From NCBI RefSeq assembly GCF_016134045.1, contig NZ_CP065915.1, positions 1,364,001-1,428,000 on the forward strand: DNA of 64,000 nt. Reading direction: 5' to 3'. A program made the translations under genes and the position numbers. The stretch is from Pelagovum pacificum (GTDB lineage Bacteria; Pseudomonadota; Alphaproteobacteria; Rhodobacterales; Rhodobacteraceae). Positions 1 through 64,000 of this stretch are shown piece by piece. The notes beneath the pieces were generated by a model. It made no database searches and was not told the origin of the DNA. It saw only the letters and a list, made by a program, of their open reading frames with translations. Position 1 is the first letter of the stretch; every line of letters begins with the position of its first letter.

Positions 1-27
1 CTGAAGACTGAAGAGGAGACGGATCTT

Positions 28-1056
28 TTGCTGGAAGGCCTACCACTCGTGGCCGTTTTCGGGCTTTTTGCCCTGAGCGGCGTCATCATCCTTTTGCTCG
101 GTGTGCGGATGACGGGCATCGCCGATCGCATCGCAGACCTGACCGGATGGGGGGAGGCCGTCGTCGGTGGCGTCCTCCTTGGCGCGGCCACGTCCCTGTC
201 TGGCACCGTCGTTTCTATCAGTGCGGCGCTCGACGGGCGGGCGTCTCTCGCCTTTTCCAACGGGGTCGGCGGCATCGCCGCGCAGACCGCGTTCCTCGCC
301 ATCGCGGACATGACGCACCGCCGTGCCAATCTCGAACATACAGCGGCGGAGATCACCAACCTCTTCCAGGCCGCGCTGCTTATGGTGCTGCTGGCGATCC
401 CGATGTTGGCGTGGTCGGCGCCGGAGTTCACGGTCTTCGCCATTCACCCGGCCTCCGTCCTGCTCATCATCGTTTACGCGGTCGGGGTCCACGCGACGAG
501 CCGGGCGCGGCACGCACCGATGTGGAAGCCGGTCAAGACGCGCGAGACGCGCGAGGACGACCCCGACGAGGAGCCGCACCGCGAGAACGCCACGCGCATC
601 GTGCTGGTCTTCCTCGGCCTGATGGTAATCATGGGGCTGGCCGGCTACGTCATCGCGCAGTCCGCGGTCGAGATCGTCACCCGGCTCGGCGCGTCGGAGA
701 CGATCGTCGGGGCGTTGATGACGGCGGTCGTGACCTCGCTGCCGGAACTCGTCACCACGCTGGCCGCTGTGCGGCGCGGCGCCATGCAGCTGGCGCTCGG
801 CGGGATCATCGGTGGCAACACCTTCGACACGCTGTTCCTGTCGCTGTCCGACTTCGCCTACCGGGACGGGTCGCTCTACCACGCCATCGGGCGGCCGGAT
901 TTCCTGTGGCTCACCGTGGGCATGTTGATGACCGGCGTGCTGCTGATGGGGCTGATCCTGCGGGAGAAGGATGGACCGTTCCGCATCGGTACGGAGAGCG
1001 TCCTGATGCTGCTGATCTACGCCGGGGCGATTGCGGTGCAGATCAGCGTCGGGTAG
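28..1056 (+). CDS. Calcium/sodium exchanger family (CaCA) membrane protein
   Basis: This is an inner-membrane cation antiporter of the Ca2+/cation exchanger superfamily, which normally trades Ca2+ against Na+ or H+. The 342-aa protein has about ten hydrophobic segments split by a charged cytoplasmic loop (residues about 165-190), with two inverted alpha repeats at about 47-92 and 227-270. The second repeat keeps the expected SLPE and GGNTFDT signatures. The first has TSLSGT where the family has an acidic TSLPE-type motif, so one canonical ion-binding carboxylate appears to be missing, and transport stoichiometry or activity may differ. The start is TTG with a GAGGAG-type ribosome site about ten bases upstream; no ATG lies near. 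It stands just before a DUF6314 gene on the same strand with a 10-base gap. Confidence 0.8.
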   Translation: MLEGLPLVAVFGLFALSGVIILLLGVRMTGIADRIADLTGWGEAVVGGVLLGAATSLSGTVVSISAALDGRASLAFSNGVGGIAAQTAFLAIADMTHRRANLEHTAAEITNLFQAALLMVLLAIPMLAWSAPEFTVFAIHPASVLLIIVYAVGVHATSRARHAPMWKPVKTRETREDDPDEEPHRENATRIVLVFLGLMVIMGLAGYVIAQSAVEIVTRLGASETIVGALMTAVVTSLPELVTTLAAVRRGAMQLALGGIIGGNTFDTLFLSLSDFAYRDGSLYHAIGRPDFLWLTVGMLMTGVLLMGLILREKDGPFRIGTESVLMLLIYAGAIAVQISVG

Positions 1057-1066
1057 CCGTTCGCCG

Positions 1067-1477
1067 ATGGATCTGTCGGCATTCCAAGGTGACTGGAGCC
1101 TCGACCGCGAGGTCGAGGATTACCGGAGCGGGGAGACGTCCGCCTTTGGCGGAACGGCCCGGTTCCGGGCCGTCGCCGATGGTCTGGACCTGATCGAGGA
1201 AGGGCGCTGGACGCGCGCCTCCTGGGGGGCTCTGGCGGCATCGCGCCGGTATATCTGGCGACGGGACGGCGAAGGTATCGAGGTGCTCTACGCCGATGGC
1301 CGGCCGTTTCATCGCTTCATCCCGGCCGGGCATGCGCCGGTCGAGGCGCTGCATCACTGCGAGCCGGACATTTACGAGGTGACTTACCGGTTCGACCTCC
1401 CCGACAGCTGGTCGGCGGAGTGGCGCGTGCGCGGGCCGGCCAAGGATTACCTGTCCCGCACGATCTATCGGCGCTGA
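1067..1477 (+). CDS. DUF6314 family protein
   Basis: A 136-aa soluble protein of the DUF6314 family, common as a single small gene in Rhodobacterales. I know of no established function. The sequence opens with a short helix-like LSAFQGDWSLDR motif and has a lipocalin/FABP-like alternation of beta strands, with conserved-looking GTARF, YIWRR and HHCEPDIYEV stretches. No signal peptide or membrane segment is visible. The ATG at 1067 is chosen over an upstream TTG at 1031, because the upstream extension lies inside the exchanger gene and is low-complexity. It follows the exchanger gene closely and may be cotranscribed with it. Function is unassigned. Confidence 0.75.
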   Translation: MDLSAFQGDWSLDREVEDYRSGETSAFGGTARFRAVADGLDLIEEGRWTRASWGALAASRRYIWRRDGEGIEVLYADGRPFHRFIPAGHAPVEALHHCEPDIYEVTYRFDLPDSWSAEWRVRGPAKDYLSRTIYRR

Positions 1478-1550
1478 GCCTCGACGCACCTTGCGGGCGG
1501 CAGTCGCATCGGGCAAAACGTCAATGACTTCATTCAGGAAAGGGTGGCAC

Positions 1551-2150
1551 ATGGCTCTTGCAATGACGGACAAGGTTCTCGCCGACGCGGTGTGGCCTTC
1601 TGAGGCCGAGGGACGCTCCAAGCTCCTGCGGCAGGCGGCCCTTGTGGCGGGCGGCATCCTCTTCATGATCCTCGCCTCGAAGATCCGTGTCCCGATGTGG
1701 CCGGTGCCGGTGACGATGCAGACCTTCGGGGCACTGACCGTCGGTGCCGTGCTCGGCGCGCGGCTCGGCCTCGTGTCGATGTTCGGCTACCTCGCGCTCG
1801 GCGCGCTCGGCATGCAGGTCTTCACCGGTGAGACGGCGGGCCTTGGCTACATGGTCGGGCCGACCGGTGGTTACCTCGTCGGCTTCGCCTTCGCCGCGTG
1901 GGCCATGGGCGCGCTGTCGCGCCGTGGCTGGGACCGCTCCGTCGGCGGCATGGTCGGCGCGCTGCTTATCGGCAACGCCATCATCTACGCCGTCGGCGTT
2001 CCGTGGATGGCCTACCTGTTCGCCGCAGAGCGCGGCATGGGCTGGGTGATCGAGTGGGGCTTCACCAAGTTCCTCATCGGCGACGCGCTGAAGCTGGCGC
2101 TGGCCGCGATGATTTTGCCGGCAGCCTGGCGCTTCGCGGCACGTCGCTGA
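1551..2150 (+). CDS. bioY: Biotin transporter BioY
   Basis: BioY is the membrane S component that binds biotin, either alone or with the BioMN energising module of an ECF-type importer. The 199-aa protein has six hydrophobic segments. It shows the family landmarks: the RVPMWPVPVTMQTFG segment after the first helix, the repeated G-A-RLG region, and GPTGGYLVGF in the middle. The ATG at 1551 follows an AGGAAAGG ribosome site 7 bases upstream; ORFs extended upstream lack one. No bioM or bioN is next to it, as is usual in solo-BioY alphaproteobacteria. A strong hairpin terminator follows at 2180-2203. I did not see a convincing BioR box upstream. Confidence 0.93.
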   Translation: MALAMTDKVLADAVWPSEAEGRSKLLRQAALVAGGILFMILASKIRVPMWPVPVTMQTFGALTVGAVLGARLGLVSMFGYLALGALGMQVFTGETAGLGYMVGPTGGYLVGFAFAAWAMGALSRRGWDRSVGGMVGALLIGNAIIYAVGVPWMAYLFAAERGMGWVIEWGFTKFLIGDALKLALAAMILPAAWRFAARR

Positions 2151-2179
2151 CATCTTCGGCGTGACGGTTTTTTCGGAAA

Positions 2180-2203
2180 GGCGCGGAGCATCGGCTCCGC
2201 GCC
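2180..2203 (+). terminator. Rho-independent terminator after bioY
   Basis: GGCGCGGAGC and GCTCCGCGCC form a perfect 10-bp stem around the loop ATCG, followed directly by TTTTCTCTTT. It would end bioY transcription before the next gene at 2226. Confidence 0.85.
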
Positions 2204-2225
2204 TTTTCTCTTTCGGGGACAGCTG

Positions 2226-3131
2226 ATGATCCGGGCGATCCGCAGCCTCGTGCTGCTTGCGACCTGCCTTTGTGCGCTGGCGATCGGCGCATCCTACCTA
2301 GGGCGGTGGCACGGGGCAGGAGACTCGGTTGCCGTCTTCCGGTTCGAGCTGTCGCTTCTGCTGCTCGTGGGCTCCGCAGTGCTGGCTGGTCTCGGGCCGC
2401 GCGGGGGCGCGGTGACCGGCCTGGTGCTGGCGCTCGTCGCGGGTGGTCCGATCGCGCTTGGCATGGCGCGGACTGGTGTAGCGCCTGATGGGCCAGCCGT
2501 GACGCTCTACCAGAAGAACCTGCTCTATCTCGGGCTCGAGCAGCAGGCGATCATCGGCGACATCCTCGCCGCCGCACCGGATGTCGTGACGCTGGAGGAA
2601 GTCTCTCCGGCCAACCGGCCCGTGGTCGAGGCGCTGCGCGGGGAGTATCCATCCGTGACGCTCTGCCCGTTTTCCGGCGCCGGCGCCGGCGACGTCGCCG
2701 TGCTGAGCCGCTATCCCATGGTCGACGGATCGTCCGTTTGCGCGCCGGGTCTTGCGGCGATGACGGTGCGGCGTGACGACGGCACGGAACTGACCGTTGC
2801 CGGACTTCACCTGTTCTGGCCGTGGCCCTACGAGCAGAGGGCGCAGGTTGCAGAAATCCTCGGTACTCTTCGCGATCTCGATGCACCGGTACTGTTGGCA
2901 GGGGACTTCAACATGGTGCCGTGGTCATGGTCGCTGCGCAGCATCGGTCGGGCGTCGGGTTCGCACCGCGTGGGGCCGGTGGAGAAAACCATCGACCGGG
3001 GCAGTCGCCTTCTGCGGCTGAGGATCGACCACGTGCTTGCGCCCGATGGCTGGACCGGCACGGTGGAGCGGCGGCCGCGGTTCGGCTCGGACCACTACGG
3101 GCTGCTGGCCACGGTGGGAGACGAGGAATGA
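2226..3131 (+). CDS. Endonuclease/exonuclease/phosphatase family protein, membrane-anchored
   Basis: A 301-aa protein of the EEP superfamily (DNase I/AP endonuclease/sphingomyelinase fold). The first ~85 residues hold three hydrophobic segments, so the catalytic domain is probably anchored in the inner membrane and faces the periplasm. The EEP domain runs from about residue 90 (VTLYQKNLLY) to the end. It includes the metal-binding Glu in VTLEEVSP, the active-site LLAGDFNMVPWS motif, and the C-terminal SDHYGLLATV motif with the catalytic His. The exact substrate (nucleic acid, phospholipid or phosphoester) cannot be told. GGGGACAG precedes the ATG. Its stop overlaps the next start in an ATGA, so the two genes are translationally coupled. 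Confidence 0.82.
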   Translation: MIRAIRSLVLLATCLCALAIGASYLGRWHGAGDSVAVFRFELSLLLLVGSAVLAGLGPRGGAVTGLVLALVAGGPIALGMARTGVAPDGPAVTLYQKNLLYLGLEQQAIIGDILAAAPDVVTLEEVSPANRPVVEALRGEYPSVTLCPFSGAGAGDVAVLSRYPMVDGSSVCAPGLAAMTVRRDDGTELTVAGLHLFWPWPYEQRAQVAEILGTLRDLDAPVLLAGDFNMVPWSWSLRSIGRASGSHRVGPVEKTIDRGSRLLRLRIDHVLAPDGWTGTVERRPRFGSDHYGLLATVGDEE

Positions 3132-3850
3132 TCCTGCAGGACCACATGCCTGAGGAGCTGCGCCTCGCGGCGGCGAACCGGTTGCCCAAGATGGCGCCGG
3201 TCCGCGGGGCGTGGGTTCAGGTCGACGGCACCTATGCGGCCCAGATCGCCGAGCGGCAGCGGCTTGCCGCGTTGCACGGCGAGGCGGTCCAGAGGATCGA
3301 GCCGGGGGCGGAAGACGCCGTCGCGGAGCTGTTCGATCTCGTGCTCGACACGCTTGCCGATGACGCCCGGTTCGGCCGCGCAGGAACAGCGATCGTCACG
3401 CCCGACGGCAGACAGGTCGAGCCCGACCGAGGCAAGCCGTTCGAGACGTTGAACGCGCTTCTGAGTGAAGACCTCTGCCTGCTCGACAAGCGGGGCGAGG
3501 AGCATGTGCTCATCGCCGCCTCGCTCTGTTTTCCGGCGGGCTGGACGCTGGCGCAGAAGATCGGCCGGCCCCTGATGCGGATTCACCAGCCCGTGCCGCC
3601 TTATGACGATGACATCGGCCGTCGGGTGCAGCGGTTCTTCGACGGCGTCCGGCCGGGGCAGCCGCTCTGGCGGGCGAACCTGCACGGCTATTCCAGACCG
3701 GACCTCTACTTGCCGCTTCGCGAGGATGAGCCGAAGGCGAAGATCTCCGCCACCCCGGCCTATTGGCGCAGCGAGCGGCAAACCGTACTGCGCCTGCCGC
3801 GAACTGGCGCGGTGCTGTTTGCGATCCACACGGTCGTGGTCGCGGCTTAG
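3128..3850 (+). CDS. Heme-dependent oxidative N-demethylase family protein (DUF3445)
   Basis: A 240-aa protein of the DUF3445 family, of which some members are heme-containing oxidative N-demethylases. Family features visible are the DGRQVEPDRGKPFETLNALLSEDLC-type region (residues about 95-118, described here only in part), CFPAGWTLAQKIGRPL, and the IHQPVPPYDDD motif near residue 160. The start ATG at 3128 overlaps the previous stop (ATGA); longer upstream readings run through the EEP gene in another frame and are rejected. The substrate is unknown, although dimethylamine-type metabolism is a known role of the family. It converges with a small minus-strand gene, sharing four terminal bases. 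Confidence 0.8.
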   Translation: MILQDHMPEELRLAAANRLPKMAPVRGAWVQVDGTYAAQIAERQRLAALHGEAVQRIEPGAEDAVAELFDLVLDTLADDARFGRAGTAIVTPDGRQVEPDRGKPFETLNALLSEDLCLLDKRGEEHVLIAASLCFPAGWTLAQKIGRPLMRIHQPVPPYDDDIGRRVQRFFDGVRPGQPLWRANLHGYSRPDLYLPLREDEPKAKISATPAYWRSERQTVLRLPRTGAVLFAIHTVVVAA

Positions 3851-4152
3851 GCGAGCTGCAAGGCCACGTAGACCACGGTCACCACGATCACGAGACGCCA
3901 GAGAAAACGGAGGACGCGGATCGCCCGCTCGCGACTGCTGCGCCGCGCCGTCGTCGGGGCAGGCTGGGGGATCGGAGCGGGCCGGGGTCCGGTTTCGGGC
4001 CGGCCCCACGGGCTCTGTTTCGGAGACACGGCGGCGGTTTCTCTGGACCGAGAGCCCGGCAGCGCGCGCGGGTTGCCAATTCTGATCCGCTGGTCGCCGC
4101 CGGGGCGGGCCTTCGGGCGGTAGCGGACGTCGAGGGGATGGTATTCGCGCAT
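3847..4152 (-). CDS. Small hypothetical protein with C-terminal membrane anchor
   Basis: A 101-aa protein that I do not recognise. It has a basic, proline-rich N-terminal half beginning MREYHPLDVRYRP and one hydrophobic segment at the extreme C-terminus (LVIVVTVVYVALQLA), the shape of a tail-anchored protein. The ATG at 4152 is preferred because the conserved-looking opening starts there; an in-frame ATG at 4200 would overlap the glnA terminator region. Small proteins of this layout occur in Rhodobacterales without assigned function. It is convergent with the DUF3445 gene. Confidence 0.5.
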   Translation of the reverse strand: MREYHPLDVRYRPKARPGGDQRIRIGNPRALPGSRSRETAAVSPKQSPWGRPETGPRPAPIPQPAPTTARRSSRERAIRVLRFLWRLVIVVTVVYVALQLA

Positions 4153-4206
4153 GGCCCGCAGCCTAGCGTCAGGCCGGCCTCGCGCAAGGCGTCCCGGCAC
4201 AAGAAA

Positions 4207-4232
4207 AAGGGGCGCCCGCAGGGGCGCCCCTT
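4207..4232 (-). terminator. Rho-independent terminator of glnBA
   Basis: AAGGGGCGCCC (4207-4217) and GGGCGCCCCTT (4222-4232) form an 11-bp stem around a 4-base loop. On the minus strand it is followed by TTTCTTG, 22 bases after the glnA stop codon. Confidence 0.88.
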
Positions 4233-4254
4233 CTCGTGCAACTGCTGCTCGGGA

Positions 4255-5661
4255 TTAGCAGGAGTAGTAGAGCTTGAACTCGATCGGGTGCGGCGTGTGC
4301 TCGTAGGCGTAGACTTCTTCCCACTTGAGATCGCAGTAACCGTCGATCTGGTCCTTGGTGAAGACGTTGCCCTTCAGCAGGAACTCGTGGTCGGCCTGCA
4401 GCTCGTCGAGCGCCTCGCGCAGGGATGCGCAGACGGTCGGGATTTCCGCCAGTTCTTCCGGCGGCAGGTCGTAGAGGTCCTTGTCCGAGGACGGGCCCGG
4501 ATCGATCTTGTTCTCGATGCCGTCAAGGCCGGCCATCAGCAGGGCCGCGAAGCACAGGTAGGGGTTCGCCGACGGGTCGGGGAAACGGGCTTCGACGCGC
4601 TTGGCCTTCGGGGATTCCGCCCACGGAATACGCACGCAGCCGGAGCGGTTGCGGGCGGAGTAAGCGCGCAGAACCGGGGCTTCGAAGCCGGGGATCAGGC
4701 GCTTGTAGGAGTTGGTGGACGGGTTCGTGAAGGCGTTGAGCGCCTTGGCGTGCTTCAGGATGCCGCCGATGAACCACAGGGCCTCGTCGGAGAGGTCGGC
4801 GTACTTGTCACCCGCGAAGAGCGGCTTGCCGTCCTTCCAGATGGACATGTTCACGTGCATGCCGGTGCCGTTGTCGCCAGCGACCGGCTTGGGCATGAAA
4901 GTCGCCGACTTGCCGTAGGCCTGCGCGACGTTGTGGATGACGTACTTGTACTTCTGAAGTTCGTCGGCCTGCTTGGTCAGCGAGTCGAAGACGAGGCCGA
5001 GTTCGTGCTGACAGGACGCCACCTCGTGGTGGTGCTTGTCGGTCTTCATGCCGATCTTCTTCATCGTCGACAGCATCTCGGAACGGATGTCCTGGCCGTC
5101 GTCGATCGGGTTCACCGGGAAGTAGCCGCCCTTGACGCCGGGACGGTGGCCGGTGTTGCCCATCTCGTATTCGGTGTCGGTGTTCCAGGCAGCGTCGAGC
5201 GCGTCGACCTGGTAGCTGACCTTGTTCATCGAGACGGAGTAGCGAACATCGTCGAACAGGAAGAACTCGGCTTCCGGGCCCATGAACGCGGTGTCGCCGA
5301 TGCCGGAGGACTTGAGGTAAGCCTCGGCCAGCAGGGCGGTGCCGCGCGGGTCACGGTTGTAGGGTTCCATCGTGTCGGGCTCGACGACCGTGCAGTGCAG
5401 GCAGATCGTCTTCTCGGCGTAGAACGGGTCGATGTAGACGCTCTCGGTGTCGGGCATGAGTTTCATGTCCGATTGGTCGATCGACTTCCAGCCAGCGATC
5501 GAGGAGCCGTCGAACATGAAGCCCTCTTCGAGGAAATCCTCGTCGACTTCATGCGACATGACCGTCACGTGCTGCAGTTTGCCGCGCGGATCGGTGAAGC
5601 GGATGTCGACATACTCGACTTCCTCGTCCTTGATCAGCTTGAGAACGTCTTTGATACTCAT
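4255..5661 (-). CDS. glnA: Type I glutamine synthetase
   Basis: GlnA makes glutamine from glutamate, ammonia and ATP, and is the main ammonia-assimilating enzyme. The 468-aa length is typical of the dodecameric GSI-beta enzymes. Signature segments are present: FDGSSIAGW (50-58), GPEAEFF (128-134), [16 protein letters not shown] (259-273), [10 protein letters not shown] (313-322) and NRSGCVRIP (338-346). Tyr397 in [10 protein letters not shown] is the expected GlnE adenylylation site, so activity should be controlled by covalent modification. It lies 42 bases downstream of glnB on the same strand, the usual alphaproteobacterial glnBA operon, and ends in a strong terminator. Confidence 0.97.
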
Positions 5662-5703
5662 CTGAGCCTTTCCCCTTATTGGATTGTCTTACCGGTCGTC
5701 GGA

Positions 5704-7781
<2,078 letters not shown>

Positions 7782-7859
7782 AGCGGCGGACGCCGCTCGC
7801 CTTTGGCGTCGCCCCGCCCGCCGTCCCGCGAACTCGGTCGGGTGTCCGGAAACGAGAAA

Positions 7860-7880
7860 CGCCGCCCGATAAGGGCGGCG
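7860..7880 (-). terminator. Rho-independent terminator of the Hint-domain gene
   Basis: CGCCGCCC and GGGCGGCG form an 8-bp stem with a GATAA loop. On the minus strand it is followed by TTTCTCGTTTC, 25 bases past the stop of the Hint protein gene. Confidence 0.75.
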
Positions 7881-7905
7881 CTGTCTGCTGTGGAGAGGCG
7901 GGGGC

Positions 7906-8382
7906 TCAGCCGGCCGAGGCGACCTCGAGACCGTTGGCGTAGAGAATATGTTGCTGGTCGAAGACGAGGTCGTAGACGCGGACCATCTTCTTCTCGCCCT
8001 CGGCGATGAATTCACCGTCGATCAGGCGACGGACCGGCACGAGGGCCGACTTGGAGCCGAACATCGCTTCGGCGCGCCAGTCGCGGATATGGACCATTGC
8101 GCCAGGGGGAAGGATCATGTCCTCGTCCGGGCGGGAGTGGCCGAGCGAGCCGGCCTTCACGCGGACCGCCATCACCTCGACCTCGGTCACGCGGACGTCG
8201 CGGAGAACGGCCACGCCGGTATCGCGGGTGATGATCCGGTCGCCGACCGTGAGGTGGTCGACAGGCATCTCGCCGTCCATGGTCATCACGGTCGTTCCGG
8301 CGAACAGGCCGGAAATATCCGCACTGGAGAATTGGTCGATGAGACCGGCGCCGAGGGCGCGCGACTGCGTATCCAGGTCCAT
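7906..8382 (-). CDS. Hint_2 (Hedgehog/intein-like) domain protein
   Basis: A 158-aa protein with a Hint_2 domain, a family very common in Rhodobacterales, often at the C-terminus of larger secreted proteins. The domain starts at about residue 27 (LFAGTTVMTMDGEMPVDHL) with the usual GDRIITRDTG block. It ends with the FDQQHILYANGLEVAS block that replaces the intein-type HRLV segment. The usual leading Cys or Ser nucleophile of self-processing domains is not at the domain start, so self-cleavage is doubtful. The ATG at 8382 is used because a longer reading would run through the tRNA gene. It is a stand-alone short form with its own terminator. The biological role is unknown. Confidence 0.75.
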   Translation of the reverse strand: MDLDTQSRALGAGLIDQFSSADISGLFAGTTVMTMDGEMPVDHLTVGDRIITRDTGVAVLRDVRVTEVEVMAVRVKAGSLGHSRPDEDMILPPGAMVHIRDWRAEAMFGSKSALVPVRRLIDGEFIAEGEKKMVRVYDLVFDQQHILYANGLEVASAG

Positions 8383-8549
8383 GGCGAGTTTCCCGCTCTT
8401 GGTATGTGTCTGCCTCTTATTGACGCCACAATATGTCAAAAAAGAGTTCACGTCATGCCATTTGCGGGGCCTGTTCGGGGCTCGATTCGTCAGAACTTCG
8501 CCACATTTGACTTGAACGATGCCGCAACACGCGCGAGAGGGTGCGTGAT

Positions 8550-8633
8550 GCGGGTGTGGCGGAACTGGTAGACGCACCAGATTTAGGTTCTGGCGCCTTT
8601 GGCGTGGAGGTTCGAGTCCTCTCACCCGCACCA
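8550..8633 (+). tRNA. tRNA-Leu (anticodon UAG)
   Basis: The acceptor stem GCGGGTG (8550-8556) pairs with CACCCGC (8623-8629), with discriminator A and an encoded CCA (8631-8633). The anticodon arm is CCAGA-TTTAGGT-TCTGG, giving anticodon TAG. A long variable arm (GGCGCCTTTGGCGT) marks it as a class II leucine tRNA, and GGTTCGAGTCC forms the T arm. Its 3' end is also the repeated att-like sequence of the downstream island. Confidence 0.96.
8616..8633 (+). repeat. Candidate attL core (tRNA-Leu 3' end)
   Basis: The 18 bases GTCCTCTCACCCGCACCA, the 3' end of tRNA-Leu, recur exactly at 48514-48531 in the same orientation. Tyrosine-recombinase islands commonly integrate at tRNA 3' ends and leave such direct repeats. 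Confidence 0.6.
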
Positions 8634-8716
8634 CTTTGAAATGATTTGAGAATTTTCGGATTTCGGGATTTTTCCGCGAACGGCCTAGTGCGGGTTTCCC
8701 AATTCGATTCCCAGGT

Positions 8717-8956
8717 TCATGCTCCGCTCCCGTTCTGTTCTCGACGATTCTGCCCGGCTCGGCTGAGGCGCTTCTGGTTCGCAGCGGCTCTATTTTTCTG
8801 CACCATCGCGAGCGTCTTCTGTCCCGTGACCGCCTGGACCTCGCTGTCCCTGCATCCCGCCTCGGCGGGCGCGACGGCGGCGTTGTAGCGCCAACCATGG
8901 ATCACGTAGTCGGTCGCCCAAGGTCGCGTCATGTCAGCCACGTTTATTTTCCACAT
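8717..8956 (-). pseudogene. Tyrosine recombinase (integrase) C-terminal remnant
   Basis: The minus-strand reading of this 79-codon stretch matches the last part of phage/island integrases. The box-II HxxR motif is seen as HGWR, then EAGCRDSEVQAVTG, KTLAMVQKNRAAANQKRLSR and a short polar tail. The catalytic Tyr expected between the K and R of the MVxxY-R segment is replaced by Asn (VQKNRA), and the N-terminal two thirds of the protein is absent, so it cannot work as a recombinase. It lies 83 bases from the tRNA-Leu 3' end and points toward it, the classical place for the integrase of a tRNA-borne island. Confidence 0.68.
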
Positions 8957-9110
8957 CGTTCAACGGCAAACGTGAACCTGCGCTGTCTCGTGGATGCCGC
9001 CCCCGAACTTCCTCGCTGAGAATGGGGCTAAAAAACCGCCCCGAGGCGGCTGTTGAACGACGCGGAACTCCGCAATCGTGGAAGCGTTTGTTCCCAAAGG
9101 GGAGACCGAC

Positions 9111-11360
9111 GTGACTGACTTCCACACCCGCTTGCTCACCAAGCCAATCTGGAATTGGGCCAAGCAATCGCTCCCGACATTGTCCGAAACGGAACGCGAG
9201 GCGCTCAACGCGGGTGAGGTCTGGTGGGAAGCAGAATTGTTCTCGGGAAATCCCGACTGGTCCAAACTGCACGACGTGGTGGACCCGAAGATGTCGGACG
9301 AAGAACAGGCGTTCTTCGATGGACCCGTCACCGATCTCTGCCAGATGATCGACGATTGGAAGATCAATCACGAGGACGGCGACCTGCCTCCGGAAGTCTG
9401 GGATTTCCTTCGCGAGAACAAGTTCTTCGGAATGATTATCGCCAAGGACCACGGCGGCCTCGGGTTCTCGGCCTTCGCCCATTCCGAGATCGTACGCTTC
9501 ATCTCCACACGCTCCGTCGCCGCCGCGGTGACAGTCATGGTCCCCAATTCGCTTGGCCCCGGCGAATTGCTACACCAGTTCGGCACCGAGGATCAGAAGC
9601 ATCACTGGCTCCCCCGCCTCGCTGACGGGCGCGAGTTGCCGGCCTTCGGACTGACCAGCGACGAGGCGGGCTCTGATGCCGGTGCTATGGTCGATGACGG
9701 GGTGGTCTGCCGGGGTGACTGGCATGGCGAAGAGGTGCTGGGCATCCGCCTCAACTGGGCCAAGCGCTATATCACCCTTTCGCCGGTCTGCACCGTCCTC
9801 GGGATTGCCTTCAAACTGAGGGATCCGGACGGGCTGATCGGCGACACGCCCGATATTGGCATAACCTGCGCCCTTGTCCCCACGGACTTGCCCGGAGTTG
9901 AAACCGGGCGGCGGCATATCCCGTCATCCACCATGTTCATGAACGGGCCGACGACCGGCACAGATGTCTTCATTCCCCTCGATCACATCATCGGCGGGCA
10001 GGACTATGCCGGCAAGGGCTGGATGATGTTGATGAGTGCGCTGGCCGCCGGGCGTGGCATCTCGCTGCCCTCGATGGGCTGTGCGGCCATCGCCCTGTCC
10101 GCCCACACGACCGGCGCCTATGCCCGCATTCGTGAGCAGTTCGGCCTGCCCATCGGCAAGTTCGGCGGCGTGCAGGAACGGCTTGGCCGGCTCGCGGCGG
10201 ATGCCTACTCGATGGATGCCGCGCGACGGTTGACCTGCGCGGGGCTGGACGAGGGCAGGGCGCTTTCGGTCGTTTCGGCCATCATGAAGGCGCACGCTAC
10301 CTTCCGGATGCGGGAGGCCATCGACGACGCGATGGATGTCCATTCGGGCAAGGCGGTGATCGACGGGCCCAAGAACTACTTGTTGCCACTCTACCGCGCG
10401 GTGCCCATCGGGATCACCGTCGAGGGGGCCAACATCGTCACCCGCAGCCTTATCATCTTTGGCCAGGGCGGAATCCGGGCGCATCCCTACATGCTGGACC
10501 ACATGCTGGCCCTGCAGGAAGGGGACCCCCACAAATCGCTGGCGATGTTCGACAAGTCTTTCTGGGCCCATGTCGGGCACAGCACGCGGACGCTGTTCCG
10601 CAGCTGGGGCCGCGGCCTGACTGGCGGGAGGTTCGCTCCGGCGCCCGACGCGGGCGCGGCAACGCCGATCTACCGCAAGCTGTCGCGCTGGTCCGCGGCC
10701 TACGCGCTCACGGCCGATTTGCTGTTCCTGAGCCTCGGCGGCGCGCTTAAGCGCAAGGAGATGATCTCCGGACGGATGGGCGACATCCTGTCCGAGATGT
10801 ACATCCTTTCGGCGGCACTCAAGCGGTGGGAAGACGAGGGTAGGCAGGAGGCGGACCTGCCTGTGCTCCGGTACGTCGCCGCCGATGCGTTTCACAATAT
10901 CCAGACCGCGCTCGACGAGGTCGTGACAAATATGCCCGCACGTTGGGCGGCCTGGATCCTGCGGCTGTTCGCCATGCCCGGACGGACCGAGCGCAAGCCG
11001 GACGACCGCACTGTCGAGGGCTGCAGCGACATCCTCTACGATGCCGGCGAAGCCCGGACCCGCGTGACCGGGCGCATTGCCGGCGGCTGCAACCGTGACG
11101 GGGTCGAACTTCTGGACGCCTGCTTCGCCAAGGTGACCGAGATGGCCCCCGTCATGAAACGCCTGCGCGAGGCGGACAAGGCCCCGGAGGAGGCGCTGGA
11201 ACTTGGTCTGCTCTCCGAGGCGGAGATGGACGGGATCGAGGTGATGCAGCGCCTGCGCGACGCGGTCATCGCGGTCGACGACTACTCGCCCGAGGCCTTT
11301 GCAGCGCTCTTTCGCTCCAAAACGATGCCCGCCCATTCTGGTCAGGAGGCCGCCGAATGA
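9111..11360 (+). CDS. fadE: Acyl-CoA dehydrogenase, FadE type
   Basis: FadE-type enzymes catalyse the first, FAD-dependent step of fatty-acid beta-oxidation. The 749-aa protein has the extended FadE layout: an N-terminal lead, an acyl-CoA dehydrogenase core from about residue 80 to 480, and a C-terminal DUF1974-like extension. Core motifs include GMIIAKDHGGLGFSAFAHSE, FGLTSDEAGSDAGAM, YRAVPIGITVEGANIVTRSL and FGQGGIRAHPYM. GTG at 9111 is chosen because AAAGGGGAG precedes it by 6 bases; an upstream GTG at 9078 has no such site. The stop overlaps the thiolase start (ATGA). It heads a four-gene degradation operon within the putative island. Confidence 0.9.
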   Translation: MTDFHTRLLTKPIWNWAKQSLPTLSETEREALNAGEVWWEAELFSGNPDWSKLHDVVDPKMSDEEQAFFDGPVTDLCQMIDDWKINHEDGDLPPEVWDFLRENKFFGMIIAKDHGGLGFSAFAHSEIVRFISTRSVAAAVTVMVPNSLGPGELLHQFGTEDQKHHWLPRLADGRELPAFGLTSDEAGSDAGAMVDDGVVCRGDWHGEEVLGIRLNWAKRYITLSPVCTVLGIAFKLRDPDGLIGDTPDIGITCALVPTDLPGVETGRRHIPSSTMFMNGPTTGTDVFIPLDHIIGGQDYAGKGWMMLMSALAAGRGISLPSMGCAAIALSAHTTGAYARIREQFGLPIGKFGGVQERLGRLAADAYSMDAARRLTCAGLDEGRALSVVSAIMKAHATFRMREAIDDAMDVHSGKAVIDGPKNYLLPLYRAVPIGITVEGANIVTRSLIIFGQGGIRAHPYMLDHMLALQEGDPHKSLAMFDKSFWAHVGHSTRTLFRSWGRGLTGGRFAPAPDAGAATPIYRKLSRWSAAYALTADLLFLSLGGALKRKEMISGRMGDILSEMYILSAALKRWEDEGRQEADLPVLRYVAADAFHNIQTALDEVVTNMPARWAAWILRLFAMPGRTERKPDDRTVEGCSDILYDAGEARTRVTGRIAGGCNRDGVELLDACFAKVTEMAPVMKRLREADKAPEEALELGLLSEAEMDGIEVMQRLRDAVIAVDDYSPEAFAALFRSKTMPAHSGQEAAE

Positions 11361-12652
11361 CGCACCCAAACGGTCAGCGCGTGTTCCTCGTCGACGGCGC
11401 GCGTACCCCCTTCCTCAAGGCGAAGTCCGGCCCCGGTCCGTTCACGCCGGTCGACCTGGCCGTTCAGTGCGGGCGGCCATTGCTGGCGCGGCAACCATTC
11501 GACAAGGCGGCGATCGACCTTGTCATTCTTGGCTGCGTCAACGTCATCGCGGAGGAGATGAACCCCGCCCGGGTCGCCGGACTGCGGCTCGGCCTGCCGG
11601 AGTCGACGGTGGGGTTCTCTGTCCAGATCAACTGCGGTTCGGGCATGCAGAGCATCGACACGGCTTATCGCTATATCCGTGACGGCAGTCACCAGATGAT
11701 CCTCGCCGGCGGGGCGGAGGCGTTGAGCCATGCGCCCCTGACCTTGCGCCAGTCGGCCGTCGAATGGTTCGGCCGGATGAGCGCGGCGAAGGGACCGATG
11801 GAACAGGCCAGACTGATGGCCGGGATCAAGCCGGATTTCTTCAAGCCCGTCGTCGGACTCGAGCGCGGCCTGACCGACCCGATCACCACGCTCAGCATGG
11901 GCCAGACCGCCGAAGTGCTGGCCCACCGCTTTGGCATCGACCGCAAGTCAGCGGATGCCTACGCCATGGAGAGCCATCACCGCTTGGCCGCTGCCCAGTC
12001 CGAGGGGCGCTTGGCCGATGAGCTCATGCCCGCCTTCGACTTGGACGGCACCGTCTACGACCACGATGACGGCCTGAGGCCCGACAGCGACATGGCGGGG
12101 CTAGCCAAGCCCAAACCAGTGTTCGAGCGCCCCTATGGCAAGGTCACCGCCGGCAACTCCAGCCAGATCACCGACGGCGCCAGCTGGTGCATCCTCGCTT
12201 CCGAGCGCGCGATCGAGGCGCATGGGCTGCAGCCGATCGCCGAGATCACCGACAGCGAGTGGGCGGGCCTCGACCCGTCGATCATGGGTCTGGGGCCAGT
12301 GCTGGCCTCCACCCCCATCGCACAGCGGCACGGGCTCTCGGTCGAGGACATCGACCTGTGGGAGCTGAACGAGGCCTTCGCCGCACAGGTCCTGTCCTGT
12401 CTTGCCGCTTGGAACGATGAGGATTTCTGCCGCGAGGTCCTTGGCATGGACGGTGCCTTCGGCCGTATCGACCGGGACCGACTGAACGTCGATGGCGGGG
12501 CGATCTCGCTTGGCCATCCTGTCGGCACCAGTGGCAATCGGATCGTTCTGCATCTCGCCAACGCGATGAAGTCCCGCGGTGCCAAGCGAGGCATCGCGAC
12601 AGAATGCATCGGCGGTGGGCTTGGCGGCGCGATGCTGCTGGAGGCTGTGTGA
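11357..12652 (+). CDS. fadI: Acetyl-CoA C-acyltransferase (thiolase), FadI type
   Basis: This is the thiolase of beta-oxidation, cleaving 3-ketoacyl-CoA to acetyl-CoA and a shortened acyl-CoA. The 431-aa length and the sequence resemble FadI more than FadA or PhaA. The nucleophile is Cys93 in QINCGSGMQS; the catalytic pair near the C-terminus is His387 in SLGHPVGTSGNR and Cys417 in TECIGGGLGG. The start overlaps the fadE stop by 4 bases, and the stop overlaps the next start by one base, which fits a tightly coupled operon. Confidence 0.94.
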   Translation: MTHPNGQRVFLVDGARTPFLKAKSGPGPFTPVDLAVQCGRPLLARQPFDKAAIDLVILGCVNVIAEEMNPARVAGLRLGLPESTVGFSVQINCGSGMQSIDTAYRYIRDGSHQMILAGGAEALSHAPLTLRQSAVEWFGRMSAAKGPMEQARLMAGIKPDFFKPVVGLERGLTDPITTLSMGQTAEVLAHRFGIDRKSADAYAMESHHRLAAAQSEGRLADELMPAFDLDGTVYDHDDGLRPDSDMAGLAKPKPVFERPYGKVTAGNSSQITDGASWCILASERAIEAHGLQPIAEITDSEWAGLDPSIMGLGPVLASTPIAQRHGLSVEDIDLWELNEAFAAQVLSCLAAWNDEDFCREVLGMDGAFGRIDRDRLNVDGGAISLGHPVGTSGNRIVLHLANAMKSRGAKRGIATECIGGGLGGAMLLEAV

Positions 12653-14727
12653 TGACCGGACATGTTCTTGAATTCCTGGGTGAAACCAAGCTCGAGCTGG
12701 GGCCCGTCGGCGACGTGCAAGGGAACTGGCGCACGGGCAGGGACGACGCGAATATCCTCTGGCTGGTCCTCGACAAGGCGGACAGCAGCGTCAACACGAT
12801 TTCCGAAGAGGTGATCCGCGAACTTCGCGACCACGTCGCCGCAGCGGAGGCGGACAAGCCCGCCGCCGTCGTCATCCGTTCGGCCAAGAAGGCTGGCTTC
12901 GCCGCCGGGGCCGACATCACCTCGTTCGACAGGATGTCCGACGATGGCGCTGCGGACCTGCTGCGGCAGGGGCACGATGTGCTCGACCGGATCGAGGCGC
13001 TGACCTGTCCGACCATCTGCGTCGTGCACGGCTCGGCGCTCGGCGCGGGGTTCGAACTCGCGCTGGCCTGCGACTACCGGATTGCCGTTTCGGGTGCGTC
13101 TTTCGGATTTCCGGAGGTTCAGCTTGGCCTGCACCCGGGCCTAGGAGGCACCTTCCGACTGCCGGCGCTTATCGGTCCGACCGACGCGATGACGATGATG
13201 CTGACCGGCAAGACCGCGCATACCAAGCGGGCGAAGTCCCAAGGCATCGTCGATGCAGTCGTCGAAGAGCGGCACGTGGGTGCGGCAGTGGCCGCCGCGG
13301 CAAAGGGCGAGATCGAGCGCCAGTCTCCCGGCCTGTCGTCCCGTGCCTTCGGACTTGGACAGGCGCGCAGCCTCGCCGCACGTCAGATGCGCAGCAGGAC
13401 CGAGGAAAAGGCCCCGAAGGACCATTATCCCGCGCCCTACGCCCTGATTGACCTTTGGGAAGACCATGGCGACGACCGGGCTGCGATGCAGTCGGGCGAG
13501 ATCGACAGCTTCGCCGCCCTTCTGAAGACCGAGACTTCGAAGAACCTCCGGCGCGTGTTCTTCCTGCGCCAGGCGCTCAAGGACGCGGGGCGGGGCGATG
13601 ACGGCATCGACCATGTCCACGTCATCGGCGCTGGCGAGATGGGAGCCGAGATCGCTGCGATGGCCGCGATCAAAGGCAAATGGGTGACACTGGGCGACGT
13701 CGAGACATCGCCGCTCGGCAAGGCGATGAAGACCGCCGCCGGGATTTGCAGAGACAAGCACCTGACCGGGCCCGAGACGCGCGATGCCCTCGACCGGCTG
13801 ATGCCGGACCCGAACGGCTATGGCCTTGCCCGCGCCGATCTGGTGATCGAGGCCGCGAGCGAAGCGCAGGAGGTGAAGGAAAAGATCTTCACCGGCCTCA
13901 AGGACAAGCTGAAAGAGGGCGCTATCCTCGCGACCAATACCTCGAGCCTGTCCATCGAGCTCCTCTCCAAGGCCGCGCCGGATGCGACGCGCTTTGCCGG
14001 CCTGCATTTCTTCAACCCGGTATCGAAGATCGACCTTGTCGAGGTCGTGCGTGGGCCGGAGACAAGCGACGATACTGCCGGACGGCTGGCTGCCTATTGC
14101 GGCGCGACAGGCAAGCTGTCCGCGCCGATCGGCGATTATCCGGGCTTCGTGGTGAACCGGGCTCTGGTGCCCTACATGCTGGAAGCGATGGTGCTGATGG
14201 ACGAAGGGGTCTCCAAGGAGCTCATCGACACGGCCGCCCTGCGCTTCGGAATGCCGATGGGACCAGTGACGCTGGCCGATCAGGTCGGGCTCGACATCGG
14301 GCTGCACGTCGCCGAAAGCCTGCAGCGAAGCCTCGACAAGCCCATGCCGCCGATCAGCGACGACCTGCGCCGGCGGGTCGAAGCGGGCAACCTCGGCAAG
14401 AAGACGGGGCAGGGGTTCTACGACTGGTCGGACGGCATGCCGCACCCCGACGCGGATCTCGACGATGCACCGGACGACCTGACCGACCGGCTGATCCTGC
14501 CGATGCTGAACGCCTGTGCCGAGGTGCTGCGCGAGGGTGTGGCGAGGGATGCCGATCAGCTGGACGGCGCGATGATCTTCGCGACCGGCTGGGCGCCGTT
14601 CCGTGGTGGGCCGATGCACTATGCCAAGACCCGCGGTGTCGAGGCTATCACCGCCGCGCTGAAGAAGCTGGAAGAGGCCCACGGGCCGCGGTTCGCGCCC
14701 GACCCGGGATGGTCCGACATTGGCTGA
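12652..14727 (+). CDS. fadJ: 3-hydroxyacyl-CoA dehydrogenase / enoyl-CoA hydratase, FadJ/FadB type
   Basis: The multifunctional alpha subunit hydrates enoyl-CoA and oxidises 3-hydroxyacyl-CoA. In the 691-aa protein the crotonase domain (about 1-200) keeps the oxyanion region GSALGAGFELALACDYRIA and both catalytic Glu residues (in GFELA and in FPEVQLGLHPGLGG). The dehydrogenase half has the NAD-binding VHVIGAGEMGAEIA near residue 323 and the catalytic His/Glu pair in LHFFNPVSKIDLVEVV near 452-465. A C-terminal 3HCDH repeat follows. The start ATG at 12652 overlaps the thiolase stop. With the thiolase it should form the alpha2beta2-type trifunctional complex. Confidence 0.94.
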   Translation: MTGHVLEFLGETKLELGPVGDVQGNWRTGRDDANILWLVLDKADSSVNTISEEVIRELRDHVAAAEADKPAAVVIRSAKKAGFAAGADITSFDRMSDDGAADLLRQGHDVLDRIEALTCPTICVVHGSALGAGFELALACDYRIAVSGASFGFPEVQLGLHPGLGGTFRLPALIGPTDAMTMMLTGKTAHTKRAKSQGIVDAVVEERHVGAAVAAAAKGEIERQSPGLSSRAFGLGQARSLAARQMRSRTEEKAPKDHYPAPYALIDLWEDHGDDRAAMQSGEIDSFAALLKTETSKNLRRVFFLRQALKDAGRGDDGIDHVHVIGAGEMGAEIAAMAAIKGKWVTLGDVETSPLGKAMKTAAGICRDKHLTGPETRDALDRLMPDPNGYGLARADLVIEAASEAQEVKEKIFTGLKDKLKEGAILATNTSSLSIELLSKAAPDATRFAGLHFFNPVSKIDLVEVVRGPETSDDTAGRLAAYCGATGKLSAPIGDYPGFVVNRALVPYMLEAMVLMDEGVSKELIDTAALRFGMPMGPVTLADQVGLDIGLHVAESLQRSLDKPMPPISDDLRRRVEAGNLGKKTGQGFYDWSDGMPHPDADLDDAPDDLTDRLILPMLNACAEVLREGVARDADQLDGAMIFATGWAPFRGGPMHYAKTRGVEAITAALKKLEEAHGPRFAPDPGWSDIG

Positions 14728-16549
14728 CGGGCCGGTCGTCTACACCGATGCCGACACTATGGCGCGGGATATATTCAAGGCGACGGACGGCGAAGTGCGG
14801 CTGGCTCTGCCACTTGGCCTGGGCAAGCCGATCACGCTCGTAAACGCGCTGGTGCGCTTGGCGGCATCCGACCGCGCGTTGTCACTCAGTATCTTCACGG
14901 CCCTCACGCTGCGTCGCCCCGAGCCATCGAGCGACATGGAACAGAGGTTCCTCGGTCCCGCGCTCGATCGGCTCTTCGGGTCGTCGCCGCCGCTCCTTTA
15001 TGCGCAGATGATCTCCGAAGGCAGGCTGCCGGACAATATCGAGGTCTCGGAGTTCTTCTTTCAGGGCGGAAGCTGGCTCGGCAACGACTACGCGCAGCGG
15101 CACTACATTTCCGCCAATTACACTCACGCCCGTGACGTGCTGATCGCGCAGCGTCCGAATTTGCTGGCGCAGTTGATGCCCCGTCAGGGTGAGCGGTTCA
15201 GCATGTCCTGCAACACCGACATTTCCGCCGACCTGTTCGCCATGAGGGCCGCCGGCACGCTCGACTTCATCGCGGTGGCCGAGCTGAATGACGCGCTTCC
15301 CTTCATGGAGGGACCGGCGACCATTGGGGAAGATGAGCTGGCAATGGTGCTGGAGCCGGTCGAACAGGTCGACCTCTTCTCCGTGCCCAAGCGCCCGGTG
15401 ACGCGGGCTCAGCATGCCATCGCGGCGCACGTCTCTCGCCTCGTTCCCGACGGCGGGACTCTGCAGATCGGTATAGGCGGGATCGGCGACGCCGTGGCAC
15501 ACGCGCTCATCCGCCGCGACAAGGGCGAGATGGATCCGATCTGGGGCGATGCCCCGATGCCCCTGCAGGGCCATGAGACCGGCTCCTTCGAAACCGGCCT
15601 GTATGCCGTATCCGAGATGCTCGTAAGCGGTTTGGTTGCCCTGTTCGATGCCGGCGTGGTGCGGCGCGAAGTGGACGGAGCCTGCATCCACGCCGGCTTC
15701 TTTGTCGATGCTCGGGACATGTATCGCCGTCTGCGGGACATGCCAGCCGAGCGGCGGGCGAAGATCGAGATGATGCCGGTCAGTTTTACCAATGCGCTCT
15801 ACGGGGACGAGTCTGCAAAACGTGCCGCCCGGCGTGACGCAAGGTTTGTGAACGGTGCCATGCAGGTCAGCCTGCTCGGGGACGCGATGTCGGACTCGGC
15901 CTCTCCGGGTCATGTGGTCAGCGGGGTGGGCGGGCAGCTCAATTTCTTCGAACAGGCCTTGGCGCTGGACGGGGCACACTCCGTCCTGACCCTTCCGGCA
16001 ACGCGTGAGAGCAATGGCAAGCTGAACTCTAATATCGTCTGGCAACTGACTGCGACGACGGTGCCGCGTCACATGCGGGACATCGTGGTGACGGAATACG
16101 GCGTCGCATTTCTGCGCGGCCAGTCGGATGAGGAGGTCATTAAGCGGCTCGTGTGCATTGCCGACAGCAGGTTCCAGCCGGACCTCCTGAAGCGGGCGAA
16201 GTCCGAAGGAAAGCTCTCCCGCAATTGGCAGGTTCCGGAAAGGCACTCATCCAACACACCCGACATGCTGGTGCGCTGGCTTGAACCGCACAAGCAGACC
16301 CTTCCGGATTTTCCATTCGGAACGGACTTCACTCAGCTTGAGCAGGACCTATTGCCGGCTCTTGCGCGGCTCAGATCGGCGGCTGCGGACAAAAAGAAGC
16401 TGGCCGCGCTGATATGGGTCTCCTTCACCGGGCGCCCCCATCCGAACGAAGCCCGCTTAATAAAGAGGATGGGTTTTCCTGGCACGCAGCGTGTTCTCGA
16501 ATCCCCGGTCACCCGGGCCCTTCGCGGGGCCCTGCGATCGACTGTCTAG
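14720..16549 (+). CDS. Acetyl-CoA hydrolase/transferase family protein
   Basis: A 609-aa protein of the acetyl-CoA hydrolase/CoA-transferase family (succinyl-CoA:acetate transferase, 4-hydroxybutyrate CoA transferase and relatives). Family landmarks are LPLGLGKPITLVNAL near the N-terminus, GGTLQIGIGGIGDAVAHAL around residue 250, and a long C-terminal domain with GVGGQLNFFEQALALDGAHS and VVTEYGVAFLRGQS. It is longer than the usual ~430-500 aa. The TTG at 14720 overlaps the fadJ stop; an in-frame ATG at 14759 is the alternative. As the fourth gene of the fad operon it probably moves or frees CoA from an acid product or activates the substrate, but its acyl specificity cannot be read. Confidence 0.78.
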   Translation: MADGPVVYTDADTMARDIFKATDGEVRLALPLGLGKPITLVNALVRLAASDRALSLSIFTALTLRRPEPSSDMEQRFLGPALDRLFGSSPPLLYAQMISEGRLPDNIEVSEFFFQGGSWLGNDYAQRHYISANYTHARDVLIAQRPNLLAQLMPRQGERFSMSCNTDISADLFAMRAAGTLDFIAVAELNDALPFMEGPATIGEDELAMVLEPVEQVDLFSVPKRPVTRAQHAIAAHVSRLVPDGGTLQIGIGGIGDAVAHALIRRDKGEMDPIWGDAPMPLQGHETGSFETGLYAVSEMLVSGLVALFDAGVVRREVDGACIHAGFFVDARDMYRRLRDMPAERRAKIEMMPVSFTNALYGDESAKRAARRDARFVNGAMQVSLLGDAMSDSASPGHVVSGVGGQLNFFEQALALDGAHSVLTLPATRESNGKLNSNIVWQLTATTVPRHMRDIVVTEYGVAFLRGQSDEEVIKRLVCIADSRFQPDLLKRAKSEGKLSRNWQVPERHSSNTPDMLVRWLEPHKQTLPDFPFGTDFTQLEQDLLPALARLRSAAADKKKLAALIWVSFTGRPHPNEARLIKRMGFPGTQRVLESPVTRALRGALRSTV

Positions 16550-16705
16550 GGCCAGACTGCCAACGTACTGGACGATGATGTGACGGATGGCAAACTTCCA
16601 AACCCAATCTGGAGTAACCGTCACACAGCCACAGGTAATTCGTCGCTGTTCTAGTCGCCTGCTGGGAGCCGGTGCGTCGCTGCGGTTCAAAGACCACTGA
16701 AAGTA

Positions 16706-16725
16706 GTCTCCCGGCTTCGGGAGAC
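16706..16725. terminator. GC hairpin between the fad operon and the AraC gene
   Basis: GTCTCCCG and CGGGAGAC form a perfect 8-bp stem with loop GCTT. It lies between convergent genes; no T tract follows on either strand, so intrinsic termination is uncertain. Confidence 0.4.
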
Positions 16726-16769
16726 ACTCGCTAGATGGTACCATGGCCGAACATCAAATTTGGGCGGGG

Positions 16770-16786
16770 AGCGGTCGTCCGCTGCG
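16770..16786 (+). repeat. Dispersed intergenic motif, copy 1
   Basis: AGCGGTCGTCCGCTGCG, one of seven related 17-mers in gene-poor gaps of this window (consensus about AGCGGWCNTTCGCTGCG). Confidence 0.45.
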
Positions 16787-16815
16787 TCGGCGACTAGCGG
16801 GTAGAGTATGGGAGA

Positions 16816-17697
16816 TCATTTGGCTGGGTCGGCAATTTGCCGGAGCGCTTCGGCATCCCGCCGGGGTGGCGCGCCGAATAGGCGTTTGTACTCCCGTGAG
16901 AACTGCGAGCTACTTTCGTAGCCGACGGCGTAAGCAACAGCTGCCGCCTCGGCCTGCTCGGAAACGAGCCTGCGGCGCGCTTCGTGCAGACGTAATTGTT
17001 TCTGGTACTGCAGGGGGCTCACACCTGTGACTGTCTTGAAGCGCCGGTGGAACACTGAAACACTCATTCCCGCCACGGCAGCCATGGCACTGACGCTCAG
17101 CTTTTCAGAATGGAACTGCCGAATCCATGCCATGGCGCGCCGAATATGCGACAGCCGGGAGTCGACCGAAGCAATCTGGCGCAGTAGGCTGCCCTGCCGT
17201 CCCATCAGCAAGCGCAGCATCAGTTCACGCTCCAGATGGGGCGCCATGACAGGGGCCTCTTCGGTGCGATCGAGCAGATCGGCGAGGCGGCGCCACGCTT
17301 CGAGCATGGAGGGGGCGGCGGTCGAGACATTGTATCCCGACTCGAGCGGATTGTTCGGCAACTCGTTCACATCGAGGAGGAGCGCTGAGATGATGGCGGG
17401 ATCGAGCAAAAGGTTCAGAGACAGGAAGGGTTCTTCCGGCGTTGCCTCGCAGACCTGGCCCATTGCGGTGACTTCGGCGACGACTACCATGCATTCGCCC
17501 GGACCGTACGAGAAGACAGAATCTCCAATGAAAGTGCGTTTGCGCCCCTGGAGCACCAAGCAGACGACTGGCTCATAGATAAGGCCTGCGGCGTCAGTAG
17601 GATTGTCGATGCGGTAAAGATGGAGCCTGGGAAGCAAAGGATTCTGCAGGCCGGCGTGGCGCAAAACTATGGGTTTCATGGCGCATATCTCTGACAT
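16816..17697 (-). CDS. AraC family transcriptional regulator
   Basis: A 293-aa regulator with an AraC_N-type ligand-binding domain (about residues 25-175; PVVCLVLQGRKRTFIGD, FSYGPGECMVV) and a C-terminal pair of helix-turn-helix motifs (about 205-285; LSVSAMAAVAGMSVSVFHR and AAAVAYAVGYESSSQFSREY). Proteins with this N-domain often control neighbouring oxidoreductase or detoxification genes. It diverges from the glutathione-transferase gene across about 140 bases, making that gene the most likely target. An alternative start is an ATG six codons downstream (17679). Confidence 0.88.
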   Translation of the reverse strand: MSEICAMKPIVLRHAGLQNPLLPRLHLYRIDNPTDAAGLIYEPVVCLVLQGRKRTFIGDSVFSYGPGECMVVVAEVTAMGQVCEATPEEPFLSLNLLLDPAIISALLLDVNELPNNPLESGYNVSTAAPSMLEAWRRLADLLDRTEEAPVMAPHLERELMLRLLMGRQGSLLRQIASVDSRLSHIRRAMAWIRQFHSEKLSVSAMAAVAGMSVSVFHRRFKTVTGVSPLQYQKQLRLHEARRRLVSEQAEAAAVAYAVGYESSSQFSREYKRLFGAPPRRDAEALRQIADPAK

Positions 17698-17836
17698 TCC
17701 GCCATCACAGAATACATGCGTGGAAATATCAAGCTTACAGCAGGATCAGGCAATCATCCGAGGGCAACAGGCATCCGGAAACGCCCTGCGCCAGCATAGG
17801 TGGGAGCTATACAAAAAGAAGACGAAGGAACCTGTC

Positions 17837-18496
17837 ATGATTTTCTACGACGCTGACAACCCAACACCCAATGTGATGCCGGTGCGCATGTTCCTGCATG
17901 AGCGAGGCGGATTGGACGTTGAGACTCGGGTTGTCCGGTTGGCCGCACTGGAGAACCGTATGCGGGAATACCGCAAGACCGTGAATGCGAGAGGCGAGGT
18001 TCCGGCTCTACGCAGCAAGGACGGTCATGTCGTCACCGAATCCATTGCGATTTGCGAGTACCTTGATGAGGTGGCATCGGGCGGAAGATCGCTTGTCGGG
18101 GAAACGGCAGGTGAGCGTGCTACAGTTCGCATGTGGACCCGGCGAGTCGATCTGGAGATTGCCCAACCGGTAGTCGCCTGGTGGCGTGGAAGTGCCGATG
18201 CAGAGGATCTCTACATGGGCTTCCGCACGCTGGCTCCTGAGGGCCAGCGCTATCACCGGCTGCTTGCCGACCAAGGGATGAACAGGCTGAACGAGGAGAT
18301 CGAGGGCCGGGACTATATCTGCGGCGATAGGATGATGCTCGCCGACATCATCCTGTTTAGCTGCATGTTCACGATGTCCTTTACGGGATCATGGATAAAC
18401 AATCCGAACCGGATCCATCTTGCCGCCTGGTTCGCCCGGATGCATTCGTCGGCGTCAGCCCGGGCCGCCTTGGAATCGGTTGCTGACAGCACGTGA
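17837..18496 (+). CDS. Glutathione S-transferase family protein
   Basis: A 219-aa soluble GST-like protein. The N-terminal thioredoxin-like domain (1-80) opens with FYDADNPTPNVMPVRMFLHE. It carries the cis-Pro segment GEVPALRSKDGHVVTESIAICEYL (given here only as a landmark, residues about 53-76), with the ES pair that binds the glutathione gamma-glutamyl group. The helical C-domain follows with DYICGDRMMLADIILF. The catalytic Ser/Tyr/Cys position near residue 8-12 is not a typical one. ATG at 17837 follows AAGGAACC; the long upstream open frame lies in the divergent promoter and is rejected. It is divergent from the AraC regulator. Confidence 0.85.
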   Translation: MIFYDADNPTPNVMPVRMFLHERGGLDVETRVVRLAALENRMREYRKTVNARGEVPALRSKDGHVVTESIAICEYLDEVASGGRSLVGETAGERATVRMWTRRVDLEIAQPVVAWWRGSADAEDLYMGFRTLAPEGQRYHRLLADQGMNRLNEEIEGRDYICGDRMMLADIILFSCMFTMSFTGSWINNPNRIHLAAWFARMHSSASARAALESVADST

Positions 18497-19159
18497 GCCG
18501 GAACGTCCGCGCCGCTTTCGGAGCAACTTTTTCGGACCGCCTCACGCGGTCCGAGTTCCGGTACCATCTACAATCCGCGCACCGGCGCTCTGGAGTGCCC
18601 CATCAGGTGGTCCAGTTTGAATGTTAATGCATGGTCGGCCTTTGGTCTAACGGGGCGATGCTCTTCGGCGCTGGCGGCCGGTATCCCAAAGCGCTGTGCG
18701 GTCTGACTGTTTTGTAGTGGCGCCGCCAACGTTCGGTAAGGATCGGGGCTTCGCGCAGCTTCAGCAGGACCAGACCGAGCGCCGATTGCCTGAGCGATGT
18801 TTTCAAGAACAGTGCGTCATCGGCTGGATGCCGTCTAGCGACGTCCTGCTCCGCCAGAAGGCCGGCCGATCAGATGGGCTGGAACGGCTGGAAGTTGAGG
18901 CCGCTCCTCATGGCCTCGAAACCGGCTCCGGCTTATGTTCGCCGCCAGTACCGTGATTGCCCTCTTCTGACAGATCGCAAGGATGTCTGAGTCGACCTTG
19001 CTTGGCTACCTTGAGTGCGGCCGCCTTCGGCCGTACTGGTATCGTTTTCCGTTGCCCGGCCGCGGGACGTCGGCGACGCCTTGGCTGCCCCGGCCCGGCG
19101 TGAGGCGCCAGCCGAGGGCGGCGCGCGCCTCGGGGCAAAGCCAGCGGCGGAGCCTGTGG
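18497..19159. other. Gene-poor gap with transposase debris
   Basis: This 660-base gap holds the IS3 transposase remnant at 18624-18806. The rest has no convincing reading frame, tRNA or hairpin. GC is high and several spurious frames occur on both strands. Confidence 0.5.
18624..18806 (-). pseudogene. IS3-family transposase (OrfB) C-terminal remnant
   Basis: The last ~35 codons (LREAPILTERWRRHYKTVRP, then HSALGYRPPAP) match the conserved end of the IS3-family integrase-core transposase, just after its catalytic Glu. The ~25 codons before it do not match, and no OrfA or upstream DDE region is present. Eight bases past its end lies TGGACCACCTGATGGGGC (minus strand reading of 18597-18614), which could be an old IS terminus, but no partner repeat was found. 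Confidence 0.6.
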
Positions 19160-20326
19160 TCAGCTCTTTCGCAGTGTCTCCATGGCTGCCTGGACGCCGC
19201 CGGGCCGAAAATGCACACCCGCATCGGCTAGGCCCATCTCCACCCCCGACAATGCCCCCAGAAGCGTCAGCTCGTTGCACTGGCCTAGGTGGCCGATGCG
19301 GAAGATGCGCCCCTTGACCCGTGACAGGCCTTGGCCGAGCGACAGGTTGTAGCGGTCGAGGATCAGCGTGCGCACCGCGTCGGAATCCACGCCCTCGGGC
19401 ATCACCACCCCGGTCAGCACAGAGGAGTGGGCGGCTTCGTTCCCGCACTGGATTTCGAGCCCCCAGGCGGTGACGGCGGCGCGCGTCGCGGCGGCGAGCC
19501 GGTCGTGGCGGGCGAAGACTTGGTCGAAGCCTTCTTCGCGCAGCAGGTCGAGCGATTCAGCCAGCCCGTAGAGCAGGTTGGTCGCCGGGGTATAGGGGAA
19601 GAAACCGCCCGGGTTGGTTGCCAGCATCGCCCCCCAGTCCCAGTAGGAGCGGCGGGTCTTGCTGGTTTCGGCGGCCTCCACCGCACGAGGGGAGAGCGCG
19701 ACCAGTCCTAGGCCCGGCGGCAGCATCAGCCCCTTCTGGGAGCAGCTCACCGTGACATCCACGCCCCAGTCGTCATGGTGGTAGGGCAGGGAGCCGAGTG
19801 ACGAGATCGCGTCAACCATGAGCATCGCGGGGTGGGATTCGGCGTCGATCGCCTTCCGGATCGCGGCCACGGGGCTGACCACGCCGGTCGAGGTTTCGTT
19901 GTGGACCACCATGACCGCTTTGATCTCGTGGCCCGTGTCGGCGGCTAGGCGTTCCCGGATCTCGTCGGGCTCGGCCCAGTCGCGCCAGTCGCCGGGAATC
20001 ATTTCGACTTCGACGCCCCAAGATTCGGCGAGCGCGCGCCAGAGATTCGCGAAGTGGCCGGTCTCGGCCATCAGCACCCTGTCGCCCGAAGAGAGCGTGT
20101 TGGCGACGGCCGACTCCCATGCGCCGGTGCCAGAGGAGGGGAAGATGAGCACCGGGTGGCGGGTGCCGAAGACCTCGCGTGCGCCGTCGAGTACCTTGCG
20201 GCCCAGCTCGGCGAATTCGACGCTGCGGTGGTCGATCACCTGGGCGCCGATGGCCGCGCGGACCCGGTCGGGAACGGGGCTGGGGCCAGGAATATGGAGG
20301 AAGTGTTGTCCGACTCGGTGGGTCAT
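19160..20326 (-). CDS. PLP-dependent aminotransferase, serine/alanine-glyoxylate (class V) family
   Basis: A 388-aa fold-type I aminotransferase of the family that includes serine-glyoxylate, alanine-glyoxylate, purine-catabolic PucG and aspartate-glyoxylate (BhcA) enzymes. Landmarks are IPGPSPVPDRVRAAI at the N-terminus, FPSSGTGAWESAVANTL (phosphate-binding loop), the Asp in MLMVDAISSLGSLP, and the Schiff-base Lys in VSCSQKGLMLPPGL. SRVKGRIFRIGHLGQCNE closes the active site. The substrates cannot be told from sequence. It is divergent from a GntR regulator and beside an opine-type catabolic operon, so it may use an amino acid or oxo-acid released by that pathway. Confidence 0.86.
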   Translation of the reverse strand: MTHRVGQHFLHIPGPSPVPDRVRAAIGAQVIDHRSVEFAELGRKVLDGAREVFGTRHPVLIFPSSGTGAWESAVANTLSSGDRVLMAETGHFANLWRALAESWGVEVEMIPGDWRDWAEPDEIRERLAADTGHEIKAVMVVHNETSTGVVSPVAAIRKAIDAESHPAMLMVDAISSLGSLPYHHDDWGVDVTVSCSQKGLMLPPGLGLVALSPRAVEAAETSKTRRSYWDWGAMLATNPGGFFPYTPATNLLYGLAESLDLLREEGFDQVFARHDRLAAATRAAVTAWGLEIQCGNEAAHSSVLTGVVMPEGVDSDAVRTLILDRYNLSLGQGLSRVKGRIFRIGHLGQCNELTLLGALSGVEMGLADAGVHFRPGGVQAAMETLRKS

Positions 20327-20365
20327 TGGGCCCCTGAATGTCTACTTTTCTGATTGTGCTCAGGA

Positions 20366-20378
20366 CATTTTGCATTCA
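20366..20378 (-). promoter_or_regulatory. Candidate regulatory motif shared with 21338
   Basis: On the minus strand this reads ATGAATGCAAAAT followed by GTCCTGA. The same TGAATGCAAAAT and a nearby TCCTGA occur upstream of the FAD oxidoreductase operon at 21338-21359. It lies between the divergent aminotransferase and GntR genes. Confidence 0.35.
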
Positions 20379-20450
20379 TTTTTGGGAAGCACAACGTTTT
20401 TCGGGCGTTGATAATGGTGTAAGCAGGGTCAGCCGGAAAGGGAGAGGCGG

Positions 20451-21179
20451 ATGGAAGACGGGATTCCTGGCGCAGGGGCAGAGGCGGAGCCGCAAGCTGC
20501 GGGCCTTAAGCCGCTTTCGGGCAGTGCTGCCTCGCTGCACGAGGAAATCCTGACGAGCGTCCGCGGCTACCTGCTCGAGGGCAGTCTGCCCGAAGGGGCC
20601 CGCATCCCCGAACGGCTGCTCTGCGAGCAGATGGGCGTGTCGCGCACCCCCTTGCGTGAGGCACTCAAGGTGCTGGCGTCGGAAGGATTGGTCGAACTAC
20701 TGCCGAACCGAGGGGCACGCGTAAGGTCTTATGATAAGGATGATATTCGCGAGTTGTTCGAGGTCATGGGTGGGCTCGAGGCGCTCGCGGGGCGCTTGGC
20801 CTGCGCCGGGATCACCGATGCCGAGGTCGGCGAGATCGAGCGGCTGCATTATGACATGTACTCCTGCTACATGCGGCGCGACCTGCCGGCCTATTTTGAT
20901 CTGAACCAGAAGATCCACGGCGCGATCGTGGCGGCCGCCCGCAACGAGCTGCTGGCCGCGACTCACGCCAATTTCGCCAGCCGCATCCAGCGTGTGCGCT
21001 ACAACGCTAACCGCGAAAACCACCGGGATCGCTGGGGCGAAGCCATGCGCGAGCACGAACAAATGCTGGATGCGCTTCAGCGTCGGTCTGGATCGGAGCT
21101 TGCCGATATCATGTATGCCCATCTGCAGAACAAGCGGGCGGCGGCGATGCGCTATCTGGATGAAGGGTCAGAGGCCTGA
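20451..21179 (+). CDS. GntR family (FCD domain) transcriptional regulator
   Basis: A 242-aa repressor-type regulator. An extended N-terminal arm is followed by the winged helix (about residues 28-95; SLPEGARIPERLLCEQMGVS, RTPLREALKVLASEGLVEL). The all-helical FCD ligand-binding domain (about 100-235) contains the metal-binding type DLNQKIHGAIVAAARN and EHEQMLDALQRR segments. FCD regulators usually respond to small organic acids. It is divergent from the aminotransferase and lies 209 bases upstream of the oxidoreductase/ABC operon, so it is the likely regulator of both. Confidence 0.9.
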   Translation: MEDGIPGAGAEAEPQAAGLKPLSGSAASLHEEILTSVRGYLLEGSLPEGARIPERLLCEQMGVSRTPLREALKVLASEGLVELLPNRGARVRSYDKDDIRELFEVMGGLEALAGRLACAGITDAEVGEIERLHYDMYSCYMRRDLPAYFDLNQKIHGAIVAAARNELLAATHANFASRIQRVRYNANRENHRDRWGEAMREHEQMLDALQRRSGSELADIMYAHLQNKRAAAMRYLDEGSEA

Positions 21180-21337
21180 AATTCGGCCGTTCTTGAGAAT
21201 TTACGTGTGGGGCCAATGAAGATGGGCGTGCCCGGTGGGCGCGCCTTTTCGCGTTGCGCCCAAAATGCGTGCGACTGCTGCGTGTTGGGCAGCAAAAGCG
21301 GCTGACCTTGTCGATCGCATGAAAAACGCACTTGAAC

Positions 21338-21359
21338 TGAATGCAAAATTTGGCATCCT
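21338..21359 (+). promoter_or_regulatory. Candidate operator upstream of the opine-type operon
   Basis: TGAATGCAAAATTTGGCATC contains the near-palindrome TGCAAAATTTGGCA, about 50 bases before the first operon start. TGAATGCAAAAT also occurs in the aminotransferase/GntR promoter region (20366-20378). GntR binding is inference. Confidence 0.4.
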
Positions 21360-21388
21360 GAATTCCGAGTTGAATGCTGAGGTGCGGG

Positions 21389-22537
21389 ATGACGACATCG
21401 GCGATCGTGATCGGAGCAGGGGTGATTGGCGCCTCCGTGGCGTTTCGCCTGGCTCAGGCCGGTGTGCGTGTCACCCTCGTCGAAGCTGGCCGGATCGGCG
21501 CGGGCACCTCGCTCTGCAGCTTCGCCTGGGTCAGTGCCTGCGAGCGGGTCGCCTCGGACGACTACTACCGCCTGAGCCTTGCCGCCGTGCGCGCCCACCG
21601 TGCCACGGTCGAGGAATTCGGCGACCGCGGCACCTGGCATGTCCGCCCTGGCGTCATCCAGTGGCGCGCGGCCGAGTGGGAAGACCCCGCCCTTGCCGAC
21701 AAGCCCGTCGATCGCAAGCTCGAGCGGCTGCAGGAGCTCGGCTACCCGGCCGAGGCGTTGACGCCCGAGGAGCTGCGCAAGCTCGAGCCCGAGCTGGCCG
21801 AGGATGCGATCACCGAAAGCGACTTCGCGATTCATTACCCCGACGACGGCTATGTGGAGGCGTCGGTCTACATCGGCGAACTGTTCGACCGGGCCGTGCG
21901 GCGCCATGGGCTGGTCATCCGCACCGGCACGCCGGTGGCCGAGGTTCTGCTAGAAGGCGGTCAGGTGCGCGGCGTGCGCACCGCCGCGGGTGAGCGGATC
22001 GAGGCGGATGTCGTAGTGAACTGCGCCGGTCGCTGGTCGTCCGATATCGTTGGCCACGAAGAGCTTCAGGTGCCACTGGCGCCGACCGTCGGCCTGATCG
22101 CCTACACCCCCTCGCTGCCCACGACGATCCGCAAGGTGCTGCGCACCCCGGGCCTGAACGTGCGGACCGACGGGGCGGGGCGGCTCCTACTCCGCGCCAA
22201 CGACCTCGACGCCCATGTGGGTGAGCATGACGCGCCGACCCCCGATCATCCGGTCGCGCAAAAGTTGGTCGAACGACTCTGGGCGCTGGCCCCCGCGCTC
22301 CAAGGCGTGCCGGTCGAGGCCGTACGGATCGCCGTGCGCCCGATCCCGAAAGGTGGGCTGCCCTGCGTCGGGCCGATCCCGGGTGTGGCGAACTATTGGG
22401 TCGCCGTGACCCACGGCGGCATTAACACCGCTGCATTCATCGGCACCGCTCTGCGCGACGAAATCCTCGATGGCCGCCCGGTAGAAGAATACGCGCCATT
22501 TCGCCCGGCGCGGTTTTTTGAGGGGGCGGCTCCATGA
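21389..22537 (+). CDS. FAD-dependent oxidoreductase (D-amino-acid oxidase/opine oxidase-like)
   Basis: A 382-aa DAO-superfamily flavoenzyme. The N-terminal Rossmann motif is AIVIGAGVIGASVAFRLAQA, with the FAD-adenosine Glu in VTLVEAGRIG. The C-terminal part has AVRPIPKGGLPCVGPIPG and the THGGINTAAF segment typical of glycine/sarcosine/opine oxidases. The ATG at 21389 has GAGG at good spacing; another in-frame ATG at 21374 is possible. The gene is the first of an operon and overlaps the next by four bases (ATGA). A close paralogue sits at 29503. Its neighbourhood suggests oxidation of an N-substituted amino acid; the substrate is not known. Confidence 0.86.
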   Translation: MTTSAIVIGAGVIGASVAFRLAQAGVRVTLVEAGRIGAGTSLCSFAWVSACERVASDDYYRLSLAAVRAHRATVEEFGDRGTWHVRPGVIQWRAAEWEDPALADKPVDRKLERLQELGYPAEALTPEELRKLEPELAEDAITESDFAIHYPDDGYVEASVYIGELFDRAVRRHGLVIRTGTPVAEVLLEGGQVRGVRTAAGERIEADVVVNCAGRWSSDIVGHEELQVPLAPTVGLIAYTPSLPTTIRKVLRTPGLNVRTDGAGRLLLRANDLDAHVGEHDAPTPDHPVAQKLVERLWALAPALQGVPVEAVRIAVRPIPKGGLPCVGPIPGVANYWVAVTHGGINTAAFIGTALRDEILDGRPVEEYAPFRPARFFEGAAP

Positions 22538-23519
22538 ATGATCCGCTGCTTCAGGTTGAAGACCTACGCCTGACCTTCACCAAGGGCGAGGTGCCTCACA
22601 TCATCGACGGCGTCTCCTTCGAGGTCCAGGCGGGCGAGACACTCTGCATCGTCGGCGAGTCCGGCTGTGGCAAGAGCGTAACGTCCATGGCGCTCATGGG
22701 CCTGTTGCCGACACCACCCGCGCGCATCGTCTCGGGCCGCGCGACCTTTGAAGGCGAAGACCTTTTCGCCATGACCGAGGCGCGGCGCACGAACCTGCGC
22801 GGCAACCGGCTGGCGATGATCTTCCAAGAGCCGATGTCCTCGCTCAACCCGTCCTTTACTATCGGTCACCAAATCATCGAGGGCATCCGCCGGCATCGTA
22901 ACTTCTCCAAACCCGAGGCAAAGGCCCGCGCTATCGAGGTGCTGCGAATGGTGCGTATCCCCGCGCCTGAAAGAAGGATGGCAGCCTATCCGAGCCAGCT
23001 CTCGGGCGGCATGCGCCAGCGAGTGATGATCGCCATGGCGCTGGCCAACGAACCGCGCCTACTGATCGCGGACGAGCCGACCACTGCGCTCGACGTGACT
23101 ATCCAGGCGCAGATCCTGAACCTCGTGAAGACGCTTCAGGTTGAGACCGGGACGGCGATGATCCTGATCACCCACGATCTTTCGGTGGTGGCCGAGGTCG
23201 CCGACCGGGTGGCCGTCATGTACGCCGGCAAGATTGTGGAAAGCGGCACGGTCGACCAGATCTTTGCCGATCCTCAGCATCCCTACACAATTGGCCTGTT
23301 CGGCTCGGTCCCCTCTTTGGGCCGGCGGGCCGGGAGGCTGGCGACGATCGAGGGCTCCGTGCCCCCCCTCGACCACATGCCCAAAGGCTGCCGCTTCGCC
23401 ACCCGCTGCCCCTTTGCCGACGCGCGCTGCCACAGGGAGGCGCCGCCCGTGATCATACCTGAGCCTGGCCACATGGCGGCGTGCTGGTACGCCCCCTTGG
23501 AAGACAAGGTGGCCGCGGC

Positions 23520-23523
<4 letters not shown>
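22534..23523 (+). CDS. Peptide/opine ABC transporter ATP-binding protein (DppD type)
   Basis: A 329-aa ATPase subunit of a peptide/opine/nickel-type importer. Walker A is [11 protein letters not shown] (about residue 43), the signature is [15 protein letters not shown], and Walker B is [14 protein letters not shown]. The C-terminal oligopeptide-transporter tail carries the Cys-rich [15 protein letters not shown] motif, which in this family can bind an Fe-S cluster. It starts inside the stop of the FAD oxidoreductase gene and overlaps the next ATPase gene by four bases, so expression is coupled. Confidence 0.93.
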
Positions 23524-24608
<1,085 letters not shown>

Positions 24609-24659
24609 ACACGAATAACAACCAGAAAACACACAGCAAAACCAACCGGGAGTGTTCAC

Positions 24660-26171
24660 ATGACACACAGACTTCTTTCCACCACGGGCCTCGGCTTGCT
24701 GGCGTCCACGCTGCTGGCGTCGGCAGTCGCGGCACAGGACATCACCATCGCGCTTCAGGATGACCCGGACGTGCTCGACCCCCACCGCGGCAACAGCTAC
24801 GTCGGCCGCCTCGTGTTCAATTCGCTTTGCGACAAGCTCGTGGACACGGACGAAAACCTGAACATCGTACCGCGCATAGCGACGGAGTGGTCCTGGAACG
24901 ACGACAACACCGTGCTCACCATGCAGCTGCGCGAGGACGCGGTGTTCCATGATGGCGAGCCCATCAACGCCGACGCGGTAGTCGCTAACCTCGACCGCGC
25001 GATCAATCTGCCCGAAAGCCAGCGCTCGGGCGAGCTTGCCTCGGTCACCGGTTACGAGGCCACGGGCGAGTTCACGGTCGAGATCACCCTCGAAGGCCCC
25101 GACGCCACTTTCCTCAGCCAGATTTCCGACCGGGCCGGCATGCTCGTGTCGCCCGCAAGCTTTGACACCGAAGCCTCGGGGGCCGCGGTCTGCTCGGGTC
25201 CCTACAGCTTCGTCGAGCGGATCCAGAATGACCGCATCGTGCTAGAGAAGTTCGAGGACCACTGGGACGCCGACAACTATCACTTCGACACGGTGACCTA
25301 TCAGCCAATCCCCGACACAACAGTGCGGCTCGCCAACCTGCAGGCTGGTGACATCGACTTCATGGAGCGGCCAGCTCCGTCGGACAAGGAAACCATCGAC
25401 GCCGACGAGGACCTGGTGTTCGAGATGATCCCGGGCCTTGGCTACTACGGCATCGTGTTCAACTCGGCCAACGGCGAGCGGTCAGAAAGCCCAATCAACT
25501 CGGACCCGCGGCTGCGCCGCGCCTTCGAGCTGACGCTCGACCGCGAGGTCATCAACCAGGTCGTGGGGCTCGGCATCTATTCGCCCGCTTACCAGCCCTT
25601 CGCCCCGGCGAGCTTCGCCTACAACCCCGAGTTTGACGGCGGTGGTCGTGACGTCGAGGCCGCGCGCGAGCTGATGGCGGAAGCCGGCCACGAGACCGTG
25701 TCCTTCGAGATCACCTACGCCAACAACTCGCTCATGCAGCAGCTGTTCGAGCTGGTGCAGGCGATGTCGGCCGAGGCGGGCTTCGAGGTGACCTTGCGTC
25801 CGGTCGAATTCGCCGCCTACCTGTCCGAGCGCGAGGCCGGCAACTTCGACGCCGCCCAAACCGGCGCGTCGGGCCGGGTCGACCCGGACGGTAACTTCTA
25901 CCGCTATCTGGGCTGCGAAGCCGCCGCCAACCCGGGCCGGTTCTGCCACCCGGAGATGGAAGAGGCGATGCTTGCCGCCCGCACCGTCACCAACGACGAA
26001 GAGCGCAAGGCCTACTACGATCAGGCGCAAGAGGTGCTGCACGCGGAAATCCCGACGATCTACCTCTACTACACGCCGAACTACTACGCTTACACCGCCG
26101 ACCTTGAAGGCTTTGTGCCTTACCCGGACGGTGTGATCCGGCTGGCCGGCGTGACGCTGAACGAAGAGTGA
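24660..26171 (+). CDS. ABC transporter substrate-binding protein, SBP_bac_5 family
   Basis: The periplasmic receptor of the importer, 503 aa. A Sec signal peptide (about 1-25, LLASTLLASAVAAQ) is followed by the cluster-C SBP fold: ALQDDPDVLDPHRG, the AVFHDGEPINADAVVANLDR region, and a C-terminal segment with QEVLHAEIPTIYLYY. Family members bind di/oligopeptides, opines, nickel-chelates or sugars; the neighbouring opine-family enzymes favour an opine or modified amino acid or peptide. It follows the ATPase genes by 51 bases and is separated from the permeases by a strong hairpin, which would raise its transcript level over theirs. Confidence 0.92.
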   Translation: MTHRLLSTTGLGLLASTLLASAVAAQDITIALQDDPDVLDPHRGNSYVGRLVFNSLCDKLVDTDENLNIVPRIATEWSWNDDNTVLTMQLREDAVFHDGEPINADAVVANLDRAINLPESQRSGELASVTGYEATGEFTVEITLEGPDATFLSQISDRAGMLVSPASFDTEASGAAVCSGPYSFVERIQNDRIVLEKFEDHWDADNYHFDTVTYQPIPDTTVRLANLQAGDIDFMERPAPSDKETIDADEDLVFEMIPGLGYYGIVFNSANGERSESPINSDPRLRRAFELTLDREVINQVVGLGIYSPAYQPFAPASFAYNPEFDGGGRDVEAARELMAEAGHETVSFEITYANNSLMQQLFELVQAMSAEAGFEVTLRPVEFAAYLSEREAGNFDAAQTGASGRVDPDGNFYRYLGCEAAANPGRFCHPEMEEAMLAARTVTNDEERKAYYDQAQEVLHAEIPTIYLYYTPNYYAYTADLEGFVPYPDGVIRLAGVTLNEE

Positions 26172-26180
26172 TGAAACCCC

Positions 26181-26207
26181 GGGACGGCGGTGCCCTACCG
26201 CCGTCCC
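26181..26207 (+). terminator. Intercistronic hairpin after the binding-protein gene
   Basis: GGGACGGCGG and CCGCCGTCCC pair perfectly (10 bp) around a 7-base loop, 9 bases after the stop, with no T tract. It probably protects or partly terminates the binding-protein message within the operon. Confidence 0.6.
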
Positions 26208-26231
26208 GCACCTGACCTGAAGATCGCCAAA

Positions 26232-27179
26232 GTGCTGACCCTCATACTCCGCCGAACGCTCGAAGCGATCCCGACGCTGATCCTGGTGTCGATCATCGTG
26301 TTCGGCCTGCAACGTATGTTGCCCGGCGACCCGATCCTGACGCTTGCCGCCGAGAACCCCGACCCGGAGGTGATCGCCTACCTGCGCGAGAAGTACCGGC
26401 TCGACCAGCCGATCCCGATCCAGTACTTCGCCTGGGTTAGCCAGGTGCTTCAGGGCGATTTTGGCATCTCGATCCGCACCGAGCTGCCGGTGGCTGAGAT
26501 GATCCTCCAGAAGCTGCCGATCACCATCCAGCTGGCCACCATGGCGATCGCCATGGCCATGCTGATCGGCATCCCCACGGGCATCATCGCCGCGGTGCGC
26601 AAGAATTCTCCGCTCGACTACGCCGCCAACGTCGTGGCGCTGTCGGGCATGTCCATTCCGAACTTCTGGTTCGGGATCCTGTTGATCATGACCTTCTCGG
26701 TCTGGCTCGGCTGGCTCCCGGCCTCGGGCTACGTGCCCATAGACGAAAGCTTCTGGCTATCCGTGCGGGCGATGCTCATGCCCGCCTTCGTGCTCGCCAC
26801 CGCCGTCTCCGCCTACCTGATGCGTCACACGCGCTCCGCCATGCTGGGCGTGCTCAGCTCGGACTACGTGCGTACGGCGCGCGCCAAGGGCCTGCTAAGC
26901 CGCTCCGTCGTTTTGAAGCACGCGCTGCGCAACGCGCTGATGCCGATCGTCACGATCTCGACCCTCCTGTTTGGGGAGTTGCTGGCCGGCGCCGTCCTGA
27001 CTGAGCAGATCTTCACCATCCCCGGCTTCGGCAAGCTGATCGTCGACGCCGTCTTCACCCGCGACTACGCGGTGGTGCAGGGGGTCGTGCTGGTTACGGC
27101 GGCCGGCTTCATCTTGGTCAACCTGCTGGCCGACGTCCTCTACATCCTGATCAACCCGCGCCTGAGGCATTCGCGATGA
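26232..27179 (+). CDS. ABC transporter permease (DppB type)
   Basis: A 315-aa inner-membrane permease with six hydrophobic segments. The start motif LTLILRRTLEAIPTLILVSI, then RMLPGDP, and the EAA loop (YVRTARAKGLLSRSVVLKHALRNAL) are typical of DppB. GTG at 26232 fits the family start; another GTG at 26190 would put the start within the intercistronic hairpin and add a non-conserved lead. Neither has a strong ribosome site. It overlaps the next permease by four bases. Confidence 0.9.
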   Translation: MLTLILRRTLEAIPTLILVSIIVFGLQRMLPGDPILTLAAENPDPEVIAYLREKYRLDQPIPIQYFAWVSQVLQGDFGISIRTELPVAEMILQKLPITIQLATMAIAMAMLIGIPTGIIAAVRKNSPLDYAANVVALSGMSIPNFWFGILLIMTFSVWLGWLPASGYVPIDESFWLSVRAMLMPAFVLATAVSAYLMRHTRSAMLGVLSSDYVRTARAKGLLSRSVVLKHALRNALMPIVTISTLLFGELLAGAVLTEQIFTIPGFGKLIVDAVFTRDYAVVQGVVLVTAAGFILVNLLADVLYILINPRLRHSR

Positions 27180-28066
27180 CCGACGCGATCCAAACTGCTC
27201 CCGCACGTCCCGGCGAAGAGGTGATCTCGCCGCGCCGCCGGTTCCGCGCGTTCTCCAAGATCACCCGCAGCGGGCCGGCCTTGGCTGGGCTGGCTCTGGT
27301 GAGCTTCTTCGTCCTGATCGCGCTCTTCGCGCCATGGCTCGCTCCGCAGGACCCGTTCGCCTCGTCCTTCACGGCGATCCGCAACCCGCCTTCGGCCGAG
27401 CATTGGCTCGGCACCGACGAGGTCGGGCGCGACATTCTCAGCCGCCTGATTTTGGGCGCCCGCGCTTCGCTGCTTGCGGGCGTCGTCTCGGTCGGCATTG
27501 CGGTGGCCATCGGAGTACCGCTGGGGCTGCTGGCGGGCTATTTCGGCGGCTGGACCGACGGCATCATCTCGCGCCTGACCGAGGCGCTCCTGTCGATCCC
27601 CTCGCTGATCCTGGCCATCGCGCTCGCCGCGACGCTCGGACCTAGCCTGACCAACGCCATGCTCGCCATCGGCATCGCAGCCACGCCGATCTTCATCCGC
27701 CTCACACGGGGCCAGGTGATGGCCGTGAAGACCGAGGATTACGTGGACGGCGCCCGCGCCATCGGCCTGCCGCATAGCCTGATCTTGTGGCGCTACATCC
27801 TGCCCAACGTCGCCCCGCCACTGGTGGTGCAGGCGACGATCACCGTGGCGACCGCGATCATCGCCGAGGCCAGCCTGTCGTTTCTCGGCCTCGGCCAGCA
27901 GCCGCCGAACCCCTCATGGGGCTCGATGCTTAACAGCGCCAAGAACTACATGATGCACGCCCCCTTCATGTCGATCTTCCCGGGCACCGCGATCTTCTTG
28001 GTGGTGCTGGGCTTCAACATGCTGGGCGATGGCCTGCGCGACGCGCTTGACCCGCGCGAAACCTGA
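27176..28066 (+). CDS. ABC transporter permease (DppC type)
   Basis: The partner permease, 296 aa. It has the OppC N-domain (helix ALAGLALVSFFVLIALFAPW followed by DPFA), HWLGTDEVGRDILSRL, and the EAA loop YVDGARAIGLPHSLILWRYILPN. The C-terminal SFLGLGQQPPNPSWGSML motif is characteristic. Its stop is 34 bases before the M20 peptidase gene, so transporter and peptidase are most likely one operon. Confidence 0.93.
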   Translation: MTDAIQTAPARPGEEVISPRRRFRAFSKITRSGPALAGLALVSFFVLIALFAPWLAPQDPFASSFTAIRNPPSAEHWLGTDEVGRDILSRLILGARASLLAGVVSVGIAVAIGVPLGLLAGYFGGWTDGIISRLTEALLSIPSLILAIALAATLGPSLTNAMLAIGIAATPIFIRLTRGQVMAVKTEDYVDGARAIGLPHSLILWRYILPNVAPPLVVQATITVATAIIAEASLSFLGLGQQPPNPSWGSMLNSAKNYMMHAPFMSIFPGTAIFLVVLGFNMLGDGLRDALDPRET

Positions 28067-28100
28067 TCCGGACGACCCAAAGAATGCAAAGGACCATCTC

Positions 28101-29489
28101 ATGAGCGACCGCGTCACTGACCTGCTGTCGACCCGAATGGACGCCATAGTCTCGCGCCTCAGCGATTACGTCGCCTGTCAGAGCGTCAGCGCTGACCCCG
28201 CCTTCGAACCGGGAATGGAGTCCGCGCGGCAGTTCCTGGAAACGCGCCTTGCCGAAATCGGGCTCGACAATGTCCAGCGTCTCGACGGCGGCGGCCACCC
28301 GGCCGTCTACGCCGACTGGCTGCACGCGCCGGGCAAGCCGACACTCATCGTCTACGGACATTACGATGTGCAGCCTCCCGATCCGCTGGACGAGTGGCAG
28401 ACCGAGCCCTTCACTCTTACCGAAAAGGACGGTCGCCTTTACGGACGCGGAGCTTCGGACAACAAGGGCTCCTCCACCATCGCGTTGGAATCCCTCGCCG
28501 GATATCTCGAGGTCGAGGGTGGCTTTCCGTTCAACCTCCGCTGCCTGTTCGAGGGTGAGGAAGAGGTCGGGGCTGCCACTTTGCCAGTGATCTTCGAGCG
28601 CTACCGCGACCTGCTGCGGGGCGACCTCGTGCTCTCGGCGGACGGCGGGCGCAACGGCTTCTGGCCGGCGATCAACGTGGGCTGCCGGGGGGTGACGGCG
28701 CTCGAGGTCACTCTAAAAACCTCCGCCGTGCGTGACCTGCACTCGGGCCGCTACGGCGGTGTGACGCGCAACGCGCTGCACGACATGACCGCACTGCTCG
28801 CCTCGCTCCACGACGACGAGGGGCGGGTTAGTGTCGGCGGCTTCTTGCCCGACGCCGCGCTGCCGACCGAGGAGGCCCGCCGCCACGTGGCCGAGCTGGG
28901 TCTGGACGAGGACGAGCTATTCGCCAGCTTCGGCGGTACGCCCCATGGCTGGCCCGGATACAGCGCGATCGAGCGGCTGATGCTGCTGCCCACGCTGGAA
29001 ATCAACGGCATGTGGGGCGGCTACATCGGGCCCGGCGGCAAGACCGTGATCCCCAACGCCGCCCATGCGAAGGTCACTCTGCGCCTCGTCCCCGGCCTCA
29101 GCCCCGCCGATGCCCGCAAGGCCGTGGTCGACCACCTCCAAGCCCATGCGCCCGAAGGTACGACGGTTAGCGTGTCCGCTGAGAGCGGCGGTGCCCCGGC
29201 CTACAACCTGGGCGAGGACAGCCCCCTGGTGATCGCCGCCGACCGGGTCCTGCGCGAGGTGACGGGTGAGACCCCAGTGCGGGTGCGTAGCGGCGGCACC
29301 TCTCCGATCACAGCGACGATCCGCGAGAAGCTTGGTATCGACACGCTGATGTTCGGCTTCAGCCTGCCCGCCGACGGTGTCCACGCCCCCAACGAATCCT
29401 ACGCGATCCAGAGTATCCGCGAAGGCATCGTCTGTTGGCCGAAGATGCTGACCGAGCTGGGTCGGATTTGGGACGCAAAGACCAATTGA
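28101..29489 (+). CDS. M20 family metallopeptidase (dipeptidase-like)
   Basis: A 462-aa zinc peptidase/deacylase of family M20. Metal ligands are visible in YGHYDVQPP (His and Asp), GRGASDNKG (bridging Asp), CLFEGEEEVG (catalytic Glu and ligand Glu) and the C-terminal GVHAPNESY (His). A dimerisation lid domain lies between about 200 and 370. ATG at 28101 follows AAAGGACC; the upstream extension lies inside the permease gene. It is expected to act in the cytoplasm on the compound imported by the adjacent ABC system, splitting a dipeptide or N-acyl/N-carbamoyl amino acid. Confidence 0.9.
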   Translation: MSDRVTDLLSTRMDAIVSRLSDYVACQSVSADPAFEPGMESARQFLETRLAEIGLDNVQRLDGGGHPAVYADWLHAPGKPTLIVYGHYDVQPPDPLDEWQTEPFTLTEKDGRLYGRGASDNKGSSTIALESLAGYLEVEGGFPFNLRCLFEGEEEVGAATLPVIFERYRDLLRGDLVLSADGGRNGFWPAINVGCRGVTALEVTLKTSAVRDLHSGRYGGVTRNALHDMTALLASLHDDEGRVSVGGFLPDAALPTEEARRHVAELGLDEDELFASFGGTPHGWPGYSAIERLMLLPTLEINGMWGGYIGPGGKTVIPNAAHAKVTLRLVPGLSPADARKAVVDHLQAHAPEGTTVSVSAESGGAPAYNLGEDSPLVIAADRVLREVTGETPVRVRSGGTSPITATIREKLGIDTLMFGFSLPADGVHAPNESYAIQSIREGIVCWPKMLTELGRIWDAKTN

Positions 29490-29502
29490 AGAAAGATCAG
29501 CC

Positions 29503-30621
29503 ATGAAAGTCATCGTCATCGGCGCCGGGATCATCGGCGCCTCCATCGCGTTTCGTATGGCCGAGGCGGGGGCCCAGGTGACCCTGGTCGAGGCCCACCG
29601 GGTCGGCAGCGGCACCTCCTCCACCAGCTACGCTTGGGTCAATGCTTGCGAGAAGCTCACCTCGCGCGCCTATTTCGATCTCAACTTCGCCGGGGTGAAG
29701 GCGCACCGCCGACTCGCCGGCGAGATCGAGGGCGCCAACTGGCTCCACCGCCCTGGCGTCGTCCAGTGGAAGGACGCGGGCGCCGAGGCCGCAGGCTTCG
29801 ACGAGGGCAATTTCGACAAGCTCGAACGGCTTAAGAGCTGGGGTTACCCCGCCGATGCGATCACCGCCGAGACGCTGGCGCGGCTCGAGCCGGACGTGGA
29901 CCTGTCCACCTTCACCGAGACCGGCGCGATCCACTACCCCGAGGACGGCTGGCTCGACTCGCCGGTCTACGCCGGGGCCATCGTCGCCCGCGCCCAGCGG
30001 CGCCATGAGTTGAGGCTGCTCACCGGCACCAAGGTGGCGCGCCTGCTGGTGCGGAACGGCAAGGCGGCGGGTGTCGTGCTGAACGACGGCACCGAGATAG
30101 AGGCCGACCGTGTGGTCAACAGCGCCGGCCGCTGGTCGAACGAGGCGGTGGGCGCGGCCGAGCACGAGCTTCCGCTGGCGCCGACCGTCGGGCTGATCGC
30201 CTACACCGCCAGCAGCGACACCAGCCTGCGCCACGCCCTGCGTACGCCGCTTGTCAACTGCCGCCCCGACGGGGCGGGCCGCATCCTGCTGCGCGCCAAC
30301 GACATCGACAAGACGCTGGCCTTCGACACCCCCGCAACCCCTGACAACCCCGCCGCGCAGGAGCTGTTGTCGCGGATGATCCGCCTTATGCCCTCGCTGA
30401 CGGGGCTGCATGTAGAGGCCGTGCGAACTGCGATCCGCCCGATCCCCAAGGACGGGCTCTCGGCCATCGGGCCCCATCCGGCGCTCGATAATTATTACGT
30501 AACCGTTACCCACAGCGGCGTGACGCTCGGCGCCTTCATCGGCGAGGCTGTGCGCGACGAACTGCTGCACGGCCGCTCGGTCCCCGAGCTGGCTGAGTTC
30601 CGCCCGGCGAGGTTCTTCTAG
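29503..30621 (+). CDS. FAD-dependent oxidoreductase (DAO family), paralogue of 21389
   Basis: A 372-aa flavoenzyme closely related to the product of 21389: the two share the GAGIIGASIAFRMAEAGAQV-type Rossmann start, the GAGTS/GSGTSSTSYAWVNACE region, LAPTVGLIAYT and the IRPIPKDGLSAIGP/THSGVTLGAF C-terminal segments. It differs in the loop around residues 80-100. Two DAO-type subunits in one operon resemble opine or octopine oxidases and N-methyl amino acid oxidases, but no small [2Fe-2S] OoxA-like partner is seen. It is 13 bases downstream of the peptidase and directly abuts the opine-dehydrogenase-family gene. Confidence 0.86.
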   Translation: MKVIVIGAGIIGASIAFRMAEAGAQVTLVEAHRVGSGTSSTSYAWVNACEKLTSRAYFDLNFAGVKAHRRLAGEIEGANWLHRPGVVQWKDAGAEAAGFDEGNFDKLERLKSWGYPADAITAETLARLEPDVDLSTFTETGAIHYPEDGWLDSPVYAGAIVARAQRRHELRLLTGTKVARLLVRNGKAAGVVLNDGTEIEADRVVNSAGRWSNEAVGAAEHELPLAPTVGLIAYTASSDTSLRHALRTPLVNCRPDGAGRILLRANDIDKTLAFDTPATPDNPAAQELLSRMIRLMPSLTGLHVEAVRTAIRPIPKDGLSAIGPHPALDNYYVTVTHSGVTLGAFIGEAVRDELLHGRSVPELAEFRPARFF

Positions 30622-31662
30622 ATGCGTATCGCGATCCTGGGTGCCGGCGCCGCCGGCTATGCCAACGCCGCCTACCTCATGGACCGCGGCCATGAGGTCG
30701 TCCTCTGGTCGCCATCGGGCGCCAGTACCGCGGCCCTGCGCGACGGCGCGATCCTCTGCGAAGGCGAGGTCGAGGGCAGCTTCCGGCCCCACATCGCCGA
30801 CACCTGCGCCGAGGCCGTAGCGGGCGCGGCCATCGTCATGATCACGCTTCCCGCCAACGGCCACCGCGCGGTCTACGACGCGCTTGTCCCGGCCCTGAGC
30901 GACGGCCAGCTGGTGATCATCAGCGCTCAGCCGATCCTCGCCGGCTACCGGCTGAGCGACGCCGTGGTGGCGCGGGGCCTCGACGTGCCGGTAATGGTCT
31001 GGGGCACGACGCTGCTGCGTTCGCGCCGCCACGAGGGCACCAAGGTGCGCATCAACACCATCCGCCGCCGCATCGATGCGGCGGTCACGCCCGCCGACGC
31101 GCCGGTGCAGTCGCTCTGCACGGAGGTCTTCGGCGACCACTTTCAGATGCGCGACGGCCTGATGGCGGTCTCGCTTGCCAACATCAATCCCCAGTGTCAC
31201 CTGGCGCTCGCCCTCACCAACATCACTCGGATGGAGCGGCGTGAGGCCTGGGGGCAGGGTGAGAACCTCACCTCCTCGGTCTCCCGACTGATGGCGGACC
31301 TCGACGCGGAGCGGGTGGCGATCGGTGCGGCCATGGGCATCGAGGTGCGCTCTCTCGCCGAGCACTACCACCTGACCTACGACATTCCCCGGGCCGCGTT
31401 CGAAATCATGGCCGAGGCGGTGCGTGACATGGGCCCCGGCCAGCTTGGCCCAACCACTCCGAACAGCCGCTACGTGCTTGAAGATGCGCCCTTCGGCCTC
31501 GTCGCGCTCGTGGCACTTGGGCGCGCGACAGGGCGCGAGGCGGTGCTGCACTCCGCCGGACTTAGGCTGCTGTCTTCGCTCTACGGGCGGGACTTCGAGG
31601 CTGAAAACGACTTGCTTGAGGGTGTCGACGTCAGCGCGCTGGTGAGGAAGGCGACCGTCTAG
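30622..31662 (+). CDS. NAD/NADP octopine/nopaline dehydrogenase family protein
   Basis: A 346-aa dehydrogenase. An N-terminal Rossmann domain (AILGAGAAGYANAAYLMDRG) leads to an all-helical opine-dehydrogenase C-domain with the family-typical SRYVLEDAPFGLVALVAL block near residue 290. Enzymes of this family join or split an amino acid and an oxo-acid through a secondary amine (opines). The start codon follows the previous stop with no gap. As the last gene of the operon with two FAD oxidoreductases, an importer and a dipeptidase, catabolism of an opine-like compound is the simplest reading; biosynthesis cannot be excluded. Confidence 0.86.
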   Translation: MRIAILGAGAAGYANAAYLMDRGHEVVLWSPSGASTAALRDGAILCEGEVEGSFRPHIADTCAEAVAGAAIVMITLPANGHRAVYDALVPALSDGQLVIISAQPILAGYRLSDAVVARGLDVPVMVWGTTLLRSRRHEGTKVRINTIRRRIDAAVTPADAPVQSLCTEVFGDHFQMRDGLMAVSLANINPQCHLALALTNITRMERREAWGQGENLTSSVSRLMADLDAERVAIGAAMGIEVRSLAEHYHLTYDIPRAAFEIMAEAVRDMGPGQLGPTTPNSRYVLEDAPFGLVALVALGRATGREAVLHSAGLRLLSSLYGRDFEAENDLLEGVDVSALVRKATV

Positions 31663-31903
31663 ATAAAACTAAAGGGGCCTCTCACGGGCCCGGCTGTCCC
31701 CCCCCGAAGACGTCTGCGGTGCCTGGGGCTACGAGCAACACGAGGACATGGCTTAATAATCAGGCGGGAGTTTCGATTCTGAAGATTCCCGGATCGACAG
31801 GATCATCGAACGCTGCGATCGGGTTGCGAAGAAATAGACCCCGCGCCCAAGCAAACACGTGTCGTGCTACGACTTGAGCCTCCTAAGGACGTTTTCCAAG
31901 ACC

Positions 31904-33157
31904 ATGCATGACGACCCGTTCTTCGGCTTCGATTCCTACCATCTGACGTTGGCCGTGTTGGGGCTGGTCGTGATCCTCGCCCGCTGGGTGCCGCGCCTCG
32001 TATCGCAGCGGGAACCAGCGGCTGCTCCTCTGATGCTGCTCTTCGGGGCAACTGCGAGCCTGCTGCTGCCGGAAGTCACGTTACTGCCCGACCCGCGCTC
32101 CGCCCCTCTGGCTTGGGAGCTGGCGAGTGAACTGACGGTGATCGTAGCACTCTTCGGTGCCGGTTTGCGGATCGACGCCCTCGGACCTTGGCCGCGCTGG
32201 ATGCCGACGGCGCGGCTCCTCGTTCTCGCAATGCCGCTGACAATCGCAGCAGTGGCGTTCCTCGGCGCAAGCCTCGCTGGCATGACCCTGGCCGCCGCAA
32301 TTCTGCTTGGCGCGGTGCTCGCGCCGACGGACCCGGTCCTCGCCGGGGACGTGCAGGTCGGCCCGCCGCACGAGGGAGAGGAGCACCCGGTTCGCTTCAC
32401 GCTGACGACCGAGGCGGCGCTGAACGACGGGCTGGCCTTCCCTTTCGTCTATCTTGGCCTGCTCGTCGCCGCCGAAGGAACGGGTTTCGTGGACTTCCTG
32501 ACCGACTGGCTCCTGCTCGATGTGATCTGGCGCATCGCGGTCGGCGCGCTGCTTGGCTGGCTGGGCGGGCGGGCACTTGGCTGGGTCCTGTTCCGTCTGC
32601 CGTCCGAGGCGCCGCTCGCCGAAACGGCATCGGGTATCATCGCGCTGGCCGGCATTCTTCTCTGCTATGGCTCGACCGAACTGGCAGAAGGCTACGGCTT
32701 CATTTCGGTCGCGGTCATGGGCCTGACCTTGCGCCGGATCGAGGAACACCACCAATACCATCGGCGCCTCCATGACTTCTCCGAGACCATCGAGCACGCG
32801 CTGACCGCGGTCCTGCTGGTCGCGCTCGGCACGATGCTGCCATTGCTTCTGGGTGCCCTTACTTGGCCGCTGGTGGCCATCGCGGTCTTGGTATTGGCGA
32901 TCGTCCGGCCGCTGGCTGCCTGGATTTCGCTGTGGGGCGCGGGGCTGGGACGGAATGACCGCGCCATTGTCTCTGTCTACGGCGTCCGCGGCGTAGGTTC
33001 GATCTATTGCCTTTGCTACGCCGCAAGCCATATCGAATTCCGCGACGAGGCGGCACTCTGGTCGCTGGTGGCCTTGGTGATCCTGATCTCGGCCGTCCTC
33101 CACGGCTTCACGGTCGGCAGGGCGCTGGAGCATGCGAGCAAGGGGGGCAATGGGTGA
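31904..33157 (+). CDS. CPA1-type sodium:proton antiporter
   Basis: A 417-aa cation/proton antiporter with about 12 membrane segments. The unwound-helix motif LAPTDPVLAGDV and the ion-binding region TEAALNDGLAFPFV are clear CPA1 (NhaP-like) signatures, and GVRGVGSIYCLCYA marks a later conserved helix. ATG at 31904 is used; a GTG at 31859 is an alternative with no obvious benefit. It stands alone between the opine operon and a low-GC islet. Some members carry K+/H+ rather than Na+/H+ exchange. Confidence 0.9.
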   Translation: MHDDPFFGFDSYHLTLAVLGLVVILARWVPRLVSQREPAAAPLMLLFGATASLLLPEVTLLPDPRSAPLAWELASELTVIVALFGAGLRIDALGPWPRWMPTARLLVLAMPLTIAAVAFLGASLAGMTLAAAILLGAVLAPTDPVLAGDVQVGPPHEGEEHPVRFTLTTEAALNDGLAFPFVYLGLLVAAEGTGFVDFLTDWLLLDVIWRIAVGALLGWLGGRALGWVLFRLPSEAPLAETASGIIALAGILLCYGSTELAEGYGFISVAVMGLTLRRIEEHHQYHRRLHDFSETIEHALTAVLLVALGTMLPLLLGALTWPLVAIAVLVLAIVRPLAAWISLWGAGLGRNDRAIVSVYGVRGVGSIYCLCYAASHIEFRDEAALWSLVALVILISAVLHGFTVGRALEHASKGGNG

Positions 33158-33169
33158 AGACGGGCGGAG

Positions 33170-33186
33170 AGCGGACCTTCGCTGCG
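33170..33186 (+). repeat. Dispersed intergenic motif, copy 2
   Basis: AGCGGACCTTCGCTGCG; see the 16770 copy. It lies just past the antiporter stop. Confidence 0.45.
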
Positions 33187-33215
33187 GTGACAGCTAACGT
33201 CCGAAAGGGGCGGAA

Positions 33216-33232
33216 AGCGGTCGTTCGCTGCG
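33216..33232 (+). repeat. Dispersed intergenic motif, copy 3
   Basis: AGCGGTCGTTCGCTGCG, 46 bases after copy 2 in the same orientation. Confidence 0.45.
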
Positions 33233-33381
33233 CTTGTCACCAACCGCAGCAGTGCGCAGTAAGCTACCGGTCGGGATGCCGCTTCTGGTCGACGGGAAAG
33301 CGCAGCTTACGTGATATCTATGTGGAAGTGGTTCTTTCCAATGATTACGGTCTCCATCAGTGGAATTGAGGGACTGGTTGC

Positions 33382-34281
33382 ATGAACCGCCGGTATTATT
33401 GGACCAAGACTTGGGGTGCCCCCGACATCCCAGAGTATGATGCGTTGGCACTAAGCCACGAAGGTACCCGCCAACGGATACTGGGCTACATCCAGCCTGG
33501 AGATATCATTGTTTACCTGACTAGTGACGCCAAAGAATCTGATCCGATGCTGCGCGGGCGGCTCGCTGGAGCCGTCGAGATTGCCGATCCCGTCTTAGAA
33601 GTGGATGTCGAATTTCTGCGACCAAACGAGAAACGACCGCCCGAGCATTATCGGGATGGAGACGGGCGGTTCCGTTGGCCTTATGGCATCGCCGTTTCAC
33701 GGACTTGGGTCTTCATTGAGCAGGAAAGCAACGATACATTAATTCCAGATCACGCGGACAAGCGCATGCAGGGCGCGGCAAGCATTCACGAGATGCGACC
33801 GGAAGAGATCGGTCGTCTTATGTCGCTTGATGTTCGAGAACAGGTGAAGGGCGGGGCGACCGCAAAGTTGCCATTTCAGGGCTCACTCCATCGTCCCTGG
33901 CGCCAACAGGCCGGGATGCGCAAGGCGGCAAACGTGAACCCCGGCACGCATCTCTACATCGCACAGATCTATGATGCTCATGGTTTGACGTTTAAAGTCG
34001 GCTCCGGGAAGGTCGCAGACAGAGTTGATGAACTAAACCGCTACCGCCGTCTGACCCAAGGAGAGGCAAAATGGTCCGAAAGGTCATCGAGCCAATTCGC
34101 CACAGTCGCTGGCGCCCGAGCAGCTGAAGACTTTATCCTTTTTGAAGCAAAAAAGGCTGGGTATGGGTCTGACGATCACTCAGAGTTTCTTGTTGGGATT
34201 TCGAGCCGCGACCTGAATGCGCTCTATGCGAAGTCCATCGAAATCGGCCTGGCCGTGGATGCAGAAGAGACGATCGTTTGA
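33382..34281 (+). CDS. Putative EVE/PUA-like domain protein with C-terminal GIY-YIG-like (T5orf172-type) domain
   Basis: A 299-aa protein of markedly lower GC than its surroundings. The N-terminal half (about 1-150) opens with YYWTKTW and has RQRILGYIQPGDIIVYLTSD, then LRGRLAGAVEIADP and WPYGIAVSRTWVF, a pattern like EVE/PUA-fold domains that read modified bases. The C-terminal part (about 188-285) has LYIAQIYDAHG, then FKVGSGKVADRVDELNRYRR and a later AAEDFILFE and SEFLVGI, resembling GIY-YIG/T5orf172 nucleases. Both domain calls are from pattern recognition and are tentative. If right, this is a modification-dependent nuclease architecture. No nearby methylase was found; a KAP NTPase follows. 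Confidence 0.5.
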   Translation: MNRRYYWTKTWGAPDIPEYDALALSHEGTRQRILGYIQPGDIIVYLTSDAKESDPMLRGRLAGAVEIADPVLEVDVEFLRPNEKRPPEHYRDGDGRFRWPYGIAVSRTWVFIEQESNDTLIPDHADKRMQGAASIHEMRPEEIGRLMSLDVREQVKGGATAKLPFQGSLHRPWRQQAGMRKAANVNPGTHLYIAQIYDAHGLTFKVGSGKVADRVDELNRYRRLTQGEAKWSERSSSQFATVAGARAAEDFILFEAKKAGYGSDDHSEFLVGISSRDLNALYAKSIEIGLAVDAEETIV

Positions 34282-34423
34282 CGTCAGCTGACGGTCCACC
34301 CTCTGCGTGCTGCCGTATCTTGGGTCACGCTCCCCAAGGGCTAGAAGTGGCCACTCTCTGCACTTGCTCGCGGCAGCAACAACGGGCTGGGTGCGACTTC
34401 TGTCCCACAGTCACGGGGCGGAT

Positions 34424-34440
34424 TCCGGACCTTCGTTGCG
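34424..34440 (+). repeat. Dispersed intergenic motif, copy 4 (diverged)
   Basis: TCCGGACCTTCGTTGCG, in the 270-base gap between the fusion-protein gene and the KAP NTPase gene. The gap otherwise shows no gene. Confidence 0.35.
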
Positions 34441-34551
34441 CTGGGCACGAACGACGGCGAAGCGCAGGAAGCGGACTTCGCAAATTTCACAATCTGTCAC
34501 CTTTCGGGACGTTCCCGGCCTAAAGACAGCGTCCACAAATGGTGGTAGGGG

Positions 34552-36594
34552 ATGGAATGCCAGGGACGGCACCAACCCACGACTATGGTCCCAAGTAACA
34601 GCATTTTGGCGGACCAATTCATGTATGAAACAGCCAGAAACCAGATTAGACACTTCCTCTCAAATTGGACAAATTCCACCGACAACCCCAAATTCGCCGT
34701 TTTGATCGAAGGGAAGTGGGGCTGCGGCAAGACGCATTTCATTCAAAGCCTGGTCTATCAGCCTGACTTCACCAAGCGCAAAATAATCTACCTCTCGCTA
34801 TTCGGCGTTGGCAGTATGCAAGATTTTGAGCGGCAGTTGTTCTATGCAGCGTCTTCCAAAGCTACGAAGTTCATACATCAAGGGGTCGGCTTTGCTTCCT
34901 CCTTGTTCTCTGGCGCTATTTCTGTCGGCTCCGGTGGCATATTTTCGGGGTCAGCAGACATCGGCAAGGCTGTTGAAAGCACACTTGGTCAGGTGACCAA
35001 AGCTGTTGATGCGATCAATGACGCACTGGTCATAATAGATGACCTCGAACGTTGTGGGTTTGAACAATCAAAATTGCTTGGCGTCCTCAATCGCTACATC
35101 GAACATGGCAACGCACGGGTCATTCTGGTCGCAAATACAAGCCGGGTCAAAGACGTAAAGTTTAACGAGTTCAGGGAAAAGGTTGTCGGTCAATCCTTCG
35201 AAATCCCACCTGACCCAGAAACTGCGGTAGCGTCCTTCATCAGCGAGATGTCAGAGACGAAAGCCAAGCAAGTGATCGTCGCTCGAACGGATCTAATTGA
35301 AGAACTCTACCGTCTCTCGCAATTCAATAACCTTCGGGCAATTCGTCAGTTCTTGTGGTTTCTTATCGGCATGATTGATGCTGCCGACGAACAATATCTA
35401 CACAATACTGAATTGATGGATAGCTTGACAACGCAAGCATTCATATTCTTCATGGAGTTCAAATTGAACTTGGGAGGCTCAGAATATGCGCTCACCCCTA
35501 TTGATCTTCTCTCCGAGTATGGTGGCCACGATCCCGAAGACCGAAGCTTCTATACGTTCAAGATCAAAGATGATGAGCCCGACACCCCCAAGCGTAAAGT
35601 GATCCTCAAATACAACCTCGTGACTGGTATCCGAACATCCGTGACAATCCGTCAGTGGATCGACATTCTGAATAGCGGAACGGTCGATCCCGAACGGTTC
35701 AATAGCGAACTGGCAGGCGCATCCGAAGTTAACGGTCCGGACAGTTGGCCCTCTTGGAAACGGCTTTGGCATATTTGGAGTTGGGACTTTTCGGACGGGT
35801 CGGTCAAAGAATTCGACGCCGACATCACCGACATCCTAAAGGGTATTGAACAAGGTAGGTATCAGAACCCAGTTGTCGTAATGCATGTCGTAGGCGTTAT
35901 CTTAATGTTGCTGAACGAGGGATTGATTAAAGATGCCACGGATGGCTGGGTTCAAAGACTCAAGCGATATATTGATGAAGTAGTCACTCCTGGCCTTGAC
36001 CTTGAAAGCTTTAGTTCAACCCGTTGGAATTTTGACTCTGGATATGATGGTTTGGGCTATGTTCGTCGCGACGAGCAGGACTTCAAGGAAGTGCTGTCTC
36101 ATTTGCAGGAGGCCGCAAAGAACTGGTACGCTAACTGGAAAGCCCAACCGGTTGCAGATCATTTAATCGAGACACTGAAAACAGACTACTTTGAGTTTCT
36201 AGGGGACCTAACCTACATCAACGGCAAGGGCACCCAAAGATTCTTTCGCGAGCCTATATTGCAGAGCATCGATCCTGGGAACTTCGTCGCCGCTTGGTTA
36301 TCCCTTGGTAGGGAAAAAGAACGGATGCTGACTGGGTATTTTAAAGATCGCTATGACAGCGTGCCACAACTAATCCTGACCGAAGGCCCCTGGTGGCAGA
36401 GCGTAGCAGACTGCCTTTCCGTCAAGATCGACAAAGAGGAAATAATGCCGCGTAAAGCCCAGATGCGCGGTTTGGTGAAGGGGATCGCCAACTTGGTGGA
36501 TGAAAGACTATGTAAACAGCGACTGCGTGGTCTGTTGACCGGCCAAGAGTGCCAAAGTGAAATCGACCTCAGTTGGACACTCAAACAAACGTAA
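34552..36594 (+). CDS. KAP family P-loop NTPase
   Basis: A 680-aa NTPase of the KAP group of STAND-like P-loop proteins. Walker A is IEGKWGCGKTHF (52-63) and Walker B is ALVIIDDLERCG (158-169), with the IDDLxRC form diagnostic of KAP. A Gly-rich hydrophobic stretch (about 110-132) between them suggests the membrane-embedded insertion typical of the family. The ~450 C-terminal residues are unassigned and helical in look. The start is uncertain: ATG at 34552 has GGTAGGGG touching it, and ATG at 34585 is an alternative. GC is clearly lower than in the flanks, indicating transfer. KAP NTPases occur in plasmids and phage-defence loci. Confidence 0.78.
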   Translation: MECQGRHQPTTMVPSNSILADQFMYETARNQIRHFLSNWTNSTDNPKFAVLIEGKWGCGKTHFIQSLVYQPDFTKRKIIYLSLFGVGSMQDFERQLFYAASSKATKFIHQGVGFASSLFSGAISVGSGGIFSGSADIGKAVESTLGQVTKAVDAINDALVIIDDLERCGFEQSKLLGVLNRYIEHGNARVILVANTSRVKDVKFNEFREKVVGQSFEIPPDPETAVASFISEMSETKAKQVIVARTDLIEELYRLSQFNNLRAIRQFLWFLIGMIDAADEQYLHNTELMDSLTTQAFIFFMEFKLNLGGSEYALTPIDLLSEYGGHDPEDRSFYTFKIKDDEPDTPKRKVILKYNLVTGIRTSVTIRQWIDILNSGTVDPERFNSELAGASEVNGPDSWPSWKRLWHIWSWDFSDGSVKEFDADITDILKGIEQGRYQNPVVVMHVVGVILMLLNEGLIKDATDGWVQRLKRYIDEVVTPGLDLESFSSTRWNFDSGYDGLGYVRRDEQDFKEVLSHLQEAAKNWYANWKAQPVADHLIETLKTDYFEFLGDLTYINGKGTQRFFREPILQSIDPGNFVAAWLSLGREKERMLTGYFKDRYDSVPQLILTEGPWWQSVADCLSVKIDKEEIMPRKAQMRGLVKGIANLVDERLCKQRLRGLLTGQECQSEIDLSWTLKQT

Positions 36595-36642
36595 GCCTAT
36601 CTAACCAATCCGGCGCGGTACCAATGATCGCTGCGTGCTGGG

Positions 36643-36659
36643 AGCGGTCATTCGCTGCG
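36643..36659 (+). repeat. Dispersed intergenic motif, copy 5
   Basis: AGCGGTCATTCGCTGCG, the copy closest to consensus. Confidence 0.45.
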
Positions 36660-36688
36660 CGATCCATGAACGGCAGCAAAGGGCCGGG

Positions 36689-36705
36689 AGCTGACCTTGG
36701 CTGCG
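36689..36705 (+). repeat. Dispersed intergenic motif, copy 6 (diverged)
   Basis: AGCTGACCTTGGCTGCG, 46 bases from copy 5, the same spacing as copies 2 and 3. Confidence 0.35.
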
Positions 36706-36900
36706 AGGGTGGCCATAAGCGACCCTTCCCAAACATTTGCTGCGCGCATATCGTAGCCTATGGAATGAAAGTGCCGATTGGCAGGCAGAGATGATGCTCA
36801 CGGCGCGCGTCATATTCGACGCGCTAATCACTCGTAGGGCAGGAGAAATGACGGCAAGCGCCATTGCCGACCTATCCTGCGTCGATCTCGTTTTCAGGCA

Positions 36901-37827
36901 TCAATAGATATGGGTCTCGCGCGCGCCGTGCTCGACGCTCCAGCCGCGGTACATGCCTTCGCAGTTGAACGGCGCGGTAAAGCTGCCGTCCGCAGCCACC
37001 GCGATCAGCCCGCCGGAGCTTCCGATCGACGTAAGATCGTCGCGGACCACGCCGCCGGCCGCATCGTAGAGCGAGGCCGAGGTCAACCGTATCCGGGCTT
37101 CGATCTCGTGCGCGACGGCCAGCCTCAGGAAAGCTTCGCCGTCGCCGGTGGCAGAGACGGCGCAGCTGCGGTTGTCGGCGAAGGTGCCCGCGCCGATGAC
37201 CGGGGTGTCGCCCACGCGGCCCGTCCGCTTTGCGGTCATGCCCCCGGTCGAAGTGGCGGCCGCCAGCGCGCCGTGCCGGTCGCGAGCGACAGCGCCCACC
37301 GTGCCGTGTCGCCGACTCGGATCATCGTCCAGCCGTCCGGCGCGCTCCATCTCGAGCGTCTCCTGCAGGCTGTACCAGCGCGCCTGGGTGAAGAAATAGG
37401 TGTCCTCCTCGAAAGGTAGCCCAGCCTCCGTGGCGACGGCATGCGCGCCTGCACCTATCATCAGTACGTGGTCGGTCCGCTGCATCACCGCACGGGCAGC
37501 GCGGATCGGATTGCGGGGGCCGCAGATTCCGGCGACCGCGCCCGCCATCCGGTCGCGCCCATCCATGATCGCGGCGTCCATCTCGTGCCGCCCGTCGCGG
37601 GTGAAAACCGCGCCACGGCCGGCGTTGAACAGCGGTTCGTCCTCAAGCGCGCAGACAGCCGCCTCGACCGCGTCGACCGCGCTGCCATCGGCGGCCAGCA
37701 CGGCCTCGCCGGCGGCCAGGGCGTGGTTCAGAGCCACATGATACCGCCCCTCGGCCTCGGGCGTCATCGCCTCTCGGGGCAATACGCCGGCTCCTCCATG
37801 GATCACGAGAGTGTAGCTGCCAGTCAT
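36901..37827 (-). CDS. iaaA: Isoaspartyl peptidase / plant-type L-asparaginase
   Basis: An Ntn-hydrolase of 308 aa that cleaves beta-aspartyl dipeptides and, more weakly, asparagine. It is made as a precursor that cuts itself before the nucleophile Thr176 in RRHGTVGAVARD. Other landmarks are LVIHGGAG at the N-terminus, FNAGRGAVFTRDG, and the substrate-binding TGGMTAKRTGRVGDTP and ATGDGEAFLR loops. ATG at 37827 begins the conserved part; the open frame runs further upstream without a conserved start. It diverges from cyanophycinase. In cyanophycin breakdown this activity would split the beta-Asp-Arg dipeptides that cyanophycinase releases. Confidence 0.93.
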   Translation of the reverse strand: MTGSYTLVIHGGAGVLPREAMTPEAEGRYHVALNHALAAGEAVLAADGSAVDAVEAAVCALEDEPLFNAGRGAVFTRDGRHEMDAAIMDGRDRMAGAVAGICGPRNPIRAARAVMQRTDHVLMIGAGAHAVATEAGLPFEEDTYFFTQARWYSLQETLEMERAGRLDDDPSRRHGTVGAVARDRHGALAAATSTGGMTAKRTGRVGDTPVIGAGTFADNRSCAVSATGDGEAFLRLAVAHEIEARIRLTSASLYDAAGGVVRDDLTSIGSSGGLIAVAADGSFTAPFNCEGMYRGWSVEHGARETHIY

Positions 37828-38004
37828 GTTGCACCTCGTGCCGATTTCCGGACAATGGCCAATCCCTCTGCCCGGGCAGTGCCGAAACAAGTGGCAGTTC
37901 GTGACGCGAAGATCAATTCATGCGACATGGGGCTGTCGCGTGAACGATTTCTTGGTAACCTAACCACAACATATGGGGCATCGCCCGCCAATCAGGACAG
38001 ATTG

Positions 38005-38901
38005 ATGAACATGTCGGCAAAGGTTACCGAGGGTGCTCCGGAAACCGTCGCGGCGCCGAGGCGCGCCCGCGGCGCGCTGGTCGCCATCGGCGGTGCCGAG
38101 GACAAGACCAACGAGATCGGCATTCTGCGCACCGTCCTCGCGCTGACGGAAAAACCCGATCCGGTGGTGGGCGTGGTTACCACCGCCAGCAGCATCCCCG
38201 ACGACGTCTTCGCCGCCTACGACGCAGCGTTCCGCATCATCGGTGCGGCCGATGTCCTGGACGTGCGCGTGCGCGACCGGCGTGGCGCCAATGCCCCGCA
38301 GGTGATCGAGATGATCAAGCGCGTGGACGTGCTTTTCATCTCGGGCGGGGACCAGATGCGCCTGACACATGTCTTCGGCGGCTCGGCCGCGCTCGACGCG
38401 ATCCGCCGGCGGCACGAGACAGGGATGGTCATCGCTGGCACCAGCGCGGGCGCGGCCTGCCAGTCATCGACCATGGTCTATGGCGGCCCGGCCGACGACT
38501 CGCTGCGCAAGGGCGCCGTCAAGATGTCGGCCGGCTTCGGGTTCATCGACGGCGTGATCATAGACACGCACTTTCTCGAACGGGGGCGGTTCTCGCGCCT
38601 GATGGAGGTCGGCGCGACCAACCCGGAATACCTTGGCGTGGGGCTCGGAGAGGACGCGGCGGCGCAATTCGACGGCGGACTCATCCGGGTGTTCGGCCCC
38701 GGACACGTCATCGTGGTTGACAGTTCGGAGATCAGCGGTTCGAATGTGTATGACCTCGCCGAAGGAGAAGCTGTCGCGGTTTCCGGCGTGAAAATGCACG
38801 CGCTGGTCGATGGGTATGGATATAGCCTGACAGACCGGCGAGTCCTCGAGCCCGACGAGCTTGAGGCACACGGTCTGGAGCCAAGGATTGCAAATACTTG
38901 A
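38005..38901 (+). CDS. cphB: Cyanophycinase
   Basis: CphB is a serine exopeptidase that degrades cyanophycin, the multi-L-arginyl-poly-L-aspartate reserve polymer, to beta-Asp-Arg dipeptides. The 298-aa protein has the start block ARGALVAIGGAEDK, then FISGGDQMRL. The nucleophile elbow is AGTSAGAACQS near residue 147, and FGFIDGVIIDTHFLERGRF carries the catalytic His region. ATG at 38005 follows AGGACAG; a longer open frame from 37441 crosses the divergent gene and is rejected. It overlaps the start of cyanophycin synthetase by about 14 bases. Confidence 0.94.
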   Translation: MNMSAKVTEGAPETVAAPRRARGALVAIGGAEDKTNEIGILRTVLALTEKPDPVVGVVTTASSIPDDVFAAYDAAFRIIGAADVLDVRVRDRRGANAPQVIEMIKRVDVLFISGGDQMRLTHVFGGSAALDAIRRRHETGMVIAGTSAGAACQSSTMVYGGPADDSLRKGAVKMSAGFGFIDGVIIDTHFLERGRFSRLMEVGATNPEYLGVGLGEDAAAQFDGGLIRVFGPGHVIVVDSSEISGSNVYDLAEGEAVAVSGVKMHALVDGYGYSLTDRRVLEPDELEAHGLEPRIANT

Positions 38902-41536
38902 AAACCGCGCACTGCGCGGCCCCAACTATTTCAGCCGCTACCAATCTATCTACATGCGCCTCGACATCGATGATCTCGAGGACCGCCCAAGCGATAAGGT
39001 CCCCGGGATCGTGGACGCGCTCAGGGCGCTGATTCCGACCATCTACGACCATCGCTGCTCGGTCGGTGAGCCGGGCGGCTTCCTCCAGCGGGTGGAAAAC
39101 GGCACTTATGCCGGGCACATGGTCGAGCACGTCGCCATCGAACTGCAGAACCTCGTGGGCTTCTCCGTGGGGTACGGCAAGACGGTCGACAGCTACGATC
39201 GCGGCATCTACGACGTCGTCTATCGCTACCGCGACGAGGCGACGGGCCTTGCCGCAGGAGAGGCGGCCGTCGATATCGTGCGCAGGCTGTACGATGGCCA
39301 GCCGGTCGATCTGCAGCCGCATATCGACCACCTCAAGGAAGTGCGTGACGCCAACGCGCTGGGGCCGTCGACGGGTTCGATCGTGAACGCCGCCAAGGCG
39401 CGCAACATCCCGTGGAACAACCTGACCGCGGGCACCAGCTATACCCAGCTGGGCCACGGCAAAAATTAGCGCCGGTTCCAGGCCACGGTCACCGACGCGT
39501 CGGGCATCATCGGCCACTCGATCGCCGACGATAAAGACTGGACCAAGCAGATCCTGGCAGATGCGGGGGTGCCGGTGCCGCGGGGCCAGACCTGCTATTC
39601 CTTCGACGAGGCGCAGGCTGCCGCCGAGTGGATCGGCTGGCCGGTGGTGACCAAGCCGCTGTCGGGCAACCACGGCCGCGGCGTGACCACCGACATCGCC
39701 TCGGTCGAGGACCTGCGCGCGGGCTATGACGCGGCTGTGTCGCGAGCCCGCGACGATTATGCCGGCGTGATCGTCGAAAGCTACATCAAGGGCGAGGATC
39801 ACCGCATGCTGGTGATCGGCGGCAAGCTGGTCGCCGCCGCGCGACGGCGGCCCGCCCACGTGAAGGGCGACGGCACGCACACGATCCAGCAGTTGATCGA
39901 CACTGAGAACGCCGATCCCCGGCGCGGAGTTGGGCATGAGAACCTGCTGACCCAGATCGATGTCGATGACCAGACCCGGCGCATGCTGGACCAGGCCGGG
40001 CTGGCGCTGGACACCGTGCTGCCCGAGGGCGAAATCGCCTTCCTGAAATCGACCGCAAACATTTCGACCGGGGGCACCGCCGCCGACCTGACGGACGAGG
40101 TCCACCCCGAGGTCAAGTTCGCGATGGAACGGATCGGCCGGCTGGTCGGGCTCGACGTTATTGGCATCGACCTGCTGTGCCAGAACGTGTCGATCCCGCT
40201 GGACCAGCAGCCCGCCGGCGTCGTCGAGGTCAATGCCGGCCCGGGGTTCCGAATGCATATGGCGCCCACGCACGGCACGCCCCGCCCGGTGGGCGAACAC
40301 ATCGTCGACATGTTGTTCCCCGACCCGACCGACAACGGTCGCATTCCGATCACGGCGATCACCGGCACGAACGGCAAGACCACGACTACGCGCTTGATCA
40401 CGCACATCCTGCGACAGGCGGGCTGGTCGGTGGGCATGGGCTGCACCGGCACGGTAGAGATCGACAATAATGTCATTCTGCGCGGCGATTATTCGGGTCC
40501 CGCTGCTGCGCAAGCCGTACTGCGCGAACCCACCGTGGAGCACGCGGTGCTTGAGGTGGCGCGCGGCGGCATCATGCGCCGCGGCCTCGGCTTCGACGAG
40601 GCGGACGTGGGCGTTCTGCTCAACATCGCGTCGGATCACCTGGGCGAGCGCGGCATCCATACGCTGGACGAGCTTGCGCGTTGCAAGACCGTCGTGGTCG
40701 ACGCCGTCAAGCGCAAGGACGAGGGCGGCTATTGCGTTCTCAACGCCGACGACCCGTTGGTTATGGACCAGGGCACTTACTGGGCCCGAGGCGAGATCAT
40801 CTACTTCACGATGGATCCGGACAACCCCGAGCTGTTCGATCATCTGGCGGGGCTGGGCATGGTCCTGACCGTGAAGCAGGGCAAGATCGTGCTGCTGCGA
40901 GGCAAGGTCACGGTCGACATCGTCGAGGTCAACGACGTTCCCATCGCCTTCGAGGGGCACGCGCCCTTCAACGTGCAGAATGCGATGGCCGCGGCGGGCG
41001 CAGCTCTGGCCCACGGGATCGAGCTTGACGATATCCGCGCCGGGCTGCTGACCTTCCATCCGACGCCCGCGCAGATGCCCGGGCGAACGAACTACTTCGA
41101 GGCCGACGGCGTGCGCTGCCTGATCGATTACGGTCACAACGTCCCTGCGCTGATTGCGCTGGAACCGCTGGTTCGGGGCCTGGGCACGCGGCGAAAGATC
41201 GCTGTTTCGACCGCGCCGGGCAACCGCCGTGACGAGGATCTGATCGCTCTGGGTGCCCAGCTCGCACGGATGTGCGACAGAGTCATCGTCTATGAGACCG
41301 ACGCGCGCGGCCGCGACGAGGGCGAGGTCGCCCGCCTGATCCACGATGGCGCGGCCTCCGAGGGCGGCGCCGAGATTGTTGAGATCATCCTGGACGAGGC
41401 CGAGGCTGTCGATCGCGCGATGGAATCCGCCGAGCCCGGCGATTTTCTGCTGCTTCTGGTCGATGATATCGCCGGTACGACCGATCGTCTCAAGGGCCGT
41501 AGCTTCGCCACGCAGGCCAAGCTGGCGCAAACCTGA
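38888..41536 (+). pseudogene. cphA: Cyanophycin synthetase interrupted by an in-frame TAG
   Basis: CphA adds Asp and Arg to the growing cyanophycin chain using ATP. The N-domain starts QILENRALRGPNYFSRY (TTG start at 38888, overlapping cphB). The ATP-grasp half follows from about residue 205 and the Mur-ligase half from about 485, with the P-loop ITGTNGKTTTTRL. Total length would be about 882 codons, normal for the family. Codon 194 (39467-39469) is TAG; reading resumes in the same frame with RRFQATVTDASG. The family sequence here is G-x-x-Q-[RK]-R, so TAG replaces the conserved Gln codon CAG by one transition. No good restart lies before 39569, which would lose the start of the ATP-grasp domain. 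Unless suppressed or a sequencing error, the enzyme is inactive. Confidence 0.85.
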
Positions 41537-41654
41537 CTCGGGTCCCGGTCATGGGCCGCACGGGCCCAGACCGCCCTCACCCTCGCCGGGCGGCCCGCCA
41601 TAAGAGACGCCCGCCCGGCCCATTCACGCATCGTCGTCGCAGGAGGGCGCAAAC

Positions 41655-42953
41655 ATGACCAAGCACGTATTCGTCATAGGACTGAACGATCTGAACGCCG
41701 AACGACTGAAACGCCTACGCGGCGTCGAGGACGTGAGGTTTCACCCGCTGCTGAGCCCGAGCCAGGTCTCGGAGACGCAGGATTTCGACATTCCCGCCAT
41801 GCTGGCCGAGGCCGAGGCGACGCTTGACGGGCATGACGGATCAATCGACGCGATCGTCGGCTATATCGACTTTCCCGTTTCGACCATGCTGCCAATCCTC
41901 TGCAAGAAATACGGGACGCCGCAGGCGTCGCTGGAAAGCCTGCTGAAATGCGAGCACAAATATTGGTCGCGCAGCGTGATGCGGGAGGCGATCCCGGACC
42001 ACATCCCGAAATTCACCGCCTTCGACCCGTTCGACGACTCCGCGCTGTCCAAGATCGGCGAGGCCGACCTGCGTTTTCCTTTCTTCGTCAAACCGATCAA
42101 GTCGTCCGGCTCGCGGCTGGGTTTTCGCATCGACAGCCCCGAGGATTTCGATTTCGCCACGGAAAAGCTGCGCGCCGAGATCCGCTCGATCGGCGAACCG
42201 TTCGACCATGTCCTGAGCCAAGCCGACCTGCCCGACGACATCCGCGCCGTCGAGGGGCATTACTGCATGGCCGAACAGGTGATCGGCGGGCGGCAATGCA
42301 CGGTCGAGGGCTACGTGCACAACGGCGAGGTCGTGCCCTACGGCACGGTGGATTCGATCCGCTACCCGCAGGTGCTGAGTTTCTTCTACTACCTCTACCC
42401 GTCGCAGCTTCCGCCCAAGGTGCAGGAGAAGATGTGGGAGATCACGCGGTCGATCATGGCGCATATCGGCTACGACAACGCGGGCTTTAACATCGAGTAT
42501 TACTGGGACGAAGTGCAGGACAAGATCTGGCTGCTCGAGATCAACACGCGCATCGCGCAGTCGCATTGTGACCTGTTCGAGATGGTCGACGGCGCCAGCC
42601 ATCAGCAGGTCACCGTCGACCTGGGGCTGGGGCGCAAGCCTGACCTGCCGCACCGCGAAGGGCAGCAGAACGTGGCGGCGGAGTTCTTCTACCGGGTGTT
42701 CTTCCGCGACGCGACGATCGCGCGCGCACCGTCGCGCGCCGAAATAGAGGTCGCCGCTGAGCAGGTCGACGGTACGCGCGTCACCTCGTACGTGTCGAAG
42801 GGCATGCTACTGTCCGACCTGCCCGAGCAGGACGCCTACAGCTTTGCCATCGCCTCGGTGTGGATGGGGGCGACCAAGCAGTCTAAGCTGCTATGGAACT
42901 ACGAGCAGGTGATGAAACGCCTGAACTACGAATTCACGGACATCGTGGAATAG
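41655..42953 (+). CDS. ATP-grasp domain protein
   Basis: A 432-aa ATP-grasp ligase with a biotin-carboxylase-like layout. An N-terminal pre-grasp domain (HVFVIGLNDLNAERL) leads to the nucleotide-binding strand FPFFVKPIKSSGSRLGF near residue 145. The metal-binding strand IWLLEINTRIAQSHCDLFEM follows near 292-311. Such enzymes join a carboxylate to an amine or thiol via an acyl phosphate. It lies 118 bases after cphA. Proteins of this type accompany cyanophycin genes and could make or extend Asp/Arg-type peptides, but the substrates are not readable. Confidence 0.8.
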   Translation: MTKHVFVIGLNDLNAERLKRLRGVEDVRFHPLLSPSQVSETQDFDIPAMLAEAEATLDGHDGSIDAIVGYIDFPVSTMLPILCKKYGTPQASLESLLKCEHKYWSRSVMREAIPDHIPKFTAFDPFDDSALSKIGEADLRFPFFVKPIKSSGSRLGFRIDSPEDFDFATEKLRAEIRSIGEPFDHVLSQADLPDDIRAVEGHYCMAEQVIGGRQCTVEGYVHNGEVVPYGTVDSIRYPQVLSFFYYLYPSQLPPKVQEKMWEITRSIMAHIGYDNAGFNIEYYWDEVQDKIWLLEINTRIAQSHCDLFEMVDGASHQQVTVDLGLGRKPDLPHREGQQNVAAEFFYRVFFRDATIARAPSRAEIEVAAEQVDGTRVTSYVSKGMLLSDLPEQDAYSFAIASVWMGATKQSKLLWNYEQVMKRLNYEFTDIVE

Positions 42954-43024
42954 CGCCCGGTGGACTTCGCGTTGGCGAAGGACGACAAGCCACTCTGGCC
43001 CAGCGATATCAGGCGAGCGAGCAG

Positions 43025-45037
43025 ATGAAGATTGATACCGACCTTCCGCGCCCGGTACGCGAGATCGAGCATTTCGAAATCCCGATGCCGGACGGCACCC
43101 GGCTGGCCGCCCGTATCTGGCTGCCCGAAGACGCGGACGACACTCCTGTTCCGGCGATTCTGGAATACATACCCTACCGCAAGAACGACAAGACGCTGGA
43201 GCGTGACCACGCGCGCGCGCCTTGGATCGCGGCGCAGGGGTATGCCTACGTCCGGCTCGACATTCGCGGCAGCGGCGAATCCGAGGGCCTGATGACCGAT
43301 GAATACTCGCCGGTCGAGTTGCAAGACGGTTGCGATGCCATCGCATGGATCGCGGACCAGACATGGTGCGACGGTGGCGTCGGAATCGTCGGGATCTCCT
43401 GGGGCGGCTTCAACGGGCTGCAGCTCGCCGCCCTGCAGCCGCCGGCACTGAAGGCAGTGGTGACGATCTGTTCGACAGACGACCGCTATGCCGACGACAT
43501 CCACTACATGGGCGGCGCGCTGCTGTGCGATCATCTGTCCTGGGCGTCCGTGATGTTCGGCATAAACACGCTGCCGCCTGACCCGGTCCATGTGGGTGAT
43601 CGCTGGCGCGACATGTGGCACCAGCGGTTGGACGAATCCGGCCTGTGGCTGGACGAATGGCTGCGCCACCAGACGCGTGACGACTTCTGGAAGCACGGCT
43701 CGGTCTGCGAGGATATCGACGCGATCAAGATTCCGGTCTACGCAGTTTCGGGATGGGCCGACGGCTATTGCCGAGCGGTGTTCCGGCTGGTTGAGACGCT
43801 GCAGGCGCCGGCCAAGGGCATCGTCGGGCCTTGGTCGCACAAGTATCCGCACTTGGGCGAACCCGGCCCCGCAATCGACTGGCTGACCGAGGAAACCCGC
43901 TGGTGGGATCACTGGCTGAAGGGCCGCGATACCGGGATCATGGACGAGGATCCGCTACGGCTGTTCCTGCAGGATCACGCCGAGCCGCGCGGTCACTACA
44001 AGCAGCGCGCCGGGCACTGGATCACTGAACCGGCATGGCCTTCGCCCAATGTCGATCGCCGGACCTTTGGGCTGGGAACTGACGGCCGCCTCGGCGGCGA
44101 CGCTCATCCTGACGACCGGCGAGACATAGCCTCGCCGCTATGGGTCGGCGCGCATGCGGGCAAGTGGTGTTCCTACGCCAAGCGCGGCGACCAACCGGGG
44201 GACCAGCGGCGTGAAGATGCCGGCAGCCTGGTCTTCGAGACAGCGCCGCTGACCGAGGATACGCACATCGCCGGCGACGCGACCGTCACCCTGACCTTTC
44301 AAGTGGACCGCCCCGTGGCGCAGGTCGCCGCTCGCCTGATGGACGTGGCCCCCGACGGTGCCGCCACGCGCGTCAGCTATGGTATTCTGAACCTGACCCA
44401 CCGCGACAGTCACGAGACGCCCGAAGCGCTGGTCCCTGGCCAAACCTACACCGCCGAGGTCGAGATGAAGCATGTTGCGCAGACCTTTCGCGCCGGGCAT
44501 CGTATCCGCCTTGGCCTGTCCAGCTGCTATTTCCCGATCATCTGGCCGGCACCGGAACCGGTGACGCTGACCCTGTTCCCGGCACGCTGCGCCCTGACGC
44601 TGCCGGTGCGCACCGGGGACCTGACGGTGGCCGACCGGTTCGACCCGCCCCGTGCGGCGGAACCGCTGGAGGTCGACTACCATGTCGAGCCCCATTCCGG
44701 GTGGAGCGTCACCGAGGATCGCGACACCGGCCGCGTGGTCGTCGAATCCTTCGACCATGAGGGCGCTGCGCACATCACGCCGCACGACCTGCTCCACTCG
44801 GCCGACGTGCGCGAGCGCTATTCCACTTTGCCGTACGACCCGCTATCGGCCGAGGCGCAGGTGGTCTGGGTGCACGAGATGTCGCGCGGCGACTGGTCGA
44901 TAAAGTCGGTGACGGACACGACCCTGACTTGCGATCGCGACGCTTTCCACATCGCCGCGCGGCTACGTGCTTGGGAGGGGGATACGCTGGTTCGTGACCT
45001 GGAGTGGACGCGGTCGATCCCCCGCCACCTCGTCTGA
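43025..45037 (+). CDS. CocE/NonD family hydrolase (X-Pro dipeptidyl-peptidase S15-like)
   Basis: A 670-aa alpha/beta-hydrolase of the CocE/NonD group. The catalytic domain (about 15-330) has the nucleophile elbow GIVGISWGGFNG with Ser125; the Asp and His are expected in YAVSGWADGYCR and VGPWSHKYPH. A C-terminal galactose-binding-like beta domain (about 420-560) has the PLTEDTHIAGDATVTL strand. ATG at 43025 follows GCGAGCGAGC, a weak ribosome site. The family cleaves esters, acylated amines and X-Pro peptides. It ends the cyanophycin-linked run of genes, 71 bases after the ATP-grasp gene, and may process the peptide that gene makes. Confidence 0.86.
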   Translation: MKIDTDLPRPVREIEHFEIPMPDGTRLAARIWLPEDADDTPVPAILEYIPYRKNDKTLERDHARAPWIAAQGYAYVRLDIRGSGESEGLMTDEYSPVELQDGCDAIAWIADQTWCDGGVGIVGISWGGFNGLQLAALQPPALKAVVTICSTDDRYADDIHYMGGALLCDHLSWASVMFGINTLPPDPVHVGDRWRDMWHQRLDESGLWLDEWLRHQTRDDFWKHGSVCEDIDAIKIPVYAVSGWADGYCRAVFRLVETLQAPAKGIVGPWSHKYPHLGEPGPAIDWLTEETRWWDHWLKGRDTGIMDEDPLRLFLQDHAEPRGHYKQRAGHWITEPAWPSPNVDRRTFGLGTDGRLGGDAHPDDRRDIASPLWVGAHAGKWCSYAKRGDQPGDQRREDAGSLVFETAPLTEDTHIAGDATVTLTFQVDRPVAQVAARLMDVAPDGAATRVSYGILNLTHRDSHETPEALVPGQTYTAEVEMKHVAQTFRAGHRIRLGLSSCYFPIIWPAPEPVTLTLFPARCALTLPVRTGDLTVADRFDPPRAAEPLEVDYHVEPHSGWSVTEDRDTGRVVVESFDHEGAAHITPHDLLHSADVRERYSTLPYDPLSAEAQVVWVHEMSRGDWSIKSVTDTTLTCDRDAFHIAARLRAWEGDTLVRDLEWTRSIPRHLV

Positions 45038-45939
45038 ACGGCCGCCAAGCCAGACAGCGGCGGCCGGTGTTTCAATCGCAACGACCCGATTTCTTGTTCC
45101 GGTGCGAGCTCTCGCACTTCAACAGCGATCAGGAGGGCCTGTCGGCTGAGAGGCAGCTGGAAGGGCCCTTAATCATACGCCAGACGTCACGTATACACGT
45201 CGGCTATCTTCGTCCGATCCGATTGGCTTCGACCCGCAACCAGGGTCCCTAAGCAAAGCGGTCGTGGCCACACGTGATTAAGGCCCGGCTGACGTGTTTC
45301 CCCGGCCTGCTTTCTCGCAACCAGTGATAGAAGCGGTTTGGTCTGCACCTGATGAGTGGTCCTCTCTCAAGTAACACCCTTGGGAGCCCTAATTGCTGCC
45401 GCCAGAACGCTTGCGATGTTGCGCTGGGTCGTCAATGGCCGCCCTGTTGATGCGAGTGCTGGCGACCAGACGCGCTGGGAGAGCCAGCTAGGGCCGGTAG
45501 CGGCGACGACCGGGCAGGGGGCAAAGGTCGGCAAAGGGTTGGAAATGGCTACGGGCCTGTAGGGGGAGGATGACCGCGTGGGGCCGGTCGCCACCGACTG
45601 CCCGTTTAGCCCATATCTCGTTCGCAGAGGCGATTGGGAGAGTATCTTCGAGTTTGGCGCCTAGGTGACGGGCAAAACTGGACATCTTCGTGTGACCAAG
45701 CAAGAACTGCGCCGCGCGAACGTTGCTGGTCTTACTGTAGGATTGTGCCACCTTGTTTTGGCGTATGGATCGAGCGCCAAGGCGCTTGGGTCCGGTCCGG
45801 TGGAGGAGGTTATCCCTTTTCGGACGAGCCGAGCTTAATGGCGCGCGGCGAACTGTCCTCGCTCATGCAGGCATGAAGAGTACGGCTGGCCTGCTGGCCA
45901 ATCGTTCCCTCTTTCATTGAAACAAACTAACCAGCCTTC
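45038..45939. other. Gene-poor 0.9-kb gap with recombinase remnant
   Basis: It holds the tyrosine-recombinase remnant at 45488-45751. The first 400 bases show no supported gene, RNA or strong hairpin. Confidence 0.5.
45488..45751 (-). pseudogene. Tyrosine recombinase C-terminal remnant (second)
   Basis: The minus-strand codons read KTSNVRAAQFLLGHTKMSSF, then ARHLGAKLEDTLPIA, which matches the end of site-specific integrases of the form NLRAVQLLLGHTKLESTVRYLG. The box-II region before it is missing and the catalytic Tyr position (VRYLG in the family) reads ARHLG, with His in place of Tyr. The last ~40 codons after EIW do not resemble a coding tail. It is a dead fragment, of a different recombinase type from that at 8717. 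Confidence 0.65.
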
Positions 45940-48444
45940 ATGAGCATCGTCTTCATCGTAACTCTCGTCGCCGCGCTGTTTCTGGTGATCGGCCTGGCAG
46001 AGCCAATAGCGGGCCGGCTGAGACTGCCCTACAGTGTGATCCTGGCAGTGCTGGGCACGCTCATCGGTATCGGGGCAAGCTTCTTCCTGGCAACCGAACT
46101 GACCGACGCCTTGAACCCCTTGGCGGCTGCTGTCCTCAACCTTCCGATCCGGGCCAACGTCTTTCTTTATGTCTTCCTGCCGACGCTGCTGTTCCAGGCT
46201 ACGCTCGGCGTGAATATTCGAAGGATGCTCGACGACTGGGTGCCGATCCTCGTCCTTGCGGTCATTGCGGTGCTCTTCTCGACCGTTGCTATCGGCGTCA
46301 CACTCGGCTGGGCGAGTGGGCTGCCTATCGCTGCATGCCTGCTTCTCGGGGCGATTGTCTCCACGACCGATCCTTCGGCGGTCGTGAGCATATTCCGGTC
46401 GATCTCCGCCCCGCGCCGGCTGGCCCGGATCATCGAAGGCGAAAGTCTTCTGAACGACGCGGCCGCCATCGCTCTCTTCGGGCTGTTCATCGGGTATGTC
46501 TCGCAAGGGTCGCCGGATCCACGACTGCTGGATGCGGTCCTCCGTTTTCCGGGGCTTGTCGCCGGTGGCTTGGTCACCGGTTGGCTGTTAAGCCGTGCCG
46601 CGCTCGCCCTCATGGTGCTCTGCCGACGTTTCGAGCTGGCGCAGATCTCGATCTCTGTTTCCTTGCCTTACCTCACCTATATCGCGGCTGAACAACTGGT
46701 AGGCGCCTCCGGCGTCATCGCGGTGGTGGCGGCAGGCCTGACGCTCAACCTCGCGGGGCCGGGCAGGCTCACGCCCTCCAGCTGGAGCAATCTGCGCGAG
46801 GTCTGGGAATTGCTCGCACATTGGGCTGGGGCGCTGATCTTTATCCTTGCCGCTCTTCTCATCCCTCGCATGCTCGAGGCGGTAAGACCCTCCGACCTGA
46901 TGCTGATCAGTCTGGTGACGCTTACCGCCATCGCCGCACGAGCCGTTATCCTGTTCGGCCTTCTGCCCTTGCTGACGCGAGTGCGCCTCTCGCCCGCCGT
47001 GGACCGACCTTATCGCACGGCGATCCTCTGGGGCGGCCTTCGTGGCGCAGTGACGCTCGCGCTGGCACTGGCTGTGACCGAGAGCACGTTTGTGCCGCTG
47101 GAAGTGAAACGGCTGATCGGTATTCTTGCGACCGGCTTCACGCTCTTCACGCTCTTGATCCAGGGAACGACCCTTCGCTGGGTGATCCAGCGGCTCGGGT
47201 TGGCAAAGCTGTCCGCCATAGACGAGGCACTGTCCCGGCAGGTCGTTGCGGTCTCCCTTCAGGCGGTTCGAGAGGATGTGTCCAAGGCAACCGCCACCTA
47301 CGATCTCAATCGTGAAGTTGTGCGTGCGGAAGCCAAGAGCTTTGGCCGGCGGCTGGACGAGGCTGTCAAGGCGGCAGAGGAATCGACCGAGATCCTCGAC
47401 CGTGACCGAGTCACTCTCGGCCTGCTGGCGCTGGCAGGTGCTGAACGGGACCTGATCCTCGAACGTCTGCGGGAGCGGATCATTTCTTCCCGGCAGTCGG
47501 AGCGCGCACTGGCTGATGCCGGGCGTTTGATTGAAGCGACACGTTCCGGCGGTCGACATGGCTATCAACATGCGGCCCGCAACAGTGTGGCCTTCAGGCT
47601 CCCCTTCAAAGTCGCCGTCGTACTGCACCGGAGGCTTCGCATCTCTTTGCCGCTGGCACGTCTGACGGCCGACCGTTTCGAGCGGCTGCTGTCGCAGCGG
47701 CTTATTCTTCGGGATCTCGAAGGGTTCGTGGATGGCCGTATCCGACGCATTCACGGGCGACGGGTCGCCGAACTTCTGTCTGAACTTCTGGCGCGGCGCC
47801 AAGATGCGGTGGAGGCGGCGCTGGAAGGCCTGCGTCTGCAGTATCCCGGTTACGCAGACGAGCTCGAACGCCGTTTTATCCGCCGAACCACACTGCGCAT
47901 GGAGGAACGGGAATATGGTGCGATGCTCGAGGACGGCCTGATCGGCGCCGAACTACACAATAGTCTGATGCAGGGCCTCACGCGTCGACGGGCCCGGGCC
48001 GAACGACGGCCGCGGCTCGACCTTGCGCTGCAGCGTTCTGAAGTGGTCCGGCAGTTTCCGCTTTTCGAAGAGCTCGACAGCACCGTTGTGAAGCAATTGG
48101 CTCGGGTATTGGAAACGCGTTACGTAAATGCGGGCCAGACGATCATTGCAGAAGATGGTGTGAGCGCCGGGGTCTACTTCGTCGCCTCCGGCGCCGTGGA
48201 GCTCAAGACGGCGGCGCAGACCTGGAGGCTCGGTCGCGGGGAAATGTTCGGTCAGATGGCGCCCCTTCTGCGCAAGCCGCGCCGAGGGAAGGTCGTCGCG
48301 CTCGCTCCATCAACGCTGCTGCTTCTCGACGAACGCGCCTATCTTCGGCTCCTCGAGCGAAGTCCGAAAATGCGCGCCGCAGTTCGTCAGAGTGCCCTCA
48401 AGCGTGGTATCAAGCCAGAGCGGTTGAACTTGCAAGACGAGTAG
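45940..48444 (+). CDS. CPA1 sodium:proton antiporter with C-terminal cyclic-nucleotide-binding domain
   Basis: An 834-aa antiporter. The membrane part (about 1-415, 12-13 segments) has AIVSTTDPSAVVSIF, IIEGESLLNDAAAIALF and the GGLRGAVTLALALAV helix, all CPA1 signatures. A long cytoplasmic, charged helical region (about 420-695) precedes a cyclic-nucleotide-binding domain (about 700-815; FPLFEELDSTVVKQLARVLE, then GVYFVASGAVELK and GEMFGQMAPLL). Regulation by cAMP/cGMP, or by another ligand, is therefore likely. This layout resembles SOS1/sperm NHE-type exchangers. It is the last gene before the putative right island end. Confidence 0.92.
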   Translation: MSIVFIVTLVAALFLVIGLAEPIAGRLRLPYSVILAVLGTLIGIGASFFLATELTDALNPLAAAVLNLPIRANVFLYVFLPTLLFQATLGVNIRRMLDDWVPILVLAVIAVLFSTVAIGVTLGWASGLPIAACLLLGAIVSTTDPSAVVSIFRSISAPRRLARIIEGESLLNDAAAIALFGLFIGYVSQGSPDPRLLDAVLRFPGLVAGGLVTGWLLSRAALALMVLCRRFELAQISISVSLPYLTYIAAEQLVGASGVIAVVAAGLTLNLAGPGRLTPSSWSNLREVWELLAHWAGALIFILAALLIPRMLEAVRPSDLMLISLVTLTAIAARAVILFGLLPLLTRVRLSPAVDRPYRTAILWGGLRGAVTLALALAVTESTFVPLEVKRLIGILATGFTLFTLLIQGTTLRWVIQRLGLAKLSAIDEALSRQVVAVSLQAVREDVSKATATYDLNREVVRAEAKSFGRRLDEAVKAAEESTEILDRDRVTLGLLALAGAERDLILERLRERIISSRQSERALADAGRLIEATRSGGRHGYQHAARNSVAFRLPFKVAVVLHRRLRISLPLARLTADRFERLLSQRLILRDLEGFVDGRIRRIHGRRVAELLSELLARRQDAVEAALEGLRLQYPGYADELERRFIRRTTLRMEEREYGAMLEDGLIGAELHNSLMQGLTRRRARAERRPRLDLALQRSEVVRQFPLFEELDSTVVKQLARVLETRYVNAGQTIIAEDGVSAGVYFVASGAVELKTAAQTWRLGRGEMFGQMAPLLRKPRRGKVVALAPSTLLLLDERAYLRLLERSPKMRAAVRQSALKRGIKPERLNLQDE

Positions 48445-48486
48445 GTCCGAGACTGTCCGACCGTCGTTTGCCATTTTCGCCTTTTA

Positions 48487-48531
48487 TTCTGGCGCCACTT
48501 GCGTGGGGGGCGTGTCCTCTCACCCGCACCA
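48487..48531 (+). repeat. Candidate attR: partial copy of the tRNA-Leu 3' half
   Basis: From TTCTGGCGCC to GTCCTCTCACCCGCACCA these 45 bases match the anticodon-stem-to-CCA part of tRNA-Leu(UAG) at 8588-8633. The last 18 bases are identical and the variable/T-arm part is diverged with one gap. There is no 5' half, so it is not a functional tRNA gene. It fits the far end of an island integrated into the tRNA. Confidence 0.6.
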
Positions 48532-48749
48532 TTCTGAAGACGATGGATAGCTCGCGCTTGGCTTGCCCGGAGTAAGAAGACCAATGGGCCGCTCGAAGGC
48601 TCCGTAGCCGCGCGACCACTCTTACTTTGCCTTCGAATATTGGTCAGTTTCTCTCAACGAGTGGGGAACGGGGCGTCGATCCTGCATCCCGTGCTCATTG
48701 ATCTACAGGTCGAGGCGGGCTTCGGGGGCCGTTACTCCGTGCGCCAGCA

Positions 48750-49802
48750 TCAGGCCTGACTGCGGTTTGTGCTTTGGCGTTTCATCACTTCAAACCCGAC
48801 ATCGACCACGCGGGGAATATCGGTGGCGCCGTCGACGAGCTTTAGGACCGTGTCCACGGCTTTCCGCCCGATTTCGTAGCGATGGGTTCTCAAGCTTGAA
48901 ATCGGCGGATGCACCGATTGCATCTGGTCGAGATCGTTAAATCCGGCCACGCCCATCTCTTCGGGGATCCTGATGTTGCGCGCTTGGCACTCGTACGCCA
49001 CACCCAACGCCAGGACGTCATTGTTGCAGAAGATGGCATCTGGCCTGGCGTGGCGAGACAGCAGTTCCGACGCCAGCCGGCGTCCCAATTCCACTGTGGT
49101 GGACTCTCCCGGACGTTCGACGCTGTCGACATCAGGGTTGCTGACAATCAGGGACTCGTCCAGCAAGCCCGCTTCTTCGAGGGCCTCTTTGAATCCGAGA
49201 AGCCGGCCGGTTGAGCGTCTGATCAGCCAGCCGCCGACAAAGGCAATCCGGTTGTAGCCTTCTTCGACGAGGTGCCTGGTGATCGCCTTGCCGGCTGCCT
49301 TGTGATCGAAGCCGATCACGTGGTCGATCGGGTCATCGGTTATGTCCATGATTTGCACGACGGGGCAGTTGGCCTGCTCGAGCAACTCCCGGGCCTGGTC
49401 GGACTGGTCGACACCTGACACGATCAAAGCGGTAGGTTTCTGCCTCAGGAGCTGGGCGATCAGGCGGGTTTCCTCATCGTCGTCGTAGAAACTGTTCCCG
49501 AGCTGAACTTGCAGGGCAGTGCCCTGAACGCCGTCATAGATCCCTCGAAGCACATCCGTGAAAATATGCTGAGTGAGCGAAGGGACGATCACCCCGAGAA
49601 CCTCGGTTCGCACGGCAGCGAGCGCCCGGGCATTCAGGTTCGGTACGTAGTTCAGCAGGCGAATCGCTTCCTGAACACGTTGGCGAAGTTTCGGCGATAC
49701 GGCTTCCGGCGTCTTGATCGCTCGCGAAGCGGTCATCGGGCTGCAGTTGGCCTCCCTGGCGACGTCGAGCAGCGTCGGCCCCCTCGAAGATCTTAGATTT
49801 AT
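48750..49802 (-). CDS. LacI family transcriptional regulator (probable ATA start)
   Basis: A sugar-type repressor. If read from the first ATG (49736) it would lack half of its DNA-binding motif: the helix-turn-helix PTLLDVAREANCSPMTASRA lies partly upstream of that codon. In frame, 22 codons upstream, GAGGAGG (49810-49816) stands exactly seven bases before an ATA codon (49802-49800), giving MNLRSSRGPTLLDVA. I therefore place the start at this ATA, a rare non-canonical or mutated start; the product is 350 aa. The periplasmic-binding-like effector domain follows (LGVIVPSLTQHIFTDVLRGI, then FCNNDVLALGVAYECQ). It diverges from the transporter operon and from two GGTAGCGYTACC operators. Confidence 0.8.
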   Translation of the reverse strand: MNLRSSRGPTLLDVAREANCSPMTASRAIKTPEAVSPKLRQRVQEAIRLLNYVPNLNARALAAVRTEVLGVIVPSLTQHIFTDVLRGIYDGVQGTALQVQLGNSFYDDDEETRLIAQLLRQKPTALIVSGVDQSDQARELLEQANCPVVQIMDITDDPIDHVIGFDHKAAGKAITRHLVEEGYNRIAFVGGWLIRRSTGRLLGFKEALEEAGLLDESLIVSNPDVDSVERPGESTTVELGRRLASELLSRHARPDAIFCNNDVLALGVAYECQARNIRIPEEMGVAGFNDLDQMQSVHPPISSLRTHRYEIGRKAVDTVLKLVDGATDIPRVVDVGFEVMKRQSTNRSQA

Positions 49803-49878
49803 GGCTCTACCTCCTCAATCGGGCTGCCCATGCCGGTATGGGGCAGCATGCCGGAAACATCATTGACAGGGAAAGTAT

Positions 49879-49890
49879 GGTAGCGCTACC
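49879..49890. promoter_or_regulatory. LacI-type operator 1
   Basis: GGTAGCGCTACC, a perfect 12-base palindrome with the central CG typical of LacI-family operators, between the divergent LacI and ABC genes. Confidence 0.75.
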
Positions 49891-49898
49891 TTTCCTTT

Positions 49899-49910
49899 GG
49901 TAGCGTTACC
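49899..49910. promoter_or_regulatory. LacI-type operator 2
   Basis: GGTAGCGTTACC (one mismatch from palindrome; flanks TT and AA extend it), centred 20 bp from operator 1, about two helical turns, so two dimers could bind side by side. Confidence 0.72.
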
Positions 49911-49989
49911 AACGGCCGGGGAGGAGGCGCTTTGGCGTCCCGGCTCTTCGCTGCCAAGTGCCGCGCAGCGGCGATCCAGGGAGGAAATT

Positions 49990-51606
49990 ATGAACATTAC
50001 CAGAAGACGTCTGCTCGGCTCTACGGGTGCAATGGTTTCAGGTTTGGCGATTTCGAGCGCCATCGGCGGCCCCGCCAGCGCGCAAACCAGCGACACGCTG
50101 GTCATCGCGCTGTCGGCCCGTGGGCTGCGGACAATCGACTCCGCGAAGTCGATCCAGGGGGCTGATGAGTGGGCGATTATCCATATCTTTGAAACGCTGG
50201 TCATGGGGCCTGAAGGCCGCTTTCCGACGACCGTCGATGAGGTTCAGCCGGCGCTGGCAACGAGCTGGTCGATGTCCGACGATGCGACCGAATGGACCTT
50301 CGAAATCCGCGAGGGCGTTCAGTTCCACAAGGATTACGGTGAACTCACCGCGGAGGACGTGGCATTCTCGCTCGGCCGTCTCATCGACCCGGACATCCTT
50401 GGTGTGCGTGCCGCACTGTTCCAGAACGCCAGCAGCGTGACCGTCGAAGGTCCGATGACCGTGAAGATCACCCTCTCGCAACCGGACCCGCTCTTCATCA
50501 TCGGGCCTATGCTTCACCACTCGGCTTCGGTCATCTCCAAGGCGGCGTATGAAGAGAAGGGCCCCGAGGCGTTCGAAACGGACCCGATCGGGACCGGTCC
50601 CTACCAGCTCGAGGAGGTCGCGCAGGACCCGTCGATGGGCGTGCTGCTGACCGCGTTCGAGGGCTATTGGGGCGATCAGCCTGCCACGCCGAACCTGCGG
50701 GTGCGTTACATCTCGGACACCACGGCCCGCACGCTCGCGCTGCTGTCGGGCGATGTCCACATGATCGAAGGGGTGCGCGCGCCCGGCTGGGTTCCGTCGA
50801 TCCAGCAGCGTGCCGGCGATCTTCACTTTGACACCGCGTCGCCCGGCAGCTTCTTCACCGTTTCGATGAACATGACGGTGCCGCCCTTCGACGATCAGCG
50901 GGTTCGGCAAGCCGTGGCCTATCTCATCGACCGTGACACGATCGCCGAAGCGATGGCGCCGATCAGCCAGCGGACGTGGGGCCTCAACCCGCCTTCGTTC
51001 CCCGGCGGTTTCAATGGCGAGACGATCCCGGAAGAGGTCCGTTACGACTACAATGTCGAACGTGCCAAGGAGCTTCTCACCGAGGCCGGCTATCCGGACG
51101 GGTTGAGCTTCGACGCGTATACATCCCAGCGGGAGGACTACTCGTCGATCAGCCTGATGATCCAGGAGATGCTCCGCGCCGGCGGGATCGACATGAACCT
51201 CGAGCTCAAGGACCACACGGCATTCCATGCCGACCAGGGGACCGGCACGAACACGCTGTTCCAGCGCTCTTCGGCCTATCCGCCGGTACCGACGCTCGCG
51301 ATCACCGACCAGCTTTCGGTGGAGAACGAGGTGCAGTCGGACGGTTCGGGTGGTCCCAACTTCTCGCACTACGGTGCGGACGGCAACGGCATCGACGACC
51401 TGCTTGCAGAAGCCATGGCCGAGCCGAACCTCGAACGCCGGATTGAGAAGGTGCAGGAGATCGAGGTCAAATTCCTGACCGACATGCCCATGCTGCCGGT
51501 ATCGACCAACGCCTACCTGATCGTGCGCGCCGCGAACGTCGACCTCGGCTATGAGCAGGAGTCGGGCTTCGCGCACTGGCGCCTCGACAAGGCCACGATC
51601 AACTGA
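49990..51606 (+). CDS. ABC transporter substrate-binding protein, SBP_bac_5 family, Tat-exported
   Basis: The periplasmic receptor of a peptide/opine-type importer, 538 aa. The signal has a twin-arginine motif (TRRRLLGSTGA) and ends near GGPASAQ, so export by Tat is likely. Cluster-C features are WTFEIREGVQFHKDYGELTA, TGPYQLEEV, the FFTVSMNMTVPPFDDQRVRQ segment and VQEIEVKFLTDMPMLPV near the end. ATG at 49990 follows GGAGGAAA. The neighbouring sugar-hydrolase-like genes and LacI regulator suggest an oligosaccharide or glycoside ligand rather than a peptide; cluster-C proteins are known to include sugar binders. Confidence 0.92.
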   Translation: MNITRRRLLGSTGAMVSGLAISSAIGGPASAQTSDTLVIALSARGLRTIDSAKSIQGADEWAIIHIFETLVMGPEGRFPTTVDEVQPALATSWSMSDDATEWTFEIREGVQFHKDYGELTAEDVAFSLGRLIDPDILGVRAALFQNASSVTVEGPMTVKITLSQPDPLFIIGPMLHHSASVISKAAYEEKGPEAFETDPIGTGPYQLEEVAQDPSMGVLLTAFEGYWGDQPATPNLRVRYISDTTARTLALLSGDVHMIEGVRAPGWVPSIQQRAGDLHFDTASPGSFFTVSMNMTVPPFDDQRVRQAVAYLIDRDTIAEAMAPISQRTWGLNPPSFPGGFNGETIPEEVRYDYNVERAKELLTEAGYPDGLSFDAYTSQREDYSSISLMIQEMLRAGGIDMNLELKDHTAFHADQGTGTNTLFQRSSAYPPVPTLAITDQLSVENEVQSDGSGGPNFSHYGADGNGIDDLLAEAMAEPNLERRIEKVQEIEVKFLTDMPMLPVSTNAYLIVRAANVDLGYEQESGFAHWRLDKATIN

Positions 51607-51615
51607 TCGCCACCT

Positions 51616-51641
51616 CGGGGAGCGGCACCGTCCGCTCCCCG
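51616..51641 (+). terminator. Intercistronic hairpin after the binding-protein gene
   Basis: CGGGGAGCGG and CCGCTCCCCG form a perfect 10-bp stem with a 6-base loop, 9 bases past the stop, without a T tract. It mirrors the hairpin at 26181 and would favour the binding-protein message. Confidence 0.6.
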
Positions 51642-51697
51642 GCTTCTCCCTGAGACCTAACAGCGGTCGCGTGGCGCGGCTCGCAGACGGATGCCCC

Positions 51698-54262
51698 ATG
51701 ACCGAATTCAGAAACCTCGACCTCAGTGACCCGCAGGACCTGTCTGCGTCCCCCTCGATTGAGTGGGCCCTCAAGGAGCTGGACCTTGCGATCGACAGCG
51801 GCAAAGGACGCGTTGCACTGGAGATCGCCGGACCGGGTACTGAGCTTTCGGCACCCGTAGAACTACCCGATGCCGCAGAGGCCCTCGCGCTCTGGCAGCG
51901 GGACGGTGCGACGGTTGCCTGGGGGTCTGACGAACGCGGCCTGGTCTATGCGTTGACGGAGCTGGCGGACCGGGCCCGTCATGCCGAAGACCACGCAGCC
52001 CCCTTCGCCGGAGAACTGCCGCTCAGTGAAAGGCCGTCAGCACCGATCCGATCGATTGCCAGGCTCTATTGCAACGAGTCCGAGGACAGCGGCTGGTACC
52101 ATGATCGCGACGGCTGGCGGGACTATCTGTCGATGTTGGTCACGAACCGCTTCAACCGGTTCTCGCTGACCCTCGGAATGGCGTACAATTATCCCTACCA
52201 CAATCCGTGGATCCGGGACGTCTACTTCTATTTCCCCTATCCGTTTCTCTTCGATCTGCCCGGTCACAACGTGTCGGTCAGGAACGTGACCGAAGAAGAG
52301 CGGGACCGGAATTTCGAGACGCTCAAGTTCATCGCGCGTGAAGCCGCGCGGCGCGGACTGGACTTCCAGCTGGCGCTGTGGACACAGCGTTACGATTTCG
52401 ACGACACGCCGAACGCCTACCACCAGATCAGTGGCCTCGATGAGAAGAACCTCGCGCCCTACTGCCGCTCAGCGCTGACGCACCTGCTGACGGACGTGCC
52501 CGAGATCACCGGCCTGACGTTCCGCGTTCACGTCGAAGGCGGGATCGCCGAGGGCGATTACGACTTCTGGCGCGAGGCCTTCGCGGGCGTCGCCGACGCC
52601 GGTCGCCCGGTCGAGATCGACATGCACGGCAAGGGCCTCGACCACGAGACGCTGGAGCTCGCCCGCGCGAGTGGAATGCCGCTCGCGGTCTCGCCGAAAT
52701 ACATGGCCGAGCACATGGGCCTGCCGTACCACCAGTCCGCGATCCGGGACAAGGAACAGCCGCCGGAGGTGGCGCGCAGCCAGCGTGAACAACTCTCCGA
52801 AGGCTCGCGCAAGTTCCTCCGCTACAGCTACGGCGACCTGCTGACCAAGGACAAGGATTACAGCGTCCTCTACCGGATCTGGCCGGGCACCCAACGGGTG
52901 TTGCTGTGGGGCGACCCGGCGATGGCGTCGGGCTATGGCCGGTTGTCGACCTTCGCCGGTTCCGACGGCGTCGAATGGTGCGAACCGCAAAGCTTCAAGG
53001 GCCGGATGGGCACCGGCGTGCCCGGCGGGCGCTTCTGCTATAAGCAGCCCGACCTGGTGCCCCGCCGGGACTGGGAAAAATACCTCTATACCTACCGGGT
53101 CTGGGGTAGGGGGCTCTATACGCCCGACGGTCCGAGGGACGGATGGGCGCGCTACCTGCGCAAGCACTGCGGCGTGCTGGCGGACGCCTGCGAGGCGGGC
53201 CTTTCGGCGGCAAGCCGGGTGCTGCCTCTCGTATCACTGGCGCACGGGCCGTCTGCCTCGAACAACTTCTACTGGCCCGAAGTGTACACCGATCTCGGAC
53301 TCATCGACGGGTCCGGGAAGCGCGCCTACGCGTTCGACATGCCCGAGCCGACCCGTTTCGGAAATGCTCCGACCTTCGACAAGGAACTGTTCGCCACCCC
53401 GCGCGAGTTCGCTCTCAAGCTGCTTAATGGCGAGGAAGAGCATCGCTACTCACCGCTCGACGTCGCCGATTGGCTGATCGATCTCGCCGAACGCTGTGAG
53501 GCCGCCGTAACCGACGCCCGCCGGGCCGAGACGCTCGACGGTCGCGAGGCTGCCGACCCGGTCGAGGCGCAGCGCATGCTGCTCGACATCGGCATCTCCG
53601 GAGGGCTCGCCCGCTTCTTCGCCGGGAAGTTCAGGGCGGCGATCTGGGCCGAGCTCTTCATCGAGACGGGCGCTACGGAGCTGATCGAGCCGATGATCGC
53701 CCAGGCACGCAGGGCCGTGGCCGCGTGGGACGCAATTGCCGAACTGAGCCGGGACACCTACCAGGACGACCTCGGCTTCGGGCCGCAAAGCTGGCTTCGC
53801 GGCTCCTGGCATGCTCGGCAAGCCGAGATGCGCGCCGAGCTTCTCGACCTCGAGGCGCTGCGCGGACGTGCCGGCACTGAAAGCGTTCCCACCGAACCGC
53901 AGGTCGCGGCGGCAATCGCCACGCTGCTGGCGAAAGAGCCGACCCGCGCTGAACTGACTTCGCTCAGCGCGCCCGAGACATTCGAGCGCGGCAAGCCGTT
54001 CACCGTGCAACTGTCCGGTGCACCAAGCGGGACGGAACCGTTGCTTCACTTCCGGCCGGTGGATCAGTCGCAACATTGGCAGACCCTCGCCATGGACGGC
54101 GCCGGGAACGGCCATTCCGCGACAATCCCGGCCGAGGCGCTCGACACGCCGTTCCACCTCCAGTTCTTCGCGAGCTGGACGGCGGAGGGCGCCGCGCATC
54201 TCGCGCCGGGTCTCGCCCCAGATCTCTCCAACCAGCCTTACGGGCTGGCGATGCAGGCGTGA
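51698..54262 (+). CDS. Putative glycoside hydrolase, GH20/GH67-like architecture
   Basis: An 854-aa protein with no signal peptide, so probably cytoplasmic. Residues about 18-95 look like the small domain that precedes the barrel in GH20/GH67/GH84 enzymes (WALKELDLAIDSGKGRVALE, then WGSDERGLVYALTELAD). From about 117 a TIM-barrel-like region begins (RSIARLYCNESEDSGWYHDR, then YLSMLVTNRFNRFSLTLG), with carboxylate-rich strands such as GLTFRVHVEGGI and PVEIDMHGKGLDHE. A helical region and a C-terminal beta domain (about 755-850) follow. The specific family is not recognised. ATG at 51698 is used; upstream codons are not conserved-looking. It lies between the binding protein and permease genes. 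Confidence 0.6.
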   Translation: MTEFRNLDLSDPQDLSASPSIEWALKELDLAIDSGKGRVALEIAGPGTELSAPVELPDAAEALALWQRDGATVAWGSDERGLVYALTELADRARHAEDHAAPFAGELPLSERPSAPIRSIARLYCNESEDSGWYHDRDGWRDYLSMLVTNRFNRFSLTLGMAYNYPYHNPWIRDVYFYFPYPFLFDLPGHNVSVRNVTEEERDRNFETLKFIAREAARRGLDFQLALWTQRYDFDDTPNAYHQISGLDEKNLAPYCRSALTHLLTDVPEITGLTFRVHVEGGIAEGDYDFWREAFAGVADAGRPVEIDMHGKGLDHETLELARASGMPLAVSPKYMAEHMGLPYHQSAIRDKEQPPEVARSQREQLSEGSRKFLRYSYGDLLTKDKDYSVLYRIWPGTQRVLLWGDPAMASGYGRLSTFAGSDGVEWCEPQSFKGRMGTGVPGGRFCYKQPDLVPRRDWEKYLYTYRVWGRGLYTPDGPRDGWARYLRKHCGVLADACEAGLSAASRVLPLVSLAHGPSASNNFYWPEVYTDLGLIDGSGKRAYAFDMPEPTRFGNAPTFDKELFATPREFALKLLNGEEEHRYSPLDVADWLIDLAERCEAAVTDARRAETLDGREAADPVEAQRMLLDIGISGGLARFFAGKFRAAIWAELFIETGATELIEPMIAQARRAVAAWDAIAELSRDTYQDDLGFGPQSWLRGSWHARQAEMRAELLDLEALRGRAGTESVPTEPQVAAAIATLLAKEPTRAELTSLSAPETFERGKPFTVQLSGAPSGTEPLLHFRPVDQSQHWQTLAMDGAGNGHSATIPAEALDTPFHLQFFASWTAEGAAHLAPGLAPDLSNQPYGLAMQA

Positions 54263-54299
54263 TGGGATCGGTGGCGCGGCCGCGTAGAGGAGGAGGCAA

Positions 54300-55235
54300 A
54301 TGCTGAGATACATCCTGTCCAGGCTGATCGACACGGTGCCGACCGTGCTGATGGTGCTGACAATGGTCTTCATCGCGATGCGCGTGCTGCCGGGCGACCC
54401 GGCCATCGCCGCCCTTGGCGATCTCGCCACGGCCGACCAGCTGGCTGAGTTCCGCGAACGGATGGGCCTGAACGAGCCGATGCTGACCCAGTACTTGACC
54501 TTCGTGTGGAACATGCTGACGCTCGACTTCGGTCAATCCCTGATGAACGGGCGCGATGTCAGCGGGCTAATCGCCTACAATCTGCCCTACACGATCGAGC
54601 TCACGCTCAGTTCGGTGTTCCTGGGCGTGATCGTCGGTGTGCCCTTCGGTGTCTGGGCGGCAACCAACCCCAACAAGGCGCCGGACAGCGCGATGCGCGG
54701 CTACTCCTTGATCGGCTACGCCGTGCCGGACTTCTACCTCGGTGCACTGCTGCTCATCACCTTCTCGCTCAACCTGGGCTGGTTTCCGATCAACGGCGGC
54801 GGCGACGGCTTCGCCGATCGGCTCTATCACCTCGTCCTTCCGGCGATCACGCTCGCCTTCATCAAATCGGCATTCCTCGGGCGCCTGACCCGAACCGCGG
54901 TGCTCGAGGTCATGGGGCGCGATTACGTGAGGACCGCTCGCGCCAAGGGTGCCCGGGAGAAGCGGGTGATCTATCGCCATGGACTGCGCAACGCACTGCT
55001 GCCGCTGACGACCGGACTTGGGCTTTCAACTCTCTCGGCCCTCTCCGGGTCGGTTGCCGTCGAACTCGTCTTCAACCGTCCCGGCCTCGGCCAGCTGCTG
55101 ATCAGCGCAATCGCCGAACGTGACTACGCGGTGATCCAGGCCGGTATCACCGTCTTCGCCCTCTTCGTCGTGGCGATCAACCTGCTGATGGACCTCGCCT
55201 ATGTCCTGATCGATCCGAGGATCCGCGTGAAATGA
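54300..55235 (+). CDS. ABC transporter permease (DppB type)
   Basis: A 311-aa permease with the OppB start block LRYILSRLIDTVPTVLMVLT, AMRVLPGDPAIAALG, and the EAA loop YVRTARAKGAREKRVIYRHG. A GAGGAGG ribosome site precedes the ATG. It is the first permease of the LacI-controlled importer and overlaps the second by four bases. The membrane layout is the usual six segments. Confidence 0.93.
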   Translation: MLRYILSRLIDTVPTVLMVLTMVFIAMRVLPGDPAIAALGDLATADQLAEFRERMGLNEPMLTQYLTFVWNMLTLDFGQSLMNGRDVSGLIAYNLPYTIELTLSSVFLGVIVGVPFGVWAATNPNKAPDSAMRGYSLIGYAVPDFYLGALLLITFSLNLGWFPINGGGDGFADRLYHLVLPAITLAFIKSAFLGRLTRTAVLEVMGRDYVRTARAKGAREKRVIYRHGLRNALLPLTTGLGLSTLSALSGSVAVELVFNRPGLGQLLISAIAERDYAVIQAGITVFALFVVAINLLMDLAYVLIDPRIRVK

Positions 55236-56154
55236 CTGACCCGACCACACAGATCTCCGACCCAGACGGCGGCCTGCACGGCGGCAAGATACCCGCAGCC
55301 GAGGCTCTGCCGCCCGAACCGTCCACATGGAAGATGGTCTACGAGGCGCTGACGGCGCGACCGGCCACCATCGTCGCCTGCATCTTCGTGCTCTTCTTCA
55401 TCGTCGTGGCCGTGTTCGCACCGCTGATCGCGCCCTACGACCCGCTTCAGCAGAGCATCCTGTCGGTGAACCAGTCCCCGTCGTCCGAGCACCTCGTCGG
55501 CACCGACCAGTTCGGTCGGGACGTGCTGTCTCGACTGATCTTCGGTTCTCGAAACTCGCTGATCTTCGGGTTCGTATCGCCGGTGTCGGCCGCCATCATC
55601 GGCACGATCCTCGGCGTCACCGCCGGGTATTTCGGCGGCCTCACGGACCGCATCATCAGCCGCGTCATCGACATGTTGCTGGCCTTTCCCGAGCTGCTGC
55701 TCGCCATCCTCATCGCCGCGGTCCTTGGCGGCGGGTTCTGGAACGTCGTTGCCGTTCTCACCGTCGCATTCACACCCGGCTTCGCCCGCGTGGCGCGGGC
55801 CTCAACACTGGCTGTCCGCCAGGAGCCTTACATCGAGGCCGCCGTCGCCGTCGGCCTGCGCACGCCGAAGCTGATCATACGGCACGTGGTGCCCAACATT
55901 GCGGCGCCCGTCGTGGTGCTGACGACGCTCTGGATCAGCTCGGCCATCCGGCTCGAGGCAAGCCTCAGCTTCCTCGGGATCGGGACACAGCCGCCGCAAC
56001 CGTCGTGGGGCAACATCATCCGCGACGGGCTCAACAACCTGTTTGGGTCACCCTGGCCAATCATCGGCGCAGGCTTCCTCATCACCATCGTCGTGTTGTC
56101 CTTCAACCTGATCGGCGATGCCCTTCGTGACGCGCTGGACCCGGAGGTAGGCCG

Positions 56155-56158
<4 letters not shown>
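55232..56158 (+). CDS. ABC transporter permease (DppC type)
   Basis: The partner permease, 308 aa, with the OppC N-terminal helix (PATIVACIFVLFFIVVAVFA, PLIAPYDPLQ), HLVGTDQFGRDVLSRLIFGS, the EAA loop YIEAAVAVGLRTPKLIIRHV and SFLGIGTQPPQPSWGNII. The starts and stops of neighbouring genes overlap (ATGA) at both ends. Confidence 0.93.
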
Positions 56159-57158
<1,000 letters not shown>

Positions 57159-57162
<4 letters not shown>

Positions 57163-58175
57163 GCGATCCCATTCTGACGGCGGAAGGCCTCGGCAAGACG
57201 TTCGGCGGCGACACCGGCCTGTTCGGCAAGAGCGGCGAGGCCGTACGCGCGGTTGACGACGTCGGCTTCTCCGTGGCGCGTGCCGAGACACTCGCCCTCG
57301 TCGGCGAGTCCGGGTGCGGGAAGTCGACACTCGGTCGGCTCCTGTTGCGACTGATCGATCCGACGGACGGCGTCATCCGGTTCGACGGCAAGGAAATCAC
57401 GAAGCTGTCGCCCTCCCAGATGCGCGACATGCGGAGGCACCTGCAGATCATTTTCCAGGACCCGTTCGGCTCCCTTTCGCCCCGGCGTTCGATCGCGGAC
57501 ATCATCGCAGAGCCACTGGAGGTCTTTGGACTTGAGCGGTCTCGGCGCAAGAGGCGCGACCGCGTTGCGGAACTGCTCGACCGCGTCGGGCTTCCGTCGG
57601 CCTATATGGACCGATTGCCGCGCAGCTTCTCGGGCGGCCAGCGACAGCGCGTCGGGATCGCCCGTGCCATCGCGACCAGCCCGGCCTTCATCGTGGCGGA
57701 CGAGCCGGTATCGGCGCTCGACGTCTCGATCCAGGCGCAGATCGTGAACCTGCTCCAGGACCTGCAACGGGACGAGGGGTTCTCCTACCTGTTCATCGCG
57801 CACGACCTTGCCGTCGTGCGCCACATCGCAGACCGCGTCGCGGTGATGTACCTCGGCCGGCTGGTGGAGATCGGACCGAAGGACGCCGTCTACAATCTAC
57901 CGCAGCATCCCTACACGCAGGCCCTCATCTCGGCCGCTCCGGAACCCGAGCTCGATGGCCCGAACACGCGGATCGTGCTGGAGGGCGACGTGCCGAGCCC
58001 ATCCAACGTCCCCAAGGGCTGCGCCTTCAATACGCGCTGTCCGCTGGCGCAGGAGGTCTGTCGCCGCGAACGCCCGCTGCTGCGGGAGGTGGCGCCCGGC
58101 CAGATGGCCGCCTGCCACTTCGCCGAGCCGAACCCGGTGAAGCTTCAGCCCCGGGGCGACCCGCCCGCGACCTGA
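57159..58175 (+). CDS. ABC transporter ATP-binding protein (DppF type)
   Basis: The second ATPase, 338 aa: Walker [21 protein letters not shown], signature [15 protein letters not shown], Walker [15 protein letters not shown], tail [18 protein letters not shown] at 57159 overlaps the previous stop; the longer upstream reading lies in the DppD-type gene and is rejected. It ends 49 bases before the GH42-like gene. Confidence 0.93.
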
Positions 58176-58224
58176 TCGACCGACTTTCTGCCGACCGCCC
58201 CACATTCTCGAGAGGACACACCCC

Positions 58225-60411
58225 ATGGAACAAGTTCCCTGGTACGAACGGACCATGCGCTGGGCCCAGACGAACCTGACCGAAATCGACCCCGCCAGAT
58301 ACGACAACGAGTGGTGGCGTGAGCAATGGAAGCGGACGAAGACGCAAGGTGTCATCATCAACGCCGGTGGGATCGTCGCGTACTATCCCACCGAAATGCC
58401 GCTCCATCATCGGGCGGAGCATCTCGGGGACCGGGACCTCTACGGCGAGATCGTTAAGGAGGCGCGGGCCGAAGGTCTGACTGTCATTGCGCGGATGGAT
58501 TCCAACCGCGTGGCGCCCGACTTCCTCGACGCGCACCCGGAATGGATCTGCCGCCACGAGGACGGGTCACCCATCCAAATCGCGGACAAGTATGTCACCT
58601 GCATCCACTCCGCCTATTACTCCGAATACCTGCCTGACGTGATGCGGGAGATCATCGCCCGGAGCAGCCCGGACGGCTTCGCCGACAACAGCTGGGCGGG
58701 CCTGCCGCGCCGCTACATCTGCCATTGTGAAACCTGCCGCGAGAGCTTCGCGGGGCAGGGGCACGGCGCGCTTCCCACGAAAGCCGACTGGGACGATCCG
58801 ACGTACCGGGCGTGGATCGACTGGAACTACCGCCGCCGGACCGAGCTCTGGATCGAGAACAACAAGGTGACGCAGGAGGCCGGTGGTGAGCATTGTCGCT
58901 GGATGGGCATGATCAGCGGCGAGGTCCTCTACAACTCCGTCCGGTTCATCGACCTGCGGTCAATCCTCGAACACACGCCGATCATCATGCTCGATCACCA
59001 GCGTCGCTCGAAAGAAGACGGGTTCGAACAGAACACCGAGGCGGGCAAGCGACTGCATGAACTCGTCGGCTGGGATCGCTTTATCCCCGAAAGCATGCCG
59101 CAGTACCAGCTCGGCTCGCCCGCATTCCGCCATGCCTCGATGCCGGCCGCCGAGGTCCGGCTCTGGTCCACGGCGGGGTTCGCCGGGGGGATCCAGCCCT
59201 GGTGGCACCACATCGGTGCGAACCATGACGACCGCCGCCAGTACCAGACGGCCAAGCCGATCTTCACCTGGCATGAAGCAAACGAGGATGTGCTCAAGGA
59301 TCGCAAGCCTGCGGCGCGGATCGGGATCGTCTGGAGCCAGGCCAACAACGACCTGCACGGCCGTGACATGGCGGCGGAGCGGACGCAGATGTCCTACCGC
59401 GGCACCGTCAAGGCGCTGACGCGCGCCTGCCTCGACTGGATCCCGGTCGAAGTGCGGGACATTCCGACCGACACCAGCCGCTTCGATGCGCTGGTGCTGC
59501 CCGAGATCGGGGTCCTGTCCGATGAGGCCGCCGCCGCGCTCACCTCCTTCGTCGAGGCCGGTGGCGGGATCGTCGCCACGGGCGAGACGGGCGTCCGGGA
59601 CACCGACGGCAGCCTGCGGGAGATACCGGCCCTCGTCGATCTTCTCGGCGTGACGCCGGACGGGGCGAACGTGTACGGCGACGTCACGAGCCCCGATCCC
59701 AACATCGAGGTCTACAGCCGGCACACCTACCTTCGCCTATCGCCGGAGTTCCGCTCGACCGTGGACGGTCCGAAGGACGACACTGCTCCCGAGCGCAATG
59801 GCGAACGCCACCCGATCCTCGCCGGACTGGATCAGACCGACAGCGTGCCGTTCGGTGGCCGGTTGGTGACCTGTTCCGCCGGACCCGATGTCGAGGTCGT
59901 GGCGACCTTCGTGCCCGAGTTTCCGATCTTTCCGCCCGAAACCTCGTGGATGCGCGAGCCGAAAACCGACATCCCGGCGATTACCGTTCGCCGGCATGGC
60001 TCGGGCCGTGCAGTCGCGATGCTGGCCGATCTCGACCGGTGCTACGGACGGGAGGGCTCCTTCGAACACGCAGATATCCTAGCCAACGCGGTGCGTTGGG
60101 CCACGGGGAAGCGGCAGCGCATCGGGATCGCTGGTGGCTACGGACTCGTCGCTCTGACCAGCTACGTTCAGGGCGACGACCTGATCGTGCATCTGACCAA
60201 TCGGATCATCGCCCAGCCCGTACCGGGGCGTCAGGAGGTCATCGTGCCGATCGGGCCGCTTGAAGTGTCCGTGTCGGATTGCGGAGCTGCTTCGGCGGAA
60301 CTCCGTGTCGCCGGAACCCACGTGAACACGGTTGCGACGGATGGTGGGGTCAAGTTCGTAGTCGACCAACTTCAGGAACACGAAGTCATCGTGATCCGCG
60401 GCGGCGCCTGA
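58225..60411 (+). CDS. Putative glycosidase, GH42-like (hypothetical glycosyl hydrolase 6 type)
   Basis: A 728-aa protein without signal peptide. The N-terminal barrel (about 15-380) has the WWREQWKRTKTQGVIINAGG start and LTVIARMDSNRVAPDF, followed by HPEWICRHEDGSP and ADNSWAGLPRRYICHCETC, which match the hypothetical glycosyl hydrolase 6 group related to GH42. A beta-galactosidase trimerisation-like domain follows (about 385-600; RIGIVWSQANNDL, DALVLPEIGVLSDEAAAAL, EAGGGIVATGETG), then a C-terminal beta domain. GAGAGGAC precedes the ATG. As last gene of the LacI operon it likely cleaves the imported glycoside in the cytoplasm. The sugar is not known. Confidence 0.72.
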   Translation: MEQVPWYERTMRWAQTNLTEIDPARYDNEWWREQWKRTKTQGVIINAGGIVAYYPTEMPLHHRAEHLGDRDLYGEIVKEARAEGLTVIARMDSNRVAPDFLDAHPEWICRHEDGSPIQIADKYVTCIHSAYYSEYLPDVMREIIARSSPDGFADNSWAGLPRRYICHCETCRESFAGQGHGALPTKADWDDPTYRAWIDWNYRRRTELWIENNKVTQEAGGEHCRWMGMISGEVLYNSVRFIDLRSILEHTPIIMLDHQRRSKEDGFEQNTEAGKRLHELVGWDRFIPESMPQYQLGSPAFRHASMPAAEVRLWSTAGFAGGIQPWWHHIGANHDDRRQYQTAKPIFTWHEANEDVLKDRKPAARIGIVWSQANNDLHGRDMAAERTQMSYRGTVKALTRACLDWIPVEVRDIPTDTSRFDALVLPEIGVLSDEAAAALTSFVEAGGGIVATGETGVRDTDGSLREIPALVDLLGVTPDGANVYGDVTSPDPNIEVYSRHTYLRLSPEFRSTVDGPKDDTAPERNGERHPILAGLDQTDSVPFGGRLVTCSAGPDVEVVATFVPEFPIFPPETSWMREPKTDIPAITVRRHGSGRAVAMLADLDRCYGREGSFEHADILANAVRWATGKRQRIGIAGGYGLVALTSYVQGDDLIVHLTNRIIAQPVPGRQEVIVPIGPLEVSVSDCGAASAELRVAGTHVNTVATDGGVKFVVDQLQEHEVIVIRGGA

Positions 60412-60769
60412 CTGGGCCTGCATCGAATGACATTGGACCCGATCTTCACCTAACTGGCGGTCGCCGCGGGCCGAGTGCTTGCGGCGCCGTCGTAAGCTCG
60501 CGGATCGCGGTCACCTTAGCTCGGCCCCCGTGGCTGCCGCCGGCTGGACAGCCTCGGCGCAGATCGTCTGTCAGCGCGGGTGGCTCGCGCCGTTCTCTAG
60601 CCCCGCTGCGAGCGACTTGAGGACGTCTTGGCTTTCGTGCAACACCAAAACGTCCCTCACGAGCGCTAGGCGTGGGTGAGTATTCCGGTCTTGTCGAAGG
60701 CAGAGCCTTGGAATCTGCGAATATGGTCCTGACCTGAGTAGATACAGCACGAAAACAAGGTGACTAATA
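60412..60769. other. Gene-free spacer
   Basis: This 358-base gap between the GH42-like gene and the orphan at 60770 shows no supported gene, RNA or terminator. GC falls toward its right end. Confidence 0.45.
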
Positions 60770-61534
60770 TTGGGTTTTTTCACGGGCTTGGACGCAAACG
60801 ACCATGAGGGTCACTTCAATGCGCTAAGCAAAATGGTGGAGGCAGTCCACGGTGTCGAGATACCACCTACGCACAAGCGCGCTGAGTCTTGGCACGAGGC
60901 AGAGACCTTTTTCAACGCTCCGATCGGGCAGGAGGTTCGATCGTTTCTGGGTTTCATCACAGACGTCGTCGCCAGTGGACATTTCGAGACACTGGTCGGT
61001 GACAAAGGTAAGATGAAGCCAACGGACCCCTGCCAGTATCACCTCGAATTAAAGAACCTGAACGAGATCGATCCCTTTTTCGAGGGGATCAGCTACATGG
61101 AAAATTATCAGTCTCGATCATATTATTCAATTCTTACATCCCATCAGGCGCAATCCCCCTGTCCGACGGCAAGTTACACTTTACGGAAGTACAAGGGCAA
61201 ACATGAGCTCGCGCGCGGTCCATATGGCGATGTCAGTCTTATTTCCTTCGCGCTTCGGTTCTATGGTCAAAGATCGGCAAAGGAAGGCCGTTCGTTGAGT
61301 TCGACCTCTCTAGATGCTGAAGCATTTCATGCGGAAGCATGCCGGTGTTTCGGTAAGCCGGCTGACTTGGGTGAGGGTGTGTACTTTTTTGAAGCTGATA
61401 ATGCTGAGATACTGATAAGGCCACTTGCCGATATTGGGGTGCATTTGTCTGTCTTCGACTTGCACAAGCCGTCGCCCGTTTCTGATGAGCTTTTGAGGCT
61501 GTTGGATGGCGGCATGGCGACGTTCAAAGCCTGA
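60770..61534 (+). CDS. Hypothetical protein, lower-GC orphan
   Basis: A 254-aa soluble protein that I do not recognise. It starts at TTG (60770) with AAGGTGA about seven bases upstream; no ATG lies near the beginning of the frame. It opens GFFTGLDANDHEGHFNALSK, has an acidic character, and no membrane segment or known motif. The C-terminal part (PADLGEGVYFFEADNAEILI) looks beta-rich. GC and codon use are lower than in neighbouring operons, suggesting transfer. No functional link to flanking genes is visible. Confidence 0.6.
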   Translation: MGFFTGLDANDHEGHFNALSKMVEAVHGVEIPPTHKRAESWHEAETFFNAPIGQEVRSFLGFITDVVASGHFETLVGDKGKMKPTDPCQYHLELKNLNEIDPFFEGISYMENYQSRSYYSILTSHQAQSPCPTASYTLRKYKGKHELARGPYGDVSLISFALRFYGQRSAKEGRSLSSTSLDAEAFHAEACRCFGKPADLGEGVYFFEADNAEILIRPLADIGVHLSVFDLHKPSPVSDELLRLLDGGMATFKA

Positions 61535-61566
61535 GCTGGTACGTCCAATGTCCGACTTGAGCTGCT

Positions 61567-61583
61567 ACCGGACATCCGCTGCG
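61567..61583 (+). repeat. Dispersed intergenic motif, copy 7 (diverged)
   Basis: ACCGGACATCCGCTGCG, in the convergent gap between the two orphan genes. Confidence 0.35.
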
Positions 61584-61781
61584 TTCCACCCGGAGGTCGG
61601 CTTTGGTCCGGGGAACGACGGTCGTTGCTGGCCTCTAGCCAACTGGCTCGCTGCGTCGCCGCTGTCCGAACTAAGCCCGTTTTTCCTGATGCGGCGGTTT
61701 GCCTGAGTGTCCGCTATTGCCTGTCCGTTTGGCCGGCTGAAGCTGATCAAGCGGCCATCAAACATGTTGAGGGGCCTGACC

Positions 61782-62291
61782 TTAGTAGTCCCATTTCCGA
61801 TACTCTTCGTTCTCGGACTTCATCATCTCATATAGCCAAACCATACGATCAAGATACCAACTCTTACCAAGGTATGCCAGCGAGACGCCGAGAACGGCGC
61901 CCCAGATCGAATAATAGACAATCGCCCAGATCGCTATCAGCATGCCAGCCGACGAAATAATATTCAGGATTGAGTACAGCGGTGTCTTGTGGACATGGGG
62001 AATCTCGATTTTGTCCCTGTTAAGGTAAACCCTCTCCCCCAGCACAGATTTCGAAGCCCAATTTCTCGTCGACTTGGGCTTCGCGAAGAAAACCGGATTA
62101 AAAAACATCCAAAGCAGGGAGACAATTCCTGGGATCATGGACCACCAGCCAATCCAGACGCGGCTCCAGAACGCGAGCACGATAAGGGGCAGGACGGAAT
62201 ACCTTGTCCAAACGCTCCATGGATTGGCGTGCTTCATCCAATTATCATCGGTCAGCCGGAACGCCTGCGCGACTTTTCTTTCGAGTGTCAT
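61782..62291 (-). CDS. DUF6653 family membrane protein
   Basis: A 169-aa protein with four or so hydrophobic segments in two pairs (about 30-70 and 110-150). The N-terminal part, DDNWMKHANPWSVWTRYSVL, followed by LAFWSRVWIGWWSMIPG and FFNPVFFAKP, matches the DUF6653 family as I know it. Function is not established. ATG at 62291 starts the conserved part; the frame is open to 62348 but has no ribosome site there. It is convergent with the 60770 gene and has lower GC than the core genes. Confidence 0.7.
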   Translation of the reverse strand: MTLERKVAQAFRLTDDNWMKHANPWSVWTRYSVLPLIVLAFWSRVWIGWWSMIPGIVSLLWMFFNPVFFAKPKSTRNWASKSVLGERVYLNRDKIEIPHVHKTPLYSILNIISSAGMLIAIWAIVYYSIWGAVLGVSLAYLGKSWYLDRMVWLYEMMKSENEEYRKWDY

Positions 62292-62734
62292 CGTACCCCG
62301 CTTTAACGTGCCATTGGATACTGCAGCAAATGTTCGGGATCCAACCAACGTGATGCACAGGCCGAGCTTTGAAAGCGGCGGTTCAGAGAACCGGTCGATC
62401 CGTACTGCGCGACGGAGCGTTGGCGGCCCTTGGAGGTCATCTATTCTCTGCAGAACTCGTTAATAGTCCTTCAGAGAGTAAGAAAAGCGCCTGTTCGTGC
62501 AACTTGCAAGCCAATCCAGATCAGGCGAGCTAAGCCAAAAAACTGCTCAGGAACGTCGTACTAGGTCCTGGAAAACTCTGGGACCAAGGCGCTGACCACC
62601 TACAAGCTTTGCTTGATCTAGGTTCTGGCGCGTTAAGCGCCGGCCGTGGTTCACGTCGGCGATCGCGGAGGTCCCGGCACGGCCTCGGTGACGACGGCTT
62701 GACCCCGCGCACGTCTCACGGCACCTTCCGTCCC

Positions 62735-62921
62735 GATGGTTCTCGCACGCCAGACCGGCACGCGGGATGAAAAGGGAACACGGTGCGGTGTAGCCATAAG
62801 GCGCCAAATCCGTGACTGCCCCCGCAACTGTAAGCGGTGAGCTCCCCCGGCATGACCACTGGACCGACGCGGTCCGGGAAGGGTCGGGGCAGCATGGACC
62901 CGCGAGTCAGGAGACCTGCCA
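62735..62921 (+). ncRNA. Cobalamin (adenosylcobalamin-type) riboswitch
   Basis: The sequence has the ordered conserved blocks of the class: GGGATGAAAAGGGAACACGG (62764-62783), AAATCCGTGACTGCCCCCGC (62806-62825) leading to AACTGTAAGCGGTGA, the GACCACTGG box (62863-62871), and the 3' B12 box AGTCAGGAGACCTGCC (62905-62920). It ends about 50 bases before the first start codon. The ribosome site GGGGAGGA at 62956-62963 lies next to a possible anti-SD GTCCCGG, so translational control is likely; no terminator was seen. Confidence 0.93.
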
Positions 62922-62969
62922 TCGCTCAATTGTAACCCATCGGGCGGGGTGTCCCGGGGAGGAATAGCG

Positions 62970-63050
62970 ATGACGACTTCGGCCATCCGGCCGCGCATTC
63001 GACCCGGTGCCCCGACAGGGCAGTGGCCATGCGCATCACGATCTACCTGA
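62970..63050 (+). CDS. Possible 26-codon leader ORF below the riboswitch
   Basis: An ATG at 62970 with a strong GGGGAGGA ribosome site opens a 26-codon frame (MTTSAIRPRIRPGAPTGQWP and six more residues) that overlaps the start of the next gene by 22 bases. It may be a translational-coupling leader, or a remnant of a frame-shifted gene. No homology is recognised. Confidence 0.3.
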   Translation: MTTSAIRPRIRPGAPTGQWPCASRST

Positions 63051-63736
63051 TTTCGGCAAGTTACCTGAGCCGCTCCCGCTTCCGGCAGATCGCCGATGGC
63101 CTGGTCGCCGCGTCGGACGGGCCCGCCCGGGCCCTGCGGCTGGAGGAGGACGGCCAGAGCCTGTGGCACGCGCTGGACGCCGCCCGTGACGAGGGCGCGA
63201 AAGAGATCCTGCTTCGACCGACGGGCATTCCCTTCTCGCAGAGCCTCGCGGCCTGGCTGCCGGGGGCGGCTGCGGACTGGCTTGCCCGGCAGGGTGACGA
63301 GGCGCCCTTGGTGCTCTGGACCGATCCTGTCGACCTCGACCCTGCGATCCATGCCGTCCTTGCGAACGCCCCTTGTGAGCCACGGCCGATCGCCGCGTCG
63401 CGGGGTGCTGCAAACGGAAGAGGGTGGGACACTCTGGGGCCGGTCGGACGCCACGTCCTCGTCTGCACCGGGCCGCGCTGCCACATGCGCGATGGGACCG
63501 ATCTCGCGCGCGAAATCTCCCGGCAGACGTCGCTCGCCGGCCTCAGGGACGTGGAGGTGATCCGCACCTCCTGCCTCGTGCCCTGCAATCGCGGCCCGGT
63601 CGTCATCCTCTATCCGCAGGGCCAGTGGTTCCGCCTGACCAGCCGCGCCGATGTTGCCCGTTTCGTCGAGAAGGCGCTCGTTCAGCGCGTCGCTTGCCCC
63701 GATCTCGAGACCTTCATCACAGGAGAACCCGCATGA
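63029..63736 (+). CDS. (2Fe-2S) ferredoxin domain protein
   Basis: A 235-aa protein. The N-terminal half (about 1-125; RITIYLISASYLSRSRFRQI, then AKEILLRPTGIPFSQ) has a CbiX/chelatase-like feel but is not certain. The C-terminal half is a thioredoxin-like [2Fe-2S] ferredoxin: Cys residues in HVLVCTGPRCHMRDG and in RTSCLVPCNRGPVVILYPQG are spaced as in that family. ATG at 63029 is chosen; GTG at 63023 is an alternative. As the first substantial gene under a cobalamin riboswitch, followed by a binding protein with a four-base overlap, it probably serves corrinoid or cobalt metabolism, but its exact step is unknown. Confidence 0.72.
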   Translation: MRITIYLISASYLSRSRFRQIADGLVAASDGPARALRLEEDGQSLWHALDAARDEGAKEILLRPTGIPFSQSLAAWLPGAAADWLARQGDEAPLVLWTDPVDLDPAIHAVLANAPCEPRPIAASRGAANGRGWDTLGPVGRHVLVCTGPRCHMRDGTDLAREISRQTSLAGLRDVEVIRTSCLVPCNRGPVVILYPQGQWFRLTSRADVARFVEKALVQRVACPDLETFITGEPA

Positions 63737-64000
63737 AGTCCCTTGTCCTTTCGCTTCCCGTTGCGCTCATCGCCATGGGCGCACTTGCGCAGGAGACCAC
63801 GGTCGAAACCTGCTACGGCCAGCAGACCTTCGACGCGGCGCCGACCCGCGCCGTCACGCTGAACCAGCAGGCGACCGAAGTGATGCTGGCGCTCGGGCTG
63901 GAGGGCAGCATGGTGGGGACCGCCTACATGGACGACGAGATTCCGGCGCAGTGGGCGGAGGCCTACGAGAGCGTGCCGGTGCTGGCGGAGCAATATCCTG
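63733..64000 (+). CDS. Periplasmic substrate-binding protein, BtuF/FecB-like (partial)
   Basis: Only the first 89 codons are in the window. A Sec signal peptide (MKSLVLSLPVALIAMGALAQ) is followed by TVETCYGQQTFDAAPTRAVT and TEVMLALGLEGSMVGTAYMD, the typical first strand and helix of class III (siderophore/B12/heme) binding proteins. The ATG overlaps the preceding stop. Being under the cobalamin riboswitch, corrinoid uptake is the likely role. The gene runs off the right end of the window. Confidence 0.85.
   Translation, partial: MKSLVLSLPVALIAMGALAQETTVETCYGQQTFDAAPTRAVTLNQQATEVMLALGLEGSMVGTAYMDDEIPAQWAEAYESVPVLAEQYP

Follow-up and report, generated by a model that had tools for sequence, protein, structure and literature searches.

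Proteins that join an EVE domain to a nuclease are a known, putatively modification-dependent architecture and are already in print. In the main text of their 2020 paper, Bell, Wolf and Koonin report "numerous" EVE fusions with PLDc or GIY-YIG nucleases as putative modification-dependent enzymes (PMC7641849). Among KAP-family proteins, Tmn is a defence protein active against phages, as described in the part of PMC11846954 that deals with it. PADLOC lists PDC-S49, a family of KAP NTPases, as a candidate only, and this name was not found in the literature searched. A sequence-only reading of a locus in Pelagovum pacificum had joined a gene of the EVE-nuclease kind (gene 1) and a neighbouring KAP gene into one candidate defence system. 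In this study, we examine the two genes, their relatives and the repeats around them. We consider it probable that the locus holds two independent acquisitions of single defence-type genes lying side by side, gene 1 being a type IV-like nuclease and KAP a solo PDC-S49 protein.

The source genome is a 4.09-Mb assembly of three contigs, and the window is the whole stretch of 64,000 nucleotides that was analysed. Two low-GC genes had been claimed within it, and the open reading frames, overall GC and third-position GC confirmed them as an insert at 33.2-36.7 kb, with both genes on the + strand. Gene 1 is an ORF of 299 aa at 33382-34281; gene 2, recognised as a KAP P-loop NTPase by Pfam and PADLOC, lies at 34621-36594, with an open frame from 34552. 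GC is 0.552 in gene 1 and 0.486 in KAP, as against 0.656-0.692 in five nearby genes and a window mean of 0.64, and the third-position values are 0.577 and 0.558 as against 0.762-0.895 in nearby genes. The insert is flanked upstream by a gene at 31859-33157, which we take to be antiporter-like, and downstream by one on the opposite strand at 36901-37890, presumably asparaginase-like. In an empty-site test of five genomes of the genus, both flanking genes were found together only in the source genome. Promoter-like sites were as frequent as expected (3 seen, 3.1 expected), and eight terminator-like sites were seen for 3.5 expected (sd 2.2), the two on the + strand both falling within the KAP gene. 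At Rfam gathering scores the insert had no matches and the rest of the window had two; a cobalamin riboswitch lies at 62720-62937 (127.5 bits). The window has a second low-GC stretch at 60500-62700, which contains a 254-aa orphan frame without a Pfam match (60770-61534) and a DUF6653 protein (61782-62348).

Judged from its predicted fold and from sequence profiles, gene 1 is a predicted fusion of an EVE-like domain with a GIY-YIG-superfamily domain, the latter identified by weak but separate lines. The EVE-like domain (33382-33873, + strand, about residues 1-164) comes from the predicted fold: the AlphaFold model has a mean pLDDT of 86.2 and a pTM of 0.57, and fold comparison matched its N-terminal part to the EVE fold. 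Searches of Pfam, NCBIfam and PADLOC with gene 1 gave nothing meaningful and no Pfam cut-off was passed. The EVE family PF01878 was unmatched at its curated cut-off of 23 bits in gene 1 and 39 close members; among seven full-length distant relatives, five gave sub-threshold matches of 13.4-21.0 bits. The C-terminal domain (33937-34278, + strand, residues 186-299) is T5orf172/MUG113-like by distant profiles and invariant residues. T5orf172 reached 15.2 bits in the C-terminus of gene 1, below the cut-off of 20, and was sub-threshold in 11 of the 39 close members (best E 0.027); two relatives exceeded that cut-off (L013, 27.3 bits; L018, 24.2 bits), and another, L016, matched MUG113 at 26.7 bits (cut-off 22.3). 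The gene 1 sequence returned no rows from the PDB. A profile of 16 C-terminal domains returned four with E up to 1, namely UPF0213 1ywl (0.0076), a designed protein (0.026), UPF0213 1zg2 (0.028) and Hpy188I (0.58), and we take UPF0213 and Hpy188I to belong to GIY-YIG. The top VIA-align match of the domain was Slx1. Five residues, Y192, K205, G207, R214 and E249, presumably the catalytic set of GIY-YIG nucleases, are invariant and in GIY-YIG order in 39/39 close members and 16/16 C-terminal domains, and E268 is invariant as well. The earlier proposal of a modified-base-reader-like domain coupled to a nuclease-like domain was right in kind, and the gene 1 product probably recognises modified bases in DNA and cleaves that DNA. 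A protein search with gene 1 found 76 proteins, gene 1 itself included; its profile gave 54 pattern matches in viral contigs, none of them relatives, and the plasmid search did not find it.

The surroundings of 20 related loci (L002-L004, L055-L057, L066-L068, L175-L185) were read, and restriction-modification or GmrSD genes lie within a few genes of 15 of them. Type I restriction genes occur near L067, L068, L180-L183 and L185, those of L180-L183 and L185 being assigned by BLAST to the L067/L068 genes at 23-31% identity. MmeI- or Eco57I-like type IIG genes occur near L176 and L178 and, by similarity to those, near L184 (where the gene is in pieces) and L179. A C5-methylase/Vsr/EcoRII-C set is found near L056, by Pfam, and near L057, whose genes share the same first residues; L175 has an N6/N4 methylase and a UvrD helicase nearby, and L004 a GmrSD gene in two pieces. 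Restriction genes rest on Pfam in L004, L056, L067, L068, L175, L176 and L178. No restriction genes were recognised among the neighbours searched at the other five loci (L002, L003, L055, L066 and L177). Such neighbours accompany 3 of the 6 close family members and 12 of the 14 distant relatives. Since 15 of the 20 related loci lie beside these genes, gene 1 is best read as a modification-dependent (type IV-like) nuclease, and its proposed defence type finds support here. L003 and L004 carry frameshifted copies of gene 1. A longer form of gene 1, of 425-427 aa, stands beside the C5-methylase/Vsr/EcoRII-C set in L056 (11897-13180) and L057 (8772-10049), and its extra N-terminal stretch of about 125 aa has no Pfam match in L056.

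Gene 2 is, by profile, a KAP NTPase of the PADLOC candidate family PDC-S49. It matches Pfam PF07693 (KAP_NTPase) at 59.5 bits (curated cut-off 20) and PDC-S49 over nearly its whole length at 1.2e-114, the match that backs its assignment to defence. The longer frame from 34552 would give 680 aa and the ATG at 34621 gives 657 aa; the latter start is more likely, because the database twin P0077 has 657 aa and a 75% identical relative in L058 starts there. In 37 aligned KAP sequences, G44, W46, G47, G49, K50 and T51 are invariant, as are D153, D154, E156 and R157. The KAP assignment with its P-loop and Walker B residues was therefore correct. The hydrophobic insertion claimed with it is weak: between the two motifs no 19-residue stretch has a mean hydropathy above 1.28, and the protein peaks outside that interval, with 2.22 at residue 418 (657-aa numbering). 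In many KAP NTPases, transmembrane segments are inserted in the NTPase domain. Against the PDB, the KAP sequence gave one row (E 0.22) and its profile none. The profile found 62 loci in viral contigs at 20-33% identity, and the plasmid search six KAP records, each below 30% identity. Across the class, one of 385 genomes had KAP at E 1e-100, the source genome; across the order, 21 of 390 had it at E 0.001 and 8 of 390, the source included, at an identity of at least 42%.

A 46-nt direct repeat, found with a weight matrix built solely from an array at 2.41 Mb of the source genome, accompanies the insert on the + strand. Two tandem copies stand upstream of gene 1 at 33162-33253 (matrix scores 48.0 at 33162 and 31.5 at 33208), one between the genes at 34416-34461 (24.1), and two, 46 nt apart, downstream of KAP at 36635-36726 (32.3 at 36635 and 13.8 at 36681). 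A further copy in the window is at 16762 (19.9). Among 40 random first-order Markov windows the highest score was 18.0 and the maxima averaged 11.6, which leaves the copy at 36681 weak when taken by itself. The array at 2.41 Mb contains 5.5 copies of the 46-nt unit (TRF). The stretch adjoining it matches the antiporter-like gene at its end, with 71% over 38 residues, and also, by eye, at its start, as if this copy were internally deleted. Over 20 family genomes, the repeat core (24 positions, at most 2 mismatches) gave 102 matches as against 6 for the reversed pattern, and a dispersed-repeat stretch also lies at L069 3874-4128. The copies that had been seen to bracket the insert are confirmed, but the repeat is not private to the insert and occurs dispersed across the family. 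A matrix scan at a cut-off of 16 yielded 18 matches over all loci scanned and 2 in random sequence. Repeat-like copies lie in the same direction on both sides of the 75% identical KAP of L058, at 10608 and 13051 (22.3 and 17.9, one of them weak). In the 20-genome table, read by eye with the 8-kb limit chosen afterwards, 12 neighbouring pairs of non-tandem copies lay no more than 8 kb apart, and 11 of these had the same direction. Among plasmids, a single DNA match was found, 68 nt long and falling on the middle repeat. In L194 (492-6752, genome G266), a 2086-aa protein of GC 0.51, possibly a large defence protein as judged by eye, stands about 150 nt from a repeat copy. The 46-nt array might be imagined as an active capture site for single-gene defence cassettes, with gene 1 and KAP as two cassettes in a growing array. 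The same-direction copies at the insert ends and between the genes, the copies flanking KAP in L058 and the array behind the shortened antiporter-like copy at 2.41 Mb would fit this idea, which we regard as highly improbable because in seven repeat-bearing stretches, judged by eye, the copies mostly adjoin ordinary genes.

The two genes share a strand and a low-GC insert and both are of defence type, and gene 1 could accordingly be pictured as detecting or cutting modified phage DNA with KAP responding. The genomes compared tell against such a system, which we hold very unlikely. Among the 390 genomes of the order, 17 have gene 1 matches and 21 have KAP matches, and both occur only in the source genome and G021. 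Ten genomes carry gene 1 relatives (the source, six close and three distant), and again only these two have a KAP match. Of the six close ones, a single genome thus has one, G021, in which the KAP is 27% identical and lies on a contig other than that of gene 1. A gene 1 match is missing from all seven other genomes whose KAP shares 42% identity or more. L002 has gene 1 beside no recognised restriction or KAP partner, and L058 has KAP without gene 1. G194 offers a point on the other side, since a PifA-like KAP frame (L055 2-631, cut by the stretch end; PADLOC 4.4e-67) is separated by about 8.5 kb, including a phage-type integrase, from a gene 1 of 89% identity; the window KAP itself has no match in this genome. 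At the DNA level, similarity to other genomes ends near each gene's own ends: it covers gene 1 only in L003 (33322-34285) and L055 (33332-34268) and KAP only in L058 (34564-36578). Furthermore, the genes are 339 nt apart (270 nt with the KAP start at 34552), with a repeat copy inside the gap. Separate occurrence and separate ends of DNA similarity indicate that gene 1 and KAP are not a unit in the genomes examined, a sample that a rare pairing could escape. The proposed pairing is therefore unsupported: the check for co-occurrence found the genes as neighbours only in the source genome among the loci examined, and a new two-gene system is improbable. An EVE-KAP pair was not met in the literature searches, which is no proof of absence.

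A different partner accompanies KAP elsewhere. Seven other genomes have a KAP of 42% identity or more, and in six of them (L059, L060, L061, L062, L063 and L064), a SIR2 protein of 1263-1266 aa (Dsr1) directly follows KAP. The Dsr1 call was made by PADLOC on L060 only (3e-81), SIR2 was recognised by Pfam in L059, L060 and L061, and the other five proteins are 83-99% identical to that of L060. In all six loci the TGA of the last KAP frame and the ATG of Dsr1 overlap by 4 bases; in L064 an earlier stop in that frame interrupts KAP. KAP-Dsr1 is a candidate two-gene system, and a better one than gene 1 with KAP; the pair was not met in the literature searches, again no proof of absence. The window KAP could then be the left-over half of such a pair, no longer working, given that the best Dsr1 match in the window has E 0.038 and that a whole-genome search of five genomes, the source included, found none (without a positive control). 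This is unlikely, as the KAP frame is intact with its P-loop and Walker B residues kept, and the seventh genome (G144), with the KAP of L058, also has no Dsr1; both points fit a separate solo KAP lineage. Gene 1, for its part, may be a reader or regulator, for example of RNA or host methylation, rather than a DNA nuclease, with the GIY-YIG-type domain serving in binding only. Non-defence EVE roles, some of them RNA-tied, are proposed in the text of PMC7641849, but the typical nuclease-fold residues do not vary and many gene 1 relatives adjoin restriction genes, and we think this quite unlikely.

The preferred reading of two independent acquisitions builds on computed results, namely the domain folds and families, the conserved residues of nuclease type, the neighbours of the relatives, the missing co-occurrence in the sample and the repeat copies; from these we infer base reading, cutting and defence, as well as the mode and order in which the genes arrived. 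In incoming DNA, a modified base would be flipped out and read by the EVE-like domain of gene 1, after which the GIY-YIG-superfamily domain at the C-terminus would cut this DNA in a type IV-like, modification-dependent restriction. The solo PDC-S49 KAP NTPase would probably link detection of an infection to a shut-down driven by ATP. Behind the upstream antiporter-like gene, the site with the repeats may have taken up foreign DNA more than once, and we propose that the adjacency of the two genes results from such repeated uptake and not from joint function.

Gene 1 resembles the EVE/GIY-YIG fusions of PMC7641849 in combining an EVE-type reader with a nuclease of the GIY-YIG superfamily and in its predicted modification-dependent restriction. 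It may differ in its T5orf172/MUG113-like C-terminus, as neither T5orf172 nor MUG113 appears in the main text of that paper. The window KAP matches PDC-S49 near whole-length, but unlike most of its closer relatives it is not adjoined by Dsr1. PifA is a weak PADLOC match to it (E 0.038). Tmn is a KAP NTPase like gene 2 and is set beside it here by description, not by sequence; two transmembrane domains are described for Tmn in the corresponding part of PMC11846954, whereas the insertion of the window KAP is just mildly hydrophobic. By these comparisons, gene 1 belongs to a clade with an architecture already published and KAP to a candidate family already listed, and their adjacency is no evidence of a joint system. 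The analysis removes the proposed pairing of gene 1 with KAP, which other genomes do not bear out, and leaves the KAP-Dsr1 gene pair as a less ordinary by-product. The known EVE-nuclease fusions gain a clade of EVE plus T5orf172-type proteins that often stand beside restriction systems.
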